The notes under the pieces are model-generated. The model was not told where the DNA came from, did no database searches, and saw nothing but the letters and a program-made list of their open reading frames with translations. Below, piece by piece: positions 1-37,161 of a DNA stretch of 37,161 bases; position 1 is the first letter of the stretch, and the number at the start of each line of letters is the position of its first letter. The DNA is from a virus, in IMG/VR virus record IMGVR_UViG_3300007516_000055, positions 1 to 37,161 of that record; one strand, given 5' to 3'. The position numbers were made by a program, and so were the translations under genes.

Positions 1-24
1 AAAGCCTTTTCAATATCAATGTAA

Positions 25-432
25 TTAGAGGCCACTTCGAAGTTTCCTTACATTGCGCGTCACTATATCTTTCCAACGGGTTGTATTAACTCTAACCATG
101 CCATTCGGGGCCTTACCAGAGTGGCCATCGAATTCAATTCTTGCTGCATAAGGCAAATTATTAGTGAAGACTATGTCTTCCCCAAGTCCGCTACGATTTG
201 TGATTTCCTGGGCTGCGGAGATAGTAGCTTGCCCACTCCCGTCAGTGGCTGTTGTCGTTTCGCTTGTATCTGCATTTAAACTAACGAACCAGTTTCCCCG
301 AAGCGTTCCTTGATCAACAGGAGTAGAAAGAATGATAGCAGCAAACAGGTCAAACGCAGAAACCCGCCGCACCTTAACTAGATTGGCTAAAGCGTTCTGA
401 GTAAATTTTACAGAATCCTTACTAAAGCTCAT
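25..432 (-). CDS. Tail completion / HK97 gp10-like neck protein
   Basis: A 135-residue protein at the downstream end of the leftward head-gene run. The segment around residues 36-50 (STPVDQGTLRGNW) is the typical 'PVDTG.LRGNW' signature of HK97 gp10-like tail-completion proteins, which sit at the head-tail interface. The family is usually 120-170 residues, so the length fits. Its start overlaps the end of the next upstream gene by 4 nt, indicating translational coupling. The 24 bases beyond its stop, to the window edge, are too short to identify the next gene. The role is inferred from motif and gene order; a direct structural assignment was not possible. Confidence 0.7.
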   Translation of the reverse strand: MSFSKDSVKFTQNALANLVKVRRVSAFDLFAAIILSTPVDQGTLRGNWFVSLNADTSETTTATDGSGQATISAAQEITNRSGLGEDIVFTNNLPYAARIEFDGHSGKAPNGMVRVNTTRWKDIVTRNVRKLRSGL

Positions 433-791
433 CGGGTAACGTCCAATAAATAGACAACAACAATTTCAGCGGGCTTGATAGGAACCAGTTTTGAAAGCGG
501 ATACCACTTTGAATCAACCTGTACTTCTTCACCTGTTTCTGGAGCAGCGGTAGCTTTCAAAATAAGAGTTTTCGTTGCTACCCATGTGGCTCCCGCGTCA
601 CCTGCTAGGGCCAATACTGTTTGTTGATCAGCTACTATACCAGTGACTGAGCGTTGTGTGTCTGGTAGCGCACTTAATTCGTCTGCGTCGTATGCTGCAA
701 GGCCCCGAACGGCAAATACTTTTCCAAAACTATCAAGAATTTCATTGACCTCAACTACAAGCCCCTGATAAAAAGAATCTGAAGCAGCCAT
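429..791 (-). CDS. Putative head closure (stopper) / minor structural protein
   Basis: A 120-residue protein between the adaptor-like gene (791-1297) and the gp10-like gene. It starts 'SFYQGLVVEVNEILDSFGK', resembling small head-closure proteins that begin with a short helix ending in 'FG' and continue as a beta barrel. Gene order (adaptor, closure, gp10-like) is what is usual in siphovirus necks, and the gene overlaps both neighbours by 1-4 nt. No catalytic motif or membrane segment is visible. The specific role rests mainly on position, so it could be another small connector protein. Confidence 0.55.
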   Translation of the reverse strand: MAASDSFYQGLVVEVNEILDSFGKVFAVRGLAAYDADELSALPDTQRSVTGIVADQQTVLALAGDAGATWVATKTLILKATAAPETGEEVQVDSKWYPLSKLVPIKPAEIVVVYLLDVTR

Positions 792-1297
792 CAGCTTCTA
801 ATGACCCCGCCTTGCCCTGCCGTGGTGTATTGCTTTGCAAGTTTGTCAGGTAATGGGAACGAAAGAAAACTTGCAGCGGTAGCCATACCCTGATATTCAA
901 CTTCGGTGGTTATTGGGCCAACTACTGTTTTCTTTCGTTTAACATCTTGCGCAGTTCCCGTCGGCGGGATTGGGTATAAAGTACCCGCTACTGATTGCTT
1001 GGCATAACCACAAACCGCTCGCATCCAATCTCCAGGAACCCCTTCGATTAATTTTCCATAACGGTTATATAAATAACTTCTAGGAAATTCTAACGCTTGT
1101 ATTTCTTCAAGTGGGCGACCCTTTAATTTTGGACCCCACCGAGCGTCAGCGTATTCCGTCGCAGTCATTAACGCCGCTTGTTTTGCTGCACTATCAACGG
1201 CCCATGCTGTTCCTAAGTAGTCGTCAGCAAAAGCCTCGCTCACGTATGAGGTGGCAAGTTCTAAACCCGTTCCGTCTTCAACTAGGAAAGCTGGCAT
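791..1297 (-). CDS. Head-tail adaptor-like protein (DnaT-like family)
   Basis: A 168-residue protein. The pattern ATEYADARWGPKLKG ... LEFPRS near residues 46-75, followed by VGPITTEVEYQG near 126-137, is typical of phage proteins often labelled 'DnaT-like ssDNA-binding protein', which in this genomic position act as head-completion adaptors beneath the portal. It is mainly helical in the first half, as expected for such adaptors. It follows the SGNH-domain gene and precedes the closure-like gene. The database name 'DnaT-like' should not be read as a replication role here. Confidence 0.6.
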   Translation of the reverse strand: MPAFLVEDGTGLELATSYVSEAFADDYLGTAWAVDSAAKQAALMTATEYADARWGPKLKGRPLEEIQALEFPRSYLYNRYGKLIEGVPGDWMRAVCGYAKQSVAGTLYPIPPTGTAQDVKRKKTVVGPITTEVEYQGMATAASFLSFPLPDKLAKQYTTAGQGGVIRS

Positions 1298-1298
1298 A

Positions 1299-2897
1299 TT
1301 ATATGACTCTATTTCCTGTGTAGTATTTTATCACAGCAATGTCGGATTCAACTATTGCGCCTGCTACCTGTGCGCCCAAAAGTTTAGTATGTAAGCCTTC
1401 AACTGTTAGCATACCCTTATTCCCGTTTGTTTTGGTGTCCACCAGAGGCACAACAGTATCTTTGATAAGACCTTCCATGTAATCCCTAAAAATTCCAGAG
1501 CTTGATTCAAGTGCGGCATACAAGCCTGGAACTATACACCCCTGACGTTTCGCAGATTCAGTTCTAAGGTATTCATTAAATAGGTCGGTCGCTTCTTGCT
1601 CTGCTTCGAATGTTCCATCACCTTCTAGTATGGATGTCTGTGCGACATCGGTTCCCTTCTGAGGCGTTACTTCTTTCCAAATTAGGTAACGAATCCGCGA
1701 GGACGCATCAAACGCTGAAAATATGGTATCAGCATACCCTTGTAATTCGCTGAAGCGGTCGCCATCTCTTATGTCGTTGATACCCCCACCAACTAGCATC
1801 GAGTCAGCAGTTGGGTTGGCACTAATTTTAGCAGCGATTCCGCTTGCGATAGTAGCAAGCTGACGCCCGCCCAAACTAAAGTCGAATCGGTTAGCAACAG
1901 GCAGCGAAGGAATATAATCAACGAACCCATAATAATCTTCTTGCGGAGCTACATTATCACGGAATAGGTGCAGGCTGTCGCCGTCTTGGATTGCTTTGCT
2001 TAAACCGGAGTCATCATATCCTAAGTGATATAATGCTTGCTCCATGTTCGCAGCAAATCCGTCGAAGTCCATTGCCATATCTGCGACATAAAACAAATTA
2101 AAGGACACGGTTCCCACTGAAGCAGTTGCTGAATTTACTTTGTGAAATCGAAGTTCGTTTGGAAGAACAGCCGAACCGGCAGCATAAGCAGTTATGGGAA
2201 CCGTCGTTGTCAGGTCTTTATATTCACCTGTTAAACCTTGCGCGGTTCCCGTTGCCCTAATTGTAAATACTTTATTGAAAATAGAAGTTCTTGCTATACC
2301 GCTGCCAGGCGGAAACCCTATCGAAGCACTGATATTATATTGGTTTATAGCATTAGCCCAAATTATACTATGAGACTTAGATGCACCTGAGGGATTCACT
2401 GCTGAAAAGATAGTTACATTTTCGGAGGCAGTTGCGGTTAAGTCAGTTATCATTCCGCCAATTTGATACTGCAATCGGTCAGCGTACAAAGCCGATAAGT
2501 TAATATCGAGTGAGGCTGAAACACCAGCCTCAAAAAGAACACCACCTCTTGCAGTAAATACCGGACTACCCGTCGGGGTAATTACCGCACTCCCTTTTAA
2601 ATCGATATACTTATTTGCAGTCGCATCGGTTTTCATTACAAAGCAATGGCGCATATACTGCCAGCGCCCGGCCGCAGATTCGTTGTAGACCATCTGCCAA
2701 GTAATGTCTTTCGTATAACTTGCCGCGGTTGGTATTTTAGCGACGGCTGCATCGGCATCAATTACGGCGGCAGGATCCAAAGGGTCAACAGGGGTTTCAT
2801 CCCCTGCGAGCCTGCCCAATCTGTTTTTTCGGTTGTAATAAAGAGCCGCTTGCATGTTGCTGGGCCAACCGTTTGGATAGCGACTCTTTTCGACCAC
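1299..2897 (-). CDS. SGNH/GDSL hydrolase-like virion protein with LamG-like N-terminal half
   Basis: A 532-residue protein starting with GTG preceded by an AGGGGAA ribosome site. Four SGNH-hydrolase landmarks occur in order: GDSL at 306-309 (nucleophile Ser308), Gly in SLGG near 343, GGGIND at 370-375 (Asn374) and EGLH at 500-503 (His503). Residue 500 is Glu where block V usually has Asp two or three residues before His. Residues about 80-280 look like a beta-rich LamG/concanavalin-type module. SGNH enzymes remove acyl or acetyl esters, often from polysaccharides. Position between capsid-associated genes and neck genes suggests a virion appendage acting on host surface glycans; that role is inference. 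No signal peptide is seen. Confidence 0.6.
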   Translation of the reverse strand: MVEKSRYPNGWPSNMQAALYYNRKNRLGRLAGDETPVDPLDPAAVIDADAAVAKIPTAASYTKDITWQMVYNESAAGRWQYMRHCFVMKTDATANKYIDLKGSAVITPTGSPVFTARGGVLFEAGVSASLDINLSALYADRLQYQIGGMITDLTATASENVTIFSAVNPSGASKSHSIIWANAINQYNISASIGFPPGSGIARTSIFNKVFTIRATGTAQGLTGEYKDLTTTVPITAYAAGSAVLPNELRFHKVNSATASVGTVSFNLFYVADMAMDFDGFAANMEQALYHLGYDDSGLSKAIQDGDSLHLFRDNVAPQEDYYGFVDYIPSLPVANRFDFSLGGRQLATIASGIAAKISANPTADSMLVGGGINDIRDGDRFSELQGYADTIFSAFDASSRIRYLIWKEVTPQKGTDVAQTSILEGDGTFEAEQEATDLFNEYLRTESAKRQGCIVPGLYAALESSSGIFRDYMEGLIKDTVVPLVDTKTNGNKGMLTVEGLHTKLLGAQVAGAIVESDIAVIKYYTGNRVI

Positions 2898-2908
2898 GTC
2901 AGTTCCCC

Positions 2909-3466
2909 TTAATAGCGGTCTTTGGCTGCAACAATAGCCTTCACAGCATTGCCCCGAAGGACTGACTGCTGCTCACGCTGTGCTTGCTGCGAACGCTGGT
3001 ATTCTTTAACGTCCAGACTGTAGTTGCGACGGTTGTCAACCTTTTCAGCTGCAACAATTAAAGCGTCTTTTACTTTCAACGCGATGTTTACCCGCGTTTG
3101 CGCTTCAACTAGCGCAACACGAGCAGCAACAAGTTCAGCTTCAATAGCATCAACCTCACTTACTTCAACCTCACCTGTAAGCAAGTCTTCATTAGCTGCA
3201 TCAACTTCAGAAGCTTCAACTTCGGAGGGTAAATCCAAATCGTCAGCCTCGGGAGCTTCAACAGGGGGTTGAACTTCTTCAACGGGGTTTAATGATTCCG
3301 GATTATTGCGAGTGAAACCTTTCACCGCTTCGGTAACATCGGACCGACTAACAGAACCACCAACAATTTCTTTCATAACATCCAACCGCGGCAGTCCTTC
3401 GGTTGTCCAATGTTCGTCATTAGCAGTGTCAAGCCGTGCCAATGCTTCAATAATTTTGTCTTTCAT
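2909..3466 (-). CDS. Conserved phage protein of the head module, unknown function
   Basis: A 185-residue protein. The first ~50 residues (LDTANDEHWTTEGLPRLDV ... GFTR) resemble a short N-terminal module found in many phage head-region proteins. It is followed by an acidic, Glu/Val/Asp/Ala-rich linker (about 65-110) with repeated 'EVSEVDA'-like units, then a heptad-rich probable coiled coil and a basic, Gln/Arg-rich C-terminus. The composition suggests an elongated virion or assembly protein. It lies just after a transcription terminator and 11 nt before the SGNH gene. I do not recognise a specific function. Confidence 0.6.
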   Translation of the reverse strand: MKDKIIEALARLDTANDEHWTTEGLPRLDVMKEIVGGSVSRSDVTEAVKGFTRNNPESLNPVEEVQPPVEAPEADDLDLPSEVEASEVDAANEDLLTGEVEVSEVDAIEAELVAARVALVEAQTRVNIALKVKDALIVAAEKVDNRRNYSLDVKEYQRSQQAQREQQSVLRGNAVKAIVAAKDRY

Positions 3467-3477
3467 AATAACTACCT

Positions 3478-3505
3478 ATTAAAAACCAGCCCCGAAGGGC
3501 TGGTT
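3478..3505 (-). terminator. Rho-independent terminator
   Basis: On the minus strand a 9-bp perfect stem (AACCAGCCC / GGGCTGGTT) with a TTCG loop is followed by TTTTTAAT. It lies 3 nt after the stop of the 175-residue gene (3508-4035) and before the 185-residue gene, so it would limit leftward read-through from the capsid region into the neck genes. Confidence 0.85.
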
Positions 3506-3507
3506 AT

Positions 3508-4035
3508 TTAGTCATCACCCAACACAATGAACGCCATGTGCAGTGAACCAGTAACCACAAACACGCCGTCTTCGGCGTCAGTAATTACATTGTCATCAAT
3601 CAAGACATTAAAGTTGAGTTCCAAACTTCCATCGGTGTTATCAATGATCAAACCGTGTTCAGTTTGGGTTGAAGCACCACGGGTCAGCGGGGCCAACTTG
3701 TCAGATGCACCAGCATCCAAAGCGGTTGATGCAATGATTGCATCTTCTTGCGCGTCAGCTAAGTCAACATCTGCGTTTGGCGCGTAGCCAATACCGAAAT
3801 CACCGTTCCAATTGTCAATAACATTGGCGTCACTGCCTGCGTCAACTTGTACATAAACAACAGCACCAAGGAACAACAAGTTGCCCTGAGGTAGACCGCT
3901 GATTACCGCTGTTCCTGCATCCACCGCGTCAGCTACGCCAGTGATTGTCAACGTGCTATTAATAGCAATATCTACGCGAACAATTTCTTGGCTGGCTGGG
4001 TCGCCTCGACTTAAAGATCTTTGTAAACCTTTCAT
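3508..4035 (-). CDS. Putative capsid decoration or minor head protein
   Basis: A 175-residue, strongly acidic, beta-rich protein (many Asp, Val, Ile, Thr, Ala; few Lys or Arg) placed directly after the major capsid gene, each followed by its own terminator. The composition and the position next to the capsid gene are what decoration or head-stabilising proteins show, but no family motif was recognised. A strong ribosome site (AGGAGAT) precedes its ATG. It could also be a head-fibre base. The function is inferred from context only. Confidence 0.5.
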   Translation of the reverse strand: MKGLQRSLSRGDPASQEIVRVDIAINSTLTITGVADAVDAGTAVISGLPQGNLLFLGAVVYVQVDAGSDANVIDNWNGDFGIGYAPNADVDLADAQEDAIIASTALDAGASDKLAPLTRGASTQTEHGLIIDNTDGSLELNFNVLIDDNVITDAEDGVFVVTGSLHMAFIVLGDD

Positions 4036-4058
4036 TCTGTATCTCCTAAAGCAATTAA

Positions 4059-4087
4059 TAAAAAAGGGGGGTTAACCCCCCTTTTTT
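4059..4087 (-). terminator. Bidirectional Rho-independent terminator after the capsid gene
   Basis: A perfect palindrome, A6-G6-TTAA-C6-T6, lies immediately after the stop codon of the major capsid gene. Because of its symmetry it can work on both strands. It would make the capsid transcript end here and give stoichiometric control over the 175-residue gene downstream. Confidence 0.9.
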
Positions 4088-4095
4088 AATGGCTA

Positions 4096-5151
4096 TTAAA
4101 ATTCGCGTGTGATAAGACGTGCGATTTTAATTTGCTTCCGCTCAGAGTAGACACGGGCCCATGAGTCTTCATGTGCAAGCATGCCTGAAGTTGCAGCATT
4201 TGACGGACCACCTTTTGAAGCAGTGCCTCCAAAAGCGTGGCCAACAGGATGCAACGCCCACTCAACACGGTTGTAAAGAACGTCAGAACCGCTACCGTTG
4301 CCTGAGTCTGGCTTACGCTGGGTTTCGGTTGGTACTTTAGGAGCACCCATACCCAATAGAACCGCGTTTGAACCGAAGAGCCAAGTGTGGTAAACACCAC
4401 TGGAAGGAGTCGGAACACCATCGTCAACAATAACAACACGGCCCAGGAAGGTCGGAATTGTTATTTCACCGCGCGCGTCAGGGATGAAGTCAATCAAATT
4501 GTTCTTTTGCATACGCGCATAAACAATTGAATGAACACAGACCATTGATAGGTCACCCATACTGTCGCCCATGGTAACAGCAGCGTCAATGAATGCTTCC
4601 GCGCTGAAGTTAGTAACACCGGCTGAGTAAGAAACGCCTGAGACGTCATTTGTCAAGTCACCAATAACGTGCTCTGTAGTAGCCGGAGCATCATCGTTAT
4701 CAGCAAAGACGCCATTCACCGTAGCAACAAACACGGCTTGCAGACGTCGTGCCCAGTAGGTTGACACGCGGTCAGCAATGCTGCTCATTGGATCCGCACC
4801 CGCAAGGGCTGCGGTTAAGTCACCGCTTGACCAGGACTGGTTACGTGACAAACGAACAGCGACTTCAGTTGCAGTTCCCGTCTTTTTCGGAGCAGAGTTT
4901 CCAGTGCCACCTGTGTAGTCGTCATCCGCATCATCAACACCGATATTTTCAGCTTCGTTGTCGAGGTCTTTGAATGAAGGTGCATTAAAGGTGATACCGC
5001 CACCAGCAAGGTCACTGTCAAGTGCGGAAGAACGAACAACAGCACCGGAAGCAATCAAACGTGATTTCTCTTCGGTCATTTGCTGAACATAAGGGTTAAA
5101 GATTTCCGGAACGACAACGTCCGAGATTAATGTGATTGGACCTGTAGCCAT
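4096..5151 (-). CDS. Major capsid protein
   Basis: A 351-residue protein. The N-terminus (SDVVVPEIFNPYVQQMTEE, about residues 9-27) and the later run WARRLQAVFVATVNGVFAD (about 134-152) are typical of the 'Gp13-like' major capsid family of phage coat proteins, HK97-fold by family knowledge. The ribosome site is a perfect AGGAGG eight bases before ATG, fitting high expression, and the gene has its own candidate promoter upstream (5257-5286) and terminator downstream (4059-4087). It follows the scaffold gene, the usual order. Length fits the family (about 330-360). Confidence 0.88.
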   Translation of the reverse strand: MATGPITLISDVVVPEIFNPYVQQMTEEKSRLIASGAVVRSSALDSDLAGGGITFNAPSFKDLDNEAENIGVDDADDDYTGGTGNSAPKKTGTATEVAVRLSRNQSWSSGDLTAALAGADPMSSIADRVSTYWARRLQAVFVATVNGVFADNDDAPATTEHVIGDLTNDVSGVSYSAGVTNFSAEAFIDAAVTMGDSMGDLSMVCVHSIVYARMQKNNLIDFIPDARGEITIPTFLGRVVIVDDGVPTPSSGVYHTWLFGSNAVLLGMGAPKVPTETQRKPDSGNGSGSDVLYNRVEWALHPVGHAFGGTASKGGPSNAATSGMLAHEDSWARVYSERKQIKIARLITREF

Positions 5152-5220
5152 TTTGAGTTCCTCCTAAGGAAAGGCTTGGATTTTACACCGAGCCGCTGCC
5201 CCATAGCCGCGCGCCCAACA

Positions 5221-5255
5221 AAATTAAAAAGCGACATCATCTTTGATGTCGCTTT
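5221..5255 (-). terminator. Hairpin terminator / stable 5' leader hairpin before the capsid gene
   Basis: On the minus strand AAAGCGACATCA and TGATGTCGCTTT form a 12-bp perfect stem with an AAGA loop, followed by TTTAATTTTG. It lies between scaffold and capsid genes. As a terminator it would cut transcripts coming from upstream. Because a candidate promoter's start point falls in or just before the first arm, it could also form part of the capsid mRNA leader. Confidence 0.75.
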
Positions 5256-5256
5256 A

Positions 5257-5286
5257 AGTATAATAGCAACTGATAATAAATTGCAA
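5257..5286 (-). promoter_or_regulatory. Candidate sigma70-type promoter for the major capsid gene
   Basis: Minus-strand -35 TTGCAA and -10 TATACT with an 18-bp spacer, in the gap between scaffold and capsid genes. The -35 belongs to the TTGC(A/G) series seen at several other gene starts in the window. Start of transcription is expected near 5250, about 100 nt before the capsid start codon. Confidence 0.55.
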
Positions 5287-5289
5287 GCG

Positions 5290-6090
5290 TTAACTTGGCT
5301 TTTGTCCACCCACTGTAGTTCCCGCTGATTTTGCCATTTGTTCAGCGCGAGCGCGGTTTTCTTTTATCAATGAACCTTGCTCGGTAAGGTTCCAACCGTC
5401 TTTGCTAAATGGGTTCTTTCCACCCACACCACCGTCACCACCTTTTGCACCAGCTCCCTGAGATTCAGGCCACCAATGAGGTCGACTTGTTTTAACTTCA
5501 CTGAGCCATACAAAGGGGTCAACGCCAGGAGTGACACCAACATTATCCCGCGTAACCACATTACCGGACTCGTCTACCTGAAAAATGTTTTCACCTACCA
5601 ACAAAGCGTCTTCAATTGCAGTGTCCCGGATTTTTGCGGTTCCTGCTGCTTTGCGAATCACATCGTGGATCGTACGCTTCGTTTCCTTAGTCTGATAAGA
5701 AGCAACGGTTCCAGTCAGCTCATCACGTTCGCTTGTCAGCTTTTGGATTTGGCGTTCCAATGGTGATGTCTTTGTTTTAATACGGGTTTCAACAATGGTG
5801 TTAATCTTATCATCGTCAATGTTACCACCGGATGCAGCTTCAAGCTCCGCAATCCGATCAAGTTTAACGTGAATTTCATCAGGGTCGAGGTCACCAAACT
5901 GTGAAAGCTTGTGCTTTGTTTTGCTGTGTTCAACGCGCTCTTTTCTCAGGCCTTCCATTACCTTTGCAATATCATCACCTGTTTTTAATTCACCCGCACC
6001 AATTAAAACAAATTGCCCGTCTTTTTCTTTATACAGGTGGCGGACTTCTGATGGGATACCATCTTCGCTGTCATAGTTTTCTTCGAACAT
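5290..6090 (-). CDS. Scaffolding protein
   Basis: A 266-residue protein lying just before the major capsid gene. It is rich in Lys, Glu and Asp with a long predicted coiled coil (about residues 50-125, LERQIQKLTSERDELTG) and a Gly-rich segment near 205-225, the usual make-up of phage scaffolds; no protease motif is present. I chose the internal ATG (MFEENYDSED) because a GGAG lies eight bases before it, whereas the more upstream ATG at 6117 has no ribosome site. Scaffold function is inferred from composition and position. Confidence 0.75.
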   Translation of the reverse strand: MFEENYDSEDGIPSEVRHLYKEKDGQFVLIGAGELKTGDDIAKVMEGLRKERVEHSKTKHKLSQFGDLDPDEIHVKLDRIAELEAASGGNIDDDKINTIVETRIKTKTSPLERQIQKLTSERDELTGTVASYQTKETKRTIHDVIRKAAGTAKIRDTAIEDALLVGENIFQVDESGNVVTRDNVGVTPGVDPFVWLSEVKTSRPHWWPESQGAGAKGGDGGVGGKNPFSKDGWNLTEQGSLIKENRARAEQMAKSAGTTVGGQKPS

Positions 6091-6128
6091 TGGAATCACT
6101 CCGTTATTGGTCAACATTGACCGTTATA

Positions 6129-8027
6129 TTAATCCGGGACTTCTAATCCCTTTTTTCGTAACTCGTCGAGGGTTAAAACATCCCCGTCCCTCGCTACAAA
6201 TTTATCTAAGCTGACATTACCGTTTCTAAACATGTCCGCTCGGGTAGGGCCAAGCACTTGGTCTTGAAAATCATTGGTCTGTTTTTTCAACCACTCATTA
6301 TAAGTAGTTTGCGCGGGTACTGTACCCACCATTTCGCGACCGCGTCTGCGAGCGAATTCATCATACTTAGTTTTGTGGCCCCTCGGTAGCGAGCCTCGAT
6401 CCTTATGGTTGGCTATTTTAGCCTCATCGGTGTATTCCTGCAATAGTTTCTTTTCAGTTCTTTCATCAAAACCCCTGTCACCAAAGTTATCAGGGTTTAA
6501 ATAAGGTACTCGTAACGACCTACACCTAAAATGAAGGGGCGGAATGGGGCCTTCACCTTGTGGAAAGACCTGTCCATCCAAGCCAGCGCATTCAATAGTT
6601 GTTCTGACGTCAAGTGTTGCCACATACATTTCTTTCTTAATAATATCTGAGTTCGCTTGATAAAGTGCTTGCTTCGCTTCATTTTGAATCCCATTGGTAA
6701 GAGTTAAAATAACGCTTTCAATATCCTTAAATGACTTTCGAACAATCCCGTCACCGTACCCCGCTGCTTGAGTACCGATTGAGGAGCGAGCAATTTGGGA
6801 AGGTGTTAACCCCCGTATGATTCCGGTCTTTGTATGGGTGAGCAATCGCTGAACGTCAGCTTCCTCAGTTCTAGCCAACCACTCTTTTAAAGTACGGCCC
6901 TCGAAAGGTTGGCTGTTGACGATAGCTATTAGCTTTTCCGCAGGTGGTATTGCTAAGCCTAACACAGTGGTCGAAGCGCCCTGAATAATAGTTGCTCCCG
7001 TAGCAGCTTCGGCCACTGCTAATCGTTTCAGCTGCTCGGTAATTTCTGAGCTCGCGTTTTCCCATCCGGGAGCGCGAACCTTCCTTAAAACCTTTTCAAA
7101 GTCACTTTGCCACTTTCTACCCGCTGCACCAGTCAGCGTTCGGTTCCCCTCGGCTTTAGCAACATAGGAAAGGATTTTTTCATAAACCCCTTTTTCAGTT
7201 TTGGCAAGCATAGGGAGCACTTGATTTCTTAACCCGCCCGCATAGCGAAGCAAGTAGGTCTGATGCCTGATATAGCGGTCAAGGATTTCTTCGTTGGTTG
7301 TTAGTGCTGTGACCGCTTTAGGAGTGAGGGTTGCTACTTTAGGAGTGAGGGTTGCTACCATGCTGGACGCTGCACTCGCTCCCCGTAACATAGCAACACG
7401 GGTCACCCTGTCTTCAAGATTGAACTCACCGTACCAATGACGGTTTAGAAAAGCAGGTTTGTATTCCCGGAATTCTTTACTGAACACAAAGCTTCTAAAC
7501 TCAGCTTGCGAAAAACCGTTTGTTCTTCTTATAAACTGGTCACGCAAGGGGCCCACTTCAATTATGTTAGCGAGCGTGGCGTACCCACCGTCAGGGATTG
7601 CACCTTTCCTCAACCATGTATAACTGCCAATATCTATGTTGGCGTGTAACGTAGCGGTCTTGAGCTTATACGATTTGCGGAGCTCAACCGTTAATGCCAT
7701 AAAGCGGTCGGAAAGCTTCTGACCCTGCAAGCTCTTGTCAAGCGCCAGGGCCGTGTGAATTATTGTACCGTCGCTGACGTTAATAATACGCTCAAGGACA
7801 ACGTGTCTATTCTGATCTTTCATAGATACATATAAACGGCTCCCATCTATTTTCGCATTATCGTCTTCGAGGAAATCAAACACAATTTCCCAATTGGAAT
7901 TCTCACCCGATGCAAGTTTGGGTTCGATATCTTTAATAAGCTTTCGGAGTTCTTTTTCAATGGGTTGAAAAGCTTGAGTGCCAAAATCTTCAACCTCATC
8001 CCCGTATATAATTCTAATCACGCTCAT
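6129..8027 (-). CDS. Mu gpF / SPP1 gp7-like head morphogenesis protein with GNAT-like N-terminal domain
   Basis: A 632-residue protein directly after the portal region. Around residues 460-500 it has the Mu F-like minor head signature: TLDVRTTIECAGLDGQVF ... PPLHFRCRS. This family is injected with or lines the portal in other phages. The N-terminal ~170 residues look like a GNAT acetyltransferase fold: TALALDKSLQGQKLSDRF followed by LHANIDIGSYTWLRKG, the pattern 'L..S.QG.GLS' then 'LHANID.G.Y.W...G'. The middle is helical and contains an in-frame duplicated 7-residue unit (VATLTPK). AAGGG precedes the ATG. Enzymatic activity of the GNAT part is untested inference. Confidence 0.8.
   Translation of the reverse strand: MSVIRIIYGDEVEDFGTQAFQPIEKELRKLIKDIEPKLASGENSNWEIVFDFLEDDNAKIDGSRLYVSMKDQNRHVVLERIINVSDGTIIHTALALDKSLQGQKLSDRFMALTVELRKSYKLKTATLHANIDIGSYTWLRKGAIPDGGYATLANIIEVGPLRDQFIRRTNGFSQAEFRSFVFSKEFREYKPAFLNRHWYGEFNLEDRVTRVAMLRGASAASSMVATLTPKVATLTPKAVTALTTNEEILDRYIRHQTYLLRYAGGLRNQVLPMLAKTEKGVYEKILSYVAKAEGNRTLTGAAGRKWQSDFEKVLRKVRAPGWENASSEITEQLKRLAVAEAATGATIIQGASTTVLGLAIPPAEKLIAIVNSQPFEGRTLKEWLARTEEADVQRLLTHTKTGIIRGLTPSQIARSSIGTQAAGYGDGIVRKSFKDIESVILTLTNGIQNEAKQALYQANSDIIKKEMYVATLDVRTTIECAGLDGQVFPQGEGPIPPLHFRCRSLRVPYLNPDNFGDRGFDERTEKKLLQEYTDEAKIANHKDRGSLPRGHKTKYDEFARRRGREMVGTVPAQTTYNEWLKKQTNDFQDQVLGPTRADMFRNGNVSLDKFVARDGDVLTLDELRKKGLEVPD
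7317..7358. repeat. Exact 21-bp tandem duplication inside the head morphogenesis gene
   Basis: The 21-bp unit TTTAGGAGTGAGGGTTGCTAC occurs at 7317-7337 and again, identically, at 7338-7358. It is in frame and duplicates seven residues (VATLTPK) at the junction between the GNAT-like region and the helical middle. The perfect identity suggests a recent slippage event. Confidence 0.95.
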
Positions 8028-8184
8028 CGAAAGCCCTTATCGTTTTCCCTGATGTAATAACGCCTTCAGTGGTTCGGGCACCAGTTGCCTTAATGGCTTT
8101 TAAATAAGCTTTCATTTCTTGCTTGTGGGCAAGGAAAGCTTTCTTCCTTGCCGTACCCTGCAAACGAATTATATCGGTTGTCAC
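8014..8184 (-). CDS. Small protein between portal and head morphogenesis genes
   Basis: A 56-codon reading frame that fills the gap between the portal gene and the Mu F-like gene. The GTG start overlaps the portal stop (TAGTG) and the stop TAG lies inside the start of the Mu F-like gene, so it overlaps both neighbours. The product is basic and mostly helical (begins TTDIIRLQGTARKKAF, ends IRAFDERD). No clear ribosome site is seen beyond coupling to the portal gene. Function unknown; existence supported by the exact fit in an otherwise empty gap. Confidence 0.5.
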   Translation of the reverse strand: MTTDIIRLQGTARKKAFLAHKQEMKAYLKAIKATGARTTEGVITSGKTIRAFDERD

Positions 8185-9623
8185 TATTCTTCGCCTTCGT
8201 CAACTGGACTTACAACAGCAGCGCCGGGCATGGGTTCCTCATTAGCAAGCTCTGAAAGTTCTTGCTCATAAGTTAAGTTCGTAAACCCTTGTTCCTGCAT
8301 CCAGTTATGCAGTGACGGTTCGGATATTGGTGCTCCAAGTCCTTTAGCTTGCATAAGCTGAACAAAGGTTTGCCCGTTGCCTTCAGCATCAGTAAAGTTG
8401 AGGTTTGGCGTGACAATAACTTCGTCAGGGTTTGCGCCATACCATTCCGCAATGAACTTTAGAATCTTTTCTAAACCCGCCGCACCCGTTTTGGCAATCT
8501 GTGGCAGGGTAGCAGTTTGCGCAGCAACCCTGATTCTTAAAGCGTCACCACTTTCCTTTGCGCGACTGGTTGCGTCAACTAGCTGCCCACTCTTTTGGAT
8601 AGCCCGGCTATAATCGTTTTCAAGGGCTTGTCGTTGCTCCGGGAGCCCATTCGAGCTCACCCCGATGTATTTGGCGTCACCACCCAACGGAACGTCAATA
8701 CGCGCGCCAGCGCCAGTGCGCACAACGTCATCCTCATCCCCGCTTGCACCGATACGAACCAATGTATCCTGACCTTGCATAAACAAGTTCTGTCGGTAGT
8801 CAGCTTCCCCCCTGTATATAGCCAAGCACAATTTGGCAAGGCCATCCAAAGGTGGAACATCAGGAACAGGTGATAGGTCTTTGCTGTTAACAAATACAAA
8901 GGGGATTTTGTCAAGCTGCTTGCCCATGAAGTTGGGAAGCGTAAACTCTAAACCACGAATGTCTTCGCTTTCGTCAATTAGTGTTGTTCCATACCTACCA
9001 GCATCAGGGCCAATTTTACCATCGGGACCAACCAGTGCAAGAACTCGGTATTTATTAACCTGCTCCCATTCGAAACTATCAGTCATTTCGTAACCAGACT
9101 CGTCAAGCACAACCAAGCGGACATCAACGTCATCATCATTTATTGACGTGTCATCCCAATTGCGAATCGAAAGCTCATTGTATAGCGCAATGACAGGACG
9201 GTATACCTCACCGTCTTTTCTAAGGTCACCCATTAAACCGAGCCGACCCGTTATCAGCTGCCTCGCATTAATTTTTCGCAAAAGCATTTCTAAGCTCTCA
9301 CCGAGCAAGGTGCTATTTTCTAGCATCCCTTCCAATTGCTTTGGTAGTGCAATGAGAGGGGGTTGTCGGTGCATAATACCGATTGCAGCTTCAACCGCTT
9401 CTTTAAAAATGTCGGGGTATACCGCGCGCATCTTATATGCTTTGTAAGCTTTGTCACCAGGGCTTTGGCCCTGTCCCTGTCCGTCTTCAGTTTGACCGGA
9501 AGTCGGTGGTAGGTATTCCGTCCCGGCATCTTTAATAAGATCTTCACCGCCATAGCTATCCCGGCCAAGTTGCCATTTACTTGAACCCGCAATATATAAC
9601 GGGTGAATGATTTTAGCTGACAT
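8184..9623 (-). CDS. Portal protein (DUF4055-like)
   Basis: A 479-residue protein right after the large terminase. The motif YPDIFKEAVEAAIGIMHRQPP near residues 69-89 marks the DUF4055 portal-like family; later parts include NKYRVLAL-type strands and the long helices expected of portal stem and wing. A poly-Gly/Gln linker is seen at about 43-55. The portal is the dodecameric DNA entry channel and docking site of the terminase. Ribosome site AGGGACAGGT precedes ATG. Length and position fit. Confidence 0.85.
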   Translation of the reverse strand: MSAKIIHPLYIAGSSKWQLGRDSYGGEDLIKDAGTEYLPPTSGQTEDGQGQGQSPGDKAYKAYKMRAVYPDIFKEAVEAAIGIMHRQPPLIALPKQLEGMLENSTLLGESLEMLLRKINARQLITGRLGLMGDLRKDGEVYRPVIALYNELSIRNWDDTSINDDDVDVRLVVLDESGYEMTDSFEWEQVNKYRVLALVGPDGKIGPDAGRYGTTLIDESEDIRGLEFTLPNFMGKQLDKIPFVFVNSKDLSPVPDVPPLDGLAKLCLAIYRGEADYRQNLFMQGQDTLVRIGASGDEDDVVRTGAGARIDVPLGGDAKYIGVSSNGLPEQRQALENDYSRAIQKSGQLVDATSRAKESGDALRIRVAAQTATLPQIAKTGAAGLEKILKFIAEWYGANPDEVIVTPNLNFTDAEGNGQTFVQLMQAKGLGAPISEPSLHNWMQEQGFTNLTYEQELSELANEEPMPGAAVVSPVDEGEE

Positions 9624-9634
9624 ACCTGTCCCTC

Positions 9635-11188
9635 TTAATAATAACCAACGGTCAAACCACTATTGAAGCGGTCACCTAGCGAAAGTATAACATAGCGAGC
9701 CTCGTCGGCAACATGATCTTCCGCATCCGTATCAACGTCATCCAGATCTTTAGTGTCACGCGGTATATTTGGGACGGTTCTTATAAATCCGTCCTGGCAA
9801 TTTCGGAACACAAAAAGACCGGGATATTCCCTCGGACCTTCATCGTTGTGTGCATTAAACACCGCCACCCGTAACTTTTCCCAACCGTTTTTTCGGCTTC
9901 CTGGAGATTTGTCACTTCGAGCCCACCTGACCCCTTTATATTCTTTGCCATCGATACGAACCTTGCGCGCCATATCAGTTGCAATGCAATTACCGTTCGC
10001 CACGTCGTTAATTGAGTTATCCGCTGGTCCTGGCTTTACCCGACCATAATAACCCATTTTAATTTCACGCTCAATAATACCTTTTGAGATTTGTGTGGCT
10101 AACATTCTAACCCCCTTATTTGGAGTCCCGTTCCAACCGTACCATTCAGCAATCCTAAAGATATCACCTTTAACGGTTGACTTCCATTTGCCCTTGCCAA
10201 TTTGAATATCTGAACCGTCACTTTCGGCCCACCAACCAACGCTGAAAGGTGCTGAAGAACCCCAGTCGAAACTTCTAAAAATGCGCCAGCTGTGAGGGAT
10301 AGTAAATGGTTCGACGATGTTTACTTGTGCTGACCACACATCGTCGAACATGCCACCGCTCGTAATATCCCAATCACCCCAAAGCCACGCGCGGCGCTTG
10401 TTAGGGTCTTTGATAGATTCTAGTTCAAGTATATATTCAGGGCTCAAATATATATTTTCTTTGTATGAGCCAAATAACCGGACCTGAGTTTTTGTAACTT
10501 CTTCCCGCTTTTGAGTGCGCGGGTTAAAAACGTCCTTTGTTATTTTTACCATTTGTCCAGGTGCAGCAGGGTCAATAAACCGCTGCTTAACCCAATTATG
10601 CCCAACGCCATACGGATTGGTCGTGCTGAATACGACTAACGGTATTTCGGGAAGCAATTCTATTTCTTTTGTCTTGCGTGGAATCGGACTGTGCTGTTCG
10701 GGAATAAAGCGGGGGCGGTGTAATGACATTACCATGTCATACAAATCAGCGTTCGGGTGCTTCGTTAATTCGTTCCACCCAATAAAAGGAAATTCATGAC
10801 CGTGATAATTCCAGTAGTCTTGTTCATTCTTCATAACCCTGAACCAAAGTTCTTCACCTGTGGGCCATACCCACTTGAGATGGCTGGTACTGCTTATGAA
10901 TTTTGCGCCATCCCCGAATTGCCGATACCAGCGTTTGGATTTAGATATTAAGTCATCGAGGTTTTTATACTCACGGTCAAATATAACCCCGCGCCAGAAT
11001 TGTCCATAGCCCAACCCAACAAAGCGTCTGAAATACATAAGCTGAGCATCGGTCTTTCCTGGGCCCCGAGTACCCTCATAAAGAATATGATTACAGGGAC
11101 AAGAAACTGCATAAGTCTGCGAACCTTTTAACGGTTCCCATATTATTTCGGGTTCTTCATAATCCAAGGTGGCTGAGGGGAGGTTCAT
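9635..11188 (-). CDS. terL: Terminase large subunit
   Basis: A 517-residue packaging ATPase-nuclease. Walker A is GTRGPGKT (residues 39-46), the Walker B-like acidic segment is FPFIGWNEL, and the C-terminal nuclease region includes FRSFDWGSS with a strand ending in Asp and the late DLDDVDTDAEDHVADE block with clustered acids, as in RNase H-like terminase nucleases. The start chosen is the ATG that overlaps the upstream spanin stop as ATGA; an upstream GTG (11209) would add seven residues but has no ribosome site. Works with the small subunit at 12790-13287 from which it is separated by the lysis genes. Confidence 0.92.
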   Translation of the reverse strand: MNLPSATLDYEEPEIIWEPLKGSQTYAVSCPCNHILYEGTRGPGKTDAQLMYFRRFVGLGYGQFWRGVIFDREYKNLDDLISKSKRWYRQFGDGAKFISSTSHLKWVWPTGEELWFRVMKNEQDYWNYHGHEFPFIGWNELTKHPNADLYDMVMSLHRPRFIPEQHSPIPRKTKEIELLPEIPLVVFSTTNPYGVGHNWVKQRFIDPAAPGQMVKITKDVFNPRTQKREEVTKTQVRLFGSYKENIYLSPEYILELESIKDPNKRRAWLWGDWDITSGGMFDDVWSAQVNIVEPFTIPHSWRIFRSFDWGSSAPFSVGWWAESDGSDIQIGKGKWKSTVKGDIFRIAEWYGWNGTPNKGVRMLATQISKGIIEREIKMGYYGRVKPGPADNSINDVANGNCIATDMARKVRIDGKEYKGVRWARSDKSPGSRKNGWEKLRVAVFNAHNDEGPREYPGLFVFRNCQDGFIRTVPNIPRDTKDLDDVDTDAEDHVADEARYVILSLGDRFNSGLTVGYY

Positions 11189-11406
11189 GGGTTGCAAATA
11201 GCGTTCCACGCTGCATTGTGCGCAACAATTTGTCTTCGAGTTTCTTCAGTATCCGTTCGCGAATAAGTAATAACCACAAACGAATCGCAGCTTGTGTCAA
11301 TCACGGAGGTTCGGGTCATCATTGTTTGGCAACCCGTTAGCATCGTCGAAATCAGAAGTAGCTTTATTGCGAGCAGCCGTAGCTTTATTAATGGTTTCTT
11401 TTGCAT
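11185..11406 (-). CDS. Outer-membrane spanin-like lipoprotein (o-spanin)
   Basis: A 73-residue protein with a basic N-terminus, a hydrophobic stretch and a lipobox LTGC (Cys near residue 26), so it should be exported and lipidated. The C-terminal part TDTEETRRQIVAHNAAWNAIC is common among small phage lipoproteins next to lysis genes. It starts inside, and in a different frame from, the 76-residue membrane protein upstream, the overlapped arrangement usual for Rz/Rz1 pairs. It probably spans to the inner-membrane partner to fuse membranes at lysis. Confidence 0.65.
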   Translation of the reverse strand: MQKKPLIKLRLLAIKLLLISTMLTGCQTMMTRTSVIDTSCDSFVVITYSRTDTEETRRQIVAHNAAWNAICNP

Positions 11407-11527
11407 GGTTCAAGCTCTTTACAATAGCCTGAGCCTCACCGGCGTCAAGTAACTGCTTATTATTTAAGTAAGCAGCAAGTGAACCAGCGAGGCCCAGGAT
11501 AGCTTTTAAGACAGCAAGCCAAGCCAT
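11297..11527 (-). CDS. Inner-membrane spanin-like protein (i-spanin candidate)
   Basis: A 76-residue protein with an N-terminal hydrophobic helix (about residues 2-20) followed by a charged helical stretch with Ala/Lys/Glu heptads, which suits a single-pass periplasmic coiled coil. Start overlaps the previous stop as TAATG, and the lipoprotein gene is embedded out of frame in its 3' half. It is shorter than lambda Rz (153 residues), so the assignment is by architecture and position, not by motif. Confidence 0.55.
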   Translation of the reverse strand: MAWLAVLKAILGLAGSLAAYLNNKQLLDAGEAQAIVKSLNHAKETINKATAARNKATSDFDDANGLPNNDDPNLRD

Positions 11528-11817
11528 TAGCTGTCCGCGTTTTTGTTTTTGCCAAAGTTACCCGCTAACAGGTTTAGGAATTTTAAAACTTTATCCAAAA
11601 ATTCATTATCGGCCTGATTAGGAGTCAATGCAGTGATTGCAGTTGCAGCAGTCACAACACTTGTTATCGCAACCAGCCACGCGGGTAGCATTGCCATAAT
11701 TTCACTAAAGCTGACAAGTAGCTGTGGGCTCGTTTCGTCCGCCATTAGCATGGGTGCGAATAGCATTGTAAGTAGAATCGTGAATACTAACCCAAATACA
11801 CTTCTAAATAATTTCAT
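11527..11817 (-). CDS. Small membrane protein of the lysis cassette, holin-like
   Basis: A 96-residue protein with an N-terminal hydrophobic segment (about 4-25, possibly a signal peptide ending at MADE) and a second hydrophobic helix (about 42-63, LPAWLVAITSVVTAATAITAL), then a polar tail ending NFGKNKNADS. It sits between the endolysin and spanin genes with a GAGGGAAA ribosome site. Two membrane segments and the position suggest a second holin, an antiholin or an accessory lysis protein; the sequence does not decide among these. Confidence 0.55.
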   Translation of the reverse strand: MKLFRSVFGLVFTILLTMLFAPMLMADETSPQLLVSFSEIMAMLPAWLVAITSVVTAATAITALTPNQADNEFLDKVLKFLNLLAGNFGKNKNADS

Positions 11818-11827
11818 AATATTTCCC

Positions 11828-12346
11828 TCAATTGTCGATTGCTGCCATTTTTAAATTGTGAGCTATACGCCGCGCCCACCCTTTGCCGTACCTATCCCAA
11901 GTTCGGATATTCGTTATAAAAACCAACCGCTCAGCGATAAAAGAAAGCGCCAAGTCATTGGTTTCCAATTTGGAAACCATTAGACGAGTCCGAGGTCCAA
12001 TAACCCCGTCAGCGTTGGCCCCTATTGCGCGTTGAAGAATTATAATTGCGTTTCGCATACCGTGGTTAATAGCAGCGTCGAATATCTGGTATTGCAACAC
12101 AGTCGGAAAGGAATCCATTCGCAACCGCTGCCACCAGTCAACGCGATAAATTTCTTGGGCGTCTTCAAAGGTCATATTTTCAATATCAATGTTAGGGTAA
12201 CTCATTGCCGAAATTCCATACTTAGTTCCTTTCAGCTCACCCTCACCAATGGCGCCCGAAGTCCAATTCCCCCTGTCATTTGGGTCGTTTTGAAAGCCAC
12301 CCTCGTTATGAAATACCCTATCGAAAGCTATTTTAAACATCGTCAT
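11828..12346 (-). CDS. Endolysin, GH108 family muramidase with C-terminal peptidoglycan-binding domain
   Basis: A 172-residue protein. The N-terminal EGGF motif (Glu15 as catalytic acid) followed by DPNDRGNWT and GTKYGIS is the mark of GH108 N-acetylmuramidases. Residues about 85-165 (IFDAAINHG ... GANADGVIGPRT) form the predicted PG-binding type 3 module common to this family. No signal peptide, so release depends on the holin. The start overlaps the holin gene by 14 nt. It cuts the glycan strands of host peptidoglycan. Confidence 0.9.
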   Translation of the reverse strand: MTMFKIAFDRVFHNEGGFQNDPNDRGNWTSGAIGEGELKGTKYGISAMSYPNIDIENMTFEDAQEIYRVDWWQRLRMDSFPTVLQYQIFDAAINHGMRNAIIILQRAIGANADGVIGPRTRLMVSKLETNDLALSFIAERLVFITNIRTWDRYGKGWARRIAHNLKMAAIDN

Positions 12347-12704
12347 TATTCAAATCACCCTTAGCTTCTTTGACCACTTTGTTAATCACTGGGAATTTTT
12401 GTTTCGCGTATTCTTCGAACAATGCAATAGCTCGACCTCCAAGGTGACCCGAAACCCCTGTAAAGAATGCCGTCATTTCCCAGCTTAGGGATGACTCAAT
12501 ACAAATAAAAGCTGACAGCAAACCAGCGAACCCGCTAATAGTCCACTCGCCTACAAGTTCAATAAATGAAAAAGCTCCAACTTTTCCTTGTTTAATGCGA
12601 CTTAAATAATTCACAGTGCCGCCCCATATTGCAATCATCATCAGCCATATATATCCAAACCCTGCTTCAAAAAGCTTTGTTAAGAAATCATGCTGGTCGT
12701 TCAT
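12333..12704 (-). CDS. Holin, LydA-like
   Basis: A 123-residue membrane protein. GYIWLMMIAIWGGTVNYLSR (about 16-35), the following AFSFIELVGEW and GHLGGRAIALFEE segments resemble phage P1 LydA-type holins. At least two to three hydrophobic segments are visible, with a charged C-terminus. I chose the ATG preceded by AGGGAACAAGGG rather than the upstream TTG at 12740. It forms the inner-membrane holes that release the endolysin encoded immediately downstream. Confidence 0.75.
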   Translation of the reverse strand: MNDQHDFLTKLFEAGFGYIWLMMIAIWGGTVNYLSRIKQGKVGAFSFIELVGEWTISGFAGLLSAFICIESSLSWEMTAFFTGVSGHLGGRAIALFEEYAKQKFPVINKVVKEAKGDLNNDDV

Positions 12705-12789
12705 AACCCTTGTTCCCTCTAAAGCGCGACGAAATGTCAACTCACCATAGAGTGACGCTATGCAATGTTATGATAAAACGCTATCCCCG

Positions 12790-13287
12790 TCAATCCCTAA
12801 CGGTTTCTTTCAATTCGGTCTGTGAAGCAAAAGCTTTGTCAGCCCAATCTTGCGCACTTAGTAGGTGTGGCACAACCATCACACCCCCCTTATAAGTAAA
12901 CTCACCCTCAAGTTTCGAGGGCGCTTCCATACCTTCCATCTTCATTAGATGTGCGGTAGCTGCTACCCGAGCACCATGACTTGCGCCGAGGCCATAATAG
13001 GTAGCGTGACCTTCCATCCAGGAACGGTAATTTCTTTGGCGGGGGGTTACTTCAGTATCAGTATCATTTCTTTGAGCTTCACTAATAAGACGCCGAACTA
13101 ACCCCTCACCCATAAACCGCTTAGCCCAATCAGCAGCATATACCTCGAGGAAACCTATTTCCACGCAAGCGCGGTAAGCGTTTCGAGAATCCATGTATTC
13201 GGTGACAAAAGCTTTACGCAAAAGAATTTCTTCTTGCGTGTATTCTTTTTCAGCTATAAGGGGATCAATATAAGGGGAAGGGCCCAT
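12790..13287 (-). CDS. terS: Terminase small subunit
   Basis: A 165-residue protein. The segment EILLRKAFVTEYMDSRNAYRACVEIGF (residues 20-46, quoted in part by its key YMDSRNAYRA core) is a helix-turn-helix typical of phage small terminases that recognise pac or cos DNA, and the following KRFMGEGLVRRLISE matches the same family. It is driven by a good promoter (13328-13356) and is separated from the large subunit by the lysis genes. Starts with ATG after GGAGT. Confidence 0.75.
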   Translation of the reverse strand: MGPSPYIDPLIAEKEYTQEEILLRKAFVTEYMDSRNAYRACVEIGFLEVYAADWAKRFMGEGLVRRLISEAQRNDTDTEVTPRQRNYRSWMEGHATYYGLGASHGARVAATAHLMKMEGMEAPSKLEGEFTYKGGVMVVPHLLSAQDWADKAFASQTELKETVRD

Positions 13288-13327
13288 GCCCGGATACTCC
13301 TAAACCGCCATCGGTTATTAATATCGG

Positions 13328-13356
13328 AGTATAGGTGATGATTTTATTATCCGCAA
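13328..13356 (-). promoter_or_regulatory. Sigma70-type promoter for small terminase and downstream late genes
   Basis: Minus-strand -35 TTGCGG, 17-bp spacer, -10 TATACT, located 41 nt before the small terminase start. The leader between them contains a near-palindrome (CCGATATTAATAACCG) that could be an operator. Strong match at the -10. Confidence 0.65.
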
Positions 13357-13376
13357 CACTTCAACGCATGTTGCTG

Positions 13377-13835
13377 TTAGTTGCTTCGCAACTGTTCTGA
13401 ATAAAAAGCTTTAAACCAATGCTCGAAAGTATCAAGATCTATTTCAACCTTGCATCCAGGAAGAGCCAAATACCGTGTATCGGATTCCCGTAAAATAGGA
13501 AGCTCACCCAGCATAATAATCCGCCATTTCTTATTATTTTGACGGAACATTAAAATCGGAATTCCGCCGGTGCGGTTTGCGGAAGCAAGGCATTGCTTCC
13601 ACCAGCTATTGACTGAAAGTGCTTCCTGTCTTTTAATTTCAATTTCTAAAGGTAACTGGGAAGCCAAATCCGAACCCCCTACCGCTGATTGATTTTGGTT
13701 GCGTTGAAATAGTTCATCTTGCTTCGGGTAAGAAGCTAAACCAAATTCTTTTCTAACATCATTGACCCAAGCGTTAAGAAACTTTGCAGCTTCGCGCTCA
13801 CCTTCCTGACCTTTCGTTCTGATATTAATTGCCAC
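13377..13835 (-). CDS. PDDEXK-type nuclease-like protein
   Basis: A 152-residue protein upstream of the small terminase. GQEGEREAAKFLN, then AVGGSDL and LEIEIKRQE place a Glu, an Asp after a Gly-Gly turn, and the E-x-K pair in the order expected for a PD-(D/E)XK endonuclease fold, similar to short phage Holliday-junction-resolvase-like proteins. I chose the GTG at 13835, preceded by TTGGAT in the end of the neighbouring gene, over the TTG at 13859. Likely role: cleavage of branched DNA before packaging or homing-like activity; inferred. Confidence 0.55.
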   Translation of the reverse strand: MAINIRTKGQEGEREAAKFLNAWVNDVRKEFGLASYPKQDELFQRNQNQSAVGGSDLASQLPLEIEIKRQEALSVNSWWKQCLASANRTGGIPILMFRQNNKKWRIIMLGELPILRESDTRYLALPGCKVEIDLDTFEHWFKAFYSEQLRSN

Positions 13836-13837
13836 GA

Positions 13838-14074
13838 TTATCCAATCAGTGAAACGCAATATTTAGCGGTAAGTAAAAGAAGAAAAATTACTGCGATTAT
13901 TGTGAAGGTAAAAATAAAAGTTAAGGCACCGGCCCCAATTGTCTTTAAATACAAGGGGAATTCTTTAGTTGGTCTCATAAGGTAACAGCCAACATAATTT
14001 GCAGAAGCTAACCCGCAAGCGGAAAGAAACATAATGCTTATAAGAAGATATAAGTTGTTTGGAAACTGTATCAT
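13838..14074 (-). CDS. Small membrane protein, unknown
   Basis: A 78-residue protein with two clear hydrophobic segments (about residues 8-30 and 46-72, the second very rich in Ile, Leu, Phe, Thr). Its start overlaps the upstream gene by 4 nt (ATGA), and the next gene's GTG lies just after its stop. No family was recognised. It may be an inner-membrane protein involved in exclusion or lysis regulation, but nothing in the sequence shows it. Confidence 0.55.
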   Translation of the reverse strand: MIQFPNNLYLLISIMFLSACGLASANYVGCYLMRPTKEFPLYLKTIGAGALTFIFTFTIIAVIFLLLLTAKYCVSLIG

Positions 14075-14304
14075 TCACCACCTCTAATTTCAACAAGTCT
14101 AGTTAATGTGTCAATCGCTTCCTGAATATCTTTGACCTTGCTTTTACCTGCACCCCGTTGTCCAGGAAGCAAAAGCTTTTTAATTGCGTGTTGAGTGGCT
14201 CCACTAGAGTCGTCAACAGCAAACAATTCGCAAACGCGGTAGACATCAATTTCACTGATCAAAGAAACATCTTTAAAATAATGGCTGTGTTTTCTGGTTG
14301 TCAT
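14071..14304 (-). CDS. Conserved small phage protein (DVYRV / AIKKLL family)
   Basis: A 77-residue protein. The pattern HYFKDV ... IDVYRVCELF ... QHAIKKLLLPGQRGAGK ... DIQEAIDTLTR recurs in many tailed phages as a small protein of unknown role. GQRGAGKS looks superficially like a P-loop but the protein is too small for an ATPase. It follows the terminator at 14311-14356, so it is not obviously co-transcribed with the accessory genes upstream. Confidence 0.6.
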   Translation of the reverse strand: MTTRKHSHYFKDVSLISEIDVYRVCELFAVDDSSGATQHAIKKLLLPGQRGAGKSKVKDIQEAIDTLTRLVEIRGGE

Positions 14305-14310
14305 TTTATA

Positions 14311-14356
14311 CCTTAAAAAAAGAAGTGCTCAGGAAGAACCATGTCGACCTGAGCAC
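14311..14356 (-). terminator. Rho-independent terminator
   Basis: Minus-strand stem GTGCTCAGG / CCTGAGCAC (9 bp, perfect) with a 14-nt loop, followed by TTCTTTTTTTAAGG. It closes the short transcription unit that begins at the promoter 14541-14570 and insulates the accessory genes from the late genes. Confidence 0.85.
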
Positions 14357-14535
14357 CCTAGACAAAAACGTCAAAGAACCATAACATTCTTATCGCTCAC
14401 TGTTATGATGAGCCGCCAGCGGCAGTTGGCGCGGTCTTGCCTACTGGTGATAGTGTATTGTCATCCCCGTCACCTACAGGTGTTCTCTGTCCTGGCTGAT
14501 TTAGTCAAAGACTTACAGTTGCTTCAGCGACTCGA
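14311..14535 (-). ncRNA. Candidate stand-alone small RNA or short mRNA (about 225 nt)
   Basis: This stretch lies between a good leftward promoter (-35 TTGCGA, 18 bp, -10 TATAGT) and the terminator at 14311-14356, and it has no intact gene of normal length. The predicted transcript can form local hairpins, e.g. CACCTGTAGGTG and GCCAACTGCCGCTGGC. It also contains an interrupted reading frame described separately. Whether it works as a regulatory RNA, a short mRNA or a remnant cannot be decided from one sequence. Confidence 0.4.
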
Positions 14536-14540
14536 AACAT
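14403..14540 (-). other. Reading frame interrupted by one UGA (possible read-through gene or pseudogene)
   Basis: From ATG at 14540 the frame reads MFRVAEATVSL, then a UGA at 14505-14507, then continues for 33 codons (LNQPGQRTPVGDGDDNTLSP ..., ending TAAGGSS) to TAA. The second half has protein-like composition and no start codon of its own. UGA is followed by CTA, a context known for leakiness. The ATG is only a few bases from the -10 element, so the first part may not be transcribed. A pseudogene or an ORF by chance are equally possible. Confidence 0.35.
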
Positions 14541-14570
14541 ACTATACCGCAAAAAATTAGAATATCGCAA
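14541..14570 (-). promoter_or_regulatory. Sigma70-type promoter of the short transcription unit
   Basis: Minus-strand -35 TTGCGA, 18-bp spacer, -10 TATAGT. It overlaps the last codons of the 53-residue gene (14557-14718). Same TTGC(A/G) -35 style as other promoters in this window. Confidence 0.6.
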
Positions 14571-14718
14571 GCGATGTTAATACAGTGAAAACAATCGCAT
14601 AACAAATCCGCTCATAGAATATTGCTTGCTTATACATTCTGAAACCCCATTGTAATTCAGCAAGCTCATTATATATATCTGAGTCACTACCTGTTGCCAC
14701 GACCTTATGATTTGACAT
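14557..14718 (-). CDS. Small membrane protein (53 residues)
   Basis: A short reading frame directly after the sulfotransferase-like gene with a good ribosome site (AAGGA eight bases before ATG). The product is soluble for its first 35 residues (SNHKVVATGSDSDIYNELAE) and ends in a hydrophobic segment (about 38-53, ICYAIVFTVLTSLAIF), which suggests a C-terminal membrane anchor or a small single-pass protein. No family recognised. Spacing of 11 nt to the upstream gene suggests one operon. Confidence 0.6.
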   Translation of the reverse strand: MSNHKVVATGSDSDIYNELAELQWGFRMYKQAIFYERICYAIVFTVLTSLAIF

Positions 14719-14729
14719 TATGTTGTTCC

Positions 14730-15260
14730 TTAAATTGTTTTCAAAAGCAATTCATTGTGAAGCCTTGTTTGCAACCCCCTGTCAACGCGGACAGATTCGG
14801 GTTGCTGCTGAACATTAAACCCCCGCAAGTTAGCATGTCGCGAAAGGTTGTGTGGCGCAGTGCCTAAGAGGTGGGTCCACAGGGTACTTGCCACGGTAGG
14901 GTCAAAAAGGTGTTCATAGGGAATATGCAACCCTTCAATTCGGGATAACTGCACGTTAGCATCAGGTTCAATTTCTTCAAGTTTGTTACTCCACAAGCTA
15001 TCCTGGACATTGCCAAATTCGCGCCTAAGAATTAACTTCTTGGCGGGGTGGCTATTAACAAACTCGGGCCAACGCCAAATACCAGTGCAACTGACCCCCT
15101 TAATACTACCTTTTGGGAAATAACCGTTATCGATATCCCATTCAGAATAATGAATTCTGTTTAATGGGTCGTGAATGCAAAAGCTGAAATCCGTGGTCAA
15201 CCAATTTGCTGCCCACGCTGTACCCGAGCGCGGTAAACCAATCACCATGAAGTCGATCAT
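14730..15260 (-). CDS. Sulfotransferase-like P-loop protein
   Basis: A 176-residue protein starting MIDFMVIGLPRSGTAWAANWL: the PRSGT-x-W motif (residues 10-16) matches the 5'-phosphosulfate loop of PAPS-dependent sulfotransferases at the very N-terminus, where it belongs. A second region, KKLILRREFGNVQDSLWS (about 74-91), fits the 3'-phosphate-binding strand and its Arg/Ser pattern. It is short for the family (usually over 220 residues), so it may be a minimal or truncated version. Overlaps the upstream gene by 4 nt (ATGA). The substrate is unknown; a P-loop kinase-like role is an alternative. Confidence 0.6.
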   Translation of the reverse strand: MIDFMVIGLPRSGTAWAANWLTTDFSFCIHDPLNRIHYSEWDIDNGYFPKGSIKGVSCTGIWRWPEFVNSHPAKKLILRREFGNVQDSLWSNKLEEIEPDANVQLSRIEGLHIPYEHLFDPTVASTLWTHLLGTAPHNLSRHANLRGFNVQQQPESVRVDRGLQTRLHNELLLKTI

Positions 15261-15766
15261 AGTCTGCCCTGTCTTTTCAATGTCATAGCACGTCTTAACC
15301 GTTCGAGGTGAAAAAGAGCTTTCGGTTTTGTGGTAAACATGATATCCAGAATTTCACCTGTAATCATAATCCTCCATTCACCATCGCGAAAAAAGGTTTT
15401 ATCGCCACCCCGTTTAAAGGGAAGTGCAATTGGTGAGGTTGAAATAAGGTCACAACAGTCGGGGCACCTACGCGCCAGCTCAAATGTGTTAGCTCTTACG
15501 TCTATATGATTGGTTGTTTCTATTTGAGGGTAACGCGCAGCGTTAAAATCAAGTGGACTTTGGTGGTTTCCACCCCTACGCAACATTTCAGCAGCAACAA
15601 TTTCATGCCTGCTTGCAAGCTGGTTAATATCAAATAACCCGTCATCAATAAATCCTTGAACGGATTTGCCCTTAGCAATCACACTGGCAAACATGTGAAG
15701 CTCGACGTGTTCACCGCGCAAGTGCTTCCCGCACATAAGGTGAACGGGGGTTGCCCAGATTCTCAT
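15257..15766 (-). CDS. Pyrimidine-dimer DNA glycosylase-like protein (T4 endonuclease V-related)
   Basis: A 169-residue protein. MRIW at the start, then HLRGEHVELHMF (about 15-26), GKS..GF (33-39), RHEIVAAEMLRRGGNHQSPLDF (53-74, key H54, E60, RGGNH) resembles bacterial and phage relatives of the pyrimidine-dimer glycosylase/AP-lyase family, which repairs UV damage. T4 DenV is 138 residues and has the same order of HL..E..EL, GK and LKRG elements. The C-terminal 70 residues are extra. It overlaps the genes on both sides by 4 nt. Some relatives have no tested activity. Confidence 0.5.
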   Translation of the reverse strand: MRIWATPVHLMCGKHLRGEHVELHMFASVIAKGKSVQGFIDDGLFDINQLASRHEIVAAEMLRRGGNHQSPLDFNAARYPQIETTNHIDVRANTFELARRCPDCCDLISTSPIALPFKRGGDKTFFRDGEWRIMITGEILDIMFTTKPKALFHLERLRRAMTLKRQGRL

Positions 15767-15933
15767 TTCTTTTCCTTATCAAATATGGGTAAGGTTATAG
15801 GGTAGTCATTATTTGAATCCATCCACTTGGGTGGCGTTTCCGAGGGTTTAATGCACAAGCTATTATGCTTCCCGTCTTTATAAATTGGTTGACCACAATC
15901 TCCGCATTCACCCATCGCTTCACGTTCACTCAC
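15763..15933 (-). CDS. Small zinc-ribbon-like protein
   Basis: A 56-residue protein with CGDCGQP (CxxC) near residues 10-13 and a further Cys 15 residues later. I chose the GTG at 15933, eight bases after AGGA, overlapping the stop of the preceding gene by 8 nt; longer versions starting at 15966 or 15981 lack a ribosome site. The C-terminal half is rich in Pro, Asp and Lys. Function unknown; may bind zinc. Confidence 0.55.
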   Translation of the reverse strand: MSEREAMGECGDCGQPIYKDGKHNSLCIKPSETPPKWMDSNNDYPITLPIFDKEKK

Positions 15934-16063
15934 CGTTGTCTTCCTTTTGAAACGCTTCACATTCATTGCAACAGAATTCACCCTTGCAAGGTTTGTCGCA
16001 CCAACCGCAAAGCTGAACTTTTGTTATACCGGATATGACGGGAAGTCTTGCTCTATCATCCAT
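15926..16063 (-). CDS. Small cysteine-rich protein (45 residues)
   Basis: A 45-residue protein from an ATG preceded by GGAG at seven bases. It contains CGWCDKPCKGEFCCNEC (six Cys within 17 residues), the pattern of a treble-clef or zinc-knuckle micro-domain (CxxC ... CCxxC). Its stop overlaps the start of the next gene. An upstream extension of the same frame exists but would run over the exported-peptide gene at 16065-16220 and is not supported by a ribosome site. Confidence 0.6.
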   Translation of the reverse strand: MDDRARLPVISGITKVQLCGWCDKPCKGEFCCNECEAFQKEDNGE

Positions 16064-16064
16064 G

Positions 16065-16220
16065 CTATATCTCCAAAGCGTTACCGCTGGGGCGGTAGCA
16101 TGAACCGTTGGCGCTGCATTGGCAAGGGCTGTAAGGGGAGGCTTTAGTGTGAGTAGGGCCAACGGTAATTAAGAAAATTATCCAAGCAATAAGCAAGGCA
16201 AGGGTCGAGAATGTTTTCAT
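16065..16220 (-). CDS. Small exported cysteine-containing protein (51 residues)
   Basis: Begins MKTFSTLALLIAWIIFLITV: a basic start and a long hydrophobic core that makes a signal peptide or membrane anchor, followed by a short tail with three Cys (SPCQCSANGSC). The ribosome site AGGAGT precedes ATG by six bases. Its stop lies one base before the start of the next gene. The tail resembles small secreted phage peptides, but no family could be named. Confidence 0.6.
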   Translation of the reverse strand: MKTFSTLALLIAWIIFLITVGPTHTKASPYSPCQCSANGSCYRPSGNALEI

Positions 16221-16256
16221 AGTGTTACTCCTATGGATTAATCTACAACAGGTTAC

Positions 16257-16535
16257 TCAGAAAAACAATATATCGTTTATGGCTTTTATTATGTTCTTCG
16301 GTACTTTGAAACCGTTGCTGAACTCTGTCTCAATTATTCCGTCGGTCATGTAGGCATACCCCGTGGATAATATACCCTCAATTTCATTACCGGATTGGCG
16401 CCGAAGTGTTACATTGTACCCAGCCCGCCAACTGACTTGAACGGCGTGTTGCATGTTTGCAGCCATTTCGCTTTCGTGGATGTCACCATACTCATCAACG
16501 GTCTCAAGCCACCATTCATAAGCGACTTCATTCAT
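16257..16535 (-). CDS. Hypothetical protein, first gene of a sub-operon
   Basis: A 92-residue acidic protein, without membrane segments or Cys, with a pattern of alternating strands in the middle (AVQVSWRAGYNVTLRRQSG). It is driven by a near-consensus promoter 23 nt upstream (16558-16586) and has GGAG at eight bases. No family recognised. Being first in its transcript and directly under a strong promoter suggests early high expression. Confidence 0.6.
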   Translation of the reverse strand: MNEVAYEWWLETVDEYGDIHESEMAANMQHAVQVSWRAGYNVTLRRQSGNEIEGILSTGYAYMTDGIIETEFSNGFKVPKNIIKAINDILFF

Positions 16536-16557
16536 ATTGGAGCTCCATTAAAAATGT

Positions 16558-16586
16558 ATTATAACACGAAACATCTGATAAGTCAA
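16558..16586 (-). promoter_or_regulatory. Near-consensus sigma70 promoter
   Basis: Minus-strand -35 TTGACT, 17-bp spacer, -10 TATAAT (perfect). It lies 23 nt before the 92-residue gene and would drive the leftward accessory genes at 14557-16535. The stretch 16587-16703 upstream of it is GC-richer and holds no convincing gene. Confidence 0.8.
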
Positions 16587-16703
16587 GTCTATAATCATAC
16601 ACAATTTTATAGAGAGGCCAGCAATTCTTGGCGCTCCCGGATAGCGCGCAGCTTCGTATATCTGGCGTGGAACCTGATCACCGCGCCCAGCCCAGCCGTG
16701 GGT

Positions 16704-16931
16704 TCACAGCTCGTCCTCAAATTCTTGTGCATCTTTTGCGCGCTGAATAACATCGAATTTAATACACTCCAAACAACCCACCACTTCCGAAACACTCATA
16801 TTCGTTCCGTGTAAGTTAATTATGCTTTCGATTCGTTCCACTAGAAACACCGATTCAGGGTAGCTATTTATTTTAACCACATTAGGTCCGTTCATGGGTG
16901 GCATCCCCACGATCGTTGTTGATTTGTTCAT
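16704..16931 (-). CDS. Hypothetical protein
   Basis: A 75-residue protein starting MNKSTTIVGMPPMNGPN, with the start chosen four bases after GGAG rather than at the Met codons upstream. It overlaps the end of the RyR-domain gene by 50 nt in another frame. The second half is helical with two Cys (VVGCLECIKFD). Acidic end (QEFEDEL). No family recognised. Confidence 0.5.
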   Translation of the reverse strand: MNKSTTIVGMPPMNGPNVVKINSYPESVFLVERIESIINLHGTNMSVSEVVGCLECIKFDVIQRAKDAQEFEDEL

Positions 16932-17337
16932 CATTCTCCGAATTAATAACAGCATGTTGGGCTTTAACCCTTTTCAGGTTAGCCCGTGCGACCACATAAA
17001 ATAGTTCATCCTTCAGCTGATCTTCACGCGGAAGGCGCTCATACGGCACCATGCAAGGGTGCGTTTTCTTCTTGGCGTCTTTTTCGTTGCCGTAAACCCA
17101 GCCATCATCCGTCTTAAAGCGCCGCCAGCTTTCGTGCTGGGCTTCGGGGCCTGCCTCCGGTCGATCAATGATAAAGCGCACACCGTCTATAGCACTGGCC
17201 TTGATATTGTCCGGGGCCTCATGCCAGGGTGACTGGCTCAGATCATTTAGAGCCTCGCAGAACATGGCATTCATCTGGTGGCAGCACATGGCCACCACTT
17301 CTATTTCATCGTTGGTGTATTTAACGGGTTTTTTCAT
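16882..17337 (-). CDS. RyR-domain protein
   Basis: A 151-residue protein. Residues about 70-118 (DDGWVYGNEKDAKKKTHPCM then VPYERLPREDQLKDELF) match the RyR repeat domain first described in ryanodine receptors and found in many bacteria and phages. In prokaryotes the domain has been proposed to bind nucleotide-type ligands, but this is a prediction. I chose the ATG after GGAGGAGG; it overlaps the upstream stop as TAATG. The C-terminal ~30 residues are polar and disordered. Lies in the same leftward run as the GGDEF-like gene. Confidence 0.8.
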   Translation of the reverse strand: MKKPVKYTNDEIEVVAMCCHQMNAMFCEALNDLSQSPWHEAPDNIKASAIDGVRFIIDRPEAGPEAQHESWRRFKTDDGWVYGNEKDAKKKTHPCMVPYERLPREDQLKDELFYVVARANLKRVKAQHAVINSENDEQINNDRGDATHERT

Positions 17338-17528
17338 TAGTCCTCCTCCCATAGTGGTCTCGATTCCTCGTTCAGTGGATGCAACTCTATTAGTGCATCA
17401 CGCAGTCGTTTGCACTCAGCCGGGGTGACAAATGTAGACGAGTTATTTATCTTAAAAAGAGTGCGTGTGATGCTCGGTTTGTCGTATGTTTGAACCCTGA
17501 AGTCGCTACCTATTCTGTGCGTTTTCAT
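17337..17528 (-). CDS. Hypothetical protein (63 residues)
   Basis: A 63-residue soluble protein with no recognised family (MKTHRIGSDFRVQTYDKP start, LRDALIELHPL helix near residues 42-52). GGAG precedes ATG at nine bases. Stop overlaps the RyR gene start by 1 nt, so the two are probably translated together. Confidence 0.5.
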   Translation of the reverse strand: MKTHRIGSDFRVQTYDKPSITRTLFKINNSSTFVTPAECKRLRDALIELHPLNEESRPLWEED

Positions 17529-17590
17529 TTGTTTTGCTCCATGCGGCTGTTGGGTTAGTCATTCCATTCTCCGGCTATTAGTAGTATATC

Positions 17591-17809
17591 CTACAGTGGG
17601 CACCATTCGGGTATGCCATCTTTTATAGTTTTAAGGATCCGATGTTTACCTGAATATTGTGGGTACTCATCAAACTGTGAACTCGGTGCGCGGGTTTTCA
17701 TACACAGTGGCAAAGCACCACCGGCAGTGAAACTACCGCTATGAGCGAAGTTGGGGCATTCGTCACATTCATAAATAATGGTTGTAATGCGTTTAATACG
17801 TCGGGGCAT
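17591..17809 (-). CDS. Small cysteine-containing, zinc-finger-like protein
   Basis: A 72-residue protein with YECDECPNF (CxxC), a Cys in LPLCMK and a final WCPL; four Cys suit one zinc site. The layout (CxxC near residue 15, Cys near 36, Cys at the second last position) is seen in short phage proteins of unknown role. AAGGA precedes ATG by seven bases; the start lies within the end of the upstream gene. Confidence 0.6.
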   Translation of the reverse strand: MPRRIKRITTIIYECDECPNFAHSGSFTAGGALPLCMKTRAPSSQFDEYPQYSGKHRILKTIKDGIPEWCPL

Positions 17810-17987
17810 TGGATTTCCTTTGGGTATTGATTATCATATTGCCAGAGAGGTGTGGGGTCACTTTTAACTCGAACCTAGTGGGTGATGGTTTACCCAATAA
17901 CACCGCGCCACTTTTATAGCACCTTCCTTCCTGCTGCACAAGATATTGGAACCGCGCTCTTTTTCTAAGTGAAGGGGTGTTTGCCAT
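17793..17987 (-). CDS. Hypothetical basic protein (64 residues)
   Basis: A 64-residue basic protein (LRKRARFQYLVQQEGRC start). The start at 17987 is favoured over the Met codon at 18008, which lies inside the GGDEF-like gene. A ribosome site is weak (GTAAG). Its end overlaps the next gene by 17 nt. No family recognised; the Arg/Lys-rich N-terminus could bind nucleic acid. Confidence 0.45.
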   Translation of the reverse strand: MANTPSLRKRARFQYLVQQEGRCYKSGAVLLGKPSPTRFELKVTPHLSGNMIINTQRKSNAPTY

Positions 17988-17992
17988 TATGC

Positions 17993-18457
17993 TTACTTTA
18001 ACAGCCAAACGGGGGGTTCACCACGAAGCGCACGTTTACCACAATTCTTCCGGGTTAGCTTGTGCAACCTCAAGCTATCATCAGCCTCAGCTAGAACCAT
18101 TCCAATTCCATAGCTAAACCTTGGAAATTTATTGTCAACCTTAATAAGGCCCTTTTTAAGCTCATACTGAAGGTGACCCCTAACCACAAACTCATCACCT
18201 AAGCGGAACACGTTGTCCTGACCGAACACTTCGCGCAGTGCATTACCCAGCCCGACCAGCAGATCGTCGCCTGCGCGGTGACCTAAGCTGTCGTTAACGT
18301 ACTTTAGCGAATCCAGGTCAATAATTGCTATGGGCCCGACTTCAAGCTTTTCGAATGCTAAGCGGTTGTGAACTTTGGTTAGAGGGTCGAGATATAAAGC
18401 TTCATATAAATCATCCCGACTCATAGCTTGAATTTGCTGGTCTAGTTGGTTAAGCAT
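17993..18457 (-). CDS. Phage GGDEF-like (diguanylate cyclase-fold) protein
   Basis: A 154-residue single-domain protein. Landmarks of the GGDEF fold are present in order: DPLTKVHNR (24-32), IAIIDLDSLKYVNDSLGH (43-60) with metal-binding Asp47 and the substrate Asn55, GHRAGDDLL (59-67), and RLGDEFVV (85-92). The signature that is normally R-x-G-G-D-E-F here has one Gly fewer (RLGDEF). No I-site, sensor or membrane segment is present. First gene of the leftward run, under a consensus promoter 42 nt upstream. It may synthesise or only bind a cyclic dinucleotide, or manipulate host c-di-GMP signalling. Confidence 0.8.
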   Translation of the reverse strand: MLNQLDQQIQAMSRDDLYEALYLDPLTKVHNRLAFEKLEVGPIAIIDLDSLKYVNDSLGHRAGDDLLVGLGNALREVFGQDNVFRLGDEFVVRGHLQYELKKGLIKVDNKFPRFSYGIGMVLAEADDSLRLHKLTRKNCGKRALRGEPPVWLLK

Positions 18458-18498
18458 TAGGTGATTCCTTTGTTAGTAATCAATTAAATCTTAAAACA

Positions 18499-18527
18499 AA
18501 TATACCCTATTAGATGTGAGGTGTCAA
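18499..18527 (-). promoter_or_regulatory. Consensus sigma70 promoter for the leftward accessory genes
   Basis: Minus-strand -35 TTGACA (perfect), 17-bp spacer, -10 TATATT (5 of 6). It lies 42 nt before the GGDEF-like gene and is the best sigma70 match in the window, suggesting immediate-early transcription by unmodified host RNA polymerase. Confidence 0.85.
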
Positions 18528-18562
18528 TACCTTATCAATCTATTTTTAAAATTAATTTTAAA

Positions 18563-18653
18563 TTCCGAATATCCCCCTATGATATAACCCCTTGCAGGGG
18601 GAGGCTCGGGGTCATAGGTGTTGCAAGTCATAGATAGGGGTAATAATTCCGGA
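18563..18653. repeat. Imperfect inverted repeat with nested hairpins
   Basis: Left arm TTCCGAATATCCCCCTATGA (18563-18582) and right arm TCATAGATAGGGGTAATAATTCCGGA-like (18628-18653) are inverted copies with small insertions. Between them lie CCCCTTGCAGGGG (18588-18600, hairpin) and a further copy of TCATAG (18612-18617). Repeated TCATAG/CTATGA words suggest binding sites for a phage regulator or initiator. Confidence 0.6.
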
Positions 18654-18866
18654 TTAAACTTATCACCGCAGTGTTTGCAGCGGTTGACCTTATATATAGT
18701 AATAATAATAATACTATAATTAAACAGTAAATAATAAAAAACAGTACTATATGGTATGGAAGGGGGTTGTTATCCATACTCTGGGTTATAATATTGTTTA
18801 AATAAATATATATACTTAGCATTTTCGGATTAAATTATTATAGTTTCCCGTTTACGCATATTAACA

Positions 18867-18891
18867 GGGGCCCCCCACCCTTCCCCCCACC
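18867..18891 (-). other. G-rich tract with quadruplex potential
   Basis: On the minus strand the tract reads GGTGGGGGGAAGGG followed by TGGGGGG and CCCC, i.e. runs of six, three and six G separated by one or two bases, joined to a GGGGCCCC palindrome. It stands out in an AT-rich region. It may form G-quadruplex or slipped structures; functional meaning is unproven. Confidence 0.5.
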
Positions 18892-18959
18892 TTATCTAGT
18901 ATTGCAAAAGGTAGCCGGTTAAACTTGCACCACCAAAACAACATCTAAAAGGTAATTTT

Positions 18960-19751
18960 ATGGACTATTTCACAGCAACAGAAAATATCAAAGGCACTCT
19001 TTATGCCAGCGCGGACTTTTACAGGGTTATGCAAACAGGAAAGCTCGCTTTGGGCATTAGGGACAGAGCGACGAAAATACTTTGGGACATCCAAAACAGC
19101 GGAACACCTGAAGCGAAGCAGCGTTTGTCGGATGCAGTGGACGAGGGAACTATTGTGGTTAAACACAATGAGGATGACTTTGCATTTTATGACGTCGCGA
19201 GTTCAGAAAACCAGTCAACCCCGTATTTCTTCTTTTCACATTTCGCAATGCAACTCGCATTCCCGGAGCTATATAAAGCGTTCTCGGGTAGCGATTCAAT
19301 AATATACGTCAACAGTCAAACAATGGCTGACATTGTTGACTTGGGCGTCAGCTGCCTAACGAACCCGCAACATCCAAGTGACTACTGGGGTGAGCACGAG
19401 GTATCCGATGCACCTAAACCACCGAAAGCAAAGCGGGAAAAGAAAGAAAAGCGGGTCAAGCAACCAAAGCCGGGATTCCAGGAATGGGTTGCTGCTTGTA
19501 AACAATACAAAAAGGACAACTCAGCAGCATGGGTTAATTATATTAACGCATGCAAACTAAAAGCTGAGGATGAAATTGACGCTAAAGCGTGGAAGGATGA
19601 AGAGGTTAGCAGGTTGAGGGATGAAATACAAAAAGTCAATGAACTGTATCATCAACGGTTAGAAGCTATCAGTAATCACGCTCAATTAGTATTAGCAAAG
19701 CACACTGAGTTAAAAGTCAATGGCAAACCCAAGCGGGAACAATTTTTATAG
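18960..19751 (+). CDS. Unknown early protein with C-terminal coiled coil
   Basis: A 263-residue protein, first rightward gene. N-terminal ~150 residues look globular (mixed helix/strand, FFFSHFAMQLAFPELYKAF), residues about 152-175 are a Pro/Lys-rich linker, and 175-255 are helical and charged (KDEEVSRLRDEIQKVNELYHQ), probably coiled coil. AAGG lies eight bases before ATG. No family recognised. Position suggests a role in early takeover or replication start. Confidence 0.6.
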   Translation: MDYFTATENIKGTLYASADFYRVMQTGKLALGIRDRATKILWDIQNSGTPEAKQRLSDAVDEGTIVVKHNEDDFAFYDVASSENQSTPYFFFSHFAMQLAFPELYKAFSGSDSIIYVNSQTMADIVDLGVSCLTNPQHPSDYWGEHEVSDAPKPPKAKREKKEKRVKQPKPGFQEWVAACKQYKKDNSAAWVNYINACKLKAEDEIDAKAWKDEEVSRLRDEIQKVNELYHQRLEAISNHAQLVLAKHTELKVNGKPKREQFL

Positions 19752-19752
19752 G

Positions 19753-19781
19753 TTGCGATAACCCAACAAGCGCACTATAAT
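19753..19781 (+). promoter_or_regulatory. Sigma70-type promoter for regulator and primase genes
   Basis: -35 TTGCGA, 17-bp spacer, -10 TATAAT (perfect), 36 nt before the HTH gene. It separates the first rightward gene from the replication operon. Typical TTGC(A/G) -35 member. Confidence 0.8.
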
Positions 19782-19816
19782 GGCAACCCCATTTCATTTG
19801 TAGTAAGGAAGCGTTA

Positions 19817-20056
19817 ATGAATCAGTTTGATACCGCGCAACAGCGATTCGACGATATTTATATCACCAGTTCAGAAATTCAAAAAGAGTTGGGGGTGGAT
19901 AGATCAACAATCTTAGATGCACGTCGACGCGGTATGCTACCTGATCCGGTCATTGTTACAGGTGCTCGAGTATTTATTTGGGAGCGCGAAAAGACGCGAC
20001 CCTTCTTGGATGCTTGGTCAATTGCTTTAGCATCAAGGCGGGGCGAACTTAAATGA
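19817..20056 (+). CDS. Helix-turn-helix DNA-binding protein (MerR/excisionase-like)
   Basis: A 79-residue protein. DIYITSSEIQKELGVDRSTI (about 13-32) is a winged-HTH pattern of the MerR/AlpA type, followed by ARRRGMLPDPVI (recognition helix and wing) and FIWEREKTRPFL. Small proteins of this kind often stand just before phage primases and may regulate or load the replication machinery. TAAGGA lies before ATG. Overlaps the primase start by 4 nt (ATGA). Confidence 0.7.
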   Translation: MNQFDTAQQRFDDIYITSSEIQKELGVDRSTILDARRRGMLPDPVIVTGARVFIWEREKTRPFLDAWSIALASRRGELK

Positions 20057-22470
20057 CATCACTGGTCGGCGCAGAATTTTGGCGCTTGCCAGTACAGATG
20101 CAACAGCGGGCTCAGTGGTGTTTAGCGGGTCCCGACAAAGCTCCGTACTTAGCAGGTTCGAATGGACTTTACCATGCCAGTCCGGTTGAGGGGCCGTGGC
20201 ATGACTTTGATACTGCTTGCTCACTAGCAGTAAAATATTCGTGTGGAATTGGATTTGTACTTACTGCAGAAGACCCGTTTTCGTGCATTGACCTGGATGT
20301 TAAAGACGCTGAAAGTTTTGACAGTCAGGGTAAGCAATACCCACCGGAAAAGCGTACTCCGAAACAAGAGCTGGCATTTTATTCTGGCATTGTCCAGTTC
20401 GCGCAAAGCTATACCGAGCTCAGCGCATCGCGCAAGGGGTTGCATATATGGGTACTGGGTAACATTGGCGCGGGTCGGCGCGGCAAGGGTGTTGAGGTTT
20501 ATTCTCAGCAACGCTTTATAATATGCACTGGCGTTCCTGTTTCGGAAGTTGATTACCACATTCTAAACGGGGTTGCGATTCCCCGCATACTGCAAGCAAG
20601 ACCGCTACCCGTTGTTGACGGGGAGCTCATACTTAATAACCTTATTCAGCAATTCGGAACCAGTGGTTCTACTATTGAACTGGTTGAGGTAGGGGAAGAA
20701 CTTACAGACGGGGAAATTTGGAAGCGAGCAGCAAGTGCTTCAAACGCTAAAAAGTTTAAAGACCTTTGTGAAGGGAATTTCCAACAATACCATTTCCCCA
20801 GCCAATCCGAGGCTGACCTTGCATTAATGTCAATGCTGACATTCTACTCCAAATCCAATGCACAGTGTCGGCGTATGTTTAGGCAAACCGCTTTGGGCGC
20901 GCGGTCAAAAGCAATTAAAAATAATGTATATCTTGACCGGACCTTGCAAATAATAAGGGGTAGGCAGGAACGTGAAGCAGCAATTCAAGCCCATGGTGAA
21001 TCACTTGCTGCAACCCTGCTGGCAACAACCAGAACTGAGGCGGGTAAAATCAGTCCTAAAATATTAGAAATAGTTAGGAACTTAGACCAGTCTGTTCACA
21101 GCAGCAACAAACCGAATGAGCTAACGTATGTTCCACCCGAGGTTGAGGGGTTAGAATGGCCTCCTGGATTGGTTGGTGCTATCGCGGGCTTCATTTATCA
21201 AAGCTCACCGAGGCCTGTTAAGGAAGTTTCAATTGTTGCTGCATTGGGGTTGATGGCTGGTATTACCGGCAAAGCGTACAATGTCGGTCAAACGGGGATT
21301 AACCTGTATATCATTCTTATTGCGCGATCCGCGATTGGTAAGGAAGCAATGCACAGTGGAATCGGGCATATAATGAGGAGCAAGTGTGGTCACGTGCTCA
21401 CGCCATTTGTAAACTTTACCGACTACGCTTCGGGACCTGCACTTACCAAAGCAATGAACTCAAATAGTTCATTCGTTAACGTGAGCGGTGAGTGGGGTCG
21501 CAAACTGCAACGCATGAGTGAGGATAGGAAAGACGGTCCGATGCAACAGTTGCGAACAGTAATGACCCATCTTTACCAAAAGTCTGGCGCCGCGTCAGTT
21601 ATGGGTGGGCTTAGTTATTCCAATAAAGACCAAAATGTAGGCTCGGTTAACGCGGTGGCATACAGCATGATTGGCGAAACGACTCCGGGCACGTTTTATG
21701 ACTCACTCACACAGTCAATGATGGAAGACGGGTTTTTATCACGGTTTAATATTATTGAATACTTAGGTGAGCGACCTGCGGAAAACAAACATCAGGTAAT
21801 GCAAGTCCCTGATGAGATTTCTAACGTGCTTGCAAATATTGCTTCCCATGCGATTTCCATTGTTCACAGCCCCCACGGTAACGCTATCCAAATTAAAATG
21901 GAACCGGAAGCTGAAAGAATGTTGGAAGAATTTAACGGTCATTCCGACTCGAAGATACGTGAAGCGGGAGCTGACGAATCGCTCCGGCAAATATGGAACC
22001 GCGCTCACCTTAAAGCAATACGGGTGGCAGGGGTATTAGCAGCGTCTGATAACCACGTTAACCCACTAATGACCTCAGCTCATGTAAGATGGGCGATTGA
22101 CTTAGTTATTAATGACGCGCAAGCTATGCTCCGCAAAGTTGCCGACGGTGACATTGGTATTGATGACACGTCGCGATTCCGCAAGTTGCAAAATATACTT
22201 AAGAAATATTTGCAAGGGAATGTTCCTGCAAGCTACGGTCTTTCCGACGCTATGGTCACCGCCGGTATTGTCCCTCGAAAGTATTTACAAGGTAGAACCA
22301 GCCAAGTTAGGTGCTTTCAGAATTACCGGCTGGGGGCTACGCTTGCGCTCGACCACACTATTAAGACAGCCATCGACAGTGGTTACATTGTGGAAATGAG
22401 TAAAGACAAGGCCATCGAATTATACGGTTATCATGGTCGCTGCTTTAGGGTAGTTGATACAGGACATTAA
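20053..22470 (+). CDS. Primase-helicase (AEP-like primase plus DUF3987 helicase)
   Basis: An 805-residue replication protein. Residues about 1-165 fit an archaeo-eukaryotic-type primase: SCIDLDV (catalytic Asp80 and Asp82), SRKGLHIWV (His131) and GVEVYSQQRFIICTG (150-160). A helical linker follows (about 215-330). From about 360 the DUF3987 helicase-like part appears: VKEVSIVAALGLMAGITG and ARSAIGKEA (a divergent Walker A), ending in an all-helical tail. It would prime and unwind phage DNA. No Toprim zinc-binding primase is seen. Codon-level overlap with the regulator gene supports co-translation. Confidence 0.8.
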   Translation: MTSLVGAEFWRLPVQMQQRAQWCLAGPDKAPYLAGSNGLYHASPVEGPWHDFDTACSLAVKYSCGIGFVLTAEDPFSCIDLDVKDAESFDSQGKQYPPEKRTPKQELAFYSGIVQFAQSYTELSASRKGLHIWVLGNIGAGRRGKGVEVYSQQRFIICTGVPVSEVDYHILNGVAIPRILQARPLPVVDGELILNNLIQQFGTSGSTIELVEVGEELTDGEIWKRAASASNAKKFKDLCEGNFQQYHFPSQSEADLALMSMLTFYSKSNAQCRRMFRQTALGARSKAIKNNVYLDRTLQIIRGRQEREAAIQAHGESLAATLLATTRTEAGKISPKILEIVRNLDQSVHSSNKPNELTYVPPEVEGLEWPPGLVGAIAGFIYQSSPRPVKEVSIVAALGLMAGITGKAYNVGQTGINLYIILIARSAIGKEAMHSGIGHIMRSKCGHVLTPFVNFTDYASGPALTKAMNSNSSFVNVSGEWGRKLQRMSEDRKDGPMQQLRTVMTHLYQKSGAASVMGGLSYSNKDQNVGSVNAVAYSMIGETTPGTFYDSLTQSMMEDGFLSRFNIIEYLGERPAENKHQVMQVPDEISNVLANIASHAISIVHSPHGNAIQIKMEPEAERMLEEFNGHSDSKIREAGADESLRQIWNRAHLKAIRVAGVLAASDNHVNPLMTSAHVRWAIDLVINDAQAMLRKVADGDIGIDDTSRFRKLQNILKKYLQGNVPASYGLSDAMVTAGIVPRKYLQGRTSQVRCFQNYRLGATLALDHTIKTAIDSGYIVEMSKDKAIELYGYHGRCFRVVDTGH

Positions 22471-22485
22471 ATCAGAGGTTGCAGT

Positions 22486-22514
22486 TTGCAAACTTGTGAA
22501 GCTCAGTGTAAAGT
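22486..22514 (+). promoter_or_regulatory. Candidate promoter for the thyX-ligase operon
   Basis: -35 TTGCAA, 17-bp spacer, -10 TAAAGT (4 of 6) in the only gap (76 nt) after the primase-helicase gene. Member of the TTGC(A/G) series; weaker -10. Confidence 0.5.
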
Positions 22515-22546
22515 TTACCCCTGTTAGTTAAGGAATAGGAATAAAA

Positions 22547-22795
22547 ATGGATATGGATATGGATGAAATGCAGCTTGCAGCGCAAGCGCAACGGATCATT
22601 CTAAATCAGGCGCTTATTTACATGATTCAAAAAGAGGGTGGAATAGTAACCCTTCCTTCCGAGGCAGTTGCGGATAAGAACTCTGGCGGGGTTTTTATAA
22701 GCATTGACTCCAAATTAAAAACATTAACGCTCAAGTCCATAAACGATGACGAAATAGAAGCGTTTGTTGAATCAATTTTTTCAGAACATCATTAG
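22547..22795 (+). CDS. Hypothetical protein (82 residues)
   Basis: A small acidic protein (MDMDMDEMQLAAQAQ start) without membrane segment or Cys. The first ATG follows AAGGAATAGGAA; in-frame Met at positions 3 and 5 are possible alternatives. It is 8 nt upstream of the next gene in the same operon. No family recognised. Confidence 0.5.
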   Translation: MDMDMDEMQLAAQAQRIILNQALIYMIQKEGGIVTLPSEAVADKNSGGVFISIDSKLKTLTLKSINDDEIEAFVESIFSEHH

Positions 22796-22803
22796 GTGAT
22801 AAT

Positions 22804-23226
22804 ATGGTAGAAATTCCTCAAAATGAGTTTAAGATTAGCGACCTTGTAGAATGGGAAAAGCTGGCAAAAGATCTAACAAAAATTAAAGCGAAAGAAATCC
22901 TTTTGCGAAAGAAAATTTTTAACGCTGTGTTCCCTAACCCTAAAGAGGGAACAAACAATTATCAGCTTCCCTCCGATTACCTGCTTAAAGGTATTTATCC
23001 AATCGCACGTGACGTTGACATTGGTGCTTTCGAAGCGTTGAAAGAACAGTTTATTGAGCAGGGTATAAGCCCCGATAAGATTGTAGCGTTTAAACCTTCG
23101 CTGGCGAAAACGGAATACAACAAATTGACAGCTGAGGAAAGAAACTTGGTTGACCAGTGTTTAATCATAAAACCAGGAACCCCCTCTCTCAGTATCGACT
23201 TGCCAAAGAAAGGAAAAGCGAAATGA
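22804..23226 (+). CDS. Conserved hypothetical phage protein
   Basis: A 140-residue protein with helical N-terminus (WEKLAKDLTKIKAKEILLRK) and a C-terminal SLAKTEYNKLTAEERNL region, typical of a small protein often placed before DNA metabolism genes in phages. Its stop overlaps the thyX start (ATGA), and AGGTGAT precedes its start. No function known to me. Confidence 0.55.
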   Translation: MVEIPQNEFKISDLVEWEKLAKDLTKIKAKEILLRKKIFNAVFPNPKEGTNNYQLPSDYLLKGIYPIARDVDIGAFEALKEQFIEQGISPDKIVAFKPSLAKTEYNKLTAEERNLVDQCLIIKPGTPSLSIDLPKKGKAK

Positions 23227-23939
23227 GTGATATATTAACAGTGAAGGTCCTTGACCACGGATTTGTCAAGCTACGAAATTTAGCGGGTCCGACGCGACGT
23301 GAGTTTCAAGACTTTGATGCTGACGACACTGACCCCGCAAATACTGCTCGAATGTCTTTTAATAATATGGACGAAGACAGAACACGGGAGGCTGACCTAA
23401 AGCTTGCTGACTACCTAATGCGAAACAAGCATACCAGTCCATTCGAAATGGTTGAATGCTGGGTAGAAATGAAAATGCCAATCTTTGTGGCGCGTCAATT
23501 TGTGCGTCACCGAACGGTTAGCATTAATGAAGTTTCTGGCAGGTATATACAACTTCCGAGGGAATGGTATATACCTGAAGTTGTTGGTGGTAAACCTGCA
23601 AACGCAAAGCAGGGTCAGGATAATTCGTTGCACCCTAATATTCAAAAGATATTTAAAGAAGATTTAGATTCTCAATGCTACCTTGCCTATGAAAAGTATG
23701 AATACTATTTGAAGCAAGGGGTTGCTGCTGAACACGCCAGACTATTTTTGCATCTGAATCATTATACACATTGGATATGGAAGCAAGACCTTCACAACCT
23801 GCTGCACTTCCTAGCGTTGCGAGATCATAGCCACGCTCAAGTTGAATCACAAAAGTACGCTAGAGCTATTGACCATATGATTCGGCGTTACCTGCCACAC
23901 AGTATGGATCTTTATGACAAGTATCGGAGGCTCCCATAA
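23223..23939 (+). CDS. thyX: Flavin-dependent thymidylate synthase
   Basis: A 238-residue protein. RHRTVSINEVSGRY (residues 95-108) is the ThyX signature RHRxxSxNExSxRY, where the Ser is the one implicated in catalysis and the Arg residues hold dUMP and FAD. The early HTSPFEMV motif (70-77) is also typical. It makes dTMP from dUMP with methylene-tetrahydrofolate, FAD and NADPH. The first ATG of the open frame (23157) overlaps the previous gene; 23223 is correct by ATGA coupling and family length (about 220-250). Confidence 0.93.
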   Translation: MSDILTVKVLDHGFVKLRNLAGPTRREFQDFDADDTDPANTARMSFNNMDEDRTREADLKLADYLMRNKHTSPFEMVECWVEMKMPIFVARQFVRHRTVSINEVSGRYIQLPREWYIPEVVGGKPANAKQGQDNSLHPNIQKIFKEDLDSQCYLAYEKYEYYLKQGVAAEHARLFLHLNHYTHWIWKQDLHNLLHFLALRDHSHAQVESQKYARAIDHMIRRYLPHSMDLYDKYRRLP

Positions 23940-24880
23940 TGCGTCCTTTCTTAGCGTGTGACGCGGATTTAAATAAGGTCACTTTTCCAATTATGGTATT
24001 TCCAAAAATTGACGGGGTGAGAGCTTTGTCAATCAATTCAAAACTGGTTGCAAGAAGTGGAAAACCGTTTAAGAATAAGCTCAACACTACCTTCTTTAGC
24101 AACACCCTGTTCGACGGTTTCGACGGTGAAATGGTGCTGGGTCTTATTACTGGTGACCACATTTGCAACGCAACCACAAGTGCTCTAAGTACTATCGAGG
24201 GTGCAATTGCCACTCGGTGGTGCTTGTTTGACTATGTGATTGAAGGTGAAACCGATGAGCTTCGTTATATTCAACGGTACACTAACCTCCTGCAAATTGT
24301 GGAACATATTTACAAAGAGTTTCCCGAGCAGGGAAGTCGTATTTGGGTCATACCCTTTGAGCTTGCCCATAGTGTTGAACAGGTCAATGAAATTGAACAA
24401 CGCCTTGTCCTTGAGGGGTATGAGGGAGCAATTTTACGCGACCAGGATGGGCTTTATAAATATGGACGCGGAACAGCTAAGGAAGCAAACTATTTAAGGT
24501 TGAAGCGATTTGTGGATTCGGAAATTGTGGTCACTGCTGTAATACAAGGTCAAACCAATAATAATGAAAAAACCAAAACGCCAAACGGGTATGCTGAGCG
24601 CGCTACCCATGCCGAAAACATGGTTCCGAATGGTATGGTTGGAACAATCATTGGGAAAGCCACAGCCGATATTATTCATAATGATAAGCTTCTTATAAAA
24701 GAAGGTGAAGAAATTGAAGTGGCCCCGGGAAAAATGAGTCATAATGAGCGGTTACATTATTTTGAATATCAGGATGCTATTATTGGAAAGCTGGTAAAGT
24801 TTCAGTTCTTTCCAGTGGGTATAAAAGACAAGCTAAGGTTCCCGACTTTTCAATGTTTTCGGGACGAAATTGACTTATAA
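23939..24880 (+). CDS. ATP-dependent DNA ligase
   Basis: A 313-residue T7-type ligase. The active-site motif KIDG is at 23-26 (adenylated Lys23), with the DGFDGEMV motif III region (about 59-66), EGAILRD (about 161-167) and LRLKRF motif V. The length is typical of phage ligases with only nucleotidyltransferase and OB domains. It seals nicks using ATP. ATG overlaps the thyX stop by 1 nt (TAATG). Confidence 0.9.
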   Translation: MRPFLACDADLNKVTFPIMVFPKIDGVRALSINSKLVARSGKPFKNKLNTTFFSNTLFDGFDGEMVLGLITGDHICNATTSALSTIEGAIATRWCLFDYVIEGETDELRYIQRYTNLLQIVEHIYKEFPEQGSRIWVIPFELAHSVEQVNEIEQRLVLEGYEGAILRDQDGLYKYGRGTAKEANYLRLKRFVDSEIVVTAVIQGQTNNNEKTKTPNGYAERATHAENMVPNGMVGTIIGKATADIIHNDKLLIKEGEEIEVAPGKMSHNERLHYFEYQDAIIGKLVKFQFFPVGIKDKLRFPTFQCFRDEIDL

Positions 24881-24938
24881 TATCTAGCTATTAAAAGCAT
24901 TGTTTACTACTATATTTGAACTTGAATAAGGGGGCATT

Positions 24939-25664
24939 ATGCCTTTAGAATTTACAACAGCTGAGCAAGCATCTTCACGAGCCGGTGTTAAAGCTCTCAT
25001 ATACGGCTTAGCGGGAACAGGGAAAACCGTCCTCTCAGCAACAACCCCCGCTCCCTTAGTGCTTAGCGCCGAATCCGGTTTGCTGTCACTAAAGAAAAAG
25101 AATCTTGAGCGGTTGTTTGGAGTTGGGATCGAGGGTATTTGCTACAATGTACCCGTCATTCAAATACGAACCGTCGAAGACCTTACCGAAGCCTATAACT
25201 GGTGCTTGCAAAGTGCTGAAGCAAAGCAATTTAAAACGGTCAATATTGATTCGCTTTCTGAAATTGGTGAGCAGGTATTAAATAACGCGAAGAGGCAAGT
25301 TAAAGACCCGCGTCAAGCATACGGTGAACTCATTGAAAAGATGGAAACAGTAATAAGACTCTTCCGCGACTTGCCTGATAAGAATGTTGTTATGAGTGCA
25401 AAAATGGAACCGAGCAAAGATGAGCTCAGTGGCATTACCCGTTATGGACCCGCGATGCCAGGCTCAAAGCTGGGTCAGAAACTACCTTATTTCTTCGACG
25501 AGGTGTTTCGACTTGGTATTAATAAAGCCACTGATGGAACTACTTATAGGTTCCTGCAAACTCAACCCGATTTACAATATGAGGCCAAAGATCGTTCAGG
25601 TTCTTTGGTCACCATTGAACCGCCAAACCTGACATATATCTTTAATAAAATACTAGGAGATTAA
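24939..25664 (+). CDS. Sak4-like RecA-fold ATPase / recombination mediator
   Basis: A 241-residue P-loop protein. GLAGTGKT (23-30) is Walker A; TVNIDSLSEI (about 97-106) gives the Walker B strand. The APLVLSAESGLLSL segment and the gene following with DUF669 fit the Sak4 single-strand annealing / RecA-like group found in many phages. It probably works with the ssDNA-binding-like protein encoded 3 nt downstream. Ribosome site AAGGGGG. Length is normal for the family. Confidence 0.78.
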   Translation: MPLEFTTAEQASSRAGVKALIYGLAGTGKTVLSATTPAPLVLSAESGLLSLKKKNLERLFGVGIEGICYNVPVIQIRTVEDLTEAYNWCLQSAEAKQFKTVNIDSLSEIGEQVLNNAKRQVKDPRQAYGELIEKMETVIRLFRDLPDKNVVMSAKMEPSKDELSGITRYGPAMPGSKLGQKLPYFFDEVFRLGINKATDGTTYRFLQTQPDLQYEAKDRSGSLVTIEPPNLTYIFNKILGD

Positions 25665-25667
25665 GAA

Positions 25668-26288
25668 ATGGCTCAACTAAATTTTGACGCGACCAATATC
25701 GTCCCCAACACAGGCACCCCTGACCCAATCCCGAGTGATTGGTATAACGCCTCAATTGATGAATCAGAACTAAAGCCAACAAAAGCTGGTGATGGTGCAT
25801 ATTTGAAACTTCGTTTCACTGTGCTTGATGGTCAGTATGCTAACCGCAAGGTCTACACGAATCTGAATGTACGCAATTCAAACCCCGTTGCACAAGAAAT
25901 TGCATATGCTGATCTGTCAGCTATTGCTCATGCAACTGGTGTCATTCAAGTTGCGGATAGCCAGCAGTTGCATGGCATACCGATAAAAATCAAGGTGAAG
26001 TTGAAACCAGCGAAAGACGGTTATGACGCGAACAATGAAATTAGTGCGTATAAGAACATTAATGACCCGTCAGCAACAAGTGGCATGGCACCAGCACAGC
26101 AAGCGCCACAAGGGTTTGCACAGCAAGCGCCACAAGGGTTTGCACAACCACCAGTCGCCCCAGCAGCAGCGCAAGCACCAACAGCACAGCAGCCCTGGGC
26201 ACAACCACCAGTCGCCCCAGCAGCAGCGCAAGCACCAACAGCACCCGCAGCCGTGGCAGGGATGCCACCGTGGGCACAAGGTCAATAA
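25668..26288 (+). CDS. DUF669-type ssDNA-binding-like protein
   Basis: A 206-residue protein. The first ~135 residues (NFDATNIVPNTGTPDPIPSDWY ..., in short NFDATN, IDESELKPT, DGAYLKLRF) match DUF669, a family of phage OB-fold ssDNA-binding proteins next to Sak4. The last ~70 residues are a low-complexity tail rich in Ala, Pro and Gln made of two kinds of repeat and ending MPPWAQGQ. AGGAG precedes ATG. Such tails usually bind other replication proteins, but no acidic tip is present here. Confidence 0.75.
   Translation: MAQLNFDATNIVPNTGTPDPIPSDWYNASIDESELKPTKAGDGAYLKLRFTVLDGQYANRKVYTNLNVRNSNPVAQEIAYADLSAIAHATGVIQVADSQQLHGIPIKIKVKLKPAKDGYDANNEISAYKNINDPSATSGMAPAQQAPQGFAQQAPQGFAQPPVAPAAAQAPTAQQPWAQPPVAPAAAQAPTAPAAVAGMPPWAQGQ
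26097..26144. repeat. 24-bp tandem repeat in the DUF669 tail
   Basis: The unit CAGCAAGCGCCACAAGGGTT plus TGCA is present at 26097-26120 and again at 26121-26144, exactly. It encodes two copies of the 8-residue unit QQAPQGFA. Confidence 0.9.
26142..26244. repeat. 46-bp direct repeat in the DUF669 tail
   Basis: A 46-bp sequence beginning GCACAACCACCAGTCGCCCC occurs at 26142-26187 and 26199-26244 without change, separated by 11 bp. It encodes the duplicated stretch AQPPVAPAAAQAPTA. High identity points to recent duplication. Confidence 0.9.
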
Positions 26289-26311
26289 GTTAATTTATTC
26301 GACCCACCTAT

Positions 26312-26337
26312 AACCCGCCTTCGGGCGGGTTATTTTT
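26312..26337 (+). terminator. Rho-independent terminator
   Basis: AACCCGCC - TTCG - GGCGGGTT stem (8 bp, perfect) then ATTTTTAGG, 24 nt after the DUF669 gene stop. The T-tract runs into the ribosome site of the following nuclease gene. Confidence 0.9.
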
Positions 26338-26347
26338 AGGAATTGTT

Positions 26348-27256
26348 ATGTCTGTTTATTTAGCATCAAAGACGCTCCTTGCTATTGAGGAAGGACTTAG
26401 AAAAGATCAAGCATCCTCCTACAGAGGATTACTCGGTCAAGTTATTCCGCACATGAGTGACGCATATAGAACCGACGAATTCCCGTTTCGTTCTCACCTC
26501 GGTGCTTCAGGTATTGGAAATGAATGTGCCCGCGCTATTTGGTATGGATGGCGCTGGGCAACCCGCAAGCAATTCGAAGGTAGAATATTAAGGTTATTTA
26601 ATAGGGGTCATCTTGAGGAAGCACGTTTTATTGCCCTTTTACTAATGATTGGAGTTAAGGTTTACCAACAAGACGAAAACGGAAAACAGTTTAGGATTTC
26701 TGATGCTGGAGGTCACTTTGGTGGAAGCGGTGACGGAATTCTTATTGGAGTTCCTGATCTTCCCGAAGGTAACTCTTGCCTGCTTGAATGTAAAACCAGC
26801 GGTGAAAAACCATTTTTAAAATTAAAGAAAGAAGGTGTTCGAGCTGCTAAGTTTGAACACTATGTTCAGTGTAATACTTACATGAAGAAGATGGGGCTCA
26901 GCGCGACGCTGTATATGGTAGTCAATAAAAATACTGACGAACTATACGCCGAAATAATTCCCTTCGACAATGCTATTGCTGAGCAATTTATTGACAGGGG
27001 GGTGAAACTTGTTTACTCGGAACATCCACCTGAAAAAATAAGCCAGAGTCCTGGTTGGTTCAGTTGCAAGTGGTGTGATCATTACACTGTTTGTCACAAG
27101 GGTGCAACCCCTGAACTGAATTGTAGAACTTGTTTAAATAGCGTTGTTGAAACTGATGGAAGATGGTCGTGTGGTAATCCACGATCCCCTAAGTTTGGGA
27201 TTATAACCACAGAACAACAATTTGAAGCTTGTGACAAGCATGAGAGAAAATTCTGA
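26348..27256 (+). CDS. Cas4-like PDDEXK exonuclease with Fe-S-type Cys pattern
   Basis: A 302-residue RecB-family nuclease. RGHLEEARF (87-95), GSGDG (126-130, Asp129), LECKT (146-150, Glu147 and Lys149) and the following YVQCNTY (Gln174) are the PDDEXK active-site motifs in order. Cys60 in ECARAIWY and the C-terminal Cys240, Cys243, Cys249 fit the one-plus-three cluster ligands of Cas4/AddB-type iron-sulfur nucleases; extra Cys259, Cys262, Cys275 and Cys295 hint at an additional zinc site. It probably resects DNA ends for the Sak4 system. AGGA precedes ATG. Confidence 0.8.
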   Translation: MSVYLASKTLLAIEEGLRKDQASSYRGLLGQVIPHMSDAYRTDEFPFRSHLGASGIGNECARAIWYGWRWATRKQFEGRILRLFNRGHLEEARFIALLLMIGVKVYQQDENGKQFRISDAGGHFGGSGDGILIGVPDLPEGNSCLLECKTSGEKPFLKLKKEGVRAAKFEHYVQCNTYMKKMGLSATLYMVVNKNTDELYAEIIPFDNAIAEQFIDRGVKLVYSEHPPEKISQSPGWFSCKWCDHYTVCHKGATPELNCRTCLNSVVETDGRWSCGNPRSPKFGIITTEQQFEACDKHERKF

Positions 27257-27870
27257 TGTCTTTATATAAGGTTTTAGGCGTCAGAAAAAACGCTGCGCAA
27301 GCCAGTATAAAAACCGCGTATAAAAAGAAGGCTGGCAAACTACACCCTGACAAAAACCCCAACGACCCCAATGCTACCGCAAACTTTCAGGAACTTCAAA
27401 AAGCGTATGAGATTCTTAGTGACCCTGAAAGAAGGAAGCACTACGATACAACGGGTGAAATTAAAAATCGTCAACCTGCTTTAGAACAAAAAGCGTATCA
27501 GTTAATCAAAGAGCTGTACTTAAAGCATATTGAACAAAGTGGTTATAGACGGGCTGACTACCTACAACCAACAACCAAGTCACTTCAAAACACTTTGCGA
27601 CAATGTAAATCAGCTATCGCACAAGCTGGGAATCAACGGGACTTGCTTAAATACAATATCGAAAACATTGAAGCCGATGAAATGTTTATTGACTCCCTCA
27701 ATGACAAGTTGACAGAGCTTCAAAATGAAATTGAAAACGCAAAGCAAGCGGAAACCGTTTTAGAAGCAGCGTTGGAGCTCATTGATGGCTATAGTTACAA
27801 GGGTGAGAAACCAATTCCTTCAACTGGAAATTATGCACCTTGGCATATCAATGAGCCGTTCATTGAATGA
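27256..27870 (+). CDS. J-domain (DnaJ-like) protein
   Basis: A 204-residue protein. Residues 3-65 form a complete J domain with the essential HPD at 30-32 (KLHPDKNP) and the flanking helices (YKVLGV, AYEILSDPERRKHYD). There is no Gly/Phe region, zinc finger or C-terminal peptide-binding domain of DnaJ; instead a helical, charged C-terminus (about 90-195) probably binds a phage client. It could recruit host DnaK. Overlaps the previous stop as TGATG and the next start as ATGA, so it sits in the nuclease-helicase operon. Confidence 0.88.
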   Translation: MSLYKVLGVRKNAAQASIKTAYKKKAGKLHPDKNPNDPNATANFQELQKAYEILSDPERRKHYDTTGEIKNRQPALEQKAYQLIKELYLKHIEQSGYRRADYLQPTTKSLQNTLRQCKSAIAQAGNQRDLLKYNIENIEADEMFIDSLNDKLTELQNEIENAKQAETVLEAALELIDGYSYKGEKPIPSTGNYAPWHINEPFIE

Positions 27871-29681
27871 AATTTAGACCGTATCAATGGGAAGCTGTCC
27901 AATCGTTTTGGAATTATTTTGAAAGCGGTAAGACAGGAAATCCTATTATTGCAATGCCCACGGGTACTGGCAAGTCGCTTGTCATTGCAGGTATCATTCG
28001 CTCAATCTTTGATAAATACCCTAATCAAAGAATAATTGTTTTGACCCATGTTAAAGAATTGATTGAGCAGAACTTTGAGAAACTTGGAATTATTTGGCCA
28101 CTAGCGCCAGCAGGTATATACAGCTCAAGTCTTAACCGTCGTGATTTATATGACAACATTATATTCGCGGGCATTGGTTCAGTTGTAAGACGCCCCGAAG
28201 AATTCGGCCACGTTGACATTATATTAATTGATGAAGCGCATTTAGTAAGCCCGAAAGATACTACTATGTATCGCAAGTTCATTAACGCTTTGCTTTCATA
28301 CAACCCGAATCTTAAAGTCTGTGGCCTTACTGCGACCCCTTACAGGTTAAGTCACGGTCCGATTATTGAGGACGACGGTATTTTCACTGATCTTTGTTAT
28401 GATATAACGGGGTTGGATGCTTTTAATAAATTAGTTGATGATGGTTATATTTGTCCACTCATACCAAAACAAACGAACCTTTTATTGGGTGTTGACGGCG
28501 TTCATATGCGTGGAAACGAGTTCATTGATAAAGAGCTTCAAATTGCAGTTGACAAATATGAACTCACTGAAGCAGCAGTTAGGGAATCGATTGAAGCCGG
28601 TGGCAACCGAGCGTCATGGTTAACCTTCACTACAGGGGTTGAACATGCTTTGCATACTGCCGAAATTCTACAAGGATTTGGAATTGAAGCGGTAGCGGTT
28701 CACAGTGGTAATAAAAAATATAAAATGTCACCTGCTGAACGCAACAAAGCTATCCGGCAGTTTCGGAATGGTGACCTTCGGTGCATTGTTAACAACAACA
28801 TATTGACAACGGGATTTGACCATCCTGAGATTGATATGATAATGAATATGCGGCCCACTAACTCTCCGGGGCTTTGGGTGCAGATGCTAGGTAGGGGAAC
28901 TCGACCCGTTTATGCACCTGGGCATGACCTCGACACTACCGAGGGTCGCTTGCAAGCAATCCAAGAAAGTAATAAAAAGAATTGTTTGGTTATGGACTTC
29001 GGCGCAAACACAAGAAGGCTAGGACCCATTAACGACCCAATTCTTCCGAAAAAGAAAGGCAAGGCGCAAGGGGGTGAAGCGCCGGTCAAACTTTGTGAAG
29101 CAATTAATGATGATAACAAATTTTGCAACACTTGGGTTCACGCCAGTGTCAGACTTTGCCCCGAGTGCGGTAATGAATTCAAATTTAGGAGCAGATTGCA
29201 CCAAACCGCAAGCACTGATGAAATCATTAAAGCCAACCTGCCGCAGGTCGAGGAATTTAAAATTGATCACATCACATATTCAGACCATATAAAACAAGAC
29301 CGACCATTAATGATGAAGGTTTCATATTATAGTGGGTTGCGGGTCTTTTCAGAATACGTTTGTTTCGAGCACGAAGGGTTCGCTCAAAATAAAGCCAAAA
29401 CATGGTGGCGTGAAAGAACGGGTTTAAACTTCCCAAACTCAACCGCTGAGGGGATTGCTTTGTGTGACCAGCTTACTCCAGTCACAAGTTTAAGGGTCTG
29501 GATAAATAAAAAATATCCAGAAATAATGGCTCACTGTTTTGACGGTACACACTTTGGAAAAGAAGAAAAGAGCACAAATACGCCGTCAATTGGTTTAGAC
29601 CTCCCGAAAAAGACTGTACCGAGTGCGCACTTTAATGACCTTAAAAACCGCATAGTCATTGATGATGACCTACCTTTTTAA
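27867..29681 (+). CDS. SF2 DEAD/DEAH helicase
   Basis: A 604-residue helicase. Walker A MPTGTGKS (30-37), DEAH (122-125), GLTATPYRL, and the second-domain motifs NNNILTTGFDHPEID and QMLGRGTRP are in order. A small zinc-binding segment with CEAINDDNKFC and LCPECGNEF follows, then a unique C-terminal part. It resembles RecQ/UvsW-type or general replication-repair helicases of phages; the exact pathway cannot be fixed. Starts inside the DnaJ-like gene end (ATGA). Confidence 0.88.
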   Translation: MKFRPYQWEAVQSFWNYFESGKTGNPIIAMPTGTGKSLVIAGIIRSIFDKYPNQRIIVLTHVKELIEQNFEKLGIIWPLAPAGIYSSSLNRRDLYDNIIFAGIGSVVRRPEEFGHVDIILIDEAHLVSPKDTTMYRKFINALLSYNPNLKVCGLTATPYRLSHGPIIEDDGIFTDLCYDITGLDAFNKLVDDGYICPLIPKQTNLLLGVDGVHMRGNEFIDKELQIAVDKYELTEAAVRESIEAGGNRASWLTFTTGVEHALHTAEILQGFGIEAVAVHSGNKKYKMSPAERNKAIRQFRNGDLRCIVNNNILTTGFDHPEIDMIMNMRPTNSPGLWVQMLGRGTRPVYAPGHDLDTTEGRLQAIQESNKKNCLVMDFGANTRRLGPINDPILPKKKGKAQGGEAPVKLCEAINDDNKFCNTWVHASVRLCPECGNEFKFRSRLHQTASTDEIIKANLPQVEEFKIDHITYSDHIKQDRPLMMKVSYYSGLRVFSEYVCFEHEGFAQNKAKTWWRERTGLNFPNSTAEGIALCDQLTPVTSLRVWINKKYPEIMAHCFDGTHFGKEEKSTNTPSIGLDLPKKTVPSAHFNDLKNRIVIDDDLPF

Positions 29682-29708
29682 AATAAATCAAATAAATTAA
29701 AATATCGC

Positions 29709-29736
29709 TTGCATCATTCCGTTGGATATCTATAAT
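29709..29736 (+). promoter_or_regulatory. Sigma70-type promoter for the paralog and 7-deazaguanine genes
   Basis: -35 TTGCAT, 16-bp spacer, -10 TATAAT (perfect), 64 nt before the 202-residue gene, in the gap after the helicase. A small GTTGC/GCAAC hairpin (29748-29763) sits in the leader. Confidence 0.75.
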
Positions 29737-29800
29737 AGGTTTCAGACGTTGCAAAAGGGCAACAGTTGAAAAACAACCATTATCCAAAACGGAGTACAAT

Positions 29801-30409
29801 ATGAAAACTTATTCAACTAAAGCAGCAGCAAAGAAAGGCGCAAAGCGCCAGGAACTAAACCTTAAAGAATTGACCTTCGTTGAGAATACCGACGGACGTT
29901 GGAGTTGGGTTGAGAAACTTGAAACTATTTCGCCACTAGGCGTATCGAGTGAATACGCGGTTATTGGTACGTTTACCCACTGCCCTCATTGTGAAACTCA
30001 CTTGTCAAACGGGTATTGTGACAATGCTGACACCTACGCTGAGTTAAAAGCTGGTACGATGATCACTAGCAATACAGCTGAGTCAATACGCGAAATGGAA
30101 TTACACGTGACAGCTGAATTTTGCTGCCTAGCTTGCTGCGAAGACTTTGGTTTGCCGCTAAGCCTATCGGCTAAAGTGGGTTTGAAAATTGAAAAAGACC
30201 GACCTGAGCAGAACGGTATTATTCGCCCATCGGTTGGTGGTAAGTGCCGCGCTATTTGGGATGCTTGTGACGAATTTTTAGCGGATAACCAGCGTTCACC
30301 CATGCCAAAAGACATCAAAGCGAAAGCGGAAGTGGAAGGTTGGAACCACAACAACGCGGTCATTGAATTGTACCAGTGGCGGAAATTCAATAACGTCAAA
30401 AAGGGTTAA
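29801..30409 (+). CDS. Zinc-binding protein with shared C-terminal 'PEQNG' domain
   Basis: A 202-residue protein. CPHC (61-64) and FCCLACC (107-113) probably hold a zinc. The C-terminal ~68 residues (PEQNGI at 135-140, AIWDACDEF, QWRKF at 192-196) repeat in two neighbouring proteins (30455-31159 and 31242-31766), so they are a domain family. GGAG lies seven bases before ATG. Function unknown; the paired helices ending in WRKF suggest a small winged-helix-like nucleic-acid-binding unit. Confidence 0.65.
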   Translation: MKTYSTKAAAKKGAKRQELNLKELTFVENTDGRWSWVEKLETISPLGVSSEYAVIGTFTHCPHCETHLSNGYCDNADTYAELKAGTMITSNTAESIREMELHVTAEFCCLACCEDFGLPLSLSAKVGLKIEKDRPEQNGIIRPSVGGKCRAIWDACDEFLADNQRSPMPKDIKAKAEVEGWNHNNAVIELYQWRKFNNVKKG

Positions 30410-30413
30410 TTTA

Positions 30414-30443
30414 AACCCGCCGGGCTATTGGGTCCGGCGGGTT
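30414..30443 (+). other. GC-rich hairpin before the next gene
   Basis: AACCCGCCGG (30414-30423) and CCGGCGGGTT (30434-30443) pair over a 10-nt loop. No T-tract follows, and the next gene's GGAG ribosome site begins immediately after. It could attenuate transcription or shape translation initiation rather than act as a classic terminator. Confidence 0.6.
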
Positions 30444-30454
30444 GGAGCTGAAAA

Positions 30455-31159
30455 ATGTATGTTCTTATTAATCGGGATGAAATGACTATCCCACACAAGC
30501 ACCAGTCGTTTCGAGTTTTGGCTGACCTGGCGTGGATCGAAATTAAAAATAATAATTACCATATCGTTCCAGTTGAGAGTGAAGCAAGCTTTGTAGAATT
30601 CACCCCTATGGAATTAGAAATGTTGTATCGAAATATCACCAACAGCGAACCCCCTAAAGTATCAAAAATGCAGCTTGTTAGGGTGATTTTTTCACTGGTT
30701 GATAAGATTAAAGAAACGCAAGCAACCGAATTTGAAGCTGAAACTCAAGCGGCAAAGGTGACTGAAGATTCCGATGCCAATTGGTTTTATGTTTTTGGAA
30801 GTTTCGCCCCAGGAAAAAAGAACGGTTTATTTTCACCCCCGTGTAAGGCCGTGAAAATTTCGGATATTGAAATTGAAACACTGCTAAATCGCAAGGAACC
30901 CGCTAACAGCGCAACCGAAAAAACAGCCAACAGCAATACAAGGGTGAGCAACCGATCGGGCAATACACCAAGCAAGGGTCGCGAGCTAATATGGAAAATC
31001 GCTGACAAACAGTGGGAAGAGCATGGTAAACCTATAGACAAACAAAAGATTCTAGCAATTAGAAAGTTGATAATGGATGAACTTGAAATGCAGGGTGTCA
31101 AGCGTACTAGCGCCAGCTCGGAATTGGGTAAATGGCAAAAGGAGCAAGTCGGAATGTAA
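30455..31159 (+). CDS. Unknown protein with shared C-terminal domain
   Basis: A 234-residue protein. The first ~150 residues are unrelated to the neighbours; residues about 166-234 resemble the shared domain (GRELIWKIADKQWEEHGKPI, GKWQKEQ) in a more divergent form without PEQNGI. The linker 145-170 is Ser/Asn/Thr-rich. GGAG precedes ATG. Function unknown. Confidence 0.6.
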   Translation: MYVLINRDEMTIPHKHQSFRVLADLAWIEIKNNNYHIVPVESEASFVEFTPMELEMLYRNITNSEPPKVSKMQLVRVIFSLVDKIKETQATEFEAETQAAKVTEDSDANWFYVFGSFAPGKKNGLFSPPCKAVKISDIEIETLLNRKEPANSATEKTANSNTRVSNRSGNTPSKGRELIWKIADKQWEEHGKPIDKQKILAIRKLIMDELEMQGVKRTSASSELGKWQKEQVGM

Positions 31160-31241
31160 TCTTGCAATTCACGGCGCATGCTGTTAAGTTTATTGACCTT
31201 CCGTAAGGGAAGAGAGTTTATTATAAAAATCGGAGAACGAA

Positions 31242-31766
31242 ATGAGTGATGTAATGAAGAAGTTGAACGAAGCTGTTATTGAAGCTAAATCTGAAAAAGA
31301 AGCAATTACCGCTAAGATTGCGGAAGCAACCGCGGAACTTGATGGCATTGCAAAAGAAGAAAAAGACGCTGTCAAAGCTAAGAAAGCACAAATCAAAACT
31401 TTGAAGACAGGTTTGAAAACCGCTAATAAAAATCTAAAAGAGGCTGAGAGTTCAGTTACTCAGGAAGTAAAGAAAGAAGCCCTTGCAGCGAAAAAGCTTG
31501 CGGCACAATTACCTGAACAAAATGGTATCCGCCATCCTAAACCTGAAACAGTATGTGGAAAGGTTTGGAACATTGCGGACACACTTTCAAAGGCATTTAA
31601 ACAGCCAACCCCTATTAAAGAGCTACTTGAAGCAGCTCGGAAAGAAGGTATGAATGAGGGTAACGTCAAAGCTGAGTACGCCCGGTGGCGGAAATTCCAC
31701 GGGGTGACTGGTCGCATTAGCTTGCCAAAGGCCGAAGCACCAAAAGCAAAAGCAAAAGCAAAATAA
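31242..31766 (+). CDS. Coiled-coil protein with shared C-terminal 'PEQNG' domain
   Basis: A 174-residue protein. Residues 1-85 form a long Lys/Glu/Ala coiled coil. PEQNGI (91-96), VWNIAD (108-113) and RWRKFHG (148-154) match the domain of the 202-residue gene closely. It ends in a Lys/Ala-rich tail (PKAEAPKAKAKAK). GGAGAACGAA precedes ATG. The architecture, coiled coil plus putative DNA-binding domain plus basic tail, resembles a nucleoid-type protein; this is inference. Confidence 0.65.
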   Translation: MSDVMKKLNEAVIEAKSEKEAITAKIAEATAELDGIAKEEKDAVKAKKAQIKTLKTGLKTANKNLKEAESSVTQEVKKEALAAKKLAAQLPEQNGIRHPKPETVCGKVWNIADTLSKAFKQPTPIKELLEAARKEGMNEGNVKAEYARWRKFHGVTGRISLPKAEAPKAKAKAK

Positions 31767-31779
31767 TCTAGCTGTACTT

Positions 31780-31810
31780 GCCGGGGCCCTGCTAACATTA
31801 GGGCCCCGGC
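31780..31810 (+). other. Strong GC hairpin upstream of queE
   Basis: GCCGGGGCCCT (31780-31790) and AGGGCCCCGGC (31800-31810) form an 11-bp perfect stem with a 9-nt loop, 46 nt before the queE start. No T-tract follows. It may be a transcription pause or mRNA-stability element between the coiled-coil gene and the queE operon. Confidence 0.7.
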
Positions 31811-31856
31811 ATTGCCGGGCTTCCGAAACCCATCACGTTCACTTCCCGGAGACCTA

Positions 31857-32543
31857 ATGTTAAACACGCAACCGATCGAAAAGCATTCCTCAAGCAACGG
31901 CAATTTTCTTGATGTTGTTGAAGTCTTTTACACTATACAAGGTGAAGGCCCACATACAGGTGACCGAGCAGTATTTGTCAGACTTGCAGGGTGCAATCTA
32001 AAATGCCCGAGCTGTGATACTGATTACACAAGCAACCGAGTCACCTCAAAAATAGAAGTTCTGGTCAATCAGGTAATAAAACTTCAGCCTTCGCCTTGCC
32101 TTGTGGTTATTACCGGAGGCGAACCTTTTCGTCAAAATATAACACCCTTCATCAATATGCTTATTTCGTTTGGGTATTGGGTGCAAATTGAAACAAACGG
32201 TTCTCTCGCACCTTCGCCCCAGCTTGATGATTCAGTCATTGTTGTTTGCAGTCCAAAAACAGGTAAAGTCAACCCGCAAATAGAAAAGCGAGCTGACTGC
32301 TATAAGTACGTCATGGGTTGTGAAAGCGTTGACCCTGAAGATGGCTTACCAGTGCTGGCACTTAACCACAAGTGCCGTCCACGGGTGGCGCGCCCACCCG
32401 AAGGAATGCATGTATATTTACAACCATTGGATTCAAAAAACATTGCGCAAAATCACAAACACGTTGCCGCGGTTGTTGAAAGCTGTAAAAAATACGGTCA
32501 CACCCTACAACTACAAATTCAAAAAATAATAGGAGTTGATTAA
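31857..32543 (+). CDS. queE: 7-carboxy-7-deazaguanine synthase (radical SAM)
   Basis: A 228-residue protein. CNLKCPSC (Cys46, Cys50, Cys53) binds the radical-SAM iron-sulfur cluster, QGEGPHTG (28-35) is the QueE substrate loop and VITGGEP (84-90) is the SAM-binding motif. It converts 6-carboxy-tetrahydropterin to CDG, the second-last step to preQ0. I chose the ATG with GGAG five bases before; an upstream TTG at 31812 would overlap the hairpin. No queD is seen next to it. Stop is directly followed by the next start. Confidence 0.9.
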   Translation: MLNTQPIEKHSSSNGNFLDVVEVFYTIQGEGPHTGDRAVFVRLAGCNLKCPSCDTDYTSNRVTSKIEVLVNQVIKLQPSPCLVVITGGEPFRQNITPFINMLISFGYWVQIETNGSLAPSPQLDDSVIVVCSPKTGKVNPQIEKRADCYKYVMGCESVDPEDGLPVLALNHKCRPRVARPPEGMHVYLQPLDSKNIAQNHKHVAAVVESCKKYGHTLQLQIQKIIGVD

Positions 32544-33956
32544 ATGTGCGCAATAGTAGGAGCACTAATTCATCGCATTGACACAGAATTAAAAGCCGCC
32601 AAGGCAGATAGAATTCTCGGTCACATTTTAAATGAAAGTCGAGCGCGCGGTCGCGACGGTTTTGGGTTTCGTGGGCTGTATAAGAACGAAGAATTTTGCT
32701 ACGCGCGTGAAGGGTTTGATATCACTAGGCATGAAACCGGAGGTATTGAATTTCCCCACCTTTATAAGTATGGTCAGTCACTGGTAGTAGTTAACGCGGT
32801 GTTTAATTTTAGAGCGGAACCGACAACTGAATTCGTTCCAAATAAGCAATATAGTGATCAGCAGCCATACACCTGTAAGGATTGGACAATTGTTCACAAC
32901 GGTACAATCGCAAATGATAAAGAACTTCGGACAGGTGAGCTCGCCACCAGCATTGATAGTGCGGCTATCGCGGAATCTTTATCGTTACAATCCCCGCTAT
33001 TCGATAATCAAGATCAGTCTTACATAGCGTTCAGGGAAACCATTAAGAGGCTTGTCGGTAGTTATGCAATCCTGGCACAGCATGATAGGCACCCGAATCA
33101 AATGTTAGTGGCTGCAAATTATCGGCCCGTTTGGTATGCGATAAATGAGCTTGGGGTTTTCTTTGCTAGTAGCAAAGATTATTTTCCAAAGGAATTAACA
33201 CCCGTTGCATTAACCCCGTATAGTACTGCTCATTTTGCATATGAAAGTGGAGAACTGGTTGTTCGGATTGATACTTTAAGGGTAAGGAAAGCGGGCGCCA
33301 CAAAGACTCTTGTGATTGCTAGTGGGGGGTTAGATAGTACGGTAGCAGCTTCGCAGCTTGTTGCCGAAGGTCATGAGGTTAGTCTTCTTCATTTTCTTTA
33401 TGGTTGTAGATCGGAACGCCAGGAAGTTTTTGCAATTAATGCTATCGGAGAAAAAATGGGGATAAATGTCATAGAGTTTCCTTTAAACATTTACGACCCG
33501 AGTGATTCGCGGCTTTTTGATAAAGACTCTGAAATAGCAGGGGGAGAGGAAGGTGCTGAGTTCGCTCACGAATGGGTGCCCGCGAGAAATCTTGTCATGC
33601 TAAGTGTGGCAACCGCATACGCCGAGGCCAACAATTTCGAATATATTGCTCTCGGTAATAATCTTGAAGAAGCAGGTGCTTACCCTGACAATGAGCCTGA
33701 CTTTATTCGCAGGTTTAATGAGCTGCTTCCGTTTGCTGTTGGTGATGGTAAACGGGTTGAAGTCCTCATGCCTGTTGGGGATTTAATGAAACACGAAATT
33801 GTCAAACTTGGTTTAAAAAATAATGCACCATTAGAATTGACTTGGAGTTGCTATAAAAACGGTGAGTACCATTGCGGAAAGTGTGGACCTTGTTTTATGC
33901 GAAAAACTGCATTTCATATTAACCACACCTTTGACCCAATAGTTTACGAAAATTAA
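32544..33956 (+). CDS. GAT-QueC fusion: glutaminase plus preQ0 synthase
   Basis: A 470-residue two-domain protein. N-terminal ~245 residues are a class II glutamine amidotransferase: Cys2 (catalytic after Met removal), SRARGRDGFG (32-41) and IVHNGTIAN (116-124). From about 253 the QueC domain follows: ASGGLDSTVAA (259-269) P-loop, EWVPARNLV (343-351) and the zinc site Cys436, Cys444, Cys447, Cys450. QueC turns CDG into preQ0 with ATP and ammonia. The fused glutaminase can supply the ammonia and, as in Gat-QueC of phage 9g, may help form archaeosine in DNA. Confidence 0.9.
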   Translation: MCAIVGALIHRIDTELKAAKADRILGHILNESRARGRDGFGFRGLYKNEEFCYAREGFDITRHETGGIEFPHLYKYGQSLVVVNAVFNFRAEPTTEFVPNKQYSDQQPYTCKDWTIVHNGTIANDKELRTGELATSIDSAAIAESLSLQSPLFDNQDQSYIAFRETIKRLVGSYAILAQHDRHPNQMLVAANYRPVWYAINELGVFFASSKDYFPKELTPVALTPYSTAHFAYESGELVVRIDTLRVRKAGATKTLVIASGGLDSTVAASQLVAEGHEVSLLHFLYGCRSERQEVFAINAIGEKMGINVIEFPLNIYDPSDSRLFDKDSEIAGGEEGAEFAHEWVPARNLVMLSVATAYAEANNFEYIALGNNLEEAGAYPDNEPDFIRRFNELLPFAVGDGKRVEVLMPVGDLMKHEIVKLGLKNNAPLELTWSCYKNGEYHCGKCGPCFMRKTAFHINHTFDPIVYEN

Positions 33957-33969
33957 TCCAGGACCTGAA

Positions 33970-34854
33970 ATGAAAATTAAATTAACAAACACGCAAGTTC
34001 AAGACTTAGCCCTACTCCACATTCCGTACTTTCGAAATAAAGACATGCTTCGTTGCTACCCTATACCGAGGGGCGGGGTTCCTGCTGCTTTCGTTTTGAG
34101 TACTGTATTCAAAGTCATTATTGTAGACACTCCCGATGAAGCTGATTTCTTTTTTGATGACATTATCGATAGCGGGGCAACTAAGAAAAAATGGTGCGAG
34201 CAGTATCCAGGAAAAGATTTCTTAGCTTTGGTTGACAAAACCGACCCGTCAAACCCTTACAATGGGAAGTGGATTGTTTTTCCATGGGAAGGGGATGCTG
34301 AGTCAGGTATCGAGGACAACATTATAAGAATTATTCAGTACGCGGGAGACGATCCAACCCGTGAGGGTTTGCAAGAAACGCCAACGCGCGTAGCTAAAGC
34401 TCTTTTACATTGGTTTAAAGGGTATGATGAAGACCCGAAAGACATTTTAAAAGTTTTTGAGGATGGTGGCGAAGACTATGATCAAATGGTTGTGGTTAAA
34501 GATATTCCAATCTATAGCAAGTGTGAGCACCACATGGCGGACATTTTTGGCACAGCGACAGTCGCATATATTCCCGACGGGAAAATTGTAGGGCTGTCAA
34601 AGTTGTCACGGCTGGTTGACATATACGCGCGCCGGTTACAGGTGCAAGAAAGACTAACGTATCAAATTTCAAAAGCGTTGGAGGATAACCTAAACCCGAA
34701 AGGGGTTGGAGTAATGATTAAGGCGCGCCATATGTGCATGGAATCACGCGGGATTTGTCAACAGGGTCACCACACTATAACAACGTCCCTCACTGGGGCT
34801 TTCCGTGATGAATCTGAAACTCGTTCTGAGTTCATGGCTATTGCAAGGAATTAA
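33970..34854 (+). CDS. folE: Phosphoribosyltransferase - GTP cyclohydrolase I fusion
   Basis: A 294-residue protein in two parts. Residues about 1-100 look like a type I phosphoribosyltransferase: YPIPRGGVPAA (30-40) and the PRPP loop FFDDIIDSGAT (61-71). Residues about 113-294 are GTP cyclohydrolase I: REGLQETPTRVAKAL, CEHHM (185-189; zinc Cys185 and His188, catalytic His187), VGLSKLSRLVDIYARRLQVQ (207-226) and HMCMESRG (Cys256). GCYH-I makes dihydroneopterin triphosphate from GTP, the first step to preQ0. The PRT part could salvage guanine or xanthine to feed GTP. The fusion is unusual; both motif sets look intact. Confidence 0.88.
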   Translation: MKIKLTNTQVQDLALLHIPYFRNKDMLRCYPIPRGGVPAAFVLSTVFKVIIVDTPDEADFFFDDIIDSGATKKKWCEQYPGKDFLALVDKTDPSNPYNGKWIVFPWEGDAESGIEDNIIRIIQYAGDDPTREGLQETPTRVAKALLHWFKGYDEDPKDILKVFEDGGEDYDQMVVVKDIPIYSKCEHHMADIFGTATVAYIPDGKIVGLSKLSRLVDIYARRLQVQERLTYQISKALEDNLNPKGVGVMIKARHMCMESRGICQQGHHTITTSLTGAFRDESETRSEFMAIARN

Positions 34855-34872
34855 AATAAATCCACAATTCGT

Positions 34873-34901
34873 TTGCATTCTTGAGGGATCTATCTTATTG
34901 T
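34873..34901 (+). promoter_or_regulatory. Candidate promoter upstream of the DpdA operon
   Basis: -35 TTGCAT, 17-bp spacer, -10 TATTGT (4 of 6) in the gap after the folE fusion gene, 40 nt before the next small gene. Another TTGC-type -35. Confidence 0.5.
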
Positions 34902-34941
34902 TGTGGCTGGTTAGTTAAACAAGCAAACAAGGACACATCAA

Positions 34942-35130
34942 ATGGACGGGTATTATCAGGAAGTTATAGCGTGTGAAGCTCACAACAAAGATGAAGCATG
35001 GGCAAACGCTTGCGAGATGCACGAAGCAGGTCAAATCACTGACGCTGAATTGGAAGCAGCTCGCTCCACTGGTTCTGTATCTGTTGAGGATGATGTATTG
35101 GAAGAAATGTTCAAAGGAGATAAATACTAA
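34942..35130 (+). CDS. Small acidic protein (62 residues)
   Basis: A short, acidic, helical protein (HNKDEAWANACEMHEAGQIT). It is first after the promoter at 34873-34901 with AAGGA before ATG, and its stop overlaps the next start by 1 nt (TAATG). No family recognised. Confidence 0.5.
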   Translation: MDGYYQEVIACEAHNKDEAWANACEMHEAGQITDAELEAARSTGSVSVEDDVLEEMFKGDKY

Positions 35131-35441
35131 TGGGTACTTTGAGAACAGCAATCTGTCGGAACGAATCTGGCAGCGCCATTCCCGTTCAATGCCGCTTCGA
35201 GCGTCTGGAAACGGGTGCGCTTCAAGCCACTAAGGTCGTGCTAGACCGCCTGCGAGCTGATCACCCTGAACTGGTGTTCGAGGATTGGGGCTACCAGCTA
35301 GCAACGCCCGCTGATGCCAACGTCATGCGAATGTTCTTTCTTTCACCTTGTGTAGTAAGTGTTCGCAAGTGGATTGAAGATAATGATGGGTGGACGCTCC
35401 ACACAATCACTCGACAGGATGTCACGGGGAGCACTGCATAA
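35130..35441 (+). CDS. Hypothetical protein (103 residues)
   Basis: A 103-residue soluble protein with no recognised family. It sits between the small acidic gene and dpdA, overlapping both by 1 nt or ending at the next start, so it belongs to the DpdA operon. It does not have the QueD His-rich zinc motif, so it does not supply the missing 6-carboxytetrahydropterin synthase step. Confidence 0.55.
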   Translation: MGTLRTAICRNESGSAIPVQCRFERLETGALQATKVVLDRLRADHPELVFEDWGYQLATPADANVMRMFFLSPCVVSVRKWIEDNDGWTLHTITRQDVTGSTA

Positions 35442-36362
35442 GTGTTCATCTATATTGCGGCACTGCATTCGAACGGCTATAAGCATTCGAATCGATACTT
35501 GAAACTTAATGAGCACGAGCAAGATATAGTCGACAATGGGTTGCCCCACCTGCTTGAGTCATACCATTACATTCATAAAGATGTTTTTGTAAATGCAATC
35601 AGGGAGAGAAATGATAAAATATTTCTCGACTCGGGAGCCTTCTCTGCGTTTACATTGGGGGTTGATTTAGACCTTCCGACATATTGTGATTATATAAAAA
35701 GAAACGATGATATAATTAGAAAGGAAGACGGTATTTTGATGGCGTCGGTTCTTGACGGTATTGGTGACGCTCAGCTCACTTATGACAACCAGTTAGCTAT
35801 GGAAGCCAAAGGGGTCAGACCGTTACCCTGCTTTCATGCTGGTGAGGATGAGCGATATTTAGAATGGTATATTAAGAATTATGACTATATAACACTTGGA
35901 GGAATGGTAGGGGCTAGTCCAAAACAACTAATGATATGGCTTGACCGAATTTGGGACAAGTACCTCACTGACGGTAGTGGCAACCCGCGTCTAAAAGTTC
36001 ATGGGTTTGGTATTACTGCAATTCCAATCATGGAGCGATACCCGTGGTGGAGTTGTGACTCGTCATCCTGGATTCAATCAGCAGCGTTCGGAAGTGTAAT
36101 CACTCCTGAATTTGGACCGCTATCAGTATCCGAAAAGTCCCCAAGCCGTCACGACGCTGGACAGCATGTTGAAAACTTGCCTAGCATTATGCAAAGCAAA
36201 GTCTTTACAATGTTTGAAAAGCAGGGGTTCAATTTTGACAGGTTGTCAAAAGTTTACGAATCCCGAGCTGTGTATAACCTTTGGGCGTTTACAGAAATTA
36301 ATAAACAAATGGACGCCGGGAATCCAAATAAATTTAAAAGCGAACAGCAGGAGCTTTTTTAA
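35442..36362 (+). CDS. dpdA: DNA guanine transglycosylase-like protein (DpdA family)
   Basis: A 306-residue TIM-barrel protein related to tRNA-guanine transglycosylase. FLDSGAFSAF (61-70, Asp63), ASVLDGIGDA (101-110, Asp105), GGMVGAS, KVHGFGITA (185-193) and WWSCDSSSW (202-210, Asp206) are DpdA signature motifs. It exchanges guanine in DNA for preQ0. The C-terminal zinc-binding CxCxxC of tRNA-acting TGTs is absent, as in phage DpdA. GTG start with GGGGAG ten bases before; the next gene overlaps as TAATG. It makes the DNA-modification pathway complete except for QueD. Confidence 0.88.
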   Translation: MFIYIAALHSNGYKHSNRYLKLNEHEQDIVDNGLPHLLESYHYIHKDVFVNAIRERNDKIFLDSGAFSAFTLGVDLDLPTYCDYIKRNDDIIRKEDGILMASVLDGIGDAQLTYDNQLAMEAKGVRPLPCFHAGEDERYLEWYIKNYDYITLGGMVGASPKQLMIWLDRIWDKYLTDGSGNPRLKVHGFGITAIPIMERYPWWSCDSSSWIQSAAFGSVITPEFGPLSVSEKSPSRHDAGQHVENLPSIMQSKVFTMFEKQGFNFDRLSKVYESRAVYNLWAFTEINKQMDAGNPNKFKSEQQELF

Positions 36363-37161
36363 TGTTAGCAGAACTCAAGTTTGTTCAGGGCGCAGTAGCT
36401 AAGAAAAATTTCATACCCGCGTTAACCCACTTCCGCATTGAAAACGGGTATGTTAGAAGCTTTAACGGAACGCTGGCATTATGCAGTAAAATTAACTTGG
36501 ATATTGATTGCATTCCCAAAGCAGCGCCATTCATTAAAGCGATTCAAAACTGCCAAGAAACTGTGTCAATGAGCATGACCCCTGCGGGGAGGTTACATAT
36601 TAAGTCAGGTCGCTTTAAAGCTTTCATAGATTGCGTTGACGAAGAAACCCCTCACGTTATACCCGAAGGTGAGTTTTTTGATATTAACGGTGAATCCCTT
36701 TTGGAAGCGTTTAAAACACTAACAACTTTTATCGGTGCGGATGCATCCAGGCCTTGGTCTAACGGGGTGCTATTAAAAGGTCACTCCGCATTCGCCACAA
36801 ACAATGTGGCCCTCATTGAATATTGGGTCGGTTCAAGTTTCCCAATTGTTTGCAATATCCCAAAAGATGCAGTTAATGAAATGCTAAGGATTGGTGAAGC
36901 ACCCTTGCAAGCGCAAGTGACTGACACCAGTATTTCATTTCACTATAAAAGTGGAAGCTGGCTTAGAACTGCATTGTTGAATATTAAATGGCCAGACTTG
37001 GAAAAGGTCTTAAATGCTAAATCAAACCAACAACCAATCAATGAACAAATATATGAGGGGCTTGAATTTCTTAAACCGTTTGTTGACAAGCTTGACAGGG
37101 TATATATCACCGACGGTATAATGTCCACCAGCATCGCGGAAGGTGAGGGAGCAAGCTATGA
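36362..37161 (+). CDS. Sliding-clamp-like protein (DNA polymerase III beta-type), partial
   Basis: A reading frame that starts with ATG overlapping the dpdA stop (TAATG, GGAG nearby) and stays open to the window edge (266 codons). The N-terminal part (MLAELKFVQGAVAKKNFIP, then THFRIENGYVRSFNG) and the repeating strand-helix-strand organisation look like phage beta-clamp-like proteins of the DnaN type. The C-terminus is cut off, so length and last domain cannot be judged. A polymerase-clamp role is inferred. Confidence 0.65.
   Translation, partial: MLAELKFVQGAVAKKNFIPALTHFRIENGYVRSFNGTLALCSKINLDIDCIPKAAPFIKAIQNCQETVSMSMTPAGRLHIKSGRFKAFIDCVDEETPHVIPEGEFFDINGESLLEAFKTLTTFIGADASRPWSNGVLLKGHSAFATNNVALIEYWVGSSFPIVCNIPKDAVNEMLRIGEAPLQAQVTDTSISFHYKSGSWLRTALLNIKWPDLEKVLNAKSNQQPINEQIYEGLEFLKPFVDKLDRVYITDGIMSTSIAEGEGASY

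Follow-up and report, generated by a model that had tools for sequence, protein, structure and literature searches.

Phages that rewrite guanine in their DNA release one free guanine for every modified base and spend GTP on its replacement, and the literature covered here does not address how this is paid for. A gene of such a phage brings the question to a single locus: its GTP cyclohydrolase I (FolE) is preceded by an additional domain with the motifs of a phosphoribosyltransferase (PRT). What is this domain, and what could it do next to FolE? The gene lies near the end of the window, the whole stretch of DNA analysed in this study, which comprises 37,161 nucleotides (positions 1 to 37,161 of IMG/VR virus record IMGVR_UViG_3300007516_000055).

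The PRT-FolE gene (33970-34854, + strand, as are all features of the window described here) is a single ORF of 294 amino acids with an ATG start and without internal stop. It is part of a 7-deazaguanine operon with the order QueE, Gat-QueC, PRT-FolE, DpdA. QueE is located at 31812-32543 (PHROG 2076, E 1.1e-53), its actual start probably being the ATG at 31857. Gat-QueC, a glutamine amidotransferase fused to QueC, follows at 32544-33956 (PF06508, E 1.3e-53; PF13537; PHROG 10428), and the DNA guanine transglycosylase DpdA is found at 35442-36362 (PHROG 887, E 1.5e-81). FolE, QueE, QueC and DpdA occur together, as is characteristic of phage 7-deazaguanine DNA-modification clusters. Since the replacement of QueC by Gat-QueC goes along with dG+ in the DNA of phage 9g (PMC6884629), dG+ is by analogy the likely product of the operon. 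QueD, a usual but not strictly defining member of such clusters, was not found within the 37 kb window, a fragment of the phage genome; it may be supplied by the host or encoded beyond this fragment. In every close relative examined, QueD lies between QueC and PRT-FolE, just before the PRT-FolE gene; in the window the gap between Gat-QueC and PRT-FolE (33956-33970) measures 13 nt.

Concerning the C-terminal part of the protein, residues 114-291 (34309-34842) match PF01227 (E 5e-70; 235 bits, cut-off 27) and, above its cut-off, the NCBIfam model TIGR00063 (218.7 bits, cut-off 181.6). Residues 185-188 (34522-34533) form the motif CEHH, which comprises FolE zinc ligands and the active-site motif, and C256 (34735-34737) is the third zinc ligand. 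The zinc ligands C185, H188 and C256 as well as H187 and H254 are invariant in 24 homologues. Judged by its sequence, this part is a complete GTP cyclohydrolase I. It has the same full domain and zinc ligands as the enzymes of TIGR00063 and PF01227, from which the window protein differs in its extra N-terminal PRT.

A Pfam search with the N-terminus of the window protein itself gave no match; the assignment is based on profiles of the family and on the fold. Residues 60-109 give a match (E 1e-6) with PHROG 8995 ('phosphoribosyl transferase'), a family that detects 25 of 27 PRT sequences, fused and stand-alone; PF00156 of Pfam is matched by 19 of 27 relatives of the domain. When a profile of 21 fused domains was searched against the PDB, the best match was XGPRT (E 2.2e-9), and only phosphoribosyltransferases were found at E < 0.001. 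The AlphaFold2 model of the domain alone (pLDDT 95.9, pTM 0.87) aligns in VIA-align with E. coli XGPRT (4jit_D) over 108 of 110 residues (Z 12.1, rmsd 2.5 A), the best matches being XGPRTs. Taken together, profiles and model identify residues 1-107 (33970-34290) as a compact PRT domain of XGPRT (Gpt) type without the flexible loop II. The sequence-only reading had described a single protein with a PRT in front of a full GTP cyclohydrolase I and its zinc ligands. This description is borne out by the uninterrupted ORF, by the profile matches of both parts and by the fold, and the motifs PIPRGGVP (residues 31-38) and DDIIDSGAT (residues 63-71) lie where they had been placed.

Alignment with Yersinia XGPRT shows which ligand residues are retained. 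The PPi-loop motif PRGG (residues 33-36, 34066-34077) aligns with S36-R37-G38-G39, R34-G35-G36 corresponding to R37-G38-G39. In the PRPP motif DDIIDSGAT (34156-34182), D63-D64 correspond to D88-D89, D67 to D92 and T71 to T96; its homologue in B. anthracis HPRT, loop III, has the sequence EDIIDSGLT (PMC6783271). K90 (34237-34239) aligns with K115 of the purine pocket, and the stretch WIVFPWE (residues 101-107, 34270-34290) with W134 to D140, so that W101, I102, P105, W106 and E107 correspond to W134, I135, P138, W139 and D140. All purine-pocket residues are thus present (K90, W101, I102 and E107, with Glu for Asp). Among 33 distinct fused domains, D63, G69 and P105 are kept in all, D64, D67, K90, W106 and E107 in 32, the GG of the PPi loop in 32 and its arginine in 28; each of R34, G35, G36, D63, D64, D67, T71, K90, W101, P105, W106 and E107 is kept in at least 28. 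The same ligand residues from R34 to E107 are each found in at least 83 of 89 stand-alone domains, except for the lysine at the position of K90 (73 of 89). The domain thereby resembles the E. coli and Yersinia XGPRTs in its fold, in RGG and DDxxD[ST]GxT, in K115, W134-I135 and P138-W139 and in an acidic residue at position 140.

It differs from these enzymes in size (about 110 residues, as compared to about 150), in its fusion to FolE, in being encoded by a phage and in the missing loop II. Only 29 residues separate the arginine of RGG from the first aspartate of the PRPP motif in the window protein, as compared to 51 in XGPRT, and the spacing is 23-32 in 34 of 38 fused copies, by which loop II is missing. 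Most stand-alone relatives lack it as well; a longer loop is kept by a minority of them (L066, L069, L073, L075, L077, L078, L079, phiST and StAshley). Flexible loop II is described as a feature of all HPRTs that serves as a lid over the active site during catalysis (PMC6783271). Because it is missing, PRT activity cannot be assumed, and for the same reason we file the domain as XGPRT-derived only and not as an XGPRT enzyme.

The same N-terminus is present on other phage FolE proteins. We found the fusion at 35 IMG/VR loci and in 33 GenBank phage records at a protein cover of at least 80%, and FolE is the only fusion partner seen for the PRT domain. Carriers include the Queuovirinae NP1, PaMx25, Quinobequin-P09 and VpKK5, and Sphingomonas phage MMDA13. 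That a frameshift or mis-assembly joined two genes has practically no chance of being true, being ruled out, as is an origin by chance, by the 35 IMG/VR loci and by the independently sequenced GenBank phages. The GenBank record of PaMx25 would speak for such an artefact, as it annotates, instead of the fused gene, a hypothetical protein and a FolE of reduced length; yet the fused reading frame runs over 300 codons there without a stop, and hence the annotation is at fault. In this record (L184, NC_041953.1, 2899-3801) the FolE start is annotated too late and the hypothetical protein is called in another frame. In cellular genomes the fused PRT has at least seven relatives; three or more of these are on contigs that also carry preQ0 genes and are possibly viral. 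A Smithella MAG contig (L171) carries the PRT-FolE fusion with QueC, a QueF-like gene and DpdA, and an Abditibacteriota MAG contig (L172) carries it with QueD and QueE; both are probably viral contigs or prophages inside bacterial bins.

The domain also exists as a separate gene. Searches with stand-alone PRT queries only, whose seeds were taken from preQ0 clusters and bias the sample in that direction, yielded 80 viral-contig loci, of which 74 have at least one preQ0 or DpdA gene within 9 kb. At this distance FolE is present in 64 of the 80 loci, QueE in 62, QueD in 57, QueC in 45 and a DpdA-type gene in 50; FolE often directly abuts the PRT gene. FolE is matched in only 393 of 50,697 GenBank phage records. 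The pathway gene nearest to the stand-alone PRT is FolE in 40 of 59 loci, either upstream or downstream, and lies at 100 nt or less in 32. Gene order varies: QueD, QueE, PRT, FolE, DpdA, QueF in immuto; QueE, PRT, QueD, FolE in BUCT-ZZ01; FolE, PRT in StAshley, flanked by genes for ribonucleotide reductase (RNR) and dNMP kinase; and in phiST the PRT in one block with FolE-QueE-QueD in another.

Where a check was possible, genomes with a PRT nearly always have DpdA; among them are 23 of 25 FolE-seeded records with PRT, in which it belongs to PHROG 887. No PRT match was obtained in 27 of 32 phage records checked that have FolE and DpdA. DpdA thus occurs both with and without PRT in the FolE-seeded sample, and for this reason its co-occurrence alone does not prove guanine recycling. 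In an unsystematic sample, PRT was not seen in any phage with DpdA but without FolE. That loop-bearing PRTs are confined to DpdA-less phages was considered and is ruled out, since divergent DpdA-like genes are present in phiST, StAshley, L069, L073, L075 and L077. Those of StAshley (STASHLEY_00090, L178:6975-7775; iterated profile E 1.7e-6) and phiST (CGPG_00065, L179:7601-8380; iterated profile E 6.8e-10) encode unannotated divergent proteins; they were missed by the standard family. A Pfam TGT search was too insensitive for all of these genomes.

A tree of PRT domains has a branch (support 70, from few columns) with every fused copy on the same side, which is compatible with a single fusion event. 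FolEs with and without a fused PRT are intermixed in the FolE tree, the fused label requiring 14 changes, 3 of them forced by well-supported branches; this would fit one fusion followed by repeated loss. At L019:6001-6921 the PRT part has neither the RGG nor the DDxxDSG motif, FolE is intact, and this FolE groups with PRT-less FolEs. The locus looks like a stage of PRT-domain loss, and with its motifs decayed beside such a FolE it indicates that the domain is dispensable in some phages. Over unsaturated pairs, dN/dS of the PRT part is 0.04-0.29, i.e. the domain is under purifying selection. The fused genes of L010 and L013 have PRT parts that are 97% identical and FolE parts that are 81% identical (synonymous differences 0.32 and 0.67), which points to recombination where the two domains meet.

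What does a domain with conserved ligand residues and no lid do in front of FolE? Tentatively, and with slightly less than an even chance of being right, we propose a purine PRT through which the guanine released by DpdA goes back into the GMP/GTP pool drained by FolE. DpdA is a base-exchange enzyme (transglycosylase), and one guanine leaves per modification. The PRT-FolE protein would then combine two enzymatic functions within a phage operon for the modification of DNA with 7-deazaguanine (probably dG+). The N-terminal domain, of XGPRT-type descent, would bind PRPP and a 6-oxopurine, most likely guanine, the leaving base of the exchange in DNA, and convert it to GMP; kinases would convert GMP to GTP, which would feed the FolE domain. 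Removal of free guanine would moreover pull the DpdA exchange forward. As loop II is missing, the domain would probably be a slow PRT, or its lid would be supplied elsewhere in the FolE oligomer. From sequence, fold, conserved ligand residues, linkage to FolE, preQ0 genes and DpdA, and purifying selection, we infer the catalysis, the base, the flux and the benefit.

The sequence-only reading had arrived at a similar recycling loop, of which a part can be kept. It is reasonable to connect purine salvage with the modification of DNA by 7-deazaguanines, because the domain is of purine-PRT type, has conserved PRPP and purine contacts and tracks FolE/preQ0/DpdA clusters; co-occurrence with DpdA by itself is no proof of guanine recycling. 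Channelling of guanine into the GTP supply by the fused protein has to be given up in its direct form, which is impossible, because the PRT would make GMP, FolE uses GTP, and two kinase steps lie between. Against recycling stand the missing loop II, the decay at L019 and the many phages with FolE and DpdA that have no PRT. It also counts against it that Gpt or Hpt of the host could perform guanine salvage instead.

Two rivals deserve serious consideration. The domain could be a non-catalytic sensor. It would bind PRPP, guanine nucleotides or ppGpp and set the activity of FolE, and GTP would enter the route to preQ0 only if purines are plentiful. Nearly invariant ligand residues without loop II are what one would expect of a domain turned into a sensor; FolE is favoured as a neighbour and is the sole fusion partner seen; and regulators of PRT fold exist, PyrR being among the fold neighbours of our model. 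Still, we consider regulation rather unlikely, as loop-bearing relatives (L073, L077, L079, L082, L086) are found in the same kind of gene clusters, stand-alone copies often do not adjoin FolE, and the fused domain is repeatedly missing from close FolE relatives.

The substrate could also be a 7-deazaguanine. A PRT joining PRPP with CDG, preQ0 or G+ would yield a 7-deazaguanine nucleotide for storage, as a DpdA-independent dNTP precursor or as an intermediate of Gat-QueC. There is a precedent in TubE of the tubercidin pathway, a CDG-specific PRT encoded in a FolE-QueD-QueE cluster (PMC6112128). TubE resembles our case by description in this gene setting and is set apart by being a stand-alone protein of 194 aa from a bacterial antibiotic pathway, whereas the window PRT is fused to FolE and encoded by a phage. 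Moreover, a modified-dGTP route was considered for DpdA-less phages by Hutinet 2019 (PMC6884629), StAshley has RNR and dNMP kinase genes on the flanks of FolE-PRT, and the nearest neighbours of the PRT are synthesis genes rather than DpdA. The sequence-only reading had recognised the PRT motifs and had missed both this rival substrate and the absence of loop II. We nevertheless hold a 7-deazaguanine substrate to be unlikely: DpdA needs the free base and is present in nearly every PRT genome that could be checked; the PRT is fused to FolE and not to QueE or QueC; and ribonucleotide reductase was not seen among the annotated genes of the window. D67 aligns with D92 of XGPRT, which faces N7 of the purine, and its retention fits a true purine and speaks mildly against a 7-deazapurine. 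Finally, a structural relic that binds nothing and only aids folding, oligomerisation or stability of FolE, as the degenerate copy of L019 beside an intact FolE and the many related FolEs without the domain might suggest, is very improbable given that ligand residues are conserved across domains only about 40% identical, that the PRT part is under purifying selection and that many phages keep the PRT next to FolE as a gene of its own.

Phage dG+/preQ0 clusters, among them those of 9g, NP1 and Quinobequin-P09, have the same QueE, Gat-QueC, FolE and DpdA in one operon (PMC6884629), but published descriptions read their FolE as ordinary FolE. Neither phosphoribosyl activity nor a PRT domain is mentioned in the main text of Hutinet 2019 (PMC6884629). 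The MMDA13 paper lists the PRT-FolE protein as FolE and does not mention a PRT domain in its FolE passages (PMC7472734), and the annotation of PHROG 8995 notes neither a link to 7-deazaguanine modification nor the fusion to FolE. The full-text literature searched, which excluded the 2023 follow-up 10.1093/nar/gkad657, contains no report of a FolE-linked PRT domain. This suggests that PRT-FolE is a variant of known families, an XGPRT-type PRT and FolE, whose fusion and linkage were apparently overlooked. The finding corrects the annotation of many phage 'FolE' proteins, and the recurrence of the PRT with FolE across many phage groups, fused or adjoining, points to purine balancing or to an unreported biosynthetic step. 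If active, the domain would be a purine PRT without loop II and as such would bear on how catalysis works in the superfamily. The further-reaching proposal that a loop-less, largely phage-borne mini-PRT is a regular part of phage 7-deazaguanine modification, carrying out an unreported step in which either a 7-deazaguanine base or the guanine released by DpdA is phosphoribosylated without loop II and with a lid from the FolE oligomer or another partner, is possible but doubtful.

Two further kinds of genes were observed near stand-alone PRTs. A TGT-like protein of about 400 aa is encoded at L096:2978-4201 (PF01702, E 9.5e-4) and also at L097, L098, L099, L100 and L105; its sole PHROG match is a family of unknown function, and it is a candidate for a DpdA2-type enzyme. 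The commonest other neighbour is a MazG-like nucleotide pyrophosphohydrolase (PHROG 671), present at L126:7198-7824 and at 41 further loci.
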